A stretch of DNA of 56,381 nt from a bacterium (GTDB lineage: Bacteria > Myxococcota_A > UBA9160 > UBA4427), in assembly GCA_024742285.1 (NCBI GenBank), contig JANSYR010000024.1, forward strand, positions 1 through 56,381. The letters run 5' to 3'. A program made the translations under genes and the position numbers. How positions within the stretch are numbered: the first letter of the stretch is position 1; every line of letters starts with the position of its first letter. The notes beneath the pieces were generated by a model. The model was not told the DNA's origin. It searched no databases and saw only the letters and a program-made list of their open reading frames with translations. Shown piece after piece: positions 1 through 56,381 of the stretch.

Positions 1-860
<860 letters not shown>

Positions 861-1016
861 ATCAAATTGGACAAGTCGAGACTGGGTAAAGGACGCGTTG
901 CAGAGATGCAGCGAGTTCACCAAGGTGAAAAGTCATCGCGCTGGGCAAGACGCTCCAGCCCGGAAAGATATTCAACGATCAGGATCTGCGGATCTGTGAA
1001 AACGAAAAGACGGTTT

Positions 1017-1132
<116 letters not shown>

Positions 1133-1141
1133 ATTGAACTG

Positions 1142-1193
1142 AACGGCCCCCGCGAACCGACGACAGTCGGAATCGCGGGGGCCGTTTTCGTTT
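1142..1193 (+). terminator. rRNA operon intrinsic terminator
   Basis: A perfect 12-bp stem (CGGCCCCCGCGA at 1144-1155 with its complement at 1173-1184) encloses a second small hairpin (CCGAC/GTCGG, 1157-1170). It is followed by TTTTCGTTT. It sits directly after 5S and also separates the operon from the convergent FG-GAP gene. Confidence 0.9.
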
Positions 1194-1246
1194 CGGGGCG
1201 CGCGACGGGGAGCCGCGCGGGAGGGCGCTGCTCCTCGAGAACGCGC

Positions 1247-2806
1247 TCAGCGTTCGGGCGCCGCCATCCAGCGTGCGGCCCCGTTCTCGGAGGCGACGAA
1301 CCCTGCGCCACCTCGGAAGATGCTCGTTCCGGAGGTCTGATCCTCGAAGACCTGCAGCTCGTAGCTGCCCTGGTCCCCGAAGCTCACCACGATCTCGTCG
1401 CGGCCATCCGCGTCGATGTCACCGAACGCCGGCCGGACGGTCTCGTTCGCTTCTCGGGCCGCGTCGCGCCCGACCTGCATCCGCAGGAAGCCGGGGTAGC
1501 GGTCGATCTGCGTCGAGAGGGCATCATCCAGGAAGAGCACCCAGCTGTCGCTGCCGGCGCCGTAGCCGATCGCGAACTCGTCGAGGCCGTCTCCGTCCCA
1601 GTCTCCGAGCGTGGGGTACGTCCCGCCACCCCGACCATCGTCGTCTCTCGCACCCGCCACCCGGACGATGCCGTTTCCGTTCTCGATGCTCTCGTGCCGG
1701 GCGAAGGCGCGGAGACCGTCGTCCAGGATCGCGATCGCGCGATGTCCGGCCGCGGTGAAGCCGACGACGAGCTCGTCTCGTCCGTCGCCGTCGATGTCGC
1801 CGAGGGCCGGCACACATCCTGTTCCGGCACTCCCCAGCCCCCCGGGCGTGGGCGCGCGGACGATGCCGCCCGTGGAGCCCGCGAAGGGGGCGAAGCCCGT
1901 GTCCGCGCTGTCGAACGCGGCGAGGTTCGAATTCGCTGCAGGGCCGAGGCCGATCACGAGTTCGTTTCGCCCGTCGCCGTCGACGTCGCCGCAGGCCGGA
2001 TGGGTCTGACCGTCCGCCCTGTGGTAGTCGGCGTCCCCTGCGACCACGGAGTCGATCGAGGAGACGTCACCATTCTCGAGATGGATGAGGGCGACCTGGC
2101 CGTCGCTGCCGGGGCCGAAGCCGACGACGAGGTCGCTGTCGCCATCGCCGTCGAGGTCGCACCGCGTCGGTCGCAGATCGCGCGTGGCGGCGAGGGAGTC
2201 GATCGTCAGGTCGACCACGCGGCCATCGCCGTGAACCATCGAGATGAGGCCGGAGGCGTCCGACGTCAGCCCGATGCTCGCCATGGCGTATTGCGCGGCG
2301 AGCGTCGTCCCGAATCCCGGGTCGACGACCGGATCCGAGATCCACTCCCGCTCGGGGGGCAGTTCGGGGGTCGGCTCCGGAGCCGGCTCCCCGCCGGGCC
2401 CCGGCGAAATCGGAGCCGCCCGCAGGTGGTATTCGTTCGAGAAGACCGACTCCAGGCCGTTCTCGTCGTAGCTCGAGAGCGCGACGTAGAGATCGGTCGA
2501 GGTGTCGATGTTGGTCGAATAGGCGAGGACGGAATCGTCTTCGCTCGGCCGGCCGAGGTCGACCTGCTGGACGTAGTTGCCGCTCTCGGTGCCGAGGTGG
2601 AGCATGTATCCGACGACCGTCGGCGTGGGGCTCGGGCGGAACAGGATGTAGTGGTGTTCCGGCCCGGCCATCGCCTCGCCCTGGAGCCCCAGGGTGAGAA
2701 GCGCCGTCAGGAGACCCAGACGGTGCAGCGCGCGTCTTCGCGAAACGGAAGCGCGCGACGGTCGAGGAAGGAAGCAGGTCGTGGATCGCAGGGTCTTGCT
2801 CGGCAT
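1247..2806 (-). CDS. secreted FG-GAP/VCBS repeat protein with N-terminal fibronectin-III-like domain
   Basis: 519 residues from ATG at 2806. An in-frame upstream start at 2926 exists, but the chosen start puts an Arg-rich n-region and hydrophobic core (LGLLTALLTLGL) with an AMAG cleavage site at the N-terminus. Residues about 50-145 look like a fibronectin-III/beta-sandwich domain. A Pro/Glu-rich linker follows, then at least five repeats carrying DxDGDGRDE-type calcium loops and FG-GAP spacing, i.e. a beta-propeller. It is presumably exported and surface or periplasmic. No enzymatic motif is visible, and propellers of this kind usually bind ligands or partner proteins. No strong ribosome-binding site precedes the start. 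It stands alone and converges on the rRNA operon. Confidence 0.8.
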   Translation of the reverse strand: MPSKTLRSTTCFLPRPSRASVSRRRALHRLGLLTALLTLGLQGEAMAGPEHHYILFRPSPTPTVVGYMLHLGTESGNYVQQVDLGRPSEDDSVLAYSTNIDTSTDLYVALSSYDENGLESVFSNEYHLRAAPISPGPGGEPAPEPTPELPPEREWISDPVVDPGFGTTLAAQYAMASIGLTSDASGLISMVHGDGRVVDLTIDSLAATRDLRPTRCDLDGDGDSDLVVGFGPGSDGQVALIHLENGDVSSIDSVVAGDADYHRADGQTHPACGDVDGDGRNELVIGLGPAANSNLAAFDSADTGFAPFAGSTGGIVRAPTPGGLGSAGTGCVPALGDIDGDGRDELVVGFTAAGHRAIAILDDGLRAFARHESIENGNGIVRVAGARDDDGRGGGTYPTLGDWDGDGLDEFAIGYGAGSDSWVLFLDDALSTQIDRYPGFLRMQVGRDAAREANETVRPAFGDIDADGRDEIVVSFGDQGSYELQVFEDQTSGTSIFRGGAGFVASENGAARWMAAPER

Positions 2807-3136
2807 GACCAGTGATTCGGGTGCCGCCGCAGGGGCCTCCGTGATCGCCCTCACCGGGGCTCGCTTCCCGCTTCGGAATTCCGGATGGCCGTGACGGATG
2901 ACCCGCGAACACGTGACGCCCGGCACGGTCGGCGGTGCCGGCGAGACGGCCGATCGCGGTCGAGCGACCCGCGCCGCGGCGGAACCGCCGGGCGGGGCGC
3001 GGACGGAATCGCCTTCGTGACCCGTTCCGGCGACGCTCCTCCGCGCTGCGGCCCTTCCACGTCCGACTTGCGCGCGTCTGAGCCGAGGGAGAGGAGAGGG
3101 GGCCCGACGGGGTGCCCTCCGTGCGCTCCAAGAGGA
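2807..3136. other. gene-free interval upstream of the FG-GAP gene
   Basis: About 330 nt between the FG-GAP start and the terminator of the motor operon. Open frames here are shadows with poor composition. I see no RNA gene or repeat; it presumably holds the FG-GAP promoter, but no convincing -35/-10 pair can be named. Confidence 0.5.
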
Positions 3137-3166
3137 ACGGCCGGCCCCGCGAGCGGGGCCGGCCGT
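3137..3166 (-). terminator. terminator of the ExbD-TonB-ExbB-like operon
   Basis: A nearly perfect 30-bp palindrome (ACGGCCGGCCCCGC against its complement, 2-nt centre) lies 30 nt beyond the last stop codon of the minus-strand operon. Read on the minus strand it is followed by TTCCTCTT, a weak U-rich tail. Confidence 0.7.
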
Positions 3167-3196
3167 CGTTCGTCCGGATGGCGGGAGCGGCTCGGT

Positions 3197-3769
3197 CTAC
3201 GCCGCCTCTTCCTCCCCGTCCACCTCGAGACCCGCATCGATCGAGCGGGCCAGGCGACCGTAGAGGCCGATCTTCAGGCTCTCGAGGGTCGCGTAGCCGA
3301 CGAGGGCGAAGATCGTCGAGGAGAGCGCCAGGGCGAGGGCGCCCATCTGCAGCACGTCGTTCGAGATCCGCATCGAGAGCAGCAGGACCGCGAGGCCGCA
3401 GGTCGTCCCGATGAAGCCGATCGGCGGCAGGATGTTGGCGTACATCGAGATCGGCTGGGCGAAGCTGGTCTCGTAATCGTCGATCACCAGCTGCTTGGCC
3501 GCGTCGCGCACGAAGGGCAGCTCCTGATCGCCGTCGAGCTGTCGCGTCGCCGAGGTCGCGACCGCACGGGTCAGGGCGACGACGCCGGTCGCTCCAGCCG
3601 CGCCCGGGTCGCGGGGAAGGGCCGTCGCACGACGGGCCCGCCAGCAGAGGAGGGTGCCCCGCGCGAGCGGGATCCAGACGGCGATCAGGGAGATCGCGCA
3701 GACGACGAGGGTCACGCGGAGCTCGCGGGTGCCCAGGTCGAGGATGGGTTCGATCATGACCGGATCCAT
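3197..3769 (-). CDS. MotA/TolQ/ExbB proton-channel family protein
   Basis: 190 residues from ATG at 3769, preceded by a strong GGGAGGTG ribosome-binding site. It has one N-terminal membrane helix (about 20-38) and the family signature in the C-terminal half. That half contains a helix with PPIGFIGTTCGLAVLLLS and a second helix with LALALSSTIFALVGYA, the Pro/Gly/Thr residues lining the ion path in TolQ/ExbB/MotA. An acidic tail ends the protein. It is the inner-membrane stator/motor subunit expected to use the proton (or sodium) gradient. It is the last gene of a five-gene minus-strand operon; its start overlaps the preceding lipoprotein stop by one base (TGATG). It pairs functionally with the ExbD-like protein at 7726-8265. 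Confidence 0.88.
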   Translation of the reverse strand: MDPVMIEPILDLGTRELRVTLVVCAISLIAVWIPLARGTLLCWRARRATALPRDPGAAGATGVVALTRAVATSATRQLDGDQELPFVRDAAKQLVIDDYETSFAQPISMYANILPPIGFIGTTCGLAVLLLSMRISNDVLQMGALALALSSTIFALVGYATLESLKIGLYGRLARSIDAGLEVDGEEEAA

Positions 3770-4320
3770 CAGGCACCTCCCGTCTGGTGTCGGAGGAGGG
3801 CGATCCCCTGCTCGAGTGTGACCGCCTGTCCCGTCGGGTAGAGCACGAGCATGCTGGTCATCGAGGCGAACTCCTCCTCGAGTCGGTCGATCGTCGCGCG
3901 GACGGCGCCGGCGTCGCCGATCTGGTGGAGCAGCACGGCCTTCGAGAGCAGGAGCTCCGCGTGGAAGGGGCGCAGCTCGGGATGCGAGACCGCACCGTCG
4001 TGCTCGATCAGCGGGTCGACGCGATCGGTCAGGTAGGGCCGGGCGAAGCGCACGAAGCGCTCGATGCCCGCGGCCTTGCCGTGTCGCTGGAGCTGCTCGA
4101 GGGTGAGGCGGAAGCTTCCGAGGTCGCGACGGACGCGACGCATCGAGTACTTGCGCTGGGCGAGGGCCTCTCCGGCGAGCTGGGCCTCGAGGGCTTCGCT
4201 GCCGGACTGGCGCTCGAAGAAGGCGGCCTGCGGGCCGTTCTGGAAGAGGCAGCCCGTGGTCAGGACCGCGGTGGCGACGCTCAGGGCGAGCGGCGTCAGG
4301 AGTCGGCGGGTTCGATTCAT
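3769..4320 (-). CDS. small lipoprotein of the motor operon
   Basis: 183 residues from ATG at 4320, with GAGGA upstream. A short basic n-region and hydrophobic core end in lipobox LTTGC with the acylated Cys at residue 24. The residue after it is Leu, so outer-membrane sorting is likely under the usual +2 rule. The mature part is almost all helical, with TPR-like helix pairs (ALEAQLAGEALAQRKY, AELLLSKAVLLHQIGDAG). It carries no catalytic motif. It lies between the large coiled-coil protein (47-nt gap) and the ExbB-like gene (1-nt overlap), so it is probably a structural partner tethering the complex to the outer membrane. I do not recognise a named family. Confidence 0.75.
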   Translation of the reverse strand: MNRTRRLLTPLALSVATAVLTTGCLFQNGPQAAFFERQSGSEALEAQLAGEALAQRKYSMRRVRRDLGSFRLTLEQLQRHGKAAGIERFVRFARPYLTDRVDPLIEHDGAVSHPELRPFHAELLLSKAVLLHQIGDAGAVRATIDRLEEEFASMTSMLVLYPTGQAVTLEQGIALLRHQTGGA

Positions 4321-4367
4321 CGTCGTCGTTCCTCGTCGAGGGTTCTGGTCGTGTGTTGCGTGAATGC

Positions 4368-6614
4368 TCATCGTTCCTCCCCGGCGGCCCAGCTCTGGAG
4401 GATCTCCCACGCGGCCTGGGAGCCCGCGCTGGTGGCCTCCGGGGCCGGTGCCGGACCGGTCGTCGGCGCGTACTCCTCCGCGTAGCGGCGGAGCAGACCG
4501 TGGACCGGGTGGTCGCGCTGGGCGGCGAGCTCGCTCTGCAGCGCCTCGTGTCCGAGCGTGGCCTTGAAGGTCGGGAGCGAGTGGGCGATCGCCCGGATGC
4601 GCGCCTCGAGGCGCTCGTGGTTCGAGCCGAGCCGTTCGAGATCGAGGCCGAGCTGGGCGATCTGCTCGCTCTGCCGCGTGCGCCCGTTGCCGCCGATGGC
4701 GACCGCCGGCGGGGCGGGGCCCTCGTTCTCGCCGGAGAGCTCCGCGGCCAGTCGGTGGGCCTCACGGCGCTCCGTGTTCAGGCCGTCGCGCTCGGTCCGG
4801 GTCGCCGCCACCCGGGCCGCGACGTCGTCCCGCTCCGCCTGCAGGCGAGCGAACTCCGCTTCGAGCTCGGGGAGCTTCGACTCGTCGGCGAAGCCGAAGT
4901 AGACGAGGCTGCGATCGTTCTCGAAGGCGGTGCGGAAGCTGGCCATCTCCTGTCCCCAGACGCTGCCGTTCTCGATCCAGCGATCGAGGTGGCGCGAGCG
5001 GACGACCCCGTCGGCGATCGGCTTCGCCACCGCCAGGAAATCGCTCTCGCGGCCGGAGCGCTGGAGAGCGACCGCGAGGGTCGACCACAGGGCCCGATCG
5101 AAGGGGAAGTACCCGAGCGCCGTCTGGTACTGGGTGATTGCCTCTTCGAGCTGGTCGACGGAAGCGTCGCCGCCGGCGAAGAAGAGCACGCCGTCGCCGA
5201 TCCCCCGGGCCGCCAGGTAGGCGCCGAAGTAGGCGGAGTCGGGTAGGGACTCGCCGGTCGGATCCCCGGCGAACGACTCGAAGGCGTGGAGATAGCGCGA
5301 GTAGGTGTTGATCGCGTGGACGATCGCCTCGTCGGACGCCGGACCGCCCTGGTCGCGCCGCGACATGTAGTAGGCGGCCGCGTTGAAGCTCGCCTCCTGG
5401 ATCTCGGACCACAGGCCCTGCATCGCCGTCAGGTAGGCGTCGCGCCCCTGATCGACGTAGCCCTGCCGGTCCCAGTCGCCGTCCTTGGCCGCGTGGAGCG
5501 AGCCGTAGAGCTCGAGCGCGCGCTCGATGCTGAACGGGATGTCGAGGGTCACTTCCGTCTCGGTGCGTTCGGCGGTGGCGTAGACCTCGCCGACCTGGCG
5601 CAGCGCCCGGGAGTAGATCGCGATCTGTCCCTGGAGCGTGTTCGCGTTGCGCATCGCGCGCTGGTACGCGGCGACGGTGTCGCGGACGGCGGCCTCGCTG
5701 GCCGCGTCGAAGCCGTTCTCGGCGAGATGCTTGCGCGCCCGCTGATGGGCGCGTTCGGCTTCGATCAGCGCGAGGGTGTAGCTCAGGCTGCCGCCGTCGC
5801 TCTCCGCGCCGTCGAGCCGCGCGACCACGTGGTCGAGGAAGGCCTTCGACGTCGCATCGACCGGAATCGCTTCCGGGTCTGCGCCGACGCGTTCGTCGGT
5901 CAGGACCCGGACGATGGCGCCGAGGGAGTCGATGTCTCCGTCGAGGGCCGCCGTCTGGCTCTGCACCAGGATCAGGCGGGCGACGCTCTCGTAGAGGTGC
6001 GGAAGCGTCCGTACGAACCCGGCGTTGCCGTTCTCGGTCAGAGCGAGGGTCTTGTAGGTCTCGAAGGGGACTTCGAGGGGCGTGATCACGCCGAGCCAGA
6101 CCGAGAGGATCTGGTCGACGAATGCCGCGGCGTCACCGCCCTGCAGTGCCTCGTGAGCGTGGATCGTGTGGAACCAGTAGCGGTTCTCGTGCCGGTCGAG
6201 GCGATCCTCGAGCTGGTCGATCGTCGCGACGGCGTCGGCGAGACCGGAGCGTCGGTCGCCGATCCGGTGGAGGAGCAGCTCCGCGATCGCCTTGCGTCGG
6301 AGCTGGATTTCCGTCATCGGCGTCTTGCTCGCGGCGAGCGCCGGGAAGGTCTCCGCGTGGTAGTCCGCGAGGCTCCGGCCGACCACGTGCGTGGTGCGCT
6401 CGAGGAGCGCGCGCAGGTCGGCTTCGTCCGCCGCCGAGTAGACGTAGGCGTGATCGAGGTAGTCGTTCCAGCTCGGCTGCGCCGCGGCCATCGCCTTCGG
6501 GGCGACGAAGGCGAGGAGGCCTGCGAGCACGCCGAGCACGGCCGCGGGCCGCGTCGACGTTCGGGGCCGACGCAACCGGCGACCCGGTCCATGGTCGAGG
6601 GATGTCTGCATCAT
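4368..6614 (-). CDS. large periplasmic helical-repeat/coiled-coil protein of the motor operon
   Basis: 748 residues. The start is ATG at 6614 (a second ATG follows at 6611); it overlaps the upstream TonB-like gene by ATGA, with AAGGAG 11 nt before it. A long basic n-region, hydrophobic stretch (VLGVLAGLLAFVA) and AMA-AAQ cleavage site indicate export. The bulk (about 50-570) is alpha-helical with TPR-like spacing (for example YQTALGYFPFDRALWSTLAVAL). Residues about 578-680 form a heptad-rich, Arg/Glu-rich coiled coil. No enzyme motif is visible. Its position between a TonB-like and a lipoprotein gene argues for a periplasm-spanning scaffold. The paralogous helix pattern in the next lipoprotein suggests that the two interact. 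Family not recognised. Confidence 0.78.
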   Translation of the reverse strand: MMQTSLDHGPGRRLRRPRTSTRPAAVLGVLAGLLAFVAPKAMAAAQPSWNDYLDHAYVYSAADEADLRALLERTTHVVGRSLADYHAETFPALAASKTPMTEIQLRRKAIAELLLHRIGDRRSGLADAVATIDQLEDRLDRHENRYWFHTIHAHEALQGGDAAAFVDQILSVWLGVITPLEVPFETYKTLALTENGNAGFVRTLPHLYESVARLILVQSQTAALDGDIDSLGAIVRVLTDERVGADPEAIPVDATSKAFLDHVVARLDGAESDGGSLSYTLALIEAERAHQRARKHLAENGFDAASEAAVRDTVAAYQRAMRNANTLQGQIAIYSRALRQVGEVYATAERTETEVTLDIPFSIERALELYGSLHAAKDGDWDRQGYVDQGRDAYLTAMQGLWSEIQEASFNAAAYYMSRRDQGGPASDEAIVHAINTYSRYLHAFESFAGDPTGESLPDSAYFGAYLAARGIGDGVLFFAGGDASVDQLEEAITQYQTALGYFPFDRALWSTLAVALQRSGRESDFLAVAKPIADGVVRSRHLDRWIENGSVWGQEMASFRTAFENDRSLVYFGFADESKLPELEAEFARLQAERDDVAARVAATRTERDGLNTERREAHRLAAELSGENEGPAPPAVAIGGNGRTRQSEQIAQLGLDLERLGSNHERLEARIRAIAHSLPTFKATLGHEALQSELAAQRDHPVHGLLRRYAEEYAPTTGPAPAPEATSAGSQAAWEILQSWAAGEER

Positions 6615-7720
6615 CTCGTTTCGATCTCCTTGCTGGGAGTTCCTTCCAGGCAGCGCAGGGCGCGCTCCAGGACTTCGCACGCGTTGCGCGGGCCGCTCGT
6701 GGCTCGCTTCGGCGTGTCGTGATTGCGGGCGCCCATCAGGAAGGCGTTCAGGTTCCGCGTCTCGAGGAAGCGGTAGGCGCCTTCGGCGTGGGTGCAGGTG
6801 GGTCGGTCGGCGGCGGCGAGCATGATCCGTCGCTTGAGCGCGTCCTGGCGTCCGGCCGGGTGGCAGTCGGGCAGGTCTTCGAGGGGCACCGCCTCCCAGC
6901 CCTCGGAATGGAGCTGGTCGAGCGCGGCTTCGCGCACGGCGAGGGCCGCGGCGTTCGAGGACGTCGCGACGGCCGGCAGCGCCCGGTCGCGGGCCCCCTG
7001 AACCGGGACTGCGGTGGCGTCCGCGTCGAGGCCGGCGAGGAAGGCGCGCCGATCGTTCATCGCGTCCCAGGCGGGCGTCGCGGGGGTGTCGGCTCCGCTT
7101 CGGGCGGTGGGGCGCGCGTTCTCGCGGGTGACGTCCGGGAGGGTGCGCGGCGTGTCCGGTCCGCCGTCGGGTGTGCTGCCGGCGCGGGGGCTTCGCGGGA
7201 CGGCCAGCGCGAGATCGGCCAGGGCGCGCGCCGTCGGGAGACCACCGGGCCGCGTCGCTGCGGGGCGATTCGGCGCCGGCTGCGTCGCCAGCTCCGGGAT
7301 CGACGGCGCACGGGTCGCCGCGAGCGCGCGGGGATCGAAGGGGAGCGTCGTTTCCGGCTCCGCCTCGGGGGCGGGCTGCGGCGACGCGTCGGCGCGAATG
7401 TCCGGCACCGGGATCGGCTCGCTCTTCGCGAGCGGCCGCGGCTTCGGGGGCACGATCGGATCCGGCGGCACGTCCCAGGCATCGGCGACGAGGACCGTCG
7501 GCACTTCGAGTCCCTCCGGCGGGGTCGTCGCGACCGAGGCCAGGCTGCCTACCAGGGCCGTAAGGACCAGGCAGGCCAAGCCGGGCGCGAGCGATCCGAG
7601 CCGCTCGCCGGCGATCGGTGCGCGCGCCGTCGTCGACAGCGACTCCGTCTCGATCGGGGTGCCGAGGGATAGACGCGCGGCGCCGCGCCCGAAGCGGCGA
7701 TGCATCAAGAGGGGATCCAT
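6611..7720 (-). CDS. proline-rich TonB-like envelope-spanning protein with a four-cysteine C-terminal domain
   Basis: 369 residues from ATG at 7720, five bases after the ExbD-like stop. An N-terminal cytoplasmic stretch of about 45 residues is followed by one membrane helix (LACLVLTALVGSLASV). Next comes a very Pro/Ala-rich segment (PPDPIVPPKPRPLAK onwards, about 80-240) like the rigid periplasmic arm of TonB. The last 110 residues are helical with four cysteines in contexts CHP, CTH, CEV and CLE, which could form two disulfides. This end does not look like the canonical TonB beta-alpha-beta domain. The role inferred is transmission of ExbB/ExbD-type force across the periplasm. Its 3' end overlaps the next start by 4 nt. 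Confidence 0.72.
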   Translation of the reverse strand: MDPLLMHRRFGRGAARLSLGTPIETESLSTTARAPIAGERLGSLAPGLACLVLTALVGSLASVATTPPEGLEVPTVLVADAWDVPPDPIVPPKPRPLAKSEPIPVPDIRADASPQPAPEAEPETTLPFDPRALAATRAPSIPELATQPAPNRPAATRPGGLPTARALADLALAVPRSPRAGSTPDGGPDTPRTLPDVTRENARPTARSGADTPATPAWDAMNDRRAFLAGLDADATAVPVQGARDRALPAVATSSNAAALAVREAALDQLHSEGWEAVPLEDLPDCHPAGRQDALKRRIMLAAADRPTCTHAEGAYRFLETRNLNAFLMGARNHDTPKRATSGPRNACEVLERALRCLEGTPSKEIETR

Positions 7721-7725
7721 CCCGA

Positions 7726-8265
7726 CTAACGCGTTTCCGTCGCGGCGGCGGCGGCGACGTCGTTCGGGGCCGGGGTCGCTTCGTTCGTGGAGGGCGCGCC
7801 GGCGCCCGGTCGAACGGCGCTGACGCGCGCGCCGCCCCAGGTCTCGTCGAGCAGGGCGACGGCGACGAGGAGATCCTCGGCACGCGCGTCGCGGTGGGGC
7901 GCCAGGATCGGCTTGGTTTCGCCGCGACGGTCGAGGAGTCCGAGCGCGGCGGCGAGGTCCTCGGCGCTGCGCGACGTCGACGCGTCGGGGTCGGCGCCCG
8001 GCTCGATCAGCACGAAGGGCGCGTGGCTCGCGGCTTCGTCGACGGGGGCGGGCAGCGGGTGGATACGGAGCTGCCACACGTCGGCCTTCGCGGGAAGATC
8101 GGTGGGTGCGCCGGGGCCGTGGATGCGCGGGATCTCGATCGTCGCGAGATCGAGACGGTCCGGGTTCTCGCGCGGCCCGATCTGGGTGAACGCGATCAGG
8201 AGCAGGAACGCCAGATCGACGAAGGAGAAGAGCCAGATCGGCGCAGATCGTTCGTGTCGCAACAT
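7726..8265 (-). CDS. ExbD/TolR-family protein
   Basis: 179 residues from ATG at 8265. A short basic cytoplasmic start leads into a single membrane helix SFVDLAFLLLIAF, in which Asp17 is the conserved proton-relay aspartate of ExbD/TolR/MotB. The periplasmic part has an ExbD-like alternation of short beta strands and helices (LLDRRGETKPILAPHRDARAE). The tail is Ala/Thr-rich. In-frame starts further upstream (8337 ATG, 8385 GTG) would add a poorly conserved-looking leader, so I place the start just before the helix. No ribosome-binding site is evident. Instead a stable inverted-repeat structure ends two bases before the start. First gene of the operon. Confidence 0.8.
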   Translation of the reverse strand: MLRHERSAPIWLFSFVDLAFLLLIAFTQIGPRENPDRLDLATIEIPRIHGPGAPTDLPAKADVWQLRIHPLPAPVDEAASHAPFVLIEPGADPDASTSRSAEDLAAALGLLDRRGETKPILAPHRDARAEDLLVAVALLDETWGGARVSAVRPGAGAPSTNEATPAPNDVAAAAATETR

Positions 8266-8267
8266 GT

Positions 8268-8321
8268 GCAACGGGATCGGAATCCGACCGGCAAGCCTTG
8301 AGCAAGTTGCCGTCCCGTTGC
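8268..8321 (-). promoter_or_regulatory. three-way-junction RNA leader (or DNA palindrome) before the ExbD-like start
   Basis: A 54-nt element built almost wholly of nested complementarity. The outer stem is GCAACGGGA (8268-8276) with 8313-8321 (9 bp). Inside are a small hairpin TCGG-AAT-CCGA (8277-8287) and a second stem CGGCAA/TTGCCG (8289-8294 with 8307-8312), extended by CTT/AAG over a GAGC loop. Only one base is unpaired at the junction. On the minus strand it ends two bases before the ATG of the operon. An AT-rich -10-like stretch (AAATTAAT) lies just upstream, so the transcript may begin with it. Regulatory role is inferred; it does not match a riboswitch class I know. Confidence 0.55.
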
Positions 8322-8518
8322 CGATTAATTTCCCCATCCTGAGGGGGGCCGGCTTCTCACAAGAGAATCCGGTGACGCGCATCACGCTTGCGCGAGAGCG
8401 ACGTTTCAGCGTGCGACGTTCGCCGGATGGGGGGCGATCCCGGCTCGGGAAATCGCCGGAGCGGAGCTTGCGGCGGAGCCCCCGGCTGCCTGGGGGATCG
8501 TCCTCCCGTCGCGCGCGG

Positions 8519-8938
8519 CTACCAGACGCCCGTGTTCTCCATCGAAGCCCACGGCTCCTGGGGCGTGAGGCCCTGGCCCTTCTGGATCAGCTCGACCGAG
8601 ATGCCGTCGGGCGAGCGGATGAACGCCATGTGTCCGTCGCGGGGCGGGCGATTGATGGTCACGCCGCCGTCCATCAGCTTCTGGCAAGCGCCGTAGATGT
8701 CCTCGACCTCGTACGCGAGGTGACCGAAGTTGCGCCCGCCATCGTATTCCTCGGGGTCCCAGTTGTGGGTCAACTCGACCTGCGCCGCTTCGTCACCGGG
8801 AGCGGAGAGGAAGACGAGGGTGAAGCGACCGGCTTCGACGTCGACGCGATGGCGCTCTTCGAGACCGAGCAGGTCGCAGTAGAAGCGGAGGGAGGCGTCG
8901 ATGTCGGTCACGCGGACCATCGTGTGCAGGTATCGCAA
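8519..8938 (-). CDS. gloA: lactoylglutathione lyase (glyoxalase I)
   Basis: 139 residues starting at TTG 8938 with AGGAG eight bases upstream; the start gives the family's usual MRYLHTM opening. It isomerises the methylglyoxal-glutathione hemithioacetal to S-lactoylglutathione in the cytoplasm. The four metal ligands of the family are visible: His5, Glu55 (QVELTHNW), His73 (NFGHLAYEV) and Glu116 (SVELIQ). The NWDPEEYDGGRNFGHLA block is a glyoxalase I signature. Length is normal. It is a single gene divergent from the diadenylate cyclase. Confidence 0.95.
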   Translation of the reverse strand: MRYLHTMVRVTDIDASLRFYCDLLGLEERHRVDVEAGRFTLVFLSAPGDEAAQVELTHNWDPEEYDGGRNFGHLAYEVEDIYGACQKLMDGGVTINRPPRDGHMAFIRSPDGISVELIQKGQGLTPQEPWASMENTGVW

Positions 8939-9253
8939 AGCGGGCTCCTGTTCGGGCGGGACGCCGGAAGAGTAAGCGCTGGCTCGCGGCCGCGCCGCCT
9001 CTCTCGATCGACTCCGGGATCTGCGCTAAACCCCTGGCATCGATCGTGATTCGCGATCGACACCCCCCGGTTGGAGTCGCAGGAGCAGACCCCCTGGAGC
9101 CGCGCGGCCTTTCGGCCGCGCCAAGCGAACCGGAACCGGAACCGGCCGTGCCCTGACCGAGGGCCGGGTCGGCGGAGTGGTGTTGGACGCGAGGCGTAGC
9201 CGAGACTTCGGACGGGTGTTGGGCGCGATCGGCGTGGCCGAGTCGACGGATGG
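8939..9253. other. divergent intergenic region gloA / diadenylate cyclase
   Basis: 315 nt without a gene. It contains an 8-bp hairpin GCGCGGCC-TTTC-GGCCGCGC at 9102-9121. There is a short GGAACC direct repeat near 9131. The first two copies of a degenerate 38-bp tandem repeat run into the cyclase start. The opposite-strand frame across it is a shadow. Confidence 0.6.
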
Positions 9254-9291
9254 GTGCTGGACGCGATGGGCGTAGCCGAGTCGACGGACGT
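9180..9291 (+). repeat. degenerate ~38-bp tandem repeat (3 copies) over the cyclase start
   Basis: Copies begin at GTG 9180, 9216 and 9254. The shared core is GTGYTGGRCGCGA...GGCGTRGCCGAG...ACGGA. Spacings of 36 and 38 nt are not multiples of three, so the copies are out of frame with one another. The third copy is the first codons of the diadenylate cyclase. Confidence 0.75.
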
Positions 9292-10435
9292 GGGACTCCG
9301 CCTCGTCGACGTGCTCGACGTGCTGATCGTCTCTGCGGTCTGTTGGGTCGCGATCGCGTGGGTACGTGAATCGCGGGTTCGCGTCGCCCTCGGCGGCGTC
9401 GCCATCGTGAGCGCGCTCTACGGACTCGCCTCCTTTCTGGAACTGCGCCTCACGACTTCGGTGCTGCAGGGCTTCATCGCGATCGCGGCGCTCGTCCTCG
9501 TCGTCGTCTTCCAGGACGACCTGCGCCGCTTCTTCGAAGGCCTTTCGCTCTCGCTCATGCGGAACGCGACGCCGCGGCCCGGCGCCGACGTGCTCGACGA
9601 GCTCGGCACGCTCTGCTTCTCGCTCGCCTCCGCACGGGTCGGCACGCTCTTCGTCCTGCCCGGTCGCGAGCCGATCGATCGCTTCCTCGACGGCGGGCAC
9701 TACCTGGGCGGACGCGTGAGCGAGCCGCTCCTTCGGAGCCTGCTCGATACGAAGACGCCGGGGCACGACGGCGCGATCGTGATCCGCGGCGGTCAGGTCG
9801 CGCGCTTCGGTGTGCACCTGCCGCTGTCGACGGAGTTCGATCAGCTGGGCGCCGGAGGCACACGGCACGCTGCGGCGCTCGGGCTCGCGGAGCGGAGCGA
9901 TGCCTTCTGCATCGTCGTCTCCGAGGAGCGCGGCGTCGTCTCGGTGGCCTGGCGCGGGCGGCTGATCCCCGTCGACACGCCCGCGGCGCTGCGCGACCTC
10001 GTCGAGAAGTTCCTCGAACGGAGCGCGCGCCGTCGCCGGGAGCCGTGGGTCCGGTCGCGACTGGATCTCGCGAGAAGACGCTGGCGGGAGGGCGTGCTCG
10101 CGACGGCACTCGCCTCGGGGCTCTGGGTCCTGACGGGGCCCGGTGCGATGGTGGACCGGACGTCGCGGTCGATCCCGGTCGTGGTCGAGAACGTGCCCGA
10201 CGGATACCGCGTGGCGAGCGTCGAGCCCGCGCAGGTCGACGTCGAGTTCGAGGGGCGCCGCCGCGACTTCGTGATGGCCCCGGACGACGGCTTCGCCGTA
10301 CGCGTCGACGGGGATCTCGTCGATCAGGGGCGACGCACCTTCGCGGTCGACCCGGAGCAGGTCGAGCATCCTCCGGCGCTTCGCGTCGTCGGCATGGACC
10401 CGATCAAGGTCCGACTCGACGTCGAGTCGCTCTAG
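9254..10435 (+). CDS. cdaA: diadenylate cyclase (CdaA type) fused to a YbbR/CdaR-like domain
   Basis: 393 residues from GTG 9254 (ATG 9266 is an alternative). Three N-terminal membrane helices (about 20-38, 43-62, 68-87) precede the DAC domain (about 95-245), which makes cyclic di-AMP from two ATP. The DGA motif is at 172-174 (GHDGAIVI). The second motif reads GTRHAAALG (202-210), where most CdaA proteins have RHR, so one ATP-contact Arg is Ala. A basic linker and a fourth hydrophobic segment (about 279-296) lead into a C-terminal YbbR-like beta domain (305-392: VPDGYRVASVEPAQVDVEF and a second half-repeat). In Firmicutes that domain is the separate regulator CdaR. Its stop codon shares the palindrome CTAG with the convergent exporter gene. 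Confidence 0.88.
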   Translation: MLDAMGVAESTDVGLRLVDVLDVLIVSAVCWVAIAWVRESRVRVALGGVAIVSALYGLASFLELRLTTSVLQGFIAIAALVLVVVFQDDLRRFFEGLSLSLMRNATPRPGADVLDELGTLCFSLASARVGTLFVLPGREPIDRFLDGGHYLGGRVSEPLLRSLLDTKTPGHDGAIVIRGGQVARFGVHLPLSTEFDQLGAGGTRHAAALGLAERSDAFCIVVSEERGVVSVAWRGRLIPVDTPAALRDLVEKFLERSARRRREPWVRSRLDLARRRWREGVLATALASGLWVLTGPGAMVDRTSRSIPVVVENVPDGYRVASVEPAQVDVEFEGRRRDFVMAPDDGFAVRVDGDLVDQGRRTFAVDPEQVEHPPALRVVGMDPIKVRLDVESL

Positions 10436-13131
10436 GCCGTCGTCTCCGCGGCCGCGTCCGTCGAAGCCCCGATCGGCGGGGACACGCCGGTCACGACCAG
10501 CAGCGCGGGCAGGAAGACCAGGTTGGCGACGACGGTCCAGAACATGCCGATCGTGAGCATCACGCCGAGGGTGTGCATGCCTTCGTGGCCCGAGAGCGCG
10601 AGCGTTCCGAACGAGAGCGTCGTCGTCACCGCGCTGTAGAACACCGCGCCCGCGGTCGCGCTCTCGACCAGCGATCCGGGGAGCGAAGGGCTCGCGGCGA
10701 GGTGGCGGGCCCGGTGGACGAGGTGGATCCCCGAGTCGACGCCGATGCCGAAGAGCAGCGGCAGGACGAGCACGTTCGCGAAGTTGAAGTCCATGTCGAT
10801 GATCGCCATCGAGGCGCAGGTGAGCAGTGAGCCCAGGGTGAGCGGGGCGAGCACCAGCGCCACGTCCGCCGGTCGTCGCCAGAGCACGAAGAGGAGCGTC
10901 GAGATCGCCAACGCGGCGGAGATCAGGGCCTGGCGGAAGGAGCGCGCCGTCGCCTCGCCGAATTCGACCAGGTTGATCGCGATTCCGGCGGCGCGCGGCG
11001 CGACCTCGAGGACGCTCGACACGAAGCGCTTCAACGCCTCGAAGTCCTGGAGCTCTTCCTCGGGATAGGCCTGGATCCGGTGCGTTCCGTCGGGCGCTCG
11101 GAGGCGTCTCACCAGCTCGGCGGGCAGGTCCTCGAGGGTGACCGCGGTCGGGTCGAGAGAACGGCGGAAGCGCGAGATTTCTTCCGGGAAGCGATCGAGC
11201 AGGATGTCGCGATAGTCCGACAGCACGCGGCCGGGGTCGTCCTCGGACTCGATCCGGCCGAGGAAGGTCTCGAGCCGGGACTCGAGGGCGTCGAGGGACG
11301 CGACGAGGTCGCCGTCGTCGTCGGGGCGCTCGGCTTGACGTAGGACTCGACGAAGGGTTCGGATCGCGTCGGTCTGCTCCCCGATCGTGTAGGCGGGACG
11401 GTCGTCTCCAACGGCTGCCGGCGCCTCCATCAGGAAGGCGAGGTCCGTCAGGATCTCGATCTTCTCCTCCTGGTCGTCCGGGATGTAGCTCGCCAGACGT
11501 ACGGTTCGGCCGATCTCCGGCCGCGCCTCGAGCGCCTCCGCCTCCCGTTCCGCCTCGGCAGGACTCGAGGCCAGGACGTTCACGTACCAGGGGGAGGTCT
11601 GGCCGTCGGCCAGGAGGTCGCGGAAGGCCTGGACCGACGTCGTATCCGGATCCCGCATCTCGATCACGTGTGCATCGAAGCGAAGGTCGAAGAGGAGGGG
11701 CACCGCGCTCGCAGCCAGCGCCGCGGCGCCGACGACGACGAGCCGGGGATGGCGCGCGATCCGGAGCGCCAGCGCCTGGTCGATCCGGGAGGGCGCCGGG
11801 ACGACGACGTCGTCCGGAATGCGCAGCCGCCCGAGCAGGAGCGCCGGAAAGAGGGTCAGCGTGAGGAAGAGGATGATGAACATGCCGGCGCCGGCGATCG
11901 CGCCGAGCTCGGCGACGCCACGGTACTCGGTGGGGAGGAAGACGAGGAAACCGATGGCCGTCGTGAAGCCGCAGAGCACGAGGGACGCACCGATGGCGTC
12001 GATCGCCGCGCCCAGGGACTCGCGGTTGGGCAGCCCGTGATCCCGGCGCTCGTCGGCGAACGCCATGCCGAAGTGGATGGCGAAGTCGACGCCGAGGCCG
12101 ATGAAGAGGATCGCGAAGGCGATCGAGATCAGGTTCAGCTCGCCGATCGTGAGCGCGGCGAAGGCGCCGGTCCAGACGAGTCCCACCAGGAGCGTGACGA
12201 GGGATGCGATCACGAGACGCCAGGAGCGGAACGCGAAGAAGAGAAGGACGGCGACCAGCGCGAAACAGAAGGCTCCGGCGCCCGCGATGTCCCAGAAGAG
12301 GCCGAGCATCTCCTCGTGGTTGAGTGCCGGGTTGCCGGTCACGCGCACGCGAACGCCGGGGGCGTCGACGAGTCCGGCCCTTCGCGTGGCCTCCGCGATC
12401 GCTTCCATGCTCTCGCCGGCCACGAGGATCCGGTCGAAGTCGAGGAAGGGATCCACGACGATCACGCGCCGGGTCGGGATCTCGAGGTCGGACCCGGCGA
12501 GCAACATCGACTCCCAGGAGAGTCGGACGGAGGCTTCCTCGTAGACCGCGATCGTCGCTTGCCCGACTTCGTCGAGGAGAGGCTTCCAGTCGCCGGTCTC
12601 GAACCCGGTCTCGCCATCGGACTCGAAGCCGAGCCGAACGAGCTCCGCGAGCTGGACCAGGCTCGGGTCGCGCTCGAGGCTGGCCAGGATCGGCTGGAGG
12701 GTCGCGACCTGGTCCGCGAATTCGTCCAGCTCGTCGGCGCTCTGGTAGAGCAGCGCATTCTCTTCGAAGAAGGCGCCTCCGCCCGGGACGTACACGTCGC
12801 GGAAGACGTCGCCCATCGCTTCGAGCTCTGCCGACAACGCATCGGTCGCTTCCCGCGCGAGCGCCGGCGTCTCCCCGTCGACGACGACCAGCATCGCCTC
12901 TTCGAGATTCGGGAAGAGCGCGGCGAAGGCAGCGTGGTTCTTGCGCGACTCGAGGCTCTTCGACACGAGGCTCAGGTTGTCGGCGTTGATCCCGAGGGCG
13001 AAGAAGGCGTAGACGAGGGCGGCGAGGGTCAGGGCGAGGCAGATCGCGGTGACGGCGTCGGGACGGTCGGCGATCCCGCGGAGCCAACGCTGCAGACGCG
13101 GCGTCAGCATCCTCTGGAGCGGTTCGTTCAT
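10432..13131 (-). CDS. RND/MMPL-family exporter, HpnN-like (hopanoid transporter type)
   Basis: 899 residues from ATG 13131. It has a duplicated RND layout: one helix near residue 30, a periplasmic domain (about 50-270) and five helices. A second periplasmic domain (about 470-700) is followed by five more helices. The proton-relay motifs are present in both halves (FIGLGVDFAIHF and LFGIGVDSGIHL). Length and the two-domain layout match HpnN-type proteins that move hopanoids to the outer membrane; related MMPL proteins move other lipids. No hpn genes are in the window, so the substrate is inferred from family only. Ends tail-to-tail with the cyclase gene. Confidence 0.8.
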   Translation of the reverse strand: MNEPLQRMLTPRLQRWLRGIADRPDAVTAICLALTLAALVYAFFALGINADNLSLVSKSLESRKNHAAFAALFPNLEEAMLVVVDGETPALAREATDALSAELEAMGDVFRDVYVPGGGAFFEENALLYQSADELDEFADQVATLQPILASLERDPSLVQLAELVRLGFESDGETGFETGDWKPLLDEVGQATIAVYEEASVRLSWESMLLAGSDLEIPTRRVIVVDPFLDFDRILVAGESMEAIAEATRRAGLVDAPGVRVRVTGNPALNHEEMLGLFWDIAGAGAFCFALVAVLLFFAFRSWRLVIASLVTLLVGLVWTGAFAALTIGELNLISIAFAILFIGLGVDFAIHFGMAFADERRDHGLPNRESLGAAIDAIGASLVLCGFTTAIGFLVFLPTEYRGVAELGAIAGAGMFIILFLTLTLFPALLLGRLRIPDDVVVPAPSRIDQALALRIARHPRLVVVGAAALAASAVPLLFDLRFDAHVIEMRDPDTTSVQAFRDLLADGQTSPWYVNVLASSPAEAEREAEALEARPEIGRTVRLASYIPDDQEEKIEILTDLAFLMEAPAAVGDDRPAYTIGEQTDAIRTLRRVLRQAERPDDDGDLVASLDALESRLETFLGRIESEDDPGRVLSDYRDILLDRFPEEISRFRRSLDPTAVTLEDLPAELVRRLRAPDGTHRIQAYPEEELQDFEALKRFVSSVLEVAPRAAGIAINLVEFGEATARSFRQALISAALAISTLLFVLWRRPADVALVLAPLTLGSLLTCASMAIIDMDFNFANVLVLPLLFGIGVDSGIHLVHRARHLAASPSLPGSLVESATAGAVFYSAVTTTLSFGTLALSGHEGMHTLGVMLTIGMFWTVVANLVFLPALLVVTGVSPPIGASTDAAAETTA

Positions 13132-13449
13132 GGTCTCGATTCGATCCGGATCCAGCCGTGGCGGGCGGTGGCGCGCGGGCCGCTGTGCGCGCCGTGAGCG
13201 CACGGTCCAGCTGCGCTCGGGCGGGGCGCGGGGCGGCGCAACGATAGGCGAGTCGTGGGCGGGCGTCGCTTCGCCCGGGCGCGTTCGGCGGCCCCGGGTC
13301 GGCCTGGGACGTGCGGCATCAGCATCGGGGCGGCGAGGCGTCAGGCCCGGGCAGGCTCGTCCCCTGGCGGCCCCTTCTGCCGCGGGTTTCGATCGGCCGC
13401 TCTGGCGGCGTTCCTGGCGGCGTTCCTGGCGGCCTTCCTAGCGGCGTTC
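13132..13449. other. interval between the small membrane protein and the exporter
   Basis: About 318 nt. It holds most of the 12-bp tandem repeat. On the minus strand it stays in frame with the exporter but encodes only an Arg/Pro/Ala-rich run with weak codon bias, so I leave it non-coding. No terminator seen. Confidence 0.5.
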
Positions 13450-13458
13450 CTAGCGGCG
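13401..13458. repeat. 12-bp tandem repeat (about 4.7 copies)
   Basis: Units of TTCCTGGCGGCG or TTCCTAGCGGCG follow one another from a partial unit at 13401 to 13458. Read on the minus strand, two units carry in-frame TAG codons; the first is the stop of the 33-residue gene. Confidence 0.85.
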
Positions 13459-13551
13459 ATGGCGTCGGTGCTCGCGGCCGTCCATGCCGCGGAGCGTGAG
13501 CCAGGTCAGGCCGAGGAGGGCGAAGGCGATGGTGATGCTGATCTCGTCCAC
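13450..13551 (-). CDS. 33-residue single-span membrane protein
   Basis: GTG start at 13551 with GAGGT five bases upstream; stop TAG at 13450. The product begins with Asp/Glu, has one hydrophobic helix of about 17 residues (ISITIAFALLGLTWLTL) and ends in a very basic tail (RGMDGREHRRHRR). The expected topology is N-out, basic C-terminus in. Coding signal is strong for its length: 31 of 33 codons end in G or C, mostly C. It lies upstream of the HpnN-like exporter on the same strand, in the same reading frame, 318 nt away. Function unknown; small helices of this kind often modulate a neighbouring membrane complex. Confidence 0.6.
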   Translation of the reverse strand: MDEISITIAFALLGLTWLTLRGMDGREHRRHRR

Positions 13552-13720
13552 GGGCGACCTCACTGGGGTGGCTCGGTCTGTGGGTGGGCCGAGCACGCTG
13601 GGGCTGGCCTATGTATCCGTCGGACGCGCATTCGATTCCGTGACGAGCATCACCGACTGCCGAATTTCGCTCTTTTTTCGTGTCCGGGAGTGAGGTGTCC
13701 GGTCCGAGACCGGCCTCCGG

Positions 13721-15610
13721 TCAGAGGCTCTCGCGGAAGTCGCGGGTGATCGCCAACAGGTCGCGCAGGATCCGCTGGACGAGGGGGCGCTCGTTCGAGA
13801 GGTCCGGGGTCGGTGGATCGTCCCGCTGTTGGAAGTCCGCAAAGGCCTGGATCAGGCGGTGGGACTCCTCGGGGCGCAGGCGTCGGCGGTTCCGGCTCAG
13901 CCGGCGGGTTGCGTGGGTGAGCCCGTCGCCGGTCATCCGCGCGTAGGGGTTCCGGTCCCGGGCCGCGGGAGCGAGCCCGGCGAGGGTCGAGCGTCGGGAG
14001 CGGCGCTGTCTGCGGGCGAGCGCGTCGATCAGGTCGAGATAGGCCCGCTGATAGTCACGCGCGACGCGTCGCCGGTGGTCGGTCAGGCGACGATCGGTGC
14101 GCGAAGCGTAGTCGGACAGGGCGAGGTCGTAGAACGCGCGCGGGGACACGCGCGGGTCGTCTTCGCTCTCGCGCGCGAGGAGCAGGGCGGGCAGCTCGCG
14201 GAGCACGTCGCGCATGCAGTAGATCGCGTTCCACGAGAGTCCGTCGGGCACGGCGTGCTCGCCGCGGGAGGACCGGCGTCGTTCGAGGCGGTGATGGAGC
14301 GTGAGAAGCCGCTCGAGCGCCTCGGGTCGCGCACGCTCGAGCGCGCGCGCGTCCCGTGCGTCGAGTCCGATCTGGCGAAGGAAGAGGCGGCGTCGCTCGG
14401 ACTCGAACTCGCGGTCGAAGCGTTCGAGCACCGGGTCCTCCTTCAGGTCCTCGAGCGATGGCGCGCGGCCGTTCAGCAGGAGATCCCGGATCTGAGCGAA
14501 GCGCTGGACGATCTGCCGGGCCTTGCGGCGTTGCTCGGGGATCGACGTCGAGTAGCGGTCCGTGTCCTTGAAGCGATAGGAGTGGTGGTAGAGACCGAAT
14601 TGTCGAACGGAGCCGTAGTCGAGGATGCTGCCGTCGGTCAGGACGTTGTCTCCGTCCCAGTCGAGCCAGCAGAAGATGTACTCGCTCTCGAAGGTCGCGA
14701 CGGTGCGGGCGAAATCGGTGGCGACGCGTTCTGCGAGATGGCGGTAGCGCGCGGGCGCGGACCGGAGCTTCGGCCAGCGCCCGTCCCGGATCTCCCGCTC
14801 GGCGTAGTAGTCTACGAGATGACGCAGGTCCTCGTGCTCGCCGCGCCGGAGCAACCCGAAGAAGTGGGAAGGCCGCAGGAGATTGGGTGCGATCCGTACG
14901 TTGATCGCGAAGCCGGAGGGGAGAGCGAGAACGGCCAACACGCGTTCGGTGCGGACGCCGTTGCGATGGAAGGCCTCGCTCATCAAGGCCGCGCCGATCC
15001 CCTCGTCCACGTGGGCGGTGCCGCAGCCGTAATCGGTGATCACGTTGCCGGTCCGGAAGAACCGACCGTACTCCGAGGTCGCAGGGCAGAGCCGCGTCAC
15101 GCCCGTGCCGCAGCTCGAGACGTCGAAGCTGCCCTTCGGGCCCCGGAAGGAGCCGTTCCAGATGCTGCGTCCGTCGCCGGAGTTCTGGCCGCGCTTGTCG
15201 GGATGCTGGAGCTGCAGATAGCGCGTCGCCATGTAGGTGTGCGGGAGTCGGTCACCGGGCTTCGTGAAGCGCCCGTGCGCCTCGTCCCACTCGTTGACGA
15301 TCTGCAGGCTGAACGTGTCGAGCAGGGCGTCGCGCAGCGGAGCCGTCAGCCGGTCCGCATGGCCCGCCGGCAGCAGGCCGATCTCGCGTGCGAGGGCGAA
15401 GTTGAAATAGACGACCTGGCTGTCGCGCCGTCGGCGAGCGGGATACGGGACGACGGCACTCGGGGCCGTGCGCGCCAGGGGATGGCGACCGTCGATCGAA
15501 GCGAGGCGCGTGTAGTCGGCGGTGCGCGGACGGCCCGGTCGCTTGCCCGCCTGCTTGCGTGCGCGGGCGTTCGTCGGCGATCCGGGCCTTTTCCGGGGGT
15601 GTCCACTCAT
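13721..15610 (-). CDS. divergent SelO/YdiU-family pseudokinase (putative protein adenylyltransferase)
   Basis: 629 residues from ATG 15610. SelO proteins transfer AMP from ATP to protein Ser/Thr/Tyr using an inverted kinase fold. Family landmarks seen: SGDGRSIWNGSF (144-155, the DGR motif), SSCGTGVTRLCP (165-176, like the KGAGxTPYSR block), HVDEGIGAALMSEAF (200-214), and the metal-binding pair WDGDNVLTDG (318-327) with Asp331-Tyr-Gly. Typical SelO is about 480-500 residues. Here residues about 375-629 add a helical, very Arg-rich extension, and the usual C-terminal redox CxxU/C is absent. The overall similarity is remote, so activity is inferred. The gene is divergent from the FHA gene, across a 270-nt AT-richer promoter region (15611-15880). 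Confidence 0.65.
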   Translation of the reverse strand: MSGHPRKRPGSPTNARARKQAGKRPGRPRTADYTRLASIDGRHPLARTAPSAVVPYPARRRRDSQVVYFNFALAREIGLLPAGHADRLTAPLRDALLDTFSLQIVNEWDEAHGRFTKPGDRLPHTYMATRYLQLQHPDKRGQNSGDGRSIWNGSFRGPKGSFDVSSCGTGVTRLCPATSEYGRFFRTGNVITDYGCGTAHVDEGIGAALMSEAFHRNGVRTERVLAVLALPSGFAINVRIAPNLLRPSHFFGLLRRGEHEDLRHLVDYYAEREIRDGRWPKLRSAPARYRHLAERVATDFARTVATFESEYIFCWLDWDGDNVLTDGSILDYGSVRQFGLYHHSYRFKDTDRYSTSIPEQRRKARQIVQRFAQIRDLLLNGRAPSLEDLKEDPVLERFDREFESERRRLFLRQIGLDARDARALERARPEALERLLTLHHRLERRRSSRGEHAVPDGLSWNAIYCMRDVLRELPALLLARESEDDPRVSPRAFYDLALSDYASRTDRRLTDHRRRVARDYQRAYLDLIDALARRQRRSRRSTLAGLAPAARDRNPYARMTGDGLTHATRRLSRNRRRLRPEESHRLIQAFADFQQRDDPPTPDLSNERPLVQRILRDLLAITRDFRESL

Positions 15611-15880
15611 GATCGATCCAAGCGCGGATCGGCCGTTCTCCGTGTTGCCTTGACGCCACGCCGATGTGAATGCTTTCGTACGGGCCCTGAATTATCGTGT
15701 GCCCGTCGCACGGAGATGGGCTCGCGCATGCACTGCCTCCGAGCTGCCGGTCGCCGAGGCGCGGCTGCCGATGGACGCGGGCGCATCGCGTGCGACGGAG
15801 GGAAGACGTTGGCGCGTGGTGACCGGGACGAAGCATCCGGAGCGGAGTCGCCGGGGCCGCTCGAGGCGAAGACCCAGCGG

Positions 15881-16681
15881 ATGGCCGTGCCCGAAACCTC
15901 CGAAACCTCGGAGGCGTCCCCGCTCGAAGAGGCGACCGTCGTGTCCCCGCCGCCTTCGGCGGAGCCGGAGTCCACGGTCGTCGCTGCGCCGGTCGTGGAG
16001 ACGCCCACGGTCGTCGCCGCGCCGGTGGAAGAGACGCCGACGGTCGTTGCTGCGCCCGTCGTCGAGCACGCGGCCGCGGTCTCCACGCCCGTAGACGATG
16101 AAACGACCGCCGACTCGACACCTGCCGACGAAGCCGCTGCCGCCGTGTCCGCGACGGTCGTGATGTCGTCGGTCGACGCCGCCGGGGGCGATCCGAATGC
16201 GGCGATCGCGCCGAGCGCCGCCCTGCATCCGATGCTCCTCGAACGCATCGAACCGTCGCTCGGTCGGGGCGAACGATTGCGCCTCGATGCGGCTCATTGG
16301 CACGTTCGGATCGGCCGAGCGGAGCACAACGACCTCCGGCTCTACACCGCGTCGGCGAGCCGCGAGCACGCGGTGATCGCTGGGAACGAAGCCGGCGAAT
16401 GGATCCTCACTCCGGTCGGAGGCAAGTCGGTCTCGATCGACGGAACCCCGACGGAGGAGCCCGTCGAGCTCGAGGTGGGCATGAATCTCGTGCTCGGCGG
16501 AGATCACCTGCGGTGCGTGACCGAAGGCCTCGAGCGCGAGGAGATGGCCGCGCCCACGGCGGCGGACGGCCTTTCGGCGGAGGGTGCGCCGCGTCGAGGC
16601 GGACGGGCGAGCTGGATCGCGATCGGCCTGGTCGCCGCCCTCGGAATCGGCCTGATCGCCTACGCCTGGTTCGCCGGATGA
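15881..16681 (+). CDS. tail-anchored FHA-domain protein with Thr-Val-Val repeats
   Basis: 266 residues from ATG 15881; the frame is open upstream (ATG 15716 would add 55 residues), so the start is uncertain. The N-terminal 100 residues are disordered and carry an 11-residue repeat (TVVAAPVVETP type) three times in a row. A forkhead-associated domain follows (about 130-225) with the phosphothreonine-binding residues in IGRAEHNDLRL...SASREHAVI (Gly-Arg, Asn, Ser-Arg, His). A basic stretch and one C-terminal helix (IAIGLVAALGIGLIAYAWF) anchor it in the membrane, FHA domain inside. It lies 88 nt before the DUF4384-OmpA gene and converges toward a Ser/Thr kinase gene, so it is a likely reader of kinase phosphorylation. 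Confidence 0.82.
   Translation: MAVPETSETSEASPLEEATVVSPPPSAEPESTVVAAPVVETPTVVAAPVEETPTVVAAPVVEHAAAVSTPVDDETTADSTPADEAAAAVSATVVMSSVDAAGGDPNAAIAPSAALHPMLLERIEPSLGRGERLRLDAAHWHVRIGRAEHNDLRLYTASASREHAVIAGNEAGEWILTPVGGKSVSIDGTPTEEPVELEVGMNLVLGGDHLRCVTEGLEREEMAAPTAADGLSAEGAPRRGGRASWIAIGLVAALGIGLIAYAWFAG
15974..16072 (+). repeat. 33-bp in-frame tandem repeat (3 copies) in the FHA gene
   Basis: Three contiguous units encode TVVAAPV(V/E)E(T/H)(P/A). Differences are mostly at third codon positions, so the protein repeat appears to be maintained. Confidence 0.85.
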
Positions 16682-16769
16682 GCCCGCGGAACCCCGGACG
16701 GCCTCGGTGGCCCGAAGAGATCACTCGATCCGCGTGCCGCTTCCGCCCGGCTCGAGCGAGGAGCTTCTC

Positions 16770-17768
16770 ATGATCGAACGACCCGTACGGATGATCGCTG
16801 GCGTGGGCACGGCGATGGGAGTGATCCTGCTGCTGGCGGTCTCCACTGCGCTGGCTTCGCCACGCGAGGCCACGTTGACGGCGCTCTCGGCCCTCGAATC
16901 GAACTGGCCGGGCCCCGACGTCTCGATCCGCGTGGTCCGAGAGGGGGAGGGGCCGCTCCGCATCGGCGACGAGATCGTGTACCGCTTCACGTCGACTCGG
17001 GCGGGCTACCTCACGGCCCTCCATGTGGACACGCACGGCGCGACCACGCTCCTCTTCCCCCGCGCCGACGCCGAGGAGGCCCGGCTCGGAGACGGGGCCG
17101 TCGTGGAGCTTCCGAGCGCCGAAGACGGCTTTTCGCTCGAGGTCCAGCCGCCGGTGGGCCGCGACTTCGTCTACGCGATCGTGACCCGGACGCCGCTCAC
17201 GCGGAGCTCCCTCGGACTCGAGACCGCCGCGATCGTGGTGGACGTCGAGCCCCAGGACGGCGCGAAGCTGGTGCGGCGGATCCGTGCGGAGCTCGAATCC
17301 CGCGAGCCGGGGGCGGTCGCGGTGGCGCACGTGGCACAGCAGATCGATGGGCGTGGGGACGTGCTCTATCGATCCGCGGACATCGTCGAGTTCTTCGGGG
17401 AGCGCACCCGCTCGATCCGCCCGCCGAAGCTCGATCTCCAGATCCAGTTCGCGACCGACAGCGCAGCCCTCGATCCGGTCGCGCGCAAGAACGTCGATGA
17501 GTTCGCCCTCGCCCTCGAAGACCCGAAGCTGCTCGAGACGCGCTTCGTGATCGCGGGGCACACGGACGATCGCGGCAGCGATGCCCACAACCTCCGCCTT
17601 TCCCGTCGACGGGCCGAGGCGGTGCGTCGCTACCTGGTCGACCAAGGGGGCGTCGACGCGGAGCGGCTGGTGATCGAGGCCCACGGCGAGAACGCGCCAC
17701 TCATGGGCGAGGACTCGGACTTCGCCCGCGCGATGAACCGGCGGGTCGAGTTCTCGCCGGCACGTTAG
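16770..17768 (+). CDS. DUF4384-OmpA envelope protein
   Basis: 332 residues from ATG 16770 with GAGGAG seven bases upstream. A signal peptide (MIAGVGTAMGVILLLAVSTALA) is followed by a DUF4384-like beta domain (about 45-150: LRIGDEIVYRFTSTRAGYLTALHVD and a TTLLFPR strand). A central linker leads to a C-terminal OmpA-like peptidoglycan-binding domain (about 215-332; IQFATDSAAL, GHTDDRGSDAHNLRLSRRRA, MNRRVEF). Both the diaminopimelate-contacting Asp and Arg are present. DUF4384 domains are often attached to Ser/Thr kinases or peptidases as sensors; here one sits beside a kinase gene that converges with it, 20 nt away. Periplasmic, probably cell-wall bound. Confidence 0.88.
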   Translation: MIERPVRMIAGVGTAMGVILLLAVSTALASPREATLTALSALESNWPGPDVSIRVVREGEGPLRIGDEIVYRFTSTRAGYLTALHVDTHGATTLLFPRADAEEARLGDGAVVELPSAEDGFSLEVQPPVGRDFVYAIVTRTPLTRSSLGLETAAIVVDVEPQDGAKLVRRIRAELESREPGAVAVAHVAQQIDGRGDVLYRSADIVEFFGERTRSIRPPKLDLQIQFATDSAALDPVARKNVDEFALALEDPKLLETRFVIAGHTDDRGSDAHNLRLSRRRAEAVRRYLVDQGGVDAERLVIEAHGENAPLMGEDSDFARAMNRRVEFSPAR

Positions 17769-17788
17769 GCGGGGATTCGGGAGAGCGG

Positions 17789-19696
17789 CTAGGCCTCGCC
17801 GTCCCGGGCGCAGCGGAAGCCGAGGGAGATGCTCGAGTAGTCCGGCGCGTCTTCCGAGAAGGCGGCGCTCCGGAAATACGCGGGGATCCGGTCCATCCAG
17901 GAGCCACCCTTGAAGATCCGGCGTTCGCCTTCGCCGCTCTCCGTCGAGGTCCATTCCCAGACGCTGCCGGCGAGGTCGAGCAGCCCCTCCGGCGTCGCCC
18001 CGGACGGGTGGGAACCCACCGGCTCGAGGCCGAGTCCCTCGGCGCGCACGTCCCGGAGCCGATTCGCGTCCCACTCGTCGCCCCACGGAAAGGCACGGCG
18101 TGACTCGCCCCGGGCGGCGAACTCCCATTCGTCCTCGGTCGGCAGGCGTCCGCCCGCCCACTGGCAATAGCGTCGCGCGTCCTGCCAGGACACGTGTACG
18201 ACCGGGTCGTCCGGATGGGTGAGGGCGTCGCGGCCCTGTTGCGGCGTGCGCCAGTTGCATCGTCGGCAGCGGGTGATGTCCCAGCTGTAGCCCCGCTCCT
18301 CGGCCGTCGTGCGGTGACCCGTGGCGTCGACGAACGTCTCGAAGTCGGCGTTCGTGACTTCGGTCCGGTCGAGGGTGTAGGGCGCGAGGCGGACGGTGCG
18401 CAGTCGTTCGTCGGCGAAGACTTCGCGCGCGCAGGCGCGGGCGGAGCCGCCCCCCTTCTCGCAGAGGAAGATCGCGCGGTCGATCTCCTCCGGCGTGCTG
18501 CCGAGCCGAACCGTGACGGGGTCGCTCTTCTGCGCGATCGGTGTCCCCGACGGCTCGACTCGCTCGTTCTCGCCGATCTCCTGGGCGTCGTCGGATCCTG
18601 CCGGTACGAGCCCGTCCCAGTCGATCTGGAAGAGCGCGCCCAGGACGAGGAGCGCTCCCGCCGCCGCGGCGATCGGTTTCCAGGGCAGGTCGATCCCCGC
18701 GCCCCCCGCATCGTTCGCGAAGGCGTCGGCGAACTCCAGGCAGCTGCCGAAGCGGTCCTCGGGCTGGCGGGACAACGCCTTTCGGATCGCCTTCTCGGCG
18801 GACTTCGAGAGGGGCCCCTTCAGCCGTTTGCGGTCGATGGCCGGGGGCGTGCCCTTTTCCTTGGCGATCAGGATCGCCTCGTTGGTGTTGCCCGTGAAGG
18901 GCAGCTCGCCGGTGATCGCCAGGAAGACGACGGTCGCGAGGCTGTACTGGTCGTAGGCCGGGGTCAGGATCCGGTCGATCGCCTCCGGCGGCGCGTAGGC
19001 GGGGGAGCCGACGAAGGTCCCGACGACCGTGAGCTCGCGTCGCACCTCCTGGGTCGGGGCGTCGGGATCCGCCGCGCCGATCGCGGTCGCGATCCCGAAG
19101 TCGGAGAGGACCGCGTGGCCCTCGCCGTCGAAGAGGATGTTCGCGGGCTTCACGTCCCGGTGGAGGGAGCCGTTGCGATGGACCGTGTCCAGGGCGCCGG
19201 CGATCGTCGGCAACCACTCGAGGATTTCTTCGGGGGTCTGCTGGCCGCCCTGCTTCGTGATGCGCTCGCGCAGGTTGCCCCCGCGCAGGTACTGCACGAC
19301 CGCGTAGGGCACGTCGGTCTGGCCGGCGCCGCCGACGTGGGAGCCGGAGTCGACGATCGACAGGATCGCCGGGTGCTCGTGGGTCGAGAGATCGCGAATC
19401 TCCTGGAGGAAGCGCTCGCGAAAGGTGCGATCCGCCATCAGGCTGGCGTGGGGAATCTTGACCACGACCTGGCGCTCGAGGGTCCGGTCCCAAGCGAGGT
19501 AGACCGTGCCCATGCCGCCCCGGTCGAGGGATTTGCGGATCTCGTAGCGGTCGTCGAGAACCTCGCCGAGCAGGGGATCCGCCGGCTCGGTCTCCTCGTT
19601 CGGCTCGAGCTCGATCGGCGCGGTGTCGGCCTGCTCTGACTCGACGGGCGCGGTCGCCTCGTCGTCCGCCCCTCCGGTGTCCTGCCCGTCCTTCAA
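17789..19696 (-). CDS. membrane Ser/Thr protein kinase with C-terminal FGE-sulfatase-type domain
   Basis: 635 residues from TTG 19696, chosen because GAGGA lies six bases upstream; an ATG at 19792 would add a 32-residue run of almost only Arg. The Hanks-type kinase domain spans about 51-330. Its motifs are the glycine loop DRGGMGTV, catalytic Lys80, HRDVKPAN with Asp181, DFG (Asp199) and APPE in the activation segment. One membrane helix (about 345-365) separates it from an extracytoplasmic FGE/SUMF1-type domain (about 440-635). That domain has TEVTNADFETFV, GGRLPTEDEWEFAARG, FPWGDEW and LGFRCAR. The KGGSWM...FR stretch lacks the two catalytic Cys of true formylglycine-generating enzyme, so the domain probably binds a ligand as a sensor. 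Confidence 0.9.
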   Translation of the reverse strand: MKDGQDTGGADDEATAPVESEQADTAPIELEPNEETEPADPLLGEVLDDRYEIRKSLDRGGMGTVYLAWDRTLERQVVVKIPHASLMADRTFRERFLQEIRDLSTHEHPAILSIVDSGSHVGGAGQTDVPYAVVQYLRGGNLRERITKQGGQQTPEEILEWLPTIAGALDTVHRNGSLHRDVKPANILFDGEGHAVLSDFGIATAIGAADPDAPTQEVRRELTVVGTFVGSPAYAPPEAIDRILTPAYDQYSLATVVFLAITGELPFTGNTNEAILIAKEKGTPPAIDRKRLKGPLSKSAEKAIRKALSRQPEDRFGSCLEFADAFANDAGGAGIDLPWKPIAAAAGALLVLGALFQIDWDGLVPAGSDDAQEIGENERVEPSGTPIAQKSDPVTVRLGSTPEEIDRAIFLCEKGGGSARACAREVFADERLRTVRLAPYTLDRTEVTNADFETFVDATGHRTTAEERGYSWDITRCRRCNWRTPQQGRDALTHPDDPVVHVSWQDARRYCQWAGGRLPTEDEWEFAARGESRRAFPWGDEWDANRLRDVRAEGLGLEPVGSHPSGATPEGLLDLAGSVWEWTSTESGEGERRIFKGGSWMDRIPAYFRSAAFSEDAPDYSSISLGFRCARDGEA

Positions 19697-19843
19697 GCGC
19701 GTTCCTCTTCGCCGCTCTCTGCGCCGTTCGTTCCGCCGCCGTCGCCGCTCGTTCCGCCGCTGTCGTCGCCGCCGTCGTTCGCGCCGGCACATTCGCGGGG
19801 CCGCGCACCGCCGACGCTCGTGAGTCGCGGTATCCTACCGCGG

Positions 19844-20779
19844 ATGGCCGAACTCGGCGCTTCCCAGAATTCCGTCGCGGGCGATGCCGACGATGAACCG
19901 GCCGCGCTCTCGGGCCCGCGCTTCGGTCTGCTCGCCGCGCTCCGTCTGCTGCCGAAGAACGCGATGTCCCGCTTGATGGGCCGGTTCGCCGGAATCGCCT
20001 GGCCCGGTCCGATCCAGCGTGCGGAGATCCGGCTCTTCGCCCGTCTCGCCGGCGTCGATCTCTCGGAAGCCAGAGACGAAGTCGGAGACTTCGCGACGCT
20101 CCAGCAGTTCTTCACGCGTGCACTCGCGGCCGGCGCGCGACGGATCGAGGGGGACGACGAGGTGCTCGTCTCGCCCTGCGACGGTGCGTGGGGCGCGGCG
20201 GGTCGGATCGAAGACGGGACGCTCCTGCAGGTGAAGGGGCGCCGTTACCGTGTGGCCGATCTGCTCGGACACGAGGCGTGGGCCGCAGGCTACGACGGGG
20301 GCTGCTATGCGACCCTCTATCTCTCGCCGCGCGACTATCATCGCTTCCACACCCCGGCCGCGGGCCGGATCATCCGGCTCGACTATCTGCCTGGCGCACT
20401 GTGGCCCGTGAACTCGATCGGACTGCAGGGCATCGACGGGCTCTTCGCGCGCAACGAACGGATCTGTGCCGAGCTGAGCGTGGACGGTTCCGCGGCAGGC
20501 CCCGGAATCCTGATGATCGCCGTCGGCGCGACGATGGTCGGGAGCGTGCGTCTCTCCTTCGACGAGCTCCGTACGAACGTGCCCGGCGGCACGCCGGTCA
20601 CGCGGCGCCTCGAGCGGAACCCGCCTGCCTTCGCGCGCGGCGAGGAGTGGGGCCACTTCGAGTTCGGCTCGACGATCGTCCTGCTGACGCCGCCGGGCGG
20701 ACCGACGATCGAGCCGCAGCCGGTCGGAACGCCGGTTCGCCTCGGGGAAGCGATCGGTCGCGTGCGTCCGGCGGGCTGA
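19844..20779 (+). CDS. psd: phosphatidylserine decarboxylase proenzyme
   Basis: 311 residues from ATG 19844 (GTG 19820 possible). It makes phosphatidylethanolamine from phosphatidylserine at the inner membrane. Family landmarks: the N-terminal FGLLAALRLLPKNAMSRLMG helix, FATLQQFFTRAL, SPCDGAWG (catalytic Asp), YLSPRDYHRFHTP (catalytic His) and NERI. The self-cleavage motif is FGST near residue 280, in place of the usual LGST; its Ser becomes the pyruvoyl group of the alpha chain. Size and order fit the bacterial proenzyme. It converges with the carboxylase gene after 9 nt. Confidence 0.95.
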   Translation: MAELGASQNSVAGDADDEPAALSGPRFGLLAALRLLPKNAMSRLMGRFAGIAWPGPIQRAEIRLFARLAGVDLSEARDEVGDFATLQQFFTRALAAGARRIEGDDEVLVSPCDGAWGAAGRIEDGTLLQVKGRRYRVADLLGHEAWAAGYDGGCYATLYLSPRDYHRFHTPAAGRIIRLDYLPGALWPVNSIGLQGIDGLFARNERICAELSVDGSAAGPGILMIAVGATMVGSVRLSFDELRTNVPGGTPVTRRLERNPPAFARGEEWGHFEFGSTIVLLTPPGGPTIEPQPVGTPVRLGEAIGRVRPAG

Positions 20780-20788
20780 GCGCGGGCC

Positions 20789-22348
20789 TCAGATCGGCGG
20801 ACGGGTCGGCAGCTGCTCGGAAAGCAGCGGCCAGACCCGCTCGATCCAGCGACAGAGTCGCGACCGGGTCTCGCGCGGATCGATCAGGTCGTGCACGCCG
20901 ACGGCTTCCGCGCGTGGGAAGGGGCTGCGTCCCTTCGACATCGCCGCCTCGAGCTCGGCCCGCTTGGCCTCCGGATCGTCGGCTTCGGCGATCTGCCGCC
21001 GGAACGCGACGGCGACGCCGCCTTCGATCGGCAGCGCCCCCGACTCGGCGGAGGGCCAGGCGAAGACGGTCGCCTTCGGCCCCATGTGTGCGGCGGCGGC
21101 GACGCCGTAGGCCTTCCGGACGAGGACGGTGCACCAGGGGATCTTCGCCGTGACCACCCGGGAGATCAGCTCGACGCCGAAGCGGATGGTGCCACTTCGC
21201 TCGGAGGCGGGGCCGATCATGAACCCGGGCTCGTCGACGAGGGTCACCACCGGCAGATGGAACGTGTCGCAGAGGTCGATGAAGCGCTTCACCTTGAGCG
21301 ATCCCTCCGCGTCCATCGAGCCCGCATAGAAGTGGGGGTCGTTCGCGAAGACGCCGACGGGCTTGCCGTTCAGGCGCGCGAAGGCGGTGATCAGACCGCG
21401 GCCGTAGCCCTTCGTCATCTCGAACACGCTGCCCTCGTCGAAGACGGCCTTCAGGATCCTGCGCATCGCGTAGACCTGCCGGCGTTCGCGGGGGATCACG
21501 TCGAGCAGGAACGCCTCGCGGCGCTCGGGATCGTCGCTGCACTCGACCACCGGCGGGAGCTGCATGACGTTGGTCGGCAGATAGGAGAGGAAGCGCCGGA
21601 TCTGTTCGATCGCGTCCTTCTCGTCCTTCGCGACGTTGTCCACGACGCCGGAGCGCCCGTGGACCTTCGCCCCGCCGAGCTCGTCCTTGGTCAGCGTCTC
21701 GCCGAGGGCGCGCTCGACGAGCGCCGGGCCCCCGATCAGGACCTGCGCGGTGTCCTTCGTCATGACCGAGAAGTGGGAGGCGGCGAGTCGCGCCGCCGGG
21801 AAGCCCGCGACGGCGCCCACGGCGGCAGAGGCGACCGGTGCGATCTGCATGATCTGGGCGATCGACAGGAAGCGGGAGGTCGAGAACACGGGATCGCTCG
21901 TGGTCTTCGAGGGCGTGGGCCGCTTCGGGCCGCCGGTGCCGGCGACGCTGCCCCCGCCGCCTTCCAGGAAGCGGACGAGCGGCAGACGGAGGTCGATCGC
22001 CAGGGTCTCGGACCACACGCTCCGGCGCAGGCCCGCGGGCGAGGGCGAGCCGCCGCGTTGGGTGAAGTCCTCGCCCCCGACGACGATCGGGCGTCCGTCG
22101 AGCTCGGCGAGGCCGAGCAGGTAGTTCGCCGGGTGGAAGGCGACCGGCTCGCCGTTCTCGTCGCGCTCGGTCTCGCCCGCGATCGGAGCCTGCTCTTCGA
22201 GGCTGCCTTCGTCGACGAGGGCGGCCACGCGCTCGCGAACGGTCAGCCGGCCGCGCTCGTGCTGACGGGCGACCGCCTCGGGGCCGCCCATCTCGCGGGC
22301 GGCGATCCGACGCGCTTCGATCTCGTCGACTTCGGGCTTCCAGCTCAT
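20789..22348 (-). CDS. acyl-CoA carboxylase carboxyltransferase (beta) subunit
   Basis: 519 residues from ATG 22348. It is the biotin-dependent carboxyltransferase subunit that carboxylates a short acyl-CoA; propionyl-, methylcrotonyl- or geranyl-CoA cannot be told apart here. Typical segments are RGRLTVRERVAALVDEGS near the N-terminus, EDFTQRGGS, a glycine-rich RFLEGGGGSVAGTGG, ASHFSVMTKDTAQVLIGGP, VYAMRRILKAVFDEGSVFEM, and VDEPGFMIGPASERSG in the C-terminal crotonase-like half. No biotin carboxylase or carrier gene is next to it, so the alpha subunit must lie elsewhere. Cotranscription with the upstream phosphoesterase (53-nt gap) is likely. Confidence 0.9.
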   Translation of the reverse strand: MSWKPEVDEIEARRIAAREMGGPEAVARQHERGRLTVRERVAALVDEGSLEEQAPIAGETERDENGEPVAFHPANYLLGLAELDGRPIVVGGEDFTQRGGSPSPAGLRRSVWSETLAIDLRLPLVRFLEGGGGSVAGTGGPKRPTPSKTTSDPVFSTSRFLSIAQIMQIAPVASAAVGAVAGFPAARLAASHFSVMTKDTAQVLIGGPALVERALGETLTKDELGGAKVHGRSGVVDNVAKDEKDAIEQIRRFLSYLPTNVMQLPPVVECSDDPERREAFLLDVIPRERRQVYAMRRILKAVFDEGSVFEMTKGYGRGLITAFARLNGKPVGVFANDPHFYAGSMDAEGSLKVKRFIDLCDTFHLPVVTLVDEPGFMIGPASERSGTIRFGVELISRVVTAKIPWCTVLVRKAYGVAAAAHMGPKATVFAWPSAESGALPIEGGVAVAFRRQIAEADDPEAKRAELEAAMSKGRSPFPRAEAVGVHDLIDPRETRSRLCRWIERVWPLLSEQLPTRPPI

Positions 22349-22401
22349 CAGCGTCCGTGCTTCTCGTGGCGTCGTCTCGTGGCGTCGTCGCGGTCCGCGG
22401 C

Positions 22402-22899
22402 TCAGAAGCGGAGCAGCTCGACGTCGAGGGAGGCGAGATCGATCATTCCGACCGCGTTGCGCCCGGCGAGGAACCCCGCGCATTCGCCCGGGTTGAAGAA
22501 GAGGGTGTCGTTCTGCCACTCGTGGCGGTGACGATGGGTGTGGCCGTGGACGACGAGGTCGATCCCCTCGGTCGTGTCCGGATCGACCAGGGCGTGCAGC
22601 TCGGGATCGTGCACGACCAGGATCCGCCGTGCGGCCCATTCGAGGACCCGCGGCGGCTCGACCAGATCCATGCCGAAGGCGCTCGCGTGCTCGGTGAGCA
22701 CCGGGCGGGTCGACGCGTCGTTGTTTCCGAAGACGCCGGCCAGCGGCCGATCGAGGCGTGCGAAGCGCTCGAGCACCGTGGGCTGCGTGATGTCGCCGGT
22801 GTGGATGATCCGTTCGACCCCGGCCTCGGCGAAGAGGTCGACGATCCGTCCGACGTTGACGAGCTGATCGTGGGTGTCGCCGACGACGCCGATTCGCAT
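22402..22899 (-). CDS. YfcE/MJ0936-family metallophosphoesterase
   Basis: 165 residues from ATG 22899 with AGGA upstream. A compact calcineurin-like phosphodiesterase fold with all metal-binding motifs: GDTHDQ (Asp8, His10), HTGDIT, GNND, VVHD and the C-terminal GHTHRHR. Relatives hydrolyse model phosphodiesters or cyclic nucleotides; the natural substrate is unknown. It precedes the carboxylase gene on the minus strand, with no clear functional tie. Confidence 0.9.
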   Translation of the reverse strand: MRIGVVGDTHDQLVNVGRIVDLFAEAGVERIIHTGDITQPTVLERFARLDRPLAGVFGNNDASTRPVLTEHASAFGMDLVEPPRVLEWAARRILVVHDPELHALVDPDTTEGIDLVVHGHTHRHRHEWQNDTLFFNPGECAGFLAGRNAVGMIDLASLDVELLRF

Positions 22900-23132
22900 G
22901 GCGCGGATCCTAACACGAGGATTCGGGCCGGGCGGCGACCCGGCGTCGCTGTGGTTCGGCAGGCATCTCCGGGCGAAGCCCGAGGCTGGCCTCGGCTCAA
23001 TCCCCGCGCGGACCGCGCGATTTCCCCGGGGCGTGTCCCATCGCCTCAATCGGCTCCCAGGACGGTCGATGGGAGTGAAGGGCGCGCGGAGGCTCGTCCG
23101 CAGGTCCGACCAGCCATCCATCGAGGGCATTC

Positions 23133-24368
23133 GTGAGTCAGGGAACCTTCGTCGGTCGTCAGCCGATCGTGGACCGGGAACGACGCGTCGTCGCCTACGA
23201 GCTCCTCTTTCGGAGCTCCGCCGAAGCGAACTTCGCCGACTTCGACGAAGTCGGGCGCGCCGCGGTCCGCGTGATGGTCAATACCTTCGCGGCCCTCGGA
23301 ATGGAAGCGGTCCTCGGGCACGCCCGCGGATTCTTCAACGTCAACCACGAGGTGCTGCTCTCGGAATCGCTCGAGGCGCTGCCGCGGGATCGGGTCGTGC
23401 TCGAGGTCCTCGAGGACGTCGAGCCGACCGACGAAGTCCGGGCGCGCTGCCGCGAGCTGCACGAAGCCGGATTCACGATCGCCCTCGACGATTGGGTCGT
23501 GGACGATCCACGCGAGAGTCTGCTCCCGTGGGCCTCGGTGGTGAAGGTCGATCTGCCGGCGATCCCGCCGAAGGCGCTGCGCAAGCTCACCCGGAGCCTT
23601 CGTGAGCGCGACGTTCAGCTGCTCGCGGAGAAGGTCGAGACCGCGGAGGAGTTCGAGGCCTGCCACAAGCTCGGCTTCGATCTCTTCCAGGGCTTCTTCT
23701 TCGCCCGGCCGATCGTCCTCGAGGGCGCGGACATGGATGCGGCGAAGACGATTCTCCTCAAGCTGCTCCAACAGATCAGCTCGGGTGCGGAGACGGCGAA
23801 GATCGTCGAGACCTTCAAACAGGACGCGAAGCTCGGCTTGAACCTCCTTCGTCTGGTGAATACGGCCGGACGCGCCGCCCGCGTCCGCCTCGACACGATC
23901 GAGGCAGCGGTGCGCCACCTCGGCCTCCAGCAGCTCGGCCGCTGGTGCGCGATCCTGCTCTATGCGCAGGGACCGGACGCCGACCTGCGCTCGCCGCTGC
24001 TGGTGACGGCAGCCCACCGCGGTCGCTTGATGGAGCTCGTGGTCGGCCACGCCTCGTCGCACCACGATGACGGCATCGTCGCCGAGCGCGCATTCCTCGT
24101 CGGGATGCTCTCCCTGGCGGACGCTCTTCTCGGGCGACCGATCGAGTCCCTGGTGAGCGAGCTGCGGCTCTCCGACGTCGTCGGCCGCGCGCTGACCCAT
24201 CACGACGGCGACCTGGGGCGGCTGCTCTCGATGGCGATCGCGATCGAGGCGGGCGACGTCGCGAAGTTCGAGCCCGAACTCGCCGAGCGCGACCTCGACT
24301 TCGACTCGCTCCAGGCGATCGAGAACGCGGCCTACGCCTGGGTGCACGGTCTCACCGCAGCGGACTGA
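23133..24368 (+). CDS. EAL-HDOD signalling protein (YuxH type)
   Basis: 411 residues from GTG 23133 with GAGGG upstream. The N-terminal half (about 5-190) is a degenerate EAL domain: FVGRQPIVDRERRVVAYELLFR opens it, but the EAL signature reads YELL and several metal ligands are lost, so c-di-GMP hydrolysis is unlikely. The C-terminal half (about 200-400) is an HDOD domain (LLKLLQQISSGAE, LGLNLLRLVN, AAVRHLGLQQLGRW). Proteins of this layout act as regulatory scaffolds in c-di-GMP, chemotaxis and stress pathways. The gene stands alone. Confidence 0.9.
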   Translation: MSQGTFVGRQPIVDRERRVVAYELLFRSSAEANFADFDEVGRAAVRVMVNTFAALGMEAVLGHARGFFNVNHEVLLSESLEALPRDRVVLEVLEDVEPTDEVRARCRELHEAGFTIALDDWVVDDPRESLLPWASVVKVDLPAIPPKALRKLTRSLRERDVQLLAEKVETAEEFEACHKLGFDLFQGFFFARPIVLEGADMDAAKTILLKLLQQISSGAETAKIVETFKQDAKLGLNLLRLVNTAGRAARVRLDTIEAAVRHLGLQQLGRWCAILLYAQGPDADLRSPLLVTAAHRGRLMELVVGHASSHHDDGIVAERAFLVGMLSLADALLGRPIESLVSELRLSDVVGRALTHHDGDLGRLLSMAIAIEAGDVAKFEPELAERDLDFDSLQAIENAAYAWVHGLTAAD

Positions 24369-24493
24369 CGCCACCGGTCGCCCGATTCGAAGCGTCGGGA
24401 GAACCACGCGCCTCGAGCGCGATTCCGGTGCACTTCGCGTGCATCCGCACGTCCTCTCTTCGCCCACGCGCGGCCTTCGGGTATGGTTCGAGC

Positions 24494-25183
24494 GTGCTCA
24501 CGGGTCTCCTTCTCGTCGTGCTCGCTGCGGGCCTCGCGGTCTTCGTCCACCGACGAGGTCTCGCCGGCTACGCGCCCGCGCCGGCGGGGCTCGCCGTCCT
24601 CCACCGCGGGGAGGCGGCGTTCATCCAGACCGTCGCCGAGGTCCTCTTTCCCGCTGGCGGGGGCATGGCGCTCTCCGGTGCCGAAGCGCAGCTCGCCCAT
24701 TCGGTCGATCGCCATCTCGCGGCCCTTCCGCAGACCCAGCGCGTGCAGATCCGCCTGCTCTTCCACCTCGTGGAACACCTGACACTCTTCATGCCGGGGC
24801 ACGAGCCCGGCGGACGCCAGCGCTTCTCGAGCCTCTCCGCCGCCGCCCGGGTGAACCTCCTCGAGCGACTCGCGAGCCATCCCCGGAGCGGGTTCCGACT
24901 GCTCTTCACCGCGCTCCGCTCGGTCTTCGTGCTCGCCTATCTCGGGCATCCCGGCAATCTGCACGGGCTCGGGCTCGCGCCCTTCGAGATCGAGCCGGTG
25001 GTGAGCGACGCGGAGGTGCTCTTTCCGCGGGTCGGTGCGTTGCCGAGCTCGATCGCCTTCGGCGCCGACGACCGAACCGATCCCGCCGCACGGGCGCCCC
25101 TCGATCCGCGGGGCCCGCGCCACCGCGCCTATTCCCGCTCAGGACAGCGCCGCGCCGCACAGGCGGGGAGGGGAGAAGCGTGA
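24494..25183 (+). CDS. membrane-anchored small partner of the GMC oxidoreductase (gluconate 2-dehydrogenase subunit 3-like)
   Basis: 229 residues if GTG 24494 is used; the frame is open to 24428 and the start is uncertain. One N-terminal membrane helix (LTGLLLVVLAAGLAVFVH) is followed by a mainly helical domain (FIQTVAEVLFPAGGG, SVDRHLAALPQ, LLERLASHPRSGFRLLFTALRSVFVLAYLGHP). That pattern resembles the small subunit accompanying gluconate 2-dehydrogenase and other GMC or fatty alcohol oxidases. Its stop overlaps the GMC start by 4 nt (GTGA), a strong sign of a complex. The tail is Arg/Pro-rich and low in complexity. Assignment rests on context and weak pattern likeness. Confidence 0.6.
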   Translation: MLTGLLLVVLAAGLAVFVHRRGLAGYAPAPAGLAVLHRGEAAFIQTVAEVLFPAGGGMALSGAEAQLAHSVDRHLAALPQTQRVQIRLLFHLVEHLTLFMPGHEPGGRQRFSSLSAAARVNLLERLASHPRSGFRLLFTALRSVFVLAYLGHPGNLHGLGLAPFEIEPVVSDAEVLFPRVGALPSSIAFGADDRTDPAARAPLDPRGPRHRAYSRSGQRRAAQAGRGEA

Positions 25184-26748
25184 GTCCGCTCTCGGCCGAG
25201 CAGCTCGGGAGCGCGCGCGAGCGCGTACGGGTCTTCGGCCAGTACGACCACGCCTTCGACGAGACATGCGACGTCGTGGTCGTGGGCTCGGGGCCGTCCG
25301 GCTCGGTGGCCGCCTATGAGCTCGCCGCGGCCGGGCACGACGTGATCCTGCTCGAGGAGGGGCCGCCCTTCACGACCCGCGACCTCGAGCTCGACGGCAA
25401 CCTGTCGATGACCCGGACCATGCGCGAGGGGGGGCTGCGCATGACGCGCGGGACGACGATGCCGACGATGCAGGCGGTCGCCCTCGGTGGAGGCTCGCTC
25501 GTCAACTCGGCGATCTGCGTCCGTCCGCCGGATTCGGTGTTCGAGCGCTGGTCGTCACGCTACGACCTCGAACGAACGGATCGCGCGCACCTCGATCCGC
25601 ACTTCGACGCGATCGCGGACTTCCTGGGGATCGCGCCGACCCCGGACGAGGTACAGGGCAAGCGGAATCTGCTCTTCCGCGACGGCTGCGACGCGCTCGG
25701 GATCGCCTCGGAGCCGATCGCCCGCAACGTGCGCCACTGCCGCGGGAGCGGCGAGTGCTTCACGGGATGCCGCAGTCGCGCCAAGCAGAGCATGGACGTG
25801 AGCTACGTGCCCGCCGCGCTCGCCGCCGGGGCCCGGGTCCTCACCAGCGTCCAGGTCCAGGAGATCAGGCGGCGTGGTCGACGGGTGACCGGCGTGTCGG
25901 GCCAGGTCGTCGCGCCGTTCTCCCAGGGCCGCGCCTCGGGTCGAAGTCACGCGTTCCGGATCGAGGCGAAGGCGGTCGTGCTCGCAGCGGGCTGCACCGC
26001 CACGCCGGTGCTCCTGCAGCACAGCGACGATCTCGCGAACGCCTCGGGCCAGGTCGGCCGCAATCTCCAGTTCCATCCGGGCGTCGCGATCGCGGGGGTC
26101 TTCCCCGAAGCGATCGATTCCCAGTTCGGCGCGACCCAGGGCTATCAGTCGCTCGCGTTCCTCGACGAGGGCTTCAAGCTCGAGACCCTCTGGGCGCCCC
26201 CGCCGCTCCTCGCGATCCGGTTTCCCGGGATCGGTGCGGATCTCCAGGCGCGGTTCGCGGAGCTGCCCCAGATCGCGATCTTCGACGCGATCGCGAGCGC
26301 GAACCGCTCCCTCGGCCGCGTGAAGAAGCGCTTCCGCAGCCTCGAGCCCGTCCTGCAGTGGCGGCTCCACCCCGATGACGCGCAGATCCTGCGGCGGGCG
26401 CTGCACGTGATCGCGCAGATCTTCTTCGCCGCCGGCGCGAGCAGGATCCTGCCCGGGGTCGGGGGGATCGCGGACGTGATCCACTCCGCAGAGGATGCGG
26501 CGATCCTCGATTCGTCGGCGGTGAAGCCGTCGGGCCTCGTGATGGGCGGCAATCACGTCTTCTGCACGACGCGCATGCACGGGGATCCGACCAAGGGCGT
26601 CGTCGACGAGGACGGGAGAGCGCACGACCTCGAGAACCTCTACATCGCGGATACCGGGATCTTCCCGCAGTGCCCCTCGGTGAACCCCATGTTCACGGGG
26701 ATGGCGCTGGCGCGACGGCAGGCCCGGCTCCTCTCCGAGAGGCTCTGA
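25180..26748 (+). CDS. GMC-family FAD-dependent oxidoreductase
   Basis: 522 residues from GTG 25180, behind GGGGAGGGGAG. It has the FAD-binding GSGPSGSVAAYELAAAGHDVILLEEG near residue 35 and the substrate-domain strand MQAVALGGGSLVNSAI. A cysteine cluster HCRGSGECFTGCRSRAKQSM (about 185-205) may bind an iron-sulfur centre. The C-terminal GMC signature is GNHVFCTTRMHGDP...LYIADTGIFPQCPSVNPMFTGMAL. The cluster and length match the choline dehydrogenase/cholesterol-oxidase-like group that oxidises alcohols or sterols and passes electrons to a membrane acceptor. It is translationally coupled to the membrane-anchored small partner. Substrate unknown. Confidence 0.88.
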   Translation: MSPLSAEQLGSARERVRVFGQYDHAFDETCDVVVVGSGPSGSVAAYELAAAGHDVILLEEGPPFTTRDLELDGNLSMTRTMREGGLRMTRGTTMPTMQAVALGGGSLVNSAICVRPPDSVFERWSSRYDLERTDRAHLDPHFDAIADFLGIAPTPDEVQGKRNLLFRDGCDALGIASEPIARNVRHCRGSGECFTGCRSRAKQSMDVSYVPAALAAGARVLTSVQVQEIRRRGRRVTGVSGQVVAPFSQGRASGRSHAFRIEAKAVVLAAGCTATPVLLQHSDDLANASGQVGRNLQFHPGVAIAGVFPEAIDSQFGATQGYQSLAFLDEGFKLETLWAPPPLLAIRFPGIGADLQARFAELPQIAIFDAIASANRSLGRVKKRFRSLEPVLQWRLHPDDAQILRRALHVIAQIFFAAGASRILPGVGGIADVIHSAEDAAILDSSAVKPSGLVMGGNHVFCTTRMHGDPTKGVVDEDGRAHDLENLYIADTGIFPQCPSVNPMFTGMALARRQARLLSERL

Positions 26749-26835
26749 CCGGCAGCCCGCGGGGATGTCGCGGTTCCCATCCGACCGTGATCCGCATCGC
26801 TTCAGTGGGCCAGGTGAGTCGCCGATGCAGTGACC

Positions 26836-27240
26836 ATGAAGCTCCACTCCGCGGAACCGCACGCCCGCTTCGGGCTCGCCGGGATCCTGATCCTGGTCCT
26901 GCTCGCCGCGCCCGTCGCCCTCGCCGACGGCGAGCGTCGGCTCGCGAGCGAGAGCGGTCACTACCGCGGGGAATGCCGCCGCCTCACGAAGCAGCTGACG
27001 CACTTCGAGGAGACGGTCCTGCCGATGGCGATCGCCCGCGGCAACCGTGGCTGGGAGCAGGCGACGAACGACCAGATCGAGCGACTCTGGAATCGACGCG
27101 CCGACCTCTGCCCGGAATACGGCGCTGAGCGGAGCTTCATGAGGAAGGCGGCCGACCAGACCCGCCGCTTCAACAAGCTGATGGCGTCCGCGGGTCGCGC
27201 CGCACTGGCGTTCTTCACCGGCGGCGCGGCCGGCTTCTAG
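26836..27240 (+). CDS. small secreted protein of unknown function
   Basis: 134 residues from ATG 26836 (GTG 26830 two codons upstream is equally possible). A clear signal peptide (GLAGILILVLLAAPVALA, cleaved before Asp-Gly-Glu) precedes a short, charged, helical mature part. The mature part has two Cys (GECRRLT and DLCPEYG) that could pair, and it ends in a small hydrophobic Gly/Ala-rich tail (AALAFFTGGAAGF). No family recognised. It follows the GMC gene by 87 nt. Confidence 0.65.
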   Translation: MKLHSAEPHARFGLAGILILVLLAAPVALADGERRLASESGHYRGECRRLTKQLTHFEETVLPMAIARGNRGWEQATNDQIERLWNRRADLCPEYGAERSFMRKAADQTRRFNKLMASAGRAALAFFTGGAAGF

Positions 27241-27347
27241 CCGCGCGGGCGGTCGGCTATTCTCGGCCGGACCGGAACCGATCGTTTCGGGCGTCCTCCC
27301 ACTGGGTGGGCCGCTCGGTCTTCGAGCGGAGCAGGGCGGAGGCCTGG

Positions 27348-28193
27348 ATGAAGCGGAGCGCATGGGGACCGGGAAGCGGCCTTCGCCGGCGCGTCGTCTG
27401 GCTCCTGGTCACGGCCGCGCTGATGCCCGGAATCGCTATCGCGGTCGGCGACCGCGGCGCGGACGGCGAGTTCGCCCGGCGTGACTCGTTCCACTTCACG
27501 CTCTTCCAGGACGTGGACATCGACGAGAGTGCCGGCCTCTACGGCTCCCGGAAGTTCGAGCAGGACCTCCTGCGCGAGCTCGAGGCCGCCTTCGATCGCC
27601 TCGACCAGATCCTCGGTCTGCGGCCGGAAGGCAAGCTCGTGGTCTACGTCTGGGACCCCGCGCTCTTCGATGCCGAGTACCGACACCTGTTCCGCTTCCC
27701 GGCCGCGGGCTTCTACGGCGGGGCGATCCACATCCGCGGCGATACGCGGATCACACCGGGGCTCGTTCGCGTGCTCCATCACGAGCTCGTCCACGCGGCC
27801 TTCGACGCGGAAGCGCCGCGCCTCGCGCTGCCCGCCTGGATGAACGAGGGGATCGCCGAATGGTTCGAAGCCCGGGCCCTCGGCAAGCGAAGCCTCGGCA
27901 GTCGCGAGCGGGCCGCACTCGGCGAGCTCGCGCGCGCCGGCCAGCTCTTCTCGCTGGCGGACCTCTCTACGCCGAGCCTGGGTCATCTCGGACCGGAGGC
28001 GGCCCGCGTCGCCTACCTGCAGGCCTACGCCTTCATCGACCACCTCGTCTCCACGCGCGGTGAAGGAGATCTGGTCCGATTCTGGAAGGCCGTGGTTCGC
28101 TCGCGCAGTCTGGATCGCGGGGCGAGACGAGCGTATCGCTCGGACGTGGCCGACCTCGAGTCGGCCTTCGCGCGGACGCTTCGGGGCTACTGA
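27348..28193 (+). CDS. secreted zinc metallopeptidase, peptidase MA-like (gluzincin)
   Basis: 281 residues from ATG 27348 with GGAGG upstream. A signal peptide or anchor (VVWLLVTAALMPGIAIA) leads to a catalytic domain with HELVH at 145-149 and the third zinc ligand in WMNEGIAEWFE (Glu167), the gluzincin pattern. The HIRGDTRITPGLVRVLHHELVH run is typical of peptidase MA family proteins. An alpha-helical end (AYLQAYAFIDHLVSTRGEG) is usual. Periplasmic or extracellular; substrate unknown. Confidence 0.85.
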   Translation: MKRSAWGPGSGLRRRVVWLLVTAALMPGIAIAVGDRGADGEFARRDSFHFTLFQDVDIDESAGLYGSRKFEQDLLRELEAAFDRLDQILGLRPEGKLVVYVWDPALFDAEYRHLFRFPAAGFYGGAIHIRGDTRITPGLVRVLHHELVHAAFDAEAPRLALPAWMNEGIAEWFEARALGKRSLGSRERAALGELARAGQLFSLADLSTPSLGHLGPEAARVAYLQAYAFIDHLVSTRGEGDLVRFWKAVVRSRSLDRGARRAYRSDVADLESAFARTLRGY

Positions 28194-28279
28194 TTCGCGA
28201 TTGGAATCGTTTCGCCGGATCGATCGCGACGGGCCTCGATCCCGTTGCCCGGGACAGGGCCTTCCTCTAGCTTGCGCCC

Positions 28280-29437
28280 GTGCCCCTGGACCTGCTCGCG
28301 ATTGCGCCTCCGCCGACCCCGCCGCGCAGCCCTGTTCGGGGCGCGGGGTTCGTTCGCAGGCTTCGCGGGGCCGCGCTGCTGGCGGGCGTCTCCCAGGTCC
28401 CGGCGAGGGCCTTCTTCCTGGCGGGGGCCTTCCTCCTGGCAGGGGCCTTCGCTCTCCTGACGGCGGCCTCCGCGACCGCGGAGGAAGTCGACGCCGGCGA
28501 GGACTCCGCGCCTTCGGAAGCGCCGGCGAGCGGATTCGGCCCGCCGCCCCCGCCGATGGGCGCGCGCTTCGCCGAAGCGCTCGAAGGGGACCGGATCCGG
28601 GTCGGCTACAGCTTCGAGCGGATCCGACTCGCGGGATTGCGGACCGGCGACGACCACCTCACGCCGGATCAGGTCCGGGCCTTCGGTTTCCCCGAGACGC
28701 CGCGGTCGCTGGAGAGGACGCTGCACACGGTCACGTTGGCCTACGCGGCCCATCCGCGGGTCACGCTCGTGGTCGAGATTCCTTTCGTGCAGAACGAATA
28801 CAAGCGCTTCGACGTGACGTCGGGACGCCGCCAGCATCAGGCGGAAGGGATCGGCGACGTCGGCTTCTCGATGATCATTCCCTTCATCCGGAAGGGCTTC
28901 GAGAGTACGCAGGTCCACGTCGGTTTCGACGTTCCGACCGGGTCGATCCGCAAGAGCGCCGAGGGGCGCCCCTTGCCCTACGCGGTGCAGCCCGGGAACG
29001 GGAGCGTCGATCTCGAATGGGGCTGGACATACAAGGGAGAGCTCGATCGCTTCGCGTGGGGCGGGCAGGTCGGCGGGCGTCATCCCGTCGGTCGCAACGG
29101 CCGCGACTGGCGCGGGGGCTCGCGCTTCACGGGCCGGCTCTGGGGCGTCGTCCGCGTGCTGGGGGGGCTGAGTGCGTCGTTGCGGGCGGACTGGGAAAAG
29201 CAGAACGAGATCGATGGGTTCGATCGTGATCTTCAACCACCGATCGACCCTTCCGAGGACCCGGAGCTGCAGGATGGGATCCTGCTCGCCGTGGCGCCGG
29301 GGCTCAGCATGGAGGTGCCGGCCCTGGCCGGGCAGCGACTCGGCGTGGAGGTCGGCATTCCGATCTACCAGGATCTGGACGGGCCCCAGCTCGAGCGCGA
29401 CTGGACCTTCAAGGCGGGCTGGCAGTGGACGTACTGA
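28280..29437 (+). CDS. outer-membrane beta-barrel, phenol-MetA/transporter-like
   Basis: 385 residues if GTG 28280 is right. A long basic N-region precedes the hydrophobic core (FFLAGAFLLAGAFALLTAA) and ASATAEE cleavage site. The rest alternates amphipathic strands rich in Gly, Tyr and Trp (IRVGYSFERIRLAG, LHTVTLAYAAHPRVTLVVEIPF, AEGIGDVGFSMIIPF, VHVGFDVPTGS). It closes with an aromatic end (DWTFKAGWQWTY), as outer-membrane barrels do. The VEIPF and GIGDVGF motifs are like the MetA-pathway/transporter barrel family. Its stop overlaps the CusF-Sco gene by one base (TGATG), suggesting a link with copper handling. Confidence 0.7.
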   Translation: MPLDLLAIAPPPTPPRSPVRGAGFVRRLRGAALLAGVSQVPARAFFLAGAFLLAGAFALLTAASATAEEVDAGEDSAPSEAPASGFGPPPPPMGARFAEALEGDRIRVGYSFERIRLAGLRTGDDHLTPDQVRAFGFPETPRSLERTLHTVTLAYAAHPRVTLVVEIPFVQNEYKRFDVTSGRRQHQAEGIGDVGFSMIIPFIRKGFESTQVHVGFDVPTGSIRKSAEGRPLPYAVQPGNGSVDLEWGWTYKGELDRFAWGGQVGGRHPVGRNGRDWRGGSRFTGRLWGVVRVLGGLSASLRADWEKQNEIDGFDRDLQPPIDPSEDPELQDGILLAVAPGLSMEVPALAGQRLGVEVGIPIYQDLDGPQLERDWTFKAGWQWTY

Positions 29438-30411
29438 TGGGCCGTGGCGCGCTTCGTGCCTTCGCGGCGACGACGGTGCTCCTCGCTCCCCTCGTGCTCG
29501 GATGCCCACAGGAAGAGGGCGGTCCGGGTGTCTATGACGCTCGAGGCGTCGTGGAAGACGTCGACGTCGAGGGGGCGCAGGTCCTGATCGACCACGAGGA
29601 CGTGCCGGGGCTCATGCCTGCGATGACGATGAACTTCGCGGTGCCCGACGAGGCGGTCCTCGAGGGACTCGCCGCGGGTCAGGTGATCGAGTTCGAGATG
29701 CGCTTCACCGGGCGCAGCTACGAGGTCGAGTCCTTCGAGGTCGTGGGCGAGGCGCCCTTCGAAGACGGTTGGCGGCGGCTCGGAGAGGCCCTCGTGCGGA
29801 CGAACCCCGTCCCGGCCTTCGAGCTGATCGACCAGGCCGGGCGCACGGTGACCGAAGCGGACTTCGCCGACCGGGTGGCCCTCGTCGACTTCATCTACAC
29901 CGAGTGCCCGGGCCCTTGCCCGATCCAGACCTCGAGCCTCGTCGCTCTCCAGCGTGAGCTTCCCGCGGACGTGCGCGACCGGATCCAGTTCCTCTCGTTC
30001 AGCCTCGATCCCGGAGTCGACCGGCCCGAGGTCCTCGAGCGCTACGCGACCGAGCGCGGCGCGGACCTCGCGCGGTGGTCGTTCCTGACCGGCGAGGCCG
30101 AGCCGATGGCCTCGCTGGTCCGCCAGTGGGGGGTCGGATCGCTGCGCCAGCCGGACGGCTCGATCGATCACACGTTGATGCTCTTCGTCGTTCGGGCCGG
30201 ACGCGTGATGGAGCGCTACACGCTGGAGCAGGCCCGGGACGGCACGCTGCTCGCGGATCTCGTCACGCTCGCGAAGATGCCGGCCGAGCTTCCGTCGTCC
30301 GTCCCGACCGGGAACGACGCGGACCATGCCTCCGATGCCTCCGATCCCTCGGATGCCTCCTCCGACGGAGCGGGAACGAACGCCGACCACGACGGGATGC
30401 ATGGCTCGTGA
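29437..30411 (+). CDS. CusF-Sco1/SenC fusion lipoprotein (copper delivery)
   Basis: 324 residues from ATG 29437. Lipobox LVLGC puts the lipid on Cys23. Residues about 36-105 form a CusF-like copper-binding domain with ligands His53 (IDHEDVPG), Met63 and Met65 (PAMTM). The Trp that caps copper in E. coli CusF is replaced by Met60. Residues about 125-295 form an Sco1/SenC thioredoxin-fold domain with Cys157 and Cys161 (CPGPC) and His245 (DHTLM), the three copper ligands of Sco. A Ser/Asp/Ala repeat tail ends in a His/Asp/Met-rich stretch (NADHDGMHGS). The likely role is copper insertion into cytochrome oxidase CuA or periplasmic copper buffering. GTGA overlap with thiO. Confidence 0.93.
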   Translation: MGRGALRAFAATTVLLAPLVLGCPQEEGGPGVYDARGVVEDVDVEGAQVLIDHEDVPGLMPAMTMNFAVPDEAVLEGLAAGQVIEFEMRFTGRSYEVESFEVVGEAPFEDGWRRLGEALVRTNPVPAFELIDQAGRTVTEADFADRVALVDFIYTECPGPCPIQTSSLVALQRELPADVRDRIQFLSFSLDPGVDRPEVLERYATERGADLARWSFLTGEAEPMASLVRQWGVGSLRQPDGSIDHTLMLFVVRAGRVMERYTLEQARDGTLLADLVTLAKMPAELPSSVPTGNDADHASDASDPSDASSDGAGTNADHDGMHGS

Positions 30412-31544
30412 TCGACGACGTCCTGGTCGTCGGCGCCGGGATCATCGGCCTCTCCGTCGCCGATGCCCTCGCGCGGGAGGGGCTGCGCGTGCGCGTGCTC
30501 GAGACCGATCGGGTCGCGGGCGGTGCGTCGGGTGCGGCGGCGGGGATGCTCGCCCCGCTGAGCGAGGCGCTCCTCCACTCGGACGAGGACCCGGCGACGA
30601 ATCCGCTGGTGGCTCTCGGTCTCGAGAGCCTCTCGCGCTTCGAGTCGCTGTGCCGACGGCTGCGCGACGAGACCGGCATCGATCCGGAGTTCGAGCGCTC
30701 CGGCCTCTGGCGACCGGTCGCGACCGAAACGGAGCGGCGCGAGGCGGCTGCGGGCTTCGCGCGGATCGGCGACCGCGCGGGGGCCGTCGAATGGTGTGAC
30801 GGCCGCGAGCTGGTCGACGAGCTGCCCGGACTGTCCCCCAGGATTCCGGGGGCTTTCTTCTCACCGCTCGAGTGTCACTTGAGACCGCCGCTCCTGGCCC
30901 GGGCGACCGCCGCGGGGCTCCGAGCACGCGGCGTCGAGATCGACGAGGGGGTCGCGGTCCATCGTCTGCGCACGGCCGCCGGGCGGGTGGAGGGCGTCGA
31001 GACGAACGCGGGACTGCGACGGGCCGGCCAGGTCGTCGTCGCCGCCGGCCCGTGGACGCCGACGCTGCTCGAGCCCGTGATCGGCCGCGAGTCGCTTCCG
31101 CGGATCGAGCCGGTGCGCGGCCAGATCCTCGTCCTCGAGCCGCCGCTGCCGGCGGGACGCCGGATCGTCTTCGGCCCCGACGTCTATCTCGTCCCCAAGC
31201 GCGACGGGTCCTGGGTCGTGGGCGCGACCCAGGAGCGGGTCGGATTCGATCGACGGGTGACCGCGGAAGGCGTCTCCCGTCTGCTCGATCGGGCGCGCGC
31301 GCTCTTCCCCGCGATCGAGTCCGCGACCTTCGGACGTGCGTGGGCGGGACTGCGTCCGGTCGACGCGGAGGGTTGGCCGCGGGTCGGGGCGACCGGGATC
31401 CAGGATCTCTTCGTCGCCGCGGGTCACGGGCGCAACGGCGTCCTTCTTTCGCCGATCACCGCCGAGCGGTTGCGGGACGTGATCACGGGCAAGCGACCGA
31501 TGACCCACGACGCCTTCGCGCCGGAAGGATCGGCGCCCGGCTAG
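30408..31544 (+). CDS. thiO: glycine oxidase ThiO (FAD-dependent D-amino-acid oxidase family)
   Basis: 378 residues from GTG 30408, overlapping the previous stop (GTGA). It oxidises glycine to the imine used for the thiazole of thiamine. The FAD motif VVGAGIIGLSVADALAREG is at the N-terminus, then GGASGAAAGMLAPLSE, the substrate-domain RIEPVRGQILVLE, YLVPKRDGSWVVGATQE and WAGLRPVDAEGWPRVG, and the C-terminal GHGRNGVLLSPIT FAD contact. These match ThiO rather than other DAO proteins. No other thi genes are present, so the call rests on sequence. Confidence 0.9.
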   Translation: MIDDVLVVGAGIIGLSVADALAREGLRVRVLETDRVAGGASGAAAGMLAPLSEALLHSDEDPATNPLVALGLESLSRFESLCRRLRDETGIDPEFERSGLWRPVATETERREAAAGFARIGDRAGAVEWCDGRELVDELPGLSPRIPGAFFSPLECHLRPPLLARATAAGLRARGVEIDEGVAVHRLRTAAGRVEGVETNAGLRRAGQVVVAAGPWTPTLLEPVIGRESLPRIEPVRGQILVLEPPLPAGRRIVFGPDVYLVPKRDGSWVVGATQERVGFDRRVTAEGVSRLLDRARALFPAIESATFGRAWAGLRPVDAEGWPRVGATGIQDLFVAAGHGRNGVLLSPITAERLRDVITGKRPMTHDAFAPEGSAPG

Positions 31545-31635
31545 GCCCGACCGGCCACCCGAATTCCTTTCGCTTCTCTTTCGTCTCGAGGGAACCGCCG
31601 CTAGATTGGCCCTTCCGGTCGACGGAGGGGGGAGC

Positions 31636-34600
31636 ATGGACGCGCAGGGGAAGGATCCGCGGTCCACCGTCGATCACGCTGGCGCCCTCGCCGACTTCCA
31701 CCCCGCGGTGAAGCGTTGGTTCGAGGGGCGCTTTCCGCAGGGGCCGTCCGAGCCGCAGGCCGGCGGTTGGCCCGCGATCCGTCGGCGCGAGGATACGCTG
31801 ATCGCGGCGCCGACCGGCACGGGCAAGACCCTCGCGGCGTTCCTGGTCTGCATCGACGGCTTCTTTCGTTTTCGCGCCCGGGAGGGCGCGAGGACAGGAT
31901 GTGGCAAGGCGGTGGACTCGGGCGCCGAGAGCGACGCGCCGTTCCGGCTCGATGGGGGGCCGCCGGTGCCGCGGGGGCAGAAGGGGGTCGAGCGGCCGAC
32001 GGGGGTGGAGGTGCTCTACGTCTCGCCGCTGAAGGCGCTCGCCGCGGACATCCAGCAGAACCTCGAGACGCCGCTGGCGGAGATCGGGGACGTGGCGCGG
32101 TCGATGGGCGTGGTGCCGCCGGAGATCCGCGTGGGCATGCGGAGTGGCGACACGCCGGCGTCCGCCCGGGCGGCGATGCTCAAGAAGCCGCCGCAGATCC
32201 TGGTGACGACGCCGGAGTCGCTGTACCTGCTGCTCACGTCGGAGCGGGGGCGCGAGATCCTGCGGCCGGTCCGGACCGTGATCGTCGATGAGATCCACGC
32301 GATGGCCCGCGACAAGCGGGGATCCCATCTGGCGCTCTCGCTCGAGCGGCTCGACGCCCTCTGTGACGAGCGGCCGACGCGCGTCGGGCTCTCGGCGACC
32401 CAGAAACCGATCGAGCTCGTGGCGAAGCTGCTCGTCGGCGTCGGTGGCGATCGCACGCGCCCCGACGGCCGACCGAAGTGCACGATCGTGGACGAGGGCC
32501 ACAAGCGCGCCCTCGACCTCGAGCTCGTCCTGCCCGGGAGCGAGCTCGAAGCCGTCGCCTCCGGCGAGCAGATGGGCGAGGTCCTCGACTCGATCGCCGA
32601 GCAGGTCGAACACCACCAGACGACCCTCGTCTTCGTGAACACGCGCCGCATGGCCGAGCGTCTTGCCCACCAGCTCGCCGACCGGCTCTCTTCGGTCGGA
32701 GGAGAGGAGAGCGTCGCGGCCCATCACGGGAGCCTCTCCCGCAACCGGCGTCTGCGCGTCGAGACGGCGCTTCGTGAGGGCCGGCTCCGCGCCCTGGTCG
32801 CCACGGCGAGTCTCGAGCTCGGGATCGACGTGGGCCCCGTCGAGCTCGTCTGCCAGATCGGCTCCCCACGCTCGATCGCGACGTTCCTCCAACGCGTCGG
32901 TCGCTCCGGCCACTTCCGCGGCGGCACGCCCAAAGGCCGCCTCTATCCGCTCACTCGGGACGAGCTCGTCGAGTGCGCCGGTCTGATCCGAGGGATCCGC
33001 AACGGTCGCCTCGACCGCGTGCTCCCGCCGGTGGCGCCCCTCGACATCCTCGCCCAGCAGATCGTCGCCGCGTGCGCGGCGGAGCCCTGGAAGGAGGAGG
33101 ACCTCTTCGCGCTCTGCGCCCGGGCGGCGCCCTTCGAAGGGCTCACGCGCGAGACCTTCGACGAGGTCGTCGAGCTCGTCTCCGAGGGGATCGAGACCGG
33201 CCGCGGCCGGCGTGCGGCCTACGTCCATCGCGACCGGATCGGCGGTCAGCTCCGGGCACGTCGGGGGGCTCGGCTCGCGGCGCTCACCTCCGGTGGTGCG
33301 ATCCCGGACGTCGCCGACTACCGCGTGATCGCGGACCCCGACGAGACCTTCATCGGCACCGTCGGCGAAGACTTCGCGATCGAGAGCCTGCCCGGCGACG
33401 TGTTCCTGCTCGGCAGCTCGACCTGGCGCATTCGCCGCGTCGAGGCGGGGAAGCTGCGCGTCGTCGACGCCGAGGGCGCGACGCCGAACGTGCCGTTCTG
33501 GGCCGGCGAGGCCCCCGCGCGAACCGAGGAACTCTCGGACGAAGTGTCCGCCCTGCGCGCCGACCTCGAACCGGTCTTCGAGGACCACGACGAGGCGGAG
33601 GTCGTCGCGTGGATCGAGACGGAGTGCGGGATCGCGACCGATGCGGCCGTCCAGATCGCGCGCTACCTCGGCGTCGCGCGCACGGCGCTCGGGGGCCTGC
33701 CCACGAAGGACCGGATCGTCCTCGAGCGCTTCTTCGACGACGCCGGCGGGATGCAGCTCGTGATCCATACGCCGCGGGGCGGGCGGCTGAATCGCGCGCT
33801 CTGTCTCGCGCTGCGCAAGAAGTTCTGCAAGAGCTTCAACTTCGAGCTGCAGGCGGCGGCGAACGACGACGCGATGGTGTTGTCCCTGGGGCCGCACCAC
33901 AGCTTTCCCCTGTCCGACGTTCCCTTCTTCCTGTCGACGACCGGAATCGAGGAGACACTCAGCCAGGCCGTGCTGCCGCTGCCGATCTTCACGGCGCGCT
34001 GGCGCTGGAACCTGAACCGGGCCCTCACGGTCCTGCGATTTCGAGGCGGAAAGAAGAATCCGCCGCCGATCCAGCGGATGGAGAGTGACGACCTGATGGC
34101 GGCGGTCTTTCCGCAAGCGGCCGCCTGTCAGGAGAACGTCGCCGGGCCGATCGAGATCCCGGACCACGTCCTGGTTCGACAGACGCTCCACGACTGCCTC
34201 CACGAGGCAATGGACGTGGAGGGGCTGAAGGATCTGATCGAGCGGATGCGCGACGGGCGCTGCGAGATCCTCTGCGTCGACACGACCGAGCCGTCGGTGC
34301 TCGGCCACGAGATCCTGAACGGCAAGCCCTTCACCTATCTCGACGACGCGCCGCTCGAGGAGCGGCGGACGCGGGCAGTCCGGATGCGGCGGGGCCTGCC
34401 CGTCGAGGAGCGGGATCTCACGCGGCTCGACGCCGATGCGATCGCACGCGCCCGCGAGCAGGCGACTCCGGATCCGAGGGACCCCGACGAGCTCCACGAC
34501 CTGCTTCTCGGCGCCGGGCTCTGGCGCGCGGACGAACGCTGGGCCGGCTGGTTCCGCGTGCTCGAAGCGACCGGGCGCGGCTTTGCTTTCGAGGTCTGCG

Positions 34601-36333
34601 ACCTCGAGGACAGGGCGGGGCTGCGAGACGGGGCGGGGCGTAACGCCCAGCTCGCTTCGGGGCCGGTCCACTACTGGGTGGCGACCGAACGCGCCGCGTG
34701 GGCGTCGGCGCTCCATTCCCGGGCGGCCCGGGCGAGCGGCTTCGACGTCGAGGGCGCGATCGCGCGGTCGGGCGCCGAGGCGCTCGACGAAGGAGCGGCG
34801 ATCGCCCACGTCCTGCGCGGGCATCTCGAGACGACCGGGCCGATCGATGCGGCCACCCTCGCGGCGCGGCTCTCCGTGCGAACCGGGCTCATCGAGATGG
34901 GACTCGCCGCGCTCGAGGCGGAGGGCTTCGTGCTGCGCGGGCGCTTCGAGCGCACGGGGCCCGGCGAGGGCCCGGAGCAGTTCTGCGCGCGCCGCCTGCT
35001 CGCGCGCATCCACAGCGACTCCCAGGCGAGACTGCGGGCGAGCGTCGAGCCGGCGACCGCCCAGGACTTCCTGCGCTTCCTCTTCGAGTGGCAGCACGTG
35101 GCGAAGGGCAGCCAGCGCGAGGGGGCGCCCGGCGTCGCCGAAGTGATCGAGCAGCTGCAGGGATTCGATCTCGCGGCGGGGGCCTGGGAGAGCGAAGTCC
35201 TCGCGGCGCGCGTTCGCGACTACCGACCCGACTGGCTCGATCCGCACTGTCTCTCGGGCCGGGTCTCCTGGCTGCGGATCGCGCCGCCGGAAGACTCGAG
35301 CGAGGACGACGAGTCGGAGCGCAAGGCCCGGGCGACGAGCCGCTCGACGCCCCTCTCCCTCGTGCTTCGCGACGATCTTCCCTGGCTGCTGCAGGCCCAT
35401 CGCAAGGGCGAGGCTCCAGAGCCCGAGGATCCGGGCGAGACGCCGGCCGAGCCCGGGCCCCTGGCGGATCGGATCGAGGCGCTCCTTCGCAGGCGCGGCG
35501 CACTGTTCCACGCGGAGCTCGTCGCCGAACTCGGCGCGCGGCCGGTCGAGGTCGAGGCGGCGCTCTGGGATCTCGTGGCGCGAGGACGGGTCGGGGCCGA
35601 CGGATTCCAGGCCCTGCGTTCGCTCCTCGGGTCGCGGGAGGCGACCAAGCGGACCCGCGCGGAGCAGCGCGCGAAGCGCGGGCTGCGGCGGGGGCTCGCC
35701 GCCGGGGCGACGTCGGGGGCGGAAGGGCGTTGGAGTCTCGTGCCGCGACGCGAGGAGGCCGACGATGTCGACGCGCTCGCCGAGGCGGTCGCGGAGCAGC
35801 TGCTGGTGCGGTGGGGTGTGGTCTTCCGGGACGTCGTGGCCCGCGAGCACCTGGGCGTGCCATGGCGCGAAGTGGTCTGGGCCTTCCGGCGGCTCGAAGC
35901 GCGCGGCGCGATTCGCGGCGGCCGTTTCGTGTCGGGCTTCACCGGTGAGCAGTTCGCGCTCCCCGAGGCGGTCGAGGCCCTCGCCCGGGTCCGGCGCAAA
36001 CCGCGAGAGGGCGATCGCGTCCGGGTCTGCGGGAGCGATCCGCTGAATCTGGTCGGGATCCTGACGCCCGGCGCGCGGGTGCCTGCCGTGCGGACCCGGG
36101 AGGTCGTCTTCGTGGACGGCCTGCCGGAGGCGCTCGCGGAGACCGAGAGCGCTCGCGTCGCGGCGTCGACACCGAAGGACGCGGACGCGCGGCGACGGAA
36201 GGGGGCGCGGAAGGCCGGGGCGCGGGCACCGGAGTCGGGGCGTGGGCGCCGACGGCGTCGCGCGAGCGGAAACGAGAAGCAGACCCGGGCGACCGATCCC
36301 GGGCCGCCGACCGGGCAGCTGGAGTTGCGATGA
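31636..36333 (+). CDS. lhr: Lhr-family large ATP-dependent helicase
   Basis: 1565 residues from ATG 31636, behind GGAGGGGGGAG. A DNA/RNA repair helicase of superfamily 2. Motif [13 protein letters not shown] lies near residue 62, motif Ia [13 protein letters not shown], motif II VDEIHAM, motif III LSATQKP, motif [13 protein letters not shown], motif [16 protein letters not shown] and motif [11 protein letters not shown]. The DEAD/H-associated and winged-helix Lhr core follow, then a long C-terminal domain found in bacterial Lhr (about 900-1480). Two low-complexity inserts stand out: one between motifs I and Ia (residues about 80-120), and a Lys/Arg-rich tail after about 1500. Translationally coupled to the next gene. 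Confidence 0.95.
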
Positions 36334-37274
36334 CGACGAACGCGGAGGCCGGAGCGCCGACACCACGGACACCACGGACACCACCGATCGAGCGCGTGGC
36401 CTTTCTCTGCCTGGGCGTGATGGGGTTTCCCATGGCCGGTCACCTCGCGCGCGCAGGGCTCGACGTCACGGTCTACAACCGCACGTCGTCGCGCGCCGAT
36501 GCCTGGCGCGAGACGTATGGGGGCGACGTCGCTTCGAGTCCGGCGGAGGCGGCGCGCGGCGCGCAGATCGTCTTCGCGTGCTCCGGAGCGGATCCCGACC
36601 TGCGCGCGATCACCGTGGGCGAGGCCGGAGCGTTCGACGCGATGGCGTCGGGGGCGGTCTTCGTCGATCACACGACGGCGAGCGCGACCCTGGCGAGGGA
36701 GCTCGCCGGCGAGGCCGCGTCCCGGGGCCTCGGGTGGCTCGACGCGCCGGTCTCCGGCGGGCAGGCGGGGGCGGAAAACGGCGTCCTCACCATCATGATC
36801 GGGGGGAGCGAGGAGAGCTACGCCCGCGTCGCGCCCGTCCTCGATCACTATGCGCGCAAGCACCGCCTCCTCGGTCCGGCCGGCCACGGACAGCTCGCGA
36901 AGATGGTCAACCAGATCTGCATCGGCGGCCTGGTCCAGGCCCTGTCGGAGGGTCTCGAGTTCGCCCAGCGCGTCGGCCTCGACACCGAGGCGGTCGTCGA
37001 CGTGATCTCGGCCGGCGCCGCGGGCTCCTGGCAGATGGAGAACCGCGCGAAGACGATGCTCGCCGGCGAGTTCGACTTCGGCTTCGCCGTCGACTGGATG
37101 CGGAAGGACCTCGGCATGGCGATCGAGGAGGCCTCCCGCGTGGGTGCACCGCTCCCCATCACCGAGGAGGTCGATGCGCGCTACGCGGAGGTCCAGCGTC
37201 GCGGGGGCGGTCGACTCGACACGTCGAGCCTGATCCTGGCGCTCAGAGCGGATCCGGACTCCGAGAAGGCCTAG
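36330..37274 (+). CDS. NAD(P)-dependent beta-hydroxyacid dehydrogenase (3-hydroxyisobutyrate dehydrogenase-like)
   Basis: 314 residues; ATG overlaps the helicase stop (ATGA). A Thr/Pro repeat leader precedes the Rossmann motif [19 protein letters not shown] (about 24-42). This is followed by [14 protein letters not shown], the substrate signature [15 protein letters not shown], and the catalytic Lys in [14 protein letters not shown]. It reduces or oxidises a small beta-hydroxy acid; glyoxylate, succinic semialdehyde and 3-hydroxyisobutyrate are all possible. Coupling to a helicase gene looks positional rather than functional. Confidence 0.9.
36359..36385 (+). repeat. 9-bp tandem repeat (3 copies) in the dehydrogenase N-terminus
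   Basis: GACACCACG-type units encode the TPRTPRTPP leader before the Rossmann fold. Confidence 0.75.
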
Positions 37275-37287
37275 CGCGAGCGGCGAC

Positions 37288-37358
37288 CCGCCGGGACGGA
37301 CGTCGCGAGGCTCGCGCAGCGCACGCGGTCGGCCCGACTTCGCTTCGCGTCCCGGCGG
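37288..37358. terminator. candidate bidirectional terminator between convergent genes
   Basis: An 11-bp perfect inverted repeat (CCGCCGGGACG at 37288-37298, complement at 37348-37358) flanks a 49-nt loop with its own GCGAG/CTCGC hairpin. There is no U-tract, so function is only suggested by the position between two convergent stops. The same 11-mer recurs at 37365. Confidence 0.35.
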
Positions 37359-37360
37359 CC

Positions 37361-38818
37361 TCAGCGTCCCGGCGGGCGGGAGAGCGCGAGCTGGACCCGC
37401 AGCAGGTCGTGCTCGTCGACGCGCCCGTCGCCATCGAGGTCGTGATCCGGATCGTAGGGGCCGTTGCGCGCGGTCAGGGTCACGGCCTCGAGATCGCCGC
37501 GGGCATCGACGGGGTAGATCTGGCCGAGACTCGTGTCCACGTCGCCGTCGTCGTCGACGTCCGCGTCGCACACGTTCCCGAACCCGTCCTCGTTCGTGTC
37601 GCGCTGATCGGGATTCGCGTCGGCGGGACAGTTGTCCTGCGGGTCCACGATCCCGTCGCCGTCGCGATCGCCGTCGAGCGCCTCGGGCAGCTCCGTGGCC
37701 GGCAACGCACGAGCGCCGTCGCCGACGAAGACGTGCCGTCCCCCGAGCTGGGGCAGGCTCGCATAGTGGGCCTCGGCCGCGGTCCGCCCGCGGGCCCAGG
37801 CCTCGATCTGTACGTCGGGTCGAGCGACCTCGGCCAGGAAGGGATCGTCGAGGTGGAGCGAGAGCCCCGTCGCGCCGCGCGCGAGCCAGCGATCGACCAT
37901 TCGCGCGAACGGGGATTCGCCGCGCTTCTTCGCTCGCGGCGCATGACCGACGAGGGAGATGACGAGACCCGGACCTTCGAGTCGAGGGAGCGGGTCGAAG
38001 ACGCCGTCACGCGCGAGCACGAGTCCCGTCGCGGTCTGGGCGCCGCAGCCCTCGCAGACGCGGTGGCCGAAGTCCGGCAGCCGCGCGGCGATCGGGTCGA
38101 GGAGGAGGCGACTCGCGGGCGGCCGCTCGTTCCCGGGGCCCGGTCCGGCGACGTGCCAGGTCGGCGGCTCGGCGTCTTCGGCGCGCGCCTCGCGGGCGAG
38201 GGCGTCTGCGAGGAGGCGCGGCACGCTGTCGGGGGACTGGCCTTCGGCGTGGGAGGCCGTCAACCGCGTGACGAGAAAGCGGAGGGCCGAGGATTCGTTC
38301 TGGTCGCGGAACGCGTCGAAGGGCTCGGTCGACCGGAAATAGGGATTCGGCGCGCGATCGAAGACGCGCGCTTCGGGAACGCGCCCGAGCTGGGCGAGGG
38401 CGGCGTCGAGGGCGGCCCGGCGGCAGCCCTTCGCTTCGTCCCCGCAGTCCTCGACTTCGAGGGGCAGGCCGCGCGTCGTGACGAGGCGCAGGACGTCGTT
38501 CGTCGATCCGGTGAGGACGAGGTGACGCTCGATCGCTTCCGCGATCTCGACGCGATAGGTCTCGACGTCGAGCGTCGGGGCGCCGAGCGGAATCGTCAGA
38601 GTCAGCTCCAGGACCTGCTCGGCGCCGAGCCCCAGGTGATCCGCGTAGTGACGGGCGATCGCGACGGACGCGGCGTCGCCACGCCTCGCGAGCACCAGGA
38701 CGTCGTCGCGCGTACAGCCCGCGATCGCCATCAGCATGCACGCTGCGAGCAGGCAGCGGACGAGGCGCGTTTCGGTCGGCCGAGGCGGCCGGGAGCGGTG
38801 CATCCGGAGCGGGTCCAT
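37361..38818 (-). CDS. TIGR03790-type lipoprotein with C-terminal calcium-binding repeats
   Basis: 485 residues from ATG 38818 (ATG 38803 possible). Lipobox AIAGC with the modified Cys35. Residues about 40-330 match the TIGR03790 pattern: [38 protein letters not shown], and [11 protein letters not shown]-type segments. About 385-485 carry thrombospondin type-3/EF-hand loops ([39 protein letters not shown]) and a dockerin-like final repeat ([25 protein letters not shown]). Predicted to be lipid-anchored on the cell surface or periplasm with several Ca2+ sites. Function of the family is unknown. Confidence 0.75.
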
Positions 38819-38938
38819 CTTGGCGAGTCGGTGGCGGGATGGGGGAGCGCGATTCTACCACCGGTTCAGGCGCGCGCAGAGCGGGCCGGGGCGGGCTGCT
38901 ATCGTCTCCTCCGTCCAGATTCCGGGGGGTTCCGACCG

Positions 38939-40612
38939 TTGGCTCACGAATTCGTCTACACCATGAACGACCTGCGCAAGGTCATCGGGGATCGCACGAT
39001 CCTCGACGGCATCACGCTGTCGTTCCTGCCCGGTGCCAAGATCGGCGTGCTCGGCGCGAATGGCGCCGGCAAGAGCACGCTCCTCCGGATCATGGCCGGC
39101 GTCGACGACGACATCATGGGCGAAGCGAAGCCCGCGAAGGGATTGCGCGTCGGCTACCTGCCGCAGGAGCCCGAGCTCGATCCGGACAAGGACGTGCTCG
39201 GAAACGTGGAGGAGGGCGTCGCCGAGATTCGCGGCCTGCTCGACGAGTTCAACGAGCTGTCGATGAAGTTCGGCGAGGAGATGAGCGACGACGAGATGAA
39301 CGCGCTCCTCGAGAAGCAGGGGAAGCTGCAGGACCAGATCGACGCCGCCGATGCATGGGAGATCGACCGGACCCTCGACGTCGCGATGGAGGCGTTGCGG
39401 TGTCCGCCCGGAGAGGCCGACGTGGCCACGCTGTCGGGCGGCGAGAAGCGCCGGGTGGCGCTCTGCCGACTCCTGCTCTCGAAGCCCGACATGCTGCTCC
39501 TCGACGAGCCCACGAACCATCTGGACGCCGAGAGCGTCGCCTGGCTCGAACGTTTCCTGCAGGAATACCCCGGGACCGTCGTGGCGATCACCCATGACCG
39601 CTACTTCCTCGACAACGTGGCGGGCTGGATCCTCGAACTCGATCGCGGGCGGGGGATCCCGTGGCAGGGGAACTACTCGTCCTGGCTCGAGCAGAAGAAC
39701 AAGCGCTTCGAGGTCGAGGAGAAGCAGGCCGGCGCCCGGGCGCGCACGCTCAGTCGCGAGCTCGAGTGGATCAAGATGAGTCCCCGCGCCCGGCAGGCGA
39801 AGGGCAAGGCGCGGATCAACGCCTACGAGGAGCTGGTCAAGGAGGGCGGCGAACGGGCGCCGGAGAAGGTCGAGATCGCGATTCCGGTTCCGCAGCGCCT
39901 CGGCGACAAGGTCGTCGTCGCCGACCACATCCGGAAGGCCTTCGGCGAGAAGCTCCTGATCGACGAACTCTCGTTCCAGCTCCCGCCCGGCGGAATCGTC
40001 GGCATCATCGGCGCGAACGGCGCCGGCAAGACGACGCTCTTCAAGATGATCGCGGGGGAGGAGAAGCCGGACGACGGTGATCTCAGCCTCGGGGAGACGG
40101 TCCATCTCTCGTACGTCGACCAGGAGCGGAAAGAGCTCGAGCCCGACAAGACCGTCTGGGAGGTGATCTCCGGTGGCGACGAGAAGATCATGATCGGGAG
40201 CCGCGAGGTCCCGTCCCGCGCATGGGTCTCGAGCTTCAATTTCAAGGGGCCGGACCAGCAGAAGCTCGTCGGCTCGCTCTCCGGGGGCGAGCGCAACCGC
40301 GTGAACCTCGCGCTGCTCCTGCGGACCGGCGGCAACGTCTTGCTCCTGGACGAGCCGACGAACGATCTCGACGTGGACACGCTCCGCGCGCTGGAAGACG
40401 CGCTCGTCGACTTCCCGGGCTGCGCGGTCGTGATCAGCCATGATCGCTGGTTCCTCGACCGGATCGCGACCCACATCCTCGCCTTCGAGGGCGACTCCCA
40501 CGTCGAGTGGTTCGAGGGCAACTACCAGGACTACGAAGCGGATCGCAAGCGGCGGCTCGGTGCCGACGCCGACACGCCGACGCGGATCAAGTACCGGCGG
40601 ATCGACGCTTGA
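38939..40612 (+). CDS. ettA: energy-dependent translational throttle protein EttA (ABC-F ATPase)
   Basis: 557 residues from TTG 38939 ([15 protein letters not shown], the standard EttA opening), behind GGGGGGT. It binds the ribosomal E site and gates the first elongation step according to the ATP/ADP ratio. Two ABC modules: Walker [10 protein letters not shown] and GANGAGKTT, signatures LSGGEKRR and LSGGERNR, Walker [12 protein letters not shown] and [11 protein letters not shown]. The arm insert ([24 protein letters not shown] region) and linker ([23 protein letters not shown]) are typical. Its stop overlaps the potassium channel gene (TTGA). Confidence 0.97.
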
Positions 40613-42309
40613 AGTTCATCCCGTCCCAGCTGGCGGAGGTCCTCGACGACGGCGAGGTGAAGACGAACCTCGGCGCGCTCTTCCGCTTCGTCCTGCTGCT
40701 CGCGGCGACGATCGCCGTCTTCTCCGCCCTCTTTCACGTCATCATGGGGACGGAGGGACGCGAGTACTCCTGGGTCACGGGGTTCTACTGGACGCTCACG
40801 ACGATGAGCACCCTGGGCTTCGGCGACATCACCTTCGAGAGCGATCTCGGCCGCGCCTTCAGCGTCGTCGTCCTCCTCTACGGGATCGTGATGCTGCTGA
40901 TCGTGGCCCCCTTCGCGTTCATTCGCTGGTTCTACGCGCCCTGGCTCGAGGCGCAGATCCGCATGCGCGCGCCGCGCAAGCTCCCGAAGGAGGCCGAGGG
41001 GCACGTCATCATCTGCGGCTACGACGTGATCGCGCAGGGACTCGTCGAACGGCTGGAGGAGCTCGCGATCCCGTACGTGATCCTCGAGCCCGACGTGACC
41101 GAAGCGGCTTCCCTCCACGTCGACGGGTTGAACGTCGTCGCTGGTCGGCGCGATCTTCGAGAGACCTACGTCCGCGTCCGCGCGGACCGCGCGCGTCTCG
41201 TTCTCGCGAACCGCTCGGACACCGAGAATTCCGCGATCGCGATCACCGTTCGGCAGTTCGCGCCGGACGTGCCGATCGTCGCCTTTGCGGGCCACCACGA
41301 CTCGGTGGACGTTCTCGAGCTCGCCGGAGCGAACCGCGTCATCCCGCTCAAACAACGCCTCGGCGAACAGCTCGCGACCCGCGTGACCGCGGGCATCCAG
41401 ACCGCCCATCGGATCGGCCGTTTCGAGGACCTGATCATCGCGGAGTTCCCGATCCACGGAACCGCGCTCGTCGGTCGGACCATCCGCGACACGAATCTGC
41501 GTCGCCTGACCGGTCTCAACGTCGTGGGCATCTGGGAGCGCGGGCGTCTCGAGCCCGCCGGACCCGACACGGTGCTTCACGAGCACAGCGTGCCCGTCGT
41601 CGTCGGCACCGACGAGCAGGTCACCGACCTCGACGCGCTCTTCGTCATCTATCAGGAGACCGATACGCCGGTGCTCGTGATCGGCGGGGGCACCGTCGGC
41701 CGGGCCGTCTCGGAAGCCCTCCGCAGCCGGGGCGCGAAGGTCACGATCCTCGACAGCGACCCGTCCCTGCGCGACGAGCTCTCGAAGGTCGCCGATCGCG
41801 TCGTGATCGGTGACGCGGCGAACCTGCAGACGGTCAAGGCCGCAGGGATCGAAGAAGCGCCGTCGGTCGTGCTGACGACGAACTCCGACGAGACCAACAT
41901 CTTCCTCGCGGTCTACTGCCGCGGCCTCTCGAGCGACGGCCACATCGTGAGCCGCATCAGCCACGACTGGAACCTCGAGGCGATCCACCGGGCGGGCGCC
42001 GACTTCGCGCTCTCCCGCGCCTCGCTCGCGGTGCAGACCCTCATCTCGATCATCCTCGGGCGGGAGCTCGTCGTCGTGGGCGAGGGCACGGAGCTCTTCG
42101 TCGAGCCGATCCCGCCGAAGCTCGTGGGCCGGCCCCTGGCCGACAGCGAGATCGGGTCCTCCACGGGGCTGAACGTGATCGGGATCCGGGCGAACGGGGC
42201 GCTCACGCCCAATCCGGCCGCGGGGACGGTTCTTCCCGAGGGGGGAGAGCTCGTGATGATCGGGACGAGCGAACAGCGGCAGCGCTTCCTCGGGCTCACC
42301 CCACGCTGA
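40609..42309 (+). CDS. two-helix potassium channel with tandem RCK (TrkA-N/TrkA-C) domains
   Basis: 566 residues from TTG 40609, sharing TTGA with the ettA stop. Helix 1 (about 25-45), a pore loop with selectivity filter TLGFGD (68-73) and helix 2 (about 84-108) make a KcsA/MthK-like pore. Two regulator-of-conductance modules follow. RCK1 is about 130-345, with [13 protein letters not shown] and a TrkA-C-like [16 protein letters not shown]2 is about 350-566, with [17 protein letters not shown] and a C-terminal TrkA-C. Ligand (Ca2+, NAD or c-di-AMP) cannot be read from sequence. The second pore residue is Phe rather than Tyr, as in many prokaryotic channels. Confidence 0.92.
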
Positions 42310-42409
42310 ACGCCGGGTCACGAAGATCGCGGTCGAGCGGGTCAGAGGGCCACTTGTGCCGTCTAGAGCTCACGATGCGCGATTGCGCGACAGAAACGCG
42401 CAGGGTGTA

Positions 42410-42461
42410 GGCAATATTGCCAATTGAGAAGCGTGCGACACGCGTTCACTTTCAATGAAAG
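42410..42461. promoter_or_regulatory. candidate promoter/operator of the TetR gene
   Basis: An AT-rich island in GC-rich DNA, 72-123 nt before the TetR start. It has two palindromes: perfect GGCAATATTGCC (42410-42421) and CTTTCAATGAAAG (42449-42461, symmetric about its central base). Either could be the operator. The surrounding 42310-42532 interval has no gene. Confidence 0.45.
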
Positions 42462-42532
42462 CCCATCAGGTGTTTCCCCGGGGCGCATGGATTCCGCCGG
42501 AGACCTGACGAGCTGCTCCTGGAGGCCCGCTC

Positions 42533-43201
42533 ATGTCCAGTCCCTCGACCCCCCCGACCCCGATCCACACTCTTCAGAACGTGACGCCGATCCGACCCCG
42601 GATGGCGGCCTCCCGGTCGAATCCCGAGGCCTTCACCGGAAAGCGCGCGGCCACACGACATCGTTTGATGGACGCCACCGCCCAGCTGATCGTCCGAGAC
42701 GGGTTCGACGCGGTCTCGATGACGAGTGTGGCCGAGGAGGCGGGGATCACCCGCCAGACCGTCTATCGCTACTTCCCGAACGCGCGGGAGCTCGTCCGCG
42801 CGACGCTGATGCGGGGCGGGCGTGACCTGCTCGAGGGGCAGATCCTGGCCTTCCAGGGGCAGGGCGAGGCGCCGGATCTGCTCGTGGACGCGGTGATGGC
42901 CGCGCTCCAGACGATTCGCCACAACCCGTTGCTGCGCACCGCCTGGGCCTCGCGGGACTACCCGCAGGCCATGCTGCGCTCCGTCTTCGACCCGGCCTTC
43001 GTCTCGCGCGGCGTCGAAGGCCTCGCACCGATCGCCCGCCAGCTCGGCTGGAGCGAGCGCGACACCCACGAGGCCTACGAGCTGATCGCGCGATCCGTCC
43101 TGTCGTATCTGACGGTGCCTCCGCAGGACGAGCTCTCCGAGGCGGAGCTCCGGGGAATGCTCCGCCGGCGGTTGCTGCCGGCCCTCGGTGTGAGCGCGTA
43201 G
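42533..43201 (+). CDS. TetR/AcrR-family transcriptional regulator
   Basis: 222 residues from ATG 42533 with GGAGG upstream. A 35-residue Ser/Pro-rich leader precedes the TetR DNA-binding domain (about 38-85). The sequence RHRLMDATAQLIVRDGFDAVSMTSVAEEAGITRQTVYRYFPNARELV has the helix-turn-helix in SVAEEAGITRQTVYRYF. The C-terminal ligand domain is helical and unrecognised. It probably controls itself and the downstream SDR and FAD enzymes. Confidence 0.93.
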   Translation: MSSPSTPPTPIHTLQNVTPIRPRMAASRSNPEAFTGKRAATRHRLMDATAQLIVRDGFDAVSMTSVAEEAGITRQTVYRYFPNARELVRATLMRGGRDLLEGQILAFQGQGEAPDLLVDAVMAALQTIRHNPLLRTAWASRDYPQAMLRSVFDPAFVSRGVEGLAPIARQLGWSERDTHEAYELIARSVLSYLTVPPQDELSEAELRGMLRRRLLPALGVSA

Positions 43202-43296
43202 CCGACGATTCCACCCGCGCCCTCGCGTCGCGCCGCGGCGAGGGAAGGCGTGGGAACGCGAGGGGTCTCGACGTTCGGTCGTAGCGTCGGGATCTG

Positions 43297-43331
43297 CGGC
43301 CCACCCGGGTCCCGCATCTCCGGGTGGGCCG
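43297..43331. other. strong hairpin between TetR and SDR genes
   Basis: A perfect 12-bp stem CGGCCCACCCGG / CCGGGTGGGCCG with an 11-nt loop, in the 240-nt gap 43202-43441. No U-tract follows. It may be a weak terminator after TetR or a leader structure before the SDR. Confidence 0.4.
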
Positions 43332-43441
43332 ACGCGTTCGCTGCGATCGACGCGCCCGGTCGAGTGCGCCAAGCTCGCGGTCCGCCGCGCGCCGGTCGCA
43401 ATCCCGCGCCCTGACCGCGGTCTCGAGCGGGAGCGCTTCGC

Positions 43442-44221
43442 ATGATTCTGCAGGACAAGGTCGTCATCGTCTCGGGCATCGGCCCCGGACTCGGTCAGGA
43501 GCTCGCGATCAACGCGGGACGCGAGGGCGCGAAGGTCGTCCTCGCCGCACGGACCCGGTCGTTCCTCGACGAGGTCGACGCCGAGGTCGCGAAGACCGGC
43601 GCCGAGACGCTGGTCGTCCCGACCGACATCACGAAGTCGGAGGACACGGCGAACCTCGTCGAGAAGACCGTCGAGCGCTTCGGGCGGATCGATGCGCTGA
43701 TCAACAGCGCCTATTCCGGCGGGACCTTCTGCAGCTTCGAGGACGCGGACCTCGACGATTGGCGGAAGACCATGGAGGTGAACGTCTTCGGATCGCTCGC
43801 GCTGACCCAGCAGGTCGTGCCGGTCATGAAGAAGCAGGGCAAGGGCGCGATCGTGAACATCAACACGATGGTCGAGCGCAAGCCGCTCCCGATGCAGGGC
43901 GCCTATGGCTCCTCGAAGGGCGCGCTCAGCGTCGCGACCCGCATGCTCGCAAAAGAGCTCGGGGCGTACGGCATTCGCGTGAACTCGGTCGCGATGGGCT
44001 GGATGTGGGGGCCGCCGGTCGAGGGGCACGTCAAGATGATGGCGAAGGCCCAGGGGATCTCCGAAGCGGACGTGATCGCGGACATCGTGAAGGACATCCC
44101 GATCGGACACATCCCGGACGACTCGGACTGCGCGAACGCGGCGCTCTTCTTCGCGTCGGACCTCTCGGCGGTCGTGACCGGGGCGAACCTCAACTGCAAC
44201 GGCGGCGAGTTCATGGCCTAG
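43442..44221 (+). CDS. short-chain dehydrogenase/reductase (SDR)
   Basis: 259 residues from ATG 43442. Classical SDR: cofactor motif VSGIGPGLGQELA (Gly-rich, near 10-22), LINSAYSG in place of NNAG, and the catalytic Ser/Tyr/Lys in INTM...GAYGSSKGAL (Tyr and Lys of YxxxK). Arg/Thr residues after strand 2 (AARTRS) suggest NADP. Substrate unknown. It lies between a TetR regulator and an FAD-dependent dehydrogenase, 49 nt before the latter, consistent with one catabolic unit for an alicyclic or steroid-like compound. Confidence 0.9.
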   Translation: MILQDKVVIVSGIGPGLGQELAINAGREGAKVVLAARTRSFLDEVDAEVAKTGAETLVVPTDITKSEDTANLVEKTVERFGRIDALINSAYSGGTFCSFEDADLDDWRKTMEVNVFGSLALTQQVVPVMKKQGKGAIVNINTMVERKPLPMQGAYGSSKGALSVATRMLAKELGAYGIRVNSVAMGWMWGPPVEGHVKMMAKAQGISEADVIADIVKDIPIGHIPDDSDCANAALFFASDLSAVVTGANLNCNGGEFMA

Positions 44222-44270
44222 GGGCCGCGCGCTCGCGCGGCTATCGTTCGAAGGCCTGCAGGAGGTTTCG

Positions 44271-45773
44271 ATGTCGGATTCCGAGGCGCGCTGGTCGCCG
44301 TCCCGTCCCTGTCCCGAGCGCGAGGTCCCCGGTTGGGATCTCGAGTGCGACGTGTGCGTCGTGGGCTTCGGGGCCTCCGGAGGATCCGCCGCGATCGAGG
44401 CGGCGGAGGCGGGCGCGAAGGTCCTGCTCTTCGAGGTCGCGTCCGGCTTCGGCGGAACGAGCGCGATGGCCGGGGGCGATATCTATCTCGGTGGCAACGG
44501 CGGGACCCCCGCCCAGCGCGAGAACGGATTCGAAGACGAGACCGACGATTTCTTCCGCTACATGATGATGGCGGGGGGGCGCGACGCGGACGAAGCGCGG
44601 ACCCGCGCCTACGCGGACGGGGCCCTCGATCACTACGGCTGGCTGAAATCCGTCGGAGTGCCGTATCGGAACACGTTCATCCCGGGCAAGACGATGATGC
44701 CGGGAACCGGGGACTGCCTGATCCTCTCCGGGAGCGAGTTCGCCTGGCCCTATCGCGAAGAGGCGAAGCCGTGTCCGCGGGGGCACCTGCCCGAAGCGAC
44801 CGGGGAGACGGGCGGCTTCATCCTGACCGAGGCCCTCGCGCGCCGGGCGAAGGAGCTGGGCGTCGAGGCGTACTACGACAGCCGGGTGCTCGCCCTCGTG
44901 CAGGCGGAAGAGGGGAGCGTGGTGGGGGCGGTCGTCCAGCGTGAGGGGCGGACGCTCTTCGTTCGCGCCGCCGGCGGTGTGGTGCTCTGCGCCGGGGGCT
45001 TCGTGCTCAATCGCGAGATGCTCGAGCAGCACGCGCCGATCGTGAAGGAGCTCGCGGACGACGCGCTCTCCGGCGGCTACGACGACGGGTCGGGGATCAC
45101 GATGGGGACGAGCGTCGGCGGCGTCGCGATCCACATGGACGAGCTCTTCACGACGTTCACGCTGTATCCGCCGCAGGAGAACGTGAAGGGGATCCTCGTC
45201 AACGAGCAGGGCACGCGCTTCATCAACGAGGACGCCTACCCGGGGCGGGTCGCGTATCACTGCATCCGCCAGACGGGGAAGAAGATCCACCTCCTCGTCG
45301 ACGATTCGATCTACTCGCAACCGACCGAACTGTCACGCTGGGAGATCGCGGCGGTCGGCGAGAGCTGGGGCGAGGTCGAGTCCGAGCTCGGCCTCGTCGA
45401 AGGGACGCTCGTCGAGACCGTCGAGCGGTTCAACCACTTCGCGGCGAAGGGCGAGGATCCGCTCTTCCACAAGCAGCCGGACTGGCTGAAACCTCTGGAC
45501 GAGCCGCCCTTTGCGGCGCTGGCGATCCACGTGGGCGAGGCCTTCTACCCGTACTTCACCCTCGGCGGCCTCCACGTGACCGTCGACGGCGAGGTCCTCG
45601 ACGGTGAGGGGGCTTCGATTCCGGGTCTCTATGCGGCGGGGCGCACGGCCTGCGGTCTTCCGCGATCCGCCCTCGACTACAGCTCCGGTATGTCCCTGGG
45701 CGACTGCACCTTCTTCGGCCGCAAGGCCGGCCTCCACGCGGCGGACCGGGCCGCGAAGCAGACGCCGGCCTGA
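44271..45773 (+). CDS. FAD-dependent dehydrogenase of the fumarate reductase/3-ketosteroid dehydrogenase group
   Basis: 500 residues from ATG 44271 with GGAGGT upstream. FAD-binding motif VVGFGASGGSAAIEAAEAGAKVLLFE near residue 30, then GGTSAMAGGDIYLGG, the flavin-domain VVLCAGGFVLNREML, and C-terminal GLYAAGRTACGLPRS...SGMSLGDCTFFGRKAG. This is the FAD_binding_2 architecture used by flavocytochrome c, KstD and related enzymes that introduce or reduce C=C bonds. No haem or secretion signal. Substrate unknown; likely works with the SDR upstream. Confidence 0.87.
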   Translation: MSDSEARWSPSRPCPEREVPGWDLECDVCVVGFGASGGSAAIEAAEAGAKVLLFEVASGFGGTSAMAGGDIYLGGNGGTPAQRENGFEDETDDFFRYMMMAGGRDADEARTRAYADGALDHYGWLKSVGVPYRNTFIPGKTMMPGTGDCLILSGSEFAWPYREEAKPCPRGHLPEATGETGGFILTEALARRAKELGVEAYYDSRVLALVQAEEGSVVGAVVQREGRTLFVRAAGGVVLCAGGFVLNREMLEQHAPIVKELADDALSGGYDDGSGITMGTSVGGVAIHMDELFTTFTLYPPQENVKGILVNEQGTRFINEDAYPGRVAYHCIRQTGKKIHLLVDDSIYSQPTELSRWEIAAVGESWGEVESELGLVEGTLVETVERFNHFAAKGEDPLFHKQPDWLKPLDEPPFAALAIHVGEAFYPYFTLGGLHVTVDGEVLDGEGASIPGLYAAGRTACGLPRSALDYSSGMSLGDCTFFGRKAGLHAADRAAKQTPA

Positions 45774-45780
45774 CGCAGGA

Positions 45781-47796
45781 CTAGCGCAGGGCGACGTCGG
45801 CCGTCGCCGCGGCGGGCGTGTACCAGATCGGGGAGGACCACGCGCGTTCCTGGATCGTCTGAGGAACCTCGTCGGTACAGCAGTACGCGTAGCCTGCCGG
45901 CACGGTGCCGGCGTCGCAGTCGACCCGGGCGTCGACGCAGGCCCATTGGGTCCAGCGGCAGCTCGGGACCTCGCGCAGCCGGGCGTAGTAGAAGGCGCGG
46001 ACGTCCGGGTCGAAGTCCGGATCGGTCCAGACGGTGCACAGACTCGCGCGGCCGCTTCCCGTTCGCGCGCAGGTCGCCGTGTCGACGGAGGCGTCGCCGT
46101 CGCCGCCGACGACGGTGAGCACGGTTTCAAAGGTCGCGCCGTCGGCGACCCATCCCTTCACGATCTCGATCCGGTCCAGGTCCGCGCCGCTCTCGTGCGC
46201 GTCGCGGTCGGCCGCGACGAGGAAGCGCGGCGCGTCGGCGCCCGGCGGCGGCGTCGGAAGGTCGCTGCCCATCGGCACGCCGCGGGCGTAGCCTTTCGCG
46301 GCCAGGTTCGGGGCCTCGCACAGGTCGGCTTGGAAGTCCCATCCGCCGAAGAGGCGAAGCGTGGGCCGGGTGCCGCTCGTGGCGTAGGTCTCGCGCCGGT
46401 CGAAAGCGGAGAACACCGCATCGCGCGTGTTCTCCTCGGCCCAGGCGACCGCGAGCCCGCCCGGGTTGAGCGCGAGGACGTCCGGCGGCCCCGGCGTGTC
46501 GAAGACCTCGTTGCCCGGGAGGCCGGCGCCCCCGTGCCCCGGATGGCCGCGTTCGGCGACGAGGCCGGGGGTCCCGAGGTGGGTATCCGTGCTGCCGATC
46601 TGGCCGAAGGCGAGTGGGTTCACGCCGAGCTCCGCCTCGAGCTCGAGGCCGTGGGCGAGGGCGGTCCGCGTGTAGTCCATCGGGATCGGCGCGATCGCGC
46701 CCATGTGGTTCGCGGCCTTCTCGAAGCCGCAGCCTTCGTCGGTCACGCCGGGGAAGAGCGCGCACTCGGACTCGCCCTTGTGCTGCATCATCTCGACGAG
46801 CCGCTCGTAGCGCGCGCGGATCGGCGCCTCTTCGGCGGTGATCTCGCGTTCGATCTCGATCCCCGAGCGGAAGGCCGTGCCGCCGCTCCAGTTCGTGTTG
46901 TGGGGAATCGTGATCGCCTGGCAGCCGGGGATCCCGTCGCGGCAGGCCTCGTCGAGCCAACGCCACAGCTCGATCGCGAAGGGGCCGGTTTCGATCGTGC
47001 TCACGGGGACGCGCGGGACGAACTCGTTGCGGAAGATCACGTTGCGGTGGAGGTGGGCCGCCTTCGGTGCCGCGGTCCACTCGTAGGCGACGAGGCTCGT
47101 GAAGGCACAGGACGAGGAGCGGTCGTAGGCCTGCTCGGCGGCCGCGCGATGCTCCGACCAGACGACCTCGGCGGCGGCCAGACAGTCGACGTTGTCCTCG
47201 CCGCAGAAGGCCCAGCGCGTGCCGCCCATCGAGTAGGTGCCGTTGAACCAGAAGAAGGCGACCCGGGGCGCGGCGCGGTAGACGCGGCACGGAATCGAGT
47301 CGTAGCCCTCGAAGCCGGGCGTATTGCAGATGTGGACCTCGCCGATCTGTTCGGCGTGGTCGGTGACGCCGGCGAAGTCGAGGGGGCGCTCGAGCTGGAC
47401 GCGCCGCATCGGGCGCCCGTCGTCCGTATAGGGCTGGATTCCGATCGCCTCGCCGCGCGCGAAGCGATAGGCGTCGGCCGGGGAGGTCCGGGTGTCCTGG
47501 GTCGAAGCGTCCTGGGAGCGTGCGGTGTGCACGTGGAGATCGCCGAAGAGCGGGCGGCGCTCGGGTCGGTAGTCGTCGCAGGGCTCCCGGGCTTCGGTGA
47601 TCGCGTAGGGCCGCTCGCCCGACTCCGCGGGGACGAAGGAGGGCGGCGCGGAGTCGCCCGGGTCCGCGAGGATCGCGAGCATGCTCGCGCGATCCGTCTC
47701 GTCTCCGACGAAGGAGAGGGCGAAGAGACCGAGGGCAAAGACGATCAGGAGCGCGGCGCCGAGGGCGACACCGAGGAGGAGCGCGACACGGCGCAT
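45781..47796 (-). CDS. membrane-anchored DUF3604 protein (PHP-like metal hydrolase fold)
   Basis: 671 residues from ATG 47796 with AGAGG upstream. An N-terminal helix ([24 protein letters not shown]) anchors a large exported domain. DUF3604/PHP-type metal motifs are visible: [15 protein letters not shown] near residue 85, [25 protein letters not shown] and [11 protein letters not shown]. About 14 Cys in the exported part suggest disulfides. DUF3604 proteins are common in marine deltaproteobacteria and gammaproteobacteria; their reaction is not known, though the metal-site pattern suggests a phosphoester or amide hydrolase. Converges with the FAD dehydrogenase (7-nt gap) and is divergent from the sugar operon. 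Confidence 0.85.
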
Positions 47797-48077
47797 GCAG
47801 GACCTCTCTGGCGAGCGAGGAAGTCGGACGGCGCCGCGCCCTGCGCGGAGCCGCTTCGGTCGCCTCGTCGGGCGAACGCCCGGGACGCTACTTCACGCCC
47901 CGGAGCGATGCCGCCCGAGCGGTCGGGATTCCTGCGCGGGACCGACGGGCGTGCTGCGTCGGGTCGCCAAGACCGGCCGGATGGACGAAGATCGCGCGAC
48001 CCGTGCGGGGACGCATCGCAATCGGGAGGACGTGCGTGGCAGGCGAGACGGCGAGGGGAGGATTTGCGCCTCGGGCG

Positions 48078-49289
48078 ATGCAGGTGGGCGTGCTCACGGC
48101 GGCGCTCCAGGAGCTCACGCCGCGGGAGAAGCGCGACGCCGATCCGGATCTCGCCGTCGAGGAGTGGCTCGCCTTCGCCGCCGAGGTCGCTGCGGATTCG
48201 ATCCAGCTCTCTTCGGCGCTCCACCCGGACGAGGCGGACGTCCCGCCGGAGGCGATGCTCGACCCGGTCGCGAATACGCTCGACCTGCGTGCGCCCCTCG
48301 ACCGCTCACGGGCGGACCGGATCCTGTCCGCCGTGAGGCAGACGGGCGTCGAGATCGCAGACGTCGCGTTCTTCGACAACATGCTCCACGGGGATCCGGC
48401 GACCCGCCGGAAGAAGATGGACTTCATGCTGCGCGTCTTCGACGCGGCGGTCCTCCTCGAAACGCCCGCGGTCTGCGGCTTCGTCGGCAGGCATCCCGGC
48501 CGGACGATCGAGCAGAACCTGATCGACTTCGAGGAGAGCTTCGTCCCGCTCCTCCAGGAAGCGAAGGCACGCGGACTCGTCTACCGGATCGAGCAGTGTC
48601 CGATGCCCGGGTGGACCCTCGACGATTCGTTCCACAACAACATCGCGTACACGCCGGCGGCCTGGATCGAGCTCCACCGGATCTGCGAACGTCACGGCGT
48701 CGGCGACCCGCTGCGCATCCACTACGACCCGTCCCATGCGATCCTGATGGGGCAGGACACCCGCGCGATCTTCCAGTACCTGAAGGACGAGGGCTATGCG
48801 TTCCTGATCGACGGCTTCCACGTGAAGGGGCAGGTCGTCGATCCGAAGGGCCTCGCCGGTTGGGGCTACGGCGGGCAGACCTTCGGCCGAGGGGATCACG
48901 CGGGCGGCGAGCCCTCGGAAGATCCGGCCGACCAGGTCAACGCGTGGAAGAAGCAGACGGCGATCTGCGAGCACGAGCTGCCCGGGACCGCGCGCCACGA
49001 CCCGCTCGCGTACCTGACGAATCGAAGCGTCGACTGGCTCGACCATCAGCTCGCGGCCCGCGAGCTCCTCGAGCTCGACTTCGAGAAGGCGCCACTGATC
49101 GTCGAGCACGAGTACGGGCCCGCGCGCGTCCAGGACCGCGAGGCCCTCGCGCCGATCCTGAAGGGCTCGATCGAGTTCACCCGGCGGATCGACCAGGCTG
49201 CTGCGGCGATGTTCGCCCTCCAGCACGAAGTGCTGCCCGCTCAGGGGATTCCGGTCCAGGGCGTCGGGCGGCAGGCCTACCGGAGCTGA
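48078..49289 (+). CDS. sugar isomerase/epimerase-like TIM-barrel protein
   Basis: 403 residues from ATG 48078 (the frame is open to 48003; start uncertain). AP-endonuclease/xylose-isomerase-like fold: [13 protein letters not shown] first strand, [36 protein letters not shown] and [15 protein letters not shown]. The metal ligands Glu, Asp/His and [10 protein letters not shown] are present. These proteins isomerise or epimerise keto-sugars, often 3-keto-sugars formed by the dehydrogenases they sit beside. Followed after 3 nt by a Gfo/Idh/MocA gene. Confidence 0.85.
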
Positions 49290-49292
49290 TCC

Positions 49293-50417
49293 ATGTCGAG
49301 CGCCCCCTCGAGCGTCAACGTGGCGATGATCGGAACCCGGTTCATGGGCCGAGCGCACGCCAACGCCTGGCGGCAAGTCCGGGCCTTCTGCTCACCGCCG
49401 GTGGACCCGGTGATGAAGGTCGTCTGCGGGCGGGATGCCGAGGCGACGGCGATCGCCGCGGACCGCTTCGGTTTCGCCGAGAGCGCGACGGATTGGCGTG
49501 AGATCGTCGCGCGGCCGGACATCGACGTCGTCGACATCTGCACGCCCGGCGACGCCCACGCGGAGATGGCGATCGCCGCGGCGGAGGCGGGCAAGGTCGT
49601 GTTCTGCGAAAAGCCCCTCGCCAATACGGTCGCCGAGGCCGAGTCCATGGTCGCTGCGGTGGAGCACGCCGGCGTACTCCACATGCTCTGCCACAACTAC
49701 CGGCGTGCGCCGGCGGTCGCCCTCGCGAAGCGGATGATCGAGGCGGGAGAGATCGGGGAGATCCGCCAATTCCGGGGCGTCTATCTCCAGGACTGGATCG
49801 TCGATCCCGAGTTTCCCCGCGTCTGGCGCCTCGAGAAGGCGCGAGCGGGCAGCGGCGCCCTCGGCGACATCGCGAGTCATTCCCTCGATCTCGCGCGCTA
49901 CCTGGTCGGCGAGATCGAGGAGGTTTCGGGGCTGCTCGAGACCTTCGTCGACGAGCGGCCCCTCGAAGACGGAAGCGGCCGCGGCGTCGTCGACGTGGAC
50001 GACGCCGCGCTCACCCTCCTGCGCTTCGCGGGCGGCGCGATCGGCTCGGTCGAGGGGTCGCGCTTCTGTCCCGGTCGGAAGAACCACAACCGCTTCGAGA
50101 TCAACGGCAGCCGGGGCAGCCTGGTCTTCGATCTCGAACGCATGAACGAGCTCGAGGTCTACACGGAAGACGGTCCGGACTCGGGCTTCCGGACGGTCCT
50201 GGCGACCGACGAGTCGCACCCCTACGTCGATGCCTGGTGGCCGCCCGGGCATATCCTGGGGTACGAGCATACCTTCACGCACACGGTGCTCGATCTGCTC
50301 CGCGCGATCGATGCGGATACGCTTCCTTCGCCGAACTTCCGGGACGGCGTGACGAACCAGCGCGTCCTGGACGCGATCGAGCGATCGAGCGCGAACCGCC
50401 GGTGGGAGAAGATCTGA
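49293..50417 (+). CDS. Gfo/Idh/MocA-family sugar oxidoreductase
   Basis: 374 residues from ATG 49293 with GGAG upstream. An N-terminal Rossmann domain ([54 protein letters not shown] with the conserved EKP Lys) is followed by the C-terminal alpha/beta substrate domain ([21 protein letters not shown] with the catalytic His). It oxidises or reduces a sugar or inositol at a ring hydroxyl using NAD(P). It sits within a three-gene operon with an isomerase and a ThuA-like lipoprotein. Confidence 0.93.
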
Positions 50418-51289
50418 TGCGCGTCCGCGTTTCCCTCCTGACGCTCCTGCTCGCCGCCGCGATGGTGGTCGCTTCGGGCTGCGACTCCCTGCGCGTCTTC
50501 TTTCCCTCGTCGGACCACGACGAGCTGCCGCCGGCGCTCCCGGAGGATCTCGGGCACCCGGCGATGCTCGTGTTCAGCAAGACGAACGGATTCCGACACA
50601 CGGAGGCGATCGACGCGGGCCTGCCCGTCCTCGAGGAGATCGCGAGGGCGCAGGGGCTCGACGTGTTCGCGACGGAGAACGGGGCGATCCACACGCCCGA
50701 ACTGCTCGCGCGCTTCGACGTGATCGTCTGGTTCAACGTGAGCGGAGACGTGCTGTCCGAGGATCAGCGGGGGGCGCTGCTCGCCGCGATCGAGGCGGGC
50801 ACTGGATTCTTCGGCATCCACGGCACCGGCGGCGACCCGAGCTACGAATGGCCCGAGCATCCCGGGACGCTCGTCCGCGCCCAGTTCATGGGGCACCCGA
50901 TGGGCCCACAATTCCAGCAGGGCACGATCCGGGTCGAAGCGAGGGACCATCCCGTGATGGCGGGGATCGATCCGGCGTGGTCCCGCGTCGAGGAGTGGTA
51001 CTCCTTCGAGAAGAGTCCGCGCGGGCCCGGAGTCGAGGTCCTCGCGACCCTCGACGAATCGACCTACGCGCCGCGCATGAAGATCGCGTTCATCGATCGC
51101 GACCTGCGGATGGGCGAAGACCATCCGATCGTCTGGAGCCACTGCATCGGTCGCGGACGCGCGGTCTACTCCGCCCTCGGTCACCAGGCCGAGGCGTATC
51201 GCGAGCCGCTCCACGTCCGGCTGCTGGAGCAGGCGATCGCATGGACGCGAAGCACGCCCCCGGAAGGCTGTCGGATCCCCGCGCCCTGA
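50417..51289 (+). CDS. ThuA-like lipoprotein
   Basis: 290 residues; ATG 50417 overlaps the previous stop by one base (TGATG). Lipobox VVASGC (Cys22). The mature part is a ThuA-like class I glutamine-amidotransferase-like fold: AMLVFSKTNGFRHTEAIDAG, FDVIVWFNVSG, AAIEAGTGFFGIHGTGG, HPVMAGI, PIVWSHCIGRGRAVYSALGHQAEAY. ThuA proteins take part in trehalose/sugar utilisation and 3-keto-sugar metabolism. Membrane-anchored periplasmic form here. Confidence 0.9.
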   Translation: MRVRVSLLTLLLAAAMVVASGCDSLRVFFPSSDHDELPPALPEDLGHPAMLVFSKTNGFRHTEAIDAGLPVLEEIARAQGLDVFATENGAIHTPELLARFDVIVWFNVSGDVLSEDQRGALLAAIEAGTGFFGIHGTGGDPSYEWPEHPGTLVRAQFMGHPMGPQFQQGTIRVEARDHPVMAGIDPAWSRVEEWYSFEKSPRGPGVEVLATLDESTYAPRMKIAFIDRDLRMGEDHPIVWSHCIGRGRAVYSALGHQAEAYREPLHVRLLEQAIAWTRSTPPEGCRIPAP

Positions 51290-51319
51290 TCCGCGGCGGC
51301 GCCCGACGCGCCGGTCGCC

Positions 51320-52393
51320 TCAGCCGAGCGTCGGGTAGTCCGTGTAGCCCTCGGGCCCCTCGCTGTAGAGCTGCTTCGGGTTGAAGCGGGAGAGCTCGGC
51401 GCCCGTCTTGAAACGCTCGACGAGATCCGGATTGCCGATGTACGCCCGGGCGAAGCTGATCGCGTCCGCCGAGCCGTCCTCGACGGCCTGTCTCGCTTCG
51501 GAGAGGTCGTAGCTGTCGTTCGCGATCAGCGCCTCGCCGAAGGCGTCGCCGGCGAGGGCAGCGTTGTCGATGTCCGGGGCGTTCGGGATCGAGTTCAGTC
51601 GGATCACGTGGCAGTAGGCGAGCCCCTTGCCGCGGAGCGCCCCGAGGAAGGCCCGGAACGTCTCGACCGGATCCTCGTCGACGAGGTCGTTGAAGGGATT
51701 GCCCGGGCAGATGCGGAAGCCGACGCGATCGGCGCCGTCGATGCTCGCCATCGCTTCGATCGCCTCGACGGCGAAGCGGATCCGGTTCTCGACCGCCCCG
51801 CCGTACGCGTCGTCACGCTGGTTCGGGCCCGTCGACAGGAACTGTGCCGGGAGGTAGCCGCTCGCGCAGTGGGCTTCGACGCCGTCGAAGCCCGCCTCGT
51901 AGGCGAGCTCGGTGGCGCGCGCGAACTCGGCGACGACGCCGGGGATCTCGTCGAGGGTGAGGGCGCGGGTCTCGGAGATCGGCTGCATGCCGGCGGTGTC
52001 CGTGAACATGTCGCCGCGGGCGCGGATGCCGGACGGCGAGACCAGCTCGGTACCCGGCTGCTTGTTGTCGAGGTGACCGACCCGGCCGCAATGCATGATC
52101 TGGGCGACGATCGTGCCGCCGGCCTCGTGGACGGCATCCGTGACCTGCTTCCATCCGGCGACGTGGGCGGCCGAGACGAGCCCGGGTGTCCGGCAGTAGC
52201 CCTTGCCGTCTTCGGACGGGTAGATGCCCTCCGAGACGATCAGGCCGGCGCTCGCGCGCTGGCGGTAGTATTCGGCCATCGCGTCCGTAGGCGTCCCGTC
52301 GTTCGTGGCCCGCGAGCGGGTCATCGGGGCCATCACGACGCGATTGGCCAGCTCGAGACGCCCGAGCTTCGTCGGCGAGAAGAGATCCGCCAT
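51320..52393 (-). CDS. old-yellow-enzyme family alkene reductase (NemA-like)
   Basis: 357 residues from ATG 52393. FMN-dependent TIM barrel: LFSPTKLGRLELANRVVMAPMTRSRA opening, IMHCGRVGHL (FMN contact), FDGVEAHCASGYLPAQFLS with the substrate-binding His (Asn/His pair reads H-C-A-S, unlike the usual H-G-A-N), and the C-terminal ISFARAYIGNPDLVERF. It reduces activated C=C bonds with NAD(P)H. Four bases after the LLM gene, so cotranscribed. Confidence 0.92.
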   Translation of the reverse strand: MADLFSPTKLGRLELANRVVMAPMTRSRATNDGTPTDAMAEYYRQRASAGLIVSEGIYPSEDGKGYCRTPGLVSAAHVAGWKQVTDAVHEAGGTIVAQIMHCGRVGHLDNKQPGTELVSPSGIRARGDMFTDTAGMQPISETRALTLDEIPGVVAEFARATELAYEAGFDGVEAHCASGYLPAQFLSTGPNQRDDAYGGAVENRIRFAVEAIEAMASIDGADRVGFRICPGNPFNDLVDEDPVETFRAFLGALRGKGLAYCHVIRLNSIPNAPDIDNAALAGDAFGEALIANDSYDLSEARQAVEDGSADAISFARAYIGNPDLVERFKTGAELSRFNPKQLYSEGPEGYTDYPTLG

Positions 52394-52397
52394 CGTG

Positions 52398-53276
52398 CTA
52401 GCCCAGCAGCCGGGCGAGTTCCTGGAGGAGCGCTTCGTCGGGCCCGAGTCCGCCATCGGCGCGGAAAGCCTGGATGCAGACCTGGTTCGCGCCGGCGTCG
52501 AGATGCGCCTGCATGTGGGCCGCGATCTCGTCGGGCTCGCCCCAGCAGACGAGCGCATCGACGAGGGCATCGGAGCCGCCGGCGGCGAAGTCGGCATCCG
52601 TGAAGCCGAACTGCTTCAGATTGTTCTGGTAGTTGGGCAGCCCGATGTACATCTTGAGGTTGTTGCGGGCGATCTCGCGCGCCTTCGTCGCATCCGTCTC
52701 GTGGAGCACCATGTGCTCGGGGCAGAGCAGGGCGTCCGGTCCCATGACCTCCCGAGCGCGCTTCGTGTGCGCGGGGACCACGTTGTAGGGGTGGGCGCCC
52801 TGGGCCAGGGTCGCCGAGAGGCCGAGCATCTTGTCGCGCAGCGCACCGATCACGATCGGGGCGTCGACCTCGGGCTGCTTGCCCATGTAGAGCGCGCCGT
52901 CCATCGCCTCGAGGTACGCGCGCATCGTCGACACGGGCTTCTTGTACTCGTGTCCGCGCTGCCCGGAGACGAGGTGGGCGTGCGAGACGCCGAGGCCCAG
53001 GATGAACCGGTTGGGCGCCATCTCGGAGATCGTCTTCCAGATCGCCTTCATGCCCATGGGGTCGCGCGCGTAGATGTTCGCGATCCCCGTCGCGAAGATC
53101 ATCCGCTCGGTCTTCGCCACCAGGTAGCCGATCAGCGAGAAGGGATCGCGGCCGACGGCCTCGGGGATCCAGAGTGCGCTGTAGCCCCAGTCCTCCGCGC
53201 GCTGCGCGAAATCTGCCGCTTCCTGAGCGGTCCAGTGGTCCAGCCAGCCCCAGACACCGATCTTGCCGAGCTCCAT
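52398..53276 (-). CDS. luciferase-like (LLM class) F420- or flavin-dependent oxidoreductase
   Basis: 292 residues from ATG 53276, with GGAGG ten bases upstream. TIM barrel of the bacterial luciferase family: GKIGVWGWLDHWTAQEAADFAQRAEDWGYSALWIPEAVGRDPF, FATGIANIYARDP, FILGLGVSHAHLV and GEPDEIAAHMQAHLDAGANQVC. The LLM class with the GVSH motif usually uses F420, but FMN cannot be excluded, and no F420 biosynthesis genes are in the window. Paired with an OYE gene, so a shared reductive pathway is likely. Confidence 0.88.
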   Translation of the reverse strand: MELGKIGVWGWLDHWTAQEAADFAQRAEDWGYSALWIPEAVGRDPFSLIGYLVAKTERMIFATGIANIYARDPMGMKAIWKTISEMAPNRFILGLGVSHAHLVSGQRGHEYKKPVSTMRAYLEAMDGALYMGKQPEVDAPIVIGALRDKMLGLSATLAQGAHPYNVVPAHTKRAREVMGPDALLCPEHMVLHETDATKAREIARNNLKMYIGLPNYQNNLKQFGFTDADFAAGGSDALVDALVCWGEPDEIAAHMQAHLDAGANQVCIQAFRADGGLGPDEALLQELARLLG

Positions 53277-53491
53277 CGTTTCCGATCCTCCGAGAAAATA
53301 TGCACGCTCCGGCCAGATCCGCGCCGGGCGGGCGAACCCTAGCGCGGGTTCGGAGCCCGATCCTGCGTCGGAGCGGGATCCGGGGCTCAAATCCCCGGGG
53401 CGTTCTGTCGATGAGGAGGCACTCCTTTCGGCCGGTGCACCCGCCAGTGCGATCCCCGGCCGTCGACATCGTGACGACGACGAGGATGCTC

Positions 53492-54361
53492 ATGACCGCA
53501 CGACGCAATCGATCCACCGCGCGCCCGATCCTGGGTGCGACCCTCTCGGCCCTGGCGAGCCTCGCCTTCGCGGCGTCCGCCCAGGCCTACCCGGGCGGGA
53601 CGCCGGACTTCCAGACCGACGTGGGACCCTACTGCGCGGCCTGCCACGCCTCGACCGCCGAGACGGATCTCTCGGGGCTCGGGGACCGGGCCAAGGTCGA
53701 GCTCCCGGAGACGAAGCACTACGCCGCGATCCTGTCGGGCGCAGGCAACTACGCCGAGATTCCCGAGGCCGAGCGCGCCAAGCTCGTCGAGCTCCTCTCT
53801 GCCGTCGATCGCAACTCGACGATCGCCCTCGAGTTCCCGCCCTCGGTCGCGCCCGGGGAGACGTTCCAGGTCACCGTGAAGGTGACGGGGGGCGCGGGCC
53901 CGTCGGTCGGCATCGGACTCGTCGACCGCCCGCACCGCTTCTTCGCGAAGCCCGCCTCGGCCCTCGGTTGGGAGGTCGTCGGCGCACCCACGATCCTCGG
54001 ACCCAAGGGCCCGCAGACGCAGTGGATCGAGCGCCGCCCGGAGCGCGAGGGACGGGACGTCACGTTCGTGAACGTCGACGGCGTCCAGTCGAGCGCGGAC
54101 CAGGACAAGTGGTCGCGAGCGAAGGTGATCTTCACGCTGCGCGCGCCGGTCACCGAAGGCGACTACCCGCTCGTCGGGGCCTACTTCTACGGGACCGAGA
54201 CCGGAACGGCGATGTCCACGCGGATGCACCCCGAATACGGCCCGCAGCCGATGGGTGGGGCGCTCGGCAAGTCCGGTCGCGTGAAGTTCTCGAAGGAGGC
54301 CGTGATCACGGTGAAGACCGAGGTCGCCGCGCCGGCGCCGGTCGCCGACATCGCGCCCTGA
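53492..54361 (+). CDS. secreted single-CxxCH protein (cytochrome c-like)
   Basis: 289 residues from ATG 53492 (GAGGA upstream; ATG 53486 is in frame). Signal peptide with ILGATLSALASLAFAASAQA. One haem motif CAACH (YCAACHAS) lies about 30 residues after cleavage. The C-terminal two thirds are a beta-sandwich-like domain (FPPSVAPGETFQVTVKVTGGAGPSVGIGLVD, AKVIFTLRAPVTEGDYPLVGAYFYG). No clear distal Met ligand. Periplasmic electron carrier or sensor; family not recognised. Confidence 0.7.
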   Translation: MTARRNRSTARPILGATLSALASLAFAASAQAYPGGTPDFQTDVGPYCAACHASTAETDLSGLGDRAKVELPETKHYAAILSGAGNYAEIPEAERAKLVELLSAVDRNSTIALEFPPSVAPGETFQVTVKVTGGAGPSVGIGLVDRPHRFFAKPASALGWEVVGAPTILGPKGPQTQWIERRPEREGRDVTFVNVDGVQSSADQDKWSRAKVIFTLRAPVTEGDYPLVGAYFYGTETGTAMSTRMHPEYGPQPMGGALGKSGRVKFSKEAVITVKTEVAAPAPVADIAP

Positions 54362-54416
54362 ATCCGCAGTCCTCCGGTCGCGCTCCACGAGCGAGTGGGC
54401 GCGCCCCCGGAAGACC

Positions 54417-54454
54417 GAAGCGCCGCGTTCCGACCTCGTCGGACGCGGCGCTTC
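54417..54454. terminator. bidirectional intrinsic terminator
   Basis: A 16-bp stem with one bulged base (GAAGCGCCGCG-T-TCCGA against TCGGACGCGGCGCTTC) and a five-base loop. It sits between the convergent cytochrome-like and AGCS genes and is followed by GTCGTT on the plus strand. Confidence 0.7.
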
Positions 54455-54503
54455 GTCGTTCGGGACCCGGTGCCTCCGTTCAAAGTGGTGGCGCCGCCCC
54501 GCG

Positions 54504-55985
54504 TCAGTGTCGCGGGAACTCGCCGGCGGCGAGCTTCGCGAGATAGCGGTCGAGCTCGGCCTTCACGATCGGGGCGAGCAGGACGACCCCGGCGATGTTC
54601 GGGAAGGCCATGCCGAGGATCATCAGGTCGCCGAAATCGAGCACGACGGTCGCGTTCCGGAAGACCACGCCTCCGAACGTGAACGCGAGGAAGAGCACCT
54701 GGTAGGCGAGGATCGAGTCGCTTCCGAAGAGGAACTTCCAGGATCGCTCGCCGTAGTAGCTCCATGAGATCATCGTGCTGAAGGCGAAGAGCACGGCGAC
54801 GACGGTCAGGATCTTCGGGAACCAGGGAAAGACGGTCTCGAAGGCGGTGGCGGTCATCTCGATTCCTGCGCCGGCATTCGGATCGTTCCAGGTCCCGGTC
54901 ACGACGATCACGAGCGCGGTCGTCGTACACACGAGCATCGTGTCGATGAAGGGCTCGAGCAGCGCGACCATGCCCTCGCGGATCGGCTCTTCGGTTCGCG
55001 CGGCCGAGTGGGCGATCGCGGCGGAGCCGACGCCCGCCTCATTCGAGAACCCGGCGCGTCGGAAGCCCTGGATCAGCGTGCCGACGAAGCCCCCGAGCCC
55101 GGCCTCGAAGCTGAACGCATCGCCGACGATCACGCCGATCGCGTGCGGAATCGACGAGGCGTGGGTCAGCAGGATCAGTAGTCCGCAGACCATGTAGAGC
55201 GCACACATGCCCGGAACGAGCACGGCGGCGACCTCGCCGATGCGCCGGATGCCGCCGATGATCACGAGGGCGACGAAGGCGACGAGCACGAGGCCGAACA
55301 CGACCATGCCGATCGACGACGACAGGATCGGGATCTCCTGATGGACGAGCGCGTAGGCCTGATTCGCCTGGAACATGTTGCCGCCGCCGAAGCTCGCGCC
55401 GATGCACATCACGGCGAACACGACCGAGAGCACGCGTCCGAGTCCGGCGAGACCGCGCTCGGCCAGCCCGTCGCGCAGGTAGATCATCGGTCCGCCCGTC
55501 ACGTGCCCCTGCGCGTCGATCGTCCGGTACTTCTGGCCGAGGGTGCACTCGGCGAACTTCGAGCTCATGCCGAGGAAGCCGCCCACGATCATCCACAGGA
55601 CGGCGCCGGGGCCCCCGATCCCGACGGCGAAGGCGACCCCTGCGATGTTGCCGAGCCCCACGGTCGCGGAGAGGGCGGCGGAGAGCGCCTGGAAATGGCT
55701 GATCTCCCCCGACTCGCCGGGGTTCGAGTAGACGCCGCGTACGCAGTCGACCCCGTGGCGGAACCCGCGGAGGTTCACGAAGTGGAAGCGAACCGTGAAG
55801 AAGAGGGCGCCGGCGATCAGCCAAGCGACGACCGCCGGGATCTGGATCGAGTCTCCGGCGGCGTTGTCCCAGAAGGCGAGGTCGAAGAAGATCGTCGCGC
55901 TGATCGGGTCGACGACCCATTCCTTGAAGACCGTCTCGGCGAGGGAGAAAAGGCTCTCGGAGGCGGGCGCTGCGTCGTTCGGCAT
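54504..55985 (-). CDS. sodium:alanine/glycine symporter (AGCS family)
   Basis: 493 residues from ATG 55985 (ATG 55997 possible). About ten membrane helices with the family blocks: FVNLRGFRHGVDCVRG, ALSATVGLGNIAGVAFAVGIGGPGAVLWMIVGGFLGMSSKFAECTLGQKYR, GGPMIYLRDGL, GFRRAGFSNEAGVGSAAIAHSAA, and STMISWSYYGERSW. It imports alanine or glycine with Na+. Length is normal for the family. It is divergent from the right-hand partial gene. Confidence 0.95.
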   Translation of the reverse strand: MPNDAAPASESLFSLAETVFKEWVVDPISATIFFDLAFWDNAAGDSIQIPAVVAWLIAGALFFTVRFHFVNLRGFRHGVDCVRGVYSNPGESGEISHFQALSAALSATVGLGNIAGVAFAVGIGGPGAVLWMIVGGFLGMSSKFAECTLGQKYRTIDAQGHVTGGPMIYLRDGLAERGLAGLGRVLSVVFAVMCIGASFGGGNMFQANQAYALVHQEIPILSSSIGMVVFGLVLVAFVALVIIGGIRRIGEVAAVLVPGMCALYMVCGLLILLTHASSIPHAIGVIVGDAFSFEAGLGGFVGTLIQGFRRAGFSNEAGVGSAAIAHSAARTEEPIREGMVALLEPFIDTMLVCTTTALVIVVTGTWNDPNAGAGIEMTATAFETVFPWFPKILTVVAVLFAFSTMISWSYYGERSWKFLFGSDSILAYQVLFLAFTFGGVVFRNATVVLDFGDLMILGMAFPNIAGVVLLAPIVKAELDRYLAKLAAGEFPRH

Positions 55986-56082
55986 GGCTGGAATCATACG
56001 CGATTCCGGGCAGATGCGTAGCTTGTTGCGAGTCCCTGGAGGTTTTGTGGCCCGTTCGGGGGTCGAGTAGTCTCTGCCCGCC

Positions 56083-56381
56083 ATGCGTGAACCCGACATC
56101 TCTTCGCAGCCCGATTCCCAGACCCTCTCCGAACACGCTTCGAAGGAGATCGTCGGCGCCTACGGCGTCGTGCTGCCCCAGGAGCGGCTGGTCGAAGACC
56201 CGGCGGCCGCCGCGGCCGCGGCGGCGGAGATCGGATTCCCGGTCGTGCTCAAGCTGGCCGGCGACGGGATTGCCCACAAGACCGAGCGGGGGCTGGTTCG
56301 CGTCGGGCTCGGCGACGCGGCGACGGTGGAGGCCCAGGCCGAGGAGCTGTTGGCGGCGGCGCGTCCCGAGGACGGCGAGGT
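56083..56381 (+). CDS. ATP-grasp acyl-CoA synthetase domain, 5' part only
   Basis: ATG 56083, 99 complete codons, open to the window edge. After a polar leader, the sequence ASKEIVGAYGVVLPQERLVEDPAAAAAAAAEIGFPVVLKLAGDGIAHKTERGLVRVGL matches the start of the ATP-grasp_5 domain of acetate-CoA ligase (ADP-forming) beta subunits and acyl-CoA synthetase fusions. IAHKTERGLVRVGL is the characteristic block. No start alternatives were assessed beyond the edge. The 98-nt gap to the AGCS gene is a divergent promoter region. Confidence 0.8.
   Translation, partial: MREPDISSQPDSQTLSEHASKEIVGAYGVVLPQERLVEDPAAAAAAAAEIGFPVVLKLAGDGIAHKTERGLVRVGLGDAATVEAQAEELLAAARPEDGE

What the first reader, a model, noticed from the sequence alone, without database searches (positions are those of the whole stretch)
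3197..8265. Five-gene ExbD / TonB-like / coiled-coil / lipoprotein / ExbB operon
Overlapping or near-overlapping genes encode a complete energised trans-envelope system, but in an order opposite to classical exbB-exbD-tonB. It includes a 748-residue periplasmic helical scaffold and an outer-membrane lipoprotein. The TonB-like protein lacks the usual C-terminal fold and has a four-Cys helical end instead. No TonB-dependent receptor is nearby. This could be a dedicated motor for motility, cell-envelope constriction or lipid transport rather than nutrient uptake.
Basis: partly seen in the sequence, partly recalled or inferred. Interest (0 to 1): 0.65.

Follow-up and report, generated by a model that had tools for sequence, protein, structure and literature searches.

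The report
New ExbB-ExbD-TonB-like envelope motor family
The five genes are real and belong to an undescribed family of probably proton-driven envelope machines in uncultured bacteria; a sister copy in the same genome lies inside a block of disulfide, flavin and haem genes that comes and goes as one unit, which points to powering an outer-membrane redox or surface assembly rather than nutrient uptake.

Summary
In detail: five tightly packed minus-strand genes (8265-3197) encode ExbD-like, TonB-like, 748-aa TPR/coiled-coil, lipoprotein and ExbB-like proteins. The same set recurs in Myxococcota MAGs (scaffold in 22 of 379 phylum genomes) and, ordered lipoprotein-exbB-exbD-tonB-scaffold, in six genomes of another phylum, two of which carry canonical Pfam ExbB and ExbD there. 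The order here is a permutation, not a reversal. The transducer ends in a ~75-residue domain with four Cys invariant in 23 sequences; it matches no TonB/TolA family and is predicted alpha-beta-beta-beta-alpha. The window copy is a stand-alone paralogue. The host's other copy ends a contiguous block: ApbE, DUF3570, DUF4266, thioredoxin, DsbD, CxxCH protein, LamG/CxxCH lipoprotein, Tat protein, then the five genes. One congener lacks this 16.6-kb block at a clean empty site; two others keep relics of its end genes there. Cassette and motor co-occur in 18 genomes (Fisher p about 1e-21, phylogeny uncorrected). Best reading: an energising module for an outer-membrane thiol/flavin/haem assembly, redeployed alone in the window. 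Motility, Tol-Pal and receptor uptake are poorly supported. Energising function and client are inferred, not shown.

The parts
7726..8265 (-). ExbD/TolR-like subunit, 179 aa: one TM (WLFSFVDLAFLLLIA, Asp17) and a periplasmic domain
   Evidence: W11 L12 F13 F15 D17 A19 F20 L21 invariant in 18 sequences of two phyla. No Pfam hit; hhalign to canonical ExbD is weak (prob 11, E 0.0027) but aligns the TM Asp.
6611..7720 (-). TonB-like transducer, 369 aa: short cytoplasmic N-terminus with an FGRGAARL motif (YGxGaaRl in relatives), one TM (47-65), Pro-rich linker, four-Cys C-terminal domain
   Evidence: no Pfam or NCBIfam family found.
6611..6864 (-). Four-Cys C-terminal domain of the transducer (about 75 conserved residues, C286, C309, C348, C357)
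   Evidence: four Cys invariant in 23 sequences; AF2 alpha-beta-beta-beta-alpha, pLDDT 78.7; no known relative found.
4368..6614 (-). Periplasmic scaffold, 748 aa: signal peptide, TPR-like helical solenoid (about 49-575), coiled-coil hairpin (578-684)
   Evidence: profile matches TPR proteins, E 3e-7; AF2 pLDDT 85.3.
3769..4320 (-). Probable outer-membrane lipoprotein, 183 aa (200 aa if it starts at 4371); Cys24, helical
   Evidence: Cys24 invariant in 17 sequences of this phylum; homologues in the other phylum. The lipobox LTTGC is imperfect.
3197..3769 (-). ExbB/TolQ/MotA-like subunit, 190 aa, three TMs
   Evidence: PF01618 E 0.002, below cut-off; hhalign to canonical ExbB prob 94.6, E 6e-8.

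Best explanation
The five genes are one module of a new family of proton-motive-force-type trans-envelope machines. SHOWN: the gene set, its conservation in two phyla, and the family relation of ExbB. INFERRED: ExbB and ExbD form the ion-driven inner-membrane motor; the single-TM TonB-like protein carries its motion through a Pro-rich arm to a disulfide-stabilised four-Cys head; the head acts on the TPR/coiled-coil scaffold and the outer-membrane lipoprotein, and so on an outer-membrane client. In sister copies, including one in the same genome, the module is the tail of a block with a DsbD-thioredoxin-DUF4266-DUF3570-ApbE thiol/flavin electron-transfer set and a CxxCH / LamG-CxxCH lipoprotein / Tat-protein cassette. 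The ancestral client is therefore most likely that outer-membrane or surface redox assembly: the motor helps place, open or cycle it, and DsbD can serve both haem attachment and the Cys head. The window copy is a detached paralogue that keeps the five-part machine and works on an unidentified client.
For: Same five genes in about 13 complete Myxococcota loci and six genomes of another phylum. Conserved motor residues: ExbD Asp17 invariant, ExbB TM2 GT motif aligned to canonical ExbB. Canonical ExbB, fused ExbB-ExbD and ExbD fill the same slot in L107/L108. Four invariant Cys. Block in the own genome C9: OMP, secretin, ApbE, DUF3570 (with two [ST]GA[ST] sites), DUF4266, thioredoxin, DsbD, c6, c7, c5, five genes. 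Same neighbourhood in families f1, f4, f7 and f12. Genome-level co-occurrence of Tat protein c5 and scaffold: 18 both, 4 and 7 singletons of 379, Fisher 1e-21; within the own family 10 of 12 against 0 of 18, p 2e-6. Strong DUF3570 hits in 20 genomes, 16 of them scaffold-positive. G004 has a clean empty site: secretin directly beside c10, flanks 79-89% identical, 16.6-kb block absent; G006 keeps an exbB relic and G002 an ApbE relic at that junction. The DsbD-ApbE-DUF3570-thioredoxin-DUF4266 set is a known flavinylation cluster (PMC8238504).
Against: No experiment shows energisation, complex formation or a client. ExbD reaches the canonical family only weakly. The window copy and its clade (L021-L023, L025, L026, L040, L112) have no redox genes nearby, and G013, G022 and G192 carry only stand-alone copies, so the module does not need the block. 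The cassette occurs without the motor in 6-7 genomes. The distant-phylum copies (L104-L108) show no redox block.
Confidence: 0.5

Rival explanations
1. Secretin-directed motor: the ExbBD/TonB-like machine energises or opens the neighbouring orphan secretin to export the Tat/LamG/haem proteins, a secretion machine driven by proton-motive force and not by an ATPase.
For: A secretin with GspD N0 domain and a small beta-barrel sit beside the block in f1, f4, f7 and f12 loci. In the host this secretin is the only one of four without a T2SSE ATPase close by. The lipoprotein could act as a pilotin.
Against: The same long secretin family is present in many order genomes that lack the motor and stays behind when the block is lost (G004). 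G025 has the block without an adjacent secretin. No secretin lies near the window copy (the contig has none).
Confidence: 0.15
2. Agl-Glt-like motility or surface-transport motor.
For: Same parts list in outline: ExbB/ExbD motor, TonB-like protein, TPR proteins, in the same phylum (PMC3169522).
Against: AglRQS has two ExbD subunits and GltG carries FHA and canonical TonB domains; here there is one ExbD and a four-Cys head. No glt-type clusters seen beside any copy. The host has a separate ExbB-ExbD-ExbD cluster at C12.
Confidence: 0.08
3. Dedicated Ton system for a TonB-dependent receptor encoded elsewhere.
For: The host has 12 receptor plugs; one stand-alone copy (L112) has a receptor two genes upstream.
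Against: No TonB_C domain, no conserved TM His, no receptor on the window contig; the host already has two TonB operons with complete canonical parts.
Confidence: 0.12
4. Tol-Pal-like envelope constriction or outer-membrane anchoring system, with the lipoprotein as Pal analogue and the scaffold as CpoB analogue.
For: A TPR/coiled-coil periplasmic protein and an OM lipoprotein beside a TolQR-like pair.
Against: The lipoprotein matches no OmpA/Pal family; no TolB; the host has its own tolQ-R-A cluster at C19; patchy distribution and en-bloc loss are unlike a core envelope system.
Confidence: 0.07

Closest known systems
Ton system (ExbB-ExbD-TonB)
   Same: ExbB relation by profile, ExbD-type TM with Asp, one-TM Pro-rich transducer
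   Different: No TonB_C domain, no receptor linkage, extra scaffold and lipoprotein, permuted order
Tol-Pal (TolQ-R-A-B-Pal-CpoB)
   Same: Motor plus transducer plus TPR/coiled-coil periplasmic protein plus OM lipoprotein
   Different: No TolB, no OmpA-type Pal; canonical tol genes are elsewhere in the same genome
AglRQS-Glt gliding machinery of Myxococcus (PMC3169522)
   Same: ExbB/ExbD motor, TonB-like protein and TPR proteins across the envelope
   Different: Two ExbD subunits, canonical TonB domain on GltG, different partners
vWA-type force transducers (PMC12204202)
   Same: Motor-coupled TM and Pro-rich transducer with a new C-terminal domain, TPR gene nearby
   Different: vWA head there; a small four-Cys domain here
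DsbD-ApbE-DUF3570-thioredoxin-DUF4266 flavinylation clusters (PMC8238504)
   Same: The host's sister copy is contiguous with exactly this set
   Different: That paper's text mentions no ExbB and no secretin; the window copy has none of these genes

Membership tests
Ton system | ExbB: MotA/TolQ/ExbB channel family (PF01618) | tested here: inconclusive
   18.3 bits against cut-off 22.9, but hhalign to canonical ExbB prob 94.6, E 6e-8
Ton system | ExbD family (PF02472) with TM Asp | tested here: inconclusive
   No Pfam hit; weak profile match that aligns the Asp; Asp invariant; canonical ExbD in the same slot in L107
Ton system | TonB/TolA C-terminal domain | tested here: inconclusive
   No TonB or TolA Pfam hit in any of 23 members; hhalign finds nothing against a thin three-sequence TonB/TolA profile. 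The predicted fold is alpha/beta with no PDB match, and a shared fold cannot be excluded
Ton system | Conserved His in the transducer TM (SHLS motif) | tested here: not met
   No conserved His in the TM in alignment A2; window TM GLACLVLTALVGSLASVAT
Ton system | Outer-membrane receptor partner | tested here: inconclusive
   None on the window contig, 12 elsewhere
Tol-Pal | Pal with OmpA domain, TolB | tested here: not met
   No OmpA/Pal family on the lipoprotein; no TolB among the neighbours; separate tol cluster at C19
Agl-Glt | ExbB with two ExbD; GltG with TonB_C and FHA | tested here: not met
   One ExbD, no FHA or TonB_C
Agl-Glt | Homology of scaffold and lipoprotein to GltD/GltE/GltC | not tested
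DsbD/ApbE/DUF3570 flavinylation cluster (sister copy only) | ApbE, DUF3570 with [ST]GA[ST], DUF4266 with CXC, thioredoxin, DsbD together | tested here: met
   Own genome C9, Pfam over cut-offs; two flavinylation motifs; CXC tails. Not met at the window copy

The most novel reading that the evidence does not exclude
A proton-driven ExbBD machine with a redox-sensitive four-Cys transducer head acts as the mechanical part of an extracellular thiol-flavin-haem electron-transfer assembly, so that envelope force and extracytoplasmic redox state are coupled in one machine.
Probability: 0.2. Interest if true: 0.85.

Novelty: new variant of a known kind. Interest (0 to 1): 0.6.

Why it matters
Known ExbB/ExbD-type machines feed few described outputs: Ton uptake, Tol-Pal, gliding, and the recently proposed vWA transducers. 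This adds a widespread but uncharacterised five-protein family with its own transducer head, and links it by gene order and by en-bloc loss to a flavinylation electron-transfer cluster of unknown purpose. If the link holds, it gives a concrete test of how cells power outer-membrane redox or surface assemblies.

Tried and rejected
Foldseek and VIA-align of the four-Cys head and of the scaffold gave only weak or generic helical-repeat matches. Sequence search of PDB with the head: nothing. hhalign of the head against TonB/TolA C-termini: nothing, though the template profile held only three sequences. Terminator and promoter scans of the operon: none found. The secretin was first taken as a dedicated partner; it proved common in genomes without the motor and stays when the block is lost, so that reading was demoted. 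c5 as DUF1501-like: suggested by eye, not supported by Pfam. c6 has only sub-threshold PSD2/PSCyt matches. Two literature searches with combined terms found no paper.

Full report
Observation. The window encodes on its minus strand, in order, an ExbD-like protein (8265-7726), a TonB-like protein (7720-6611), a 748-aa protein (6614-4368), a probable lipoprotein (4320-3769) and an ExbB-like protein (3769-3197), with junctions of 5 nt, -4 nt, 47 nt (or -4 nt from an alternative start at 4371) and -1 nt. ExbD has one TM with Asp17, the TonB-like protein one TM and 13% Pro, ExbB three TMs. Pfam and NCBIfam give almost nothing: only a sub-threshold MotA_ExbB match for ExbB. Purifying selection is clear for the scaffold (dN/dS 0.10) and the Cys domain (0.16).

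Distribution. The scaffold profile finds 22 full-family genomes in 379 of the host's phylum; four further hits are short and near threshold and are not counted. Named records in a species-level collection are all uncultured MAGs called Myxococcota, Deltaproteobacteria, Proteobacteria or just bacterium. Genome neighbourhoods show the same five genes in the same order in about 13 complete loci and more at contig ends. A distant relative (L062) led to six genomes of another phylum, where the order is lipoprotein-exbB-exbD-tonB-scaffold. That it is another phylum is inferred from the disjoint set of genome handles. In L107 and L108 the motor slot holds a canonical ExbB (E 3.6e-25 in L107), an ExbB-ExbD fusion (7e-24 and 1e-7) and an ExbD (2.9e-15). 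This is the best evidence that the divergent proteins of the window are a genuine ExbB/ExbD-type pair. hhalign of ExbB against the host's canonical ones gives prob 94.6, E 6e-8; for ExbD only prob 11, E 0.0027, with the TM Asp aligned.

Transducer head. The last ~75 residues hold four Cys invariant in 23 sequences of both phyla, with a YRFVETKNLNAFLM-like core in the main group. The AF2 model (pLDDT 78.7) is alpha-beta-beta-beta-alpha, so 'helical' is not right. No TonB or TolA relation was detected by Pfam, profile comparison or fold search. The profile test used a thin TonB/TolA alignment, so a remote common fold is not excluded; TolA's C-terminal domain, as I recall it, also has a helix-hairpin-helix layout with a disulfide. 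The TM lacks the conserved His of TonB/TolA. The published new force transducers carry a vWA head, so they are different (PMC12204202).

Scaffold and lipoprotein. AF2 gives the scaffold pLDDT 85.3: a helical solenoid from 49 to 575 and a coiled-coil hairpin 578-684. Its profile matches TPR proteins in PDB at E 3e-7. The lipoprotein Cys24 is invariant in this phylum; the gene is conserved in the other phylum although the Cys is not.

Two classes of copies. A tree of 31 scaffolds puts the window with L021-L023, L025, L026, L040 and L112 (support 100/99), all without the redox genes next door; sister copies group elsewhere. The host's other copy is at contig C9, about 65.5-70.7 kb. Reading C9 from 50.9 kb: beta-barrel OMP, secretin, then on the other strand ApbE, DUF3570, DUF4266, thioredoxin and DsbD, then c6 (CxxCH), c7 (LamG plus CxxCH, lipoprotein-type), c5 (Tat signal), then exbD-tonB-scaffold-lipoprotein-exbB, then c10. 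The DUF3570 has two [ST]GA[ST] sites, the motif shown to be flavinylated; the ApbE-DUF3570-thioredoxin-DUF4266-DsbD set is a published cluster type of uncertain function (PMC8238504). The same neighbourhood, wholly or in part, recurs in families f1, f4, f7 and f12.

Association. Over the same 379 genomes the Tat gene c5 is in 25; 18 of these carry the scaffold, 4 genomes have scaffold only and 7 c5 only (Fisher p 1.2e-21). In the own family it is 10 of 12 against 0 of 18 (p 2e-6). One c5-only genome, G169, has the lipoprotein and exbB genes at a contig start, so it is really positive. These p-values ignore phylogeny.

Natural loss. In congener G004 the secretin lies 351 bp from c10, with no N in between, and flanks are 79-89% identical to the host. 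The 16.6 kb from ApbE to exbB is missing, and the OMP gene too. In G006 the same junction holds a relic of exbB (62% over about 95 residues), and in G002 a relic of the ApbE C-terminus beside the secretin. The relics at both block ends indicate loss. The block of thirteen genes behaves as one dispensable unit, while the secretin is kept.

Secretin. It is tempting to make the secretin the client, since it is the only one of the host's four that has no T2SSE ATPase nearby. But its family is present in many genomes without the motor and survives block loss, and G025 has the block without it. I therefore rank this as a rival at 0.15.

Mechanism. Inferred from the parts: a proton-driven ExbB/ExbD motor moves a TM arm, whose disulfide-stabilised head acts on the scaffold and OM lipoprotein, and so on an OM client. 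For the sister copies the client is most likely the thiol/flavin/haem assembly. For the window copy the client is unknown; genomes G013, G022 and G192 with stand-alone copies only show that the module can do without the redox block. Within the genus, the four genomes that have the window-type copy are the same four that have the block, which hints at some dependence.

Verdict. Real, conserved, undescribed as far as the libraries and papers searched here can tell; a new variant of the ExbB/ExbD/transducer class. Its function and energisation remain untested.

Noticed in passing
G000:C9:50889-70689 (L130, L030): About 20-kb locus with OMP, secretin, ApbE-DUF3570-DUF4266-thioredoxin-DsbD, CxxCH/LamG/Tat cassette and a second five-gene motor; the 16.6-kb ApbE-to-exbB part is absent en bloc in G004.
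   Followed up: yes
L144 (G006) 7674-7955; L143 (G002) 12650-12865: Relics of exbB and of ApbE at the junctions where the block is missing.
   Followed up: partly
L104 11671-14256; L105 11354-14020: A second, longer scaffold paralogue (861 and 888 aa) directly downstream of the five genes.
   Followed up: no
L107 1607-2911; L108 4784-6103: ExbB-ExbD fusion protein beside a separate ExbB and ExbD in the same operon.
   Followed up: no
L128 10268-15715: c7 homologue in a 1815-aa ORF with further CxxCH motifs, next to a small multi-CxxCH protein (seen by eye).
   Followed up: no
window 1247-2671: FG-GAP repeat protein downstream of exbB on the same strand; not conserved beside other copies.
   Followed up: partly
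window 13721-15610: 629-aa protein that by eye resembles SelO-type pseudokinases; not tested.
   Followed up: no
G000:C12:129542-130973: Separate ExbB-ExbD-ExbD cluster next to a TPR gene and a 467-aa coiled-coil protein, possibly an Agl-like motor.
   Followed up: no
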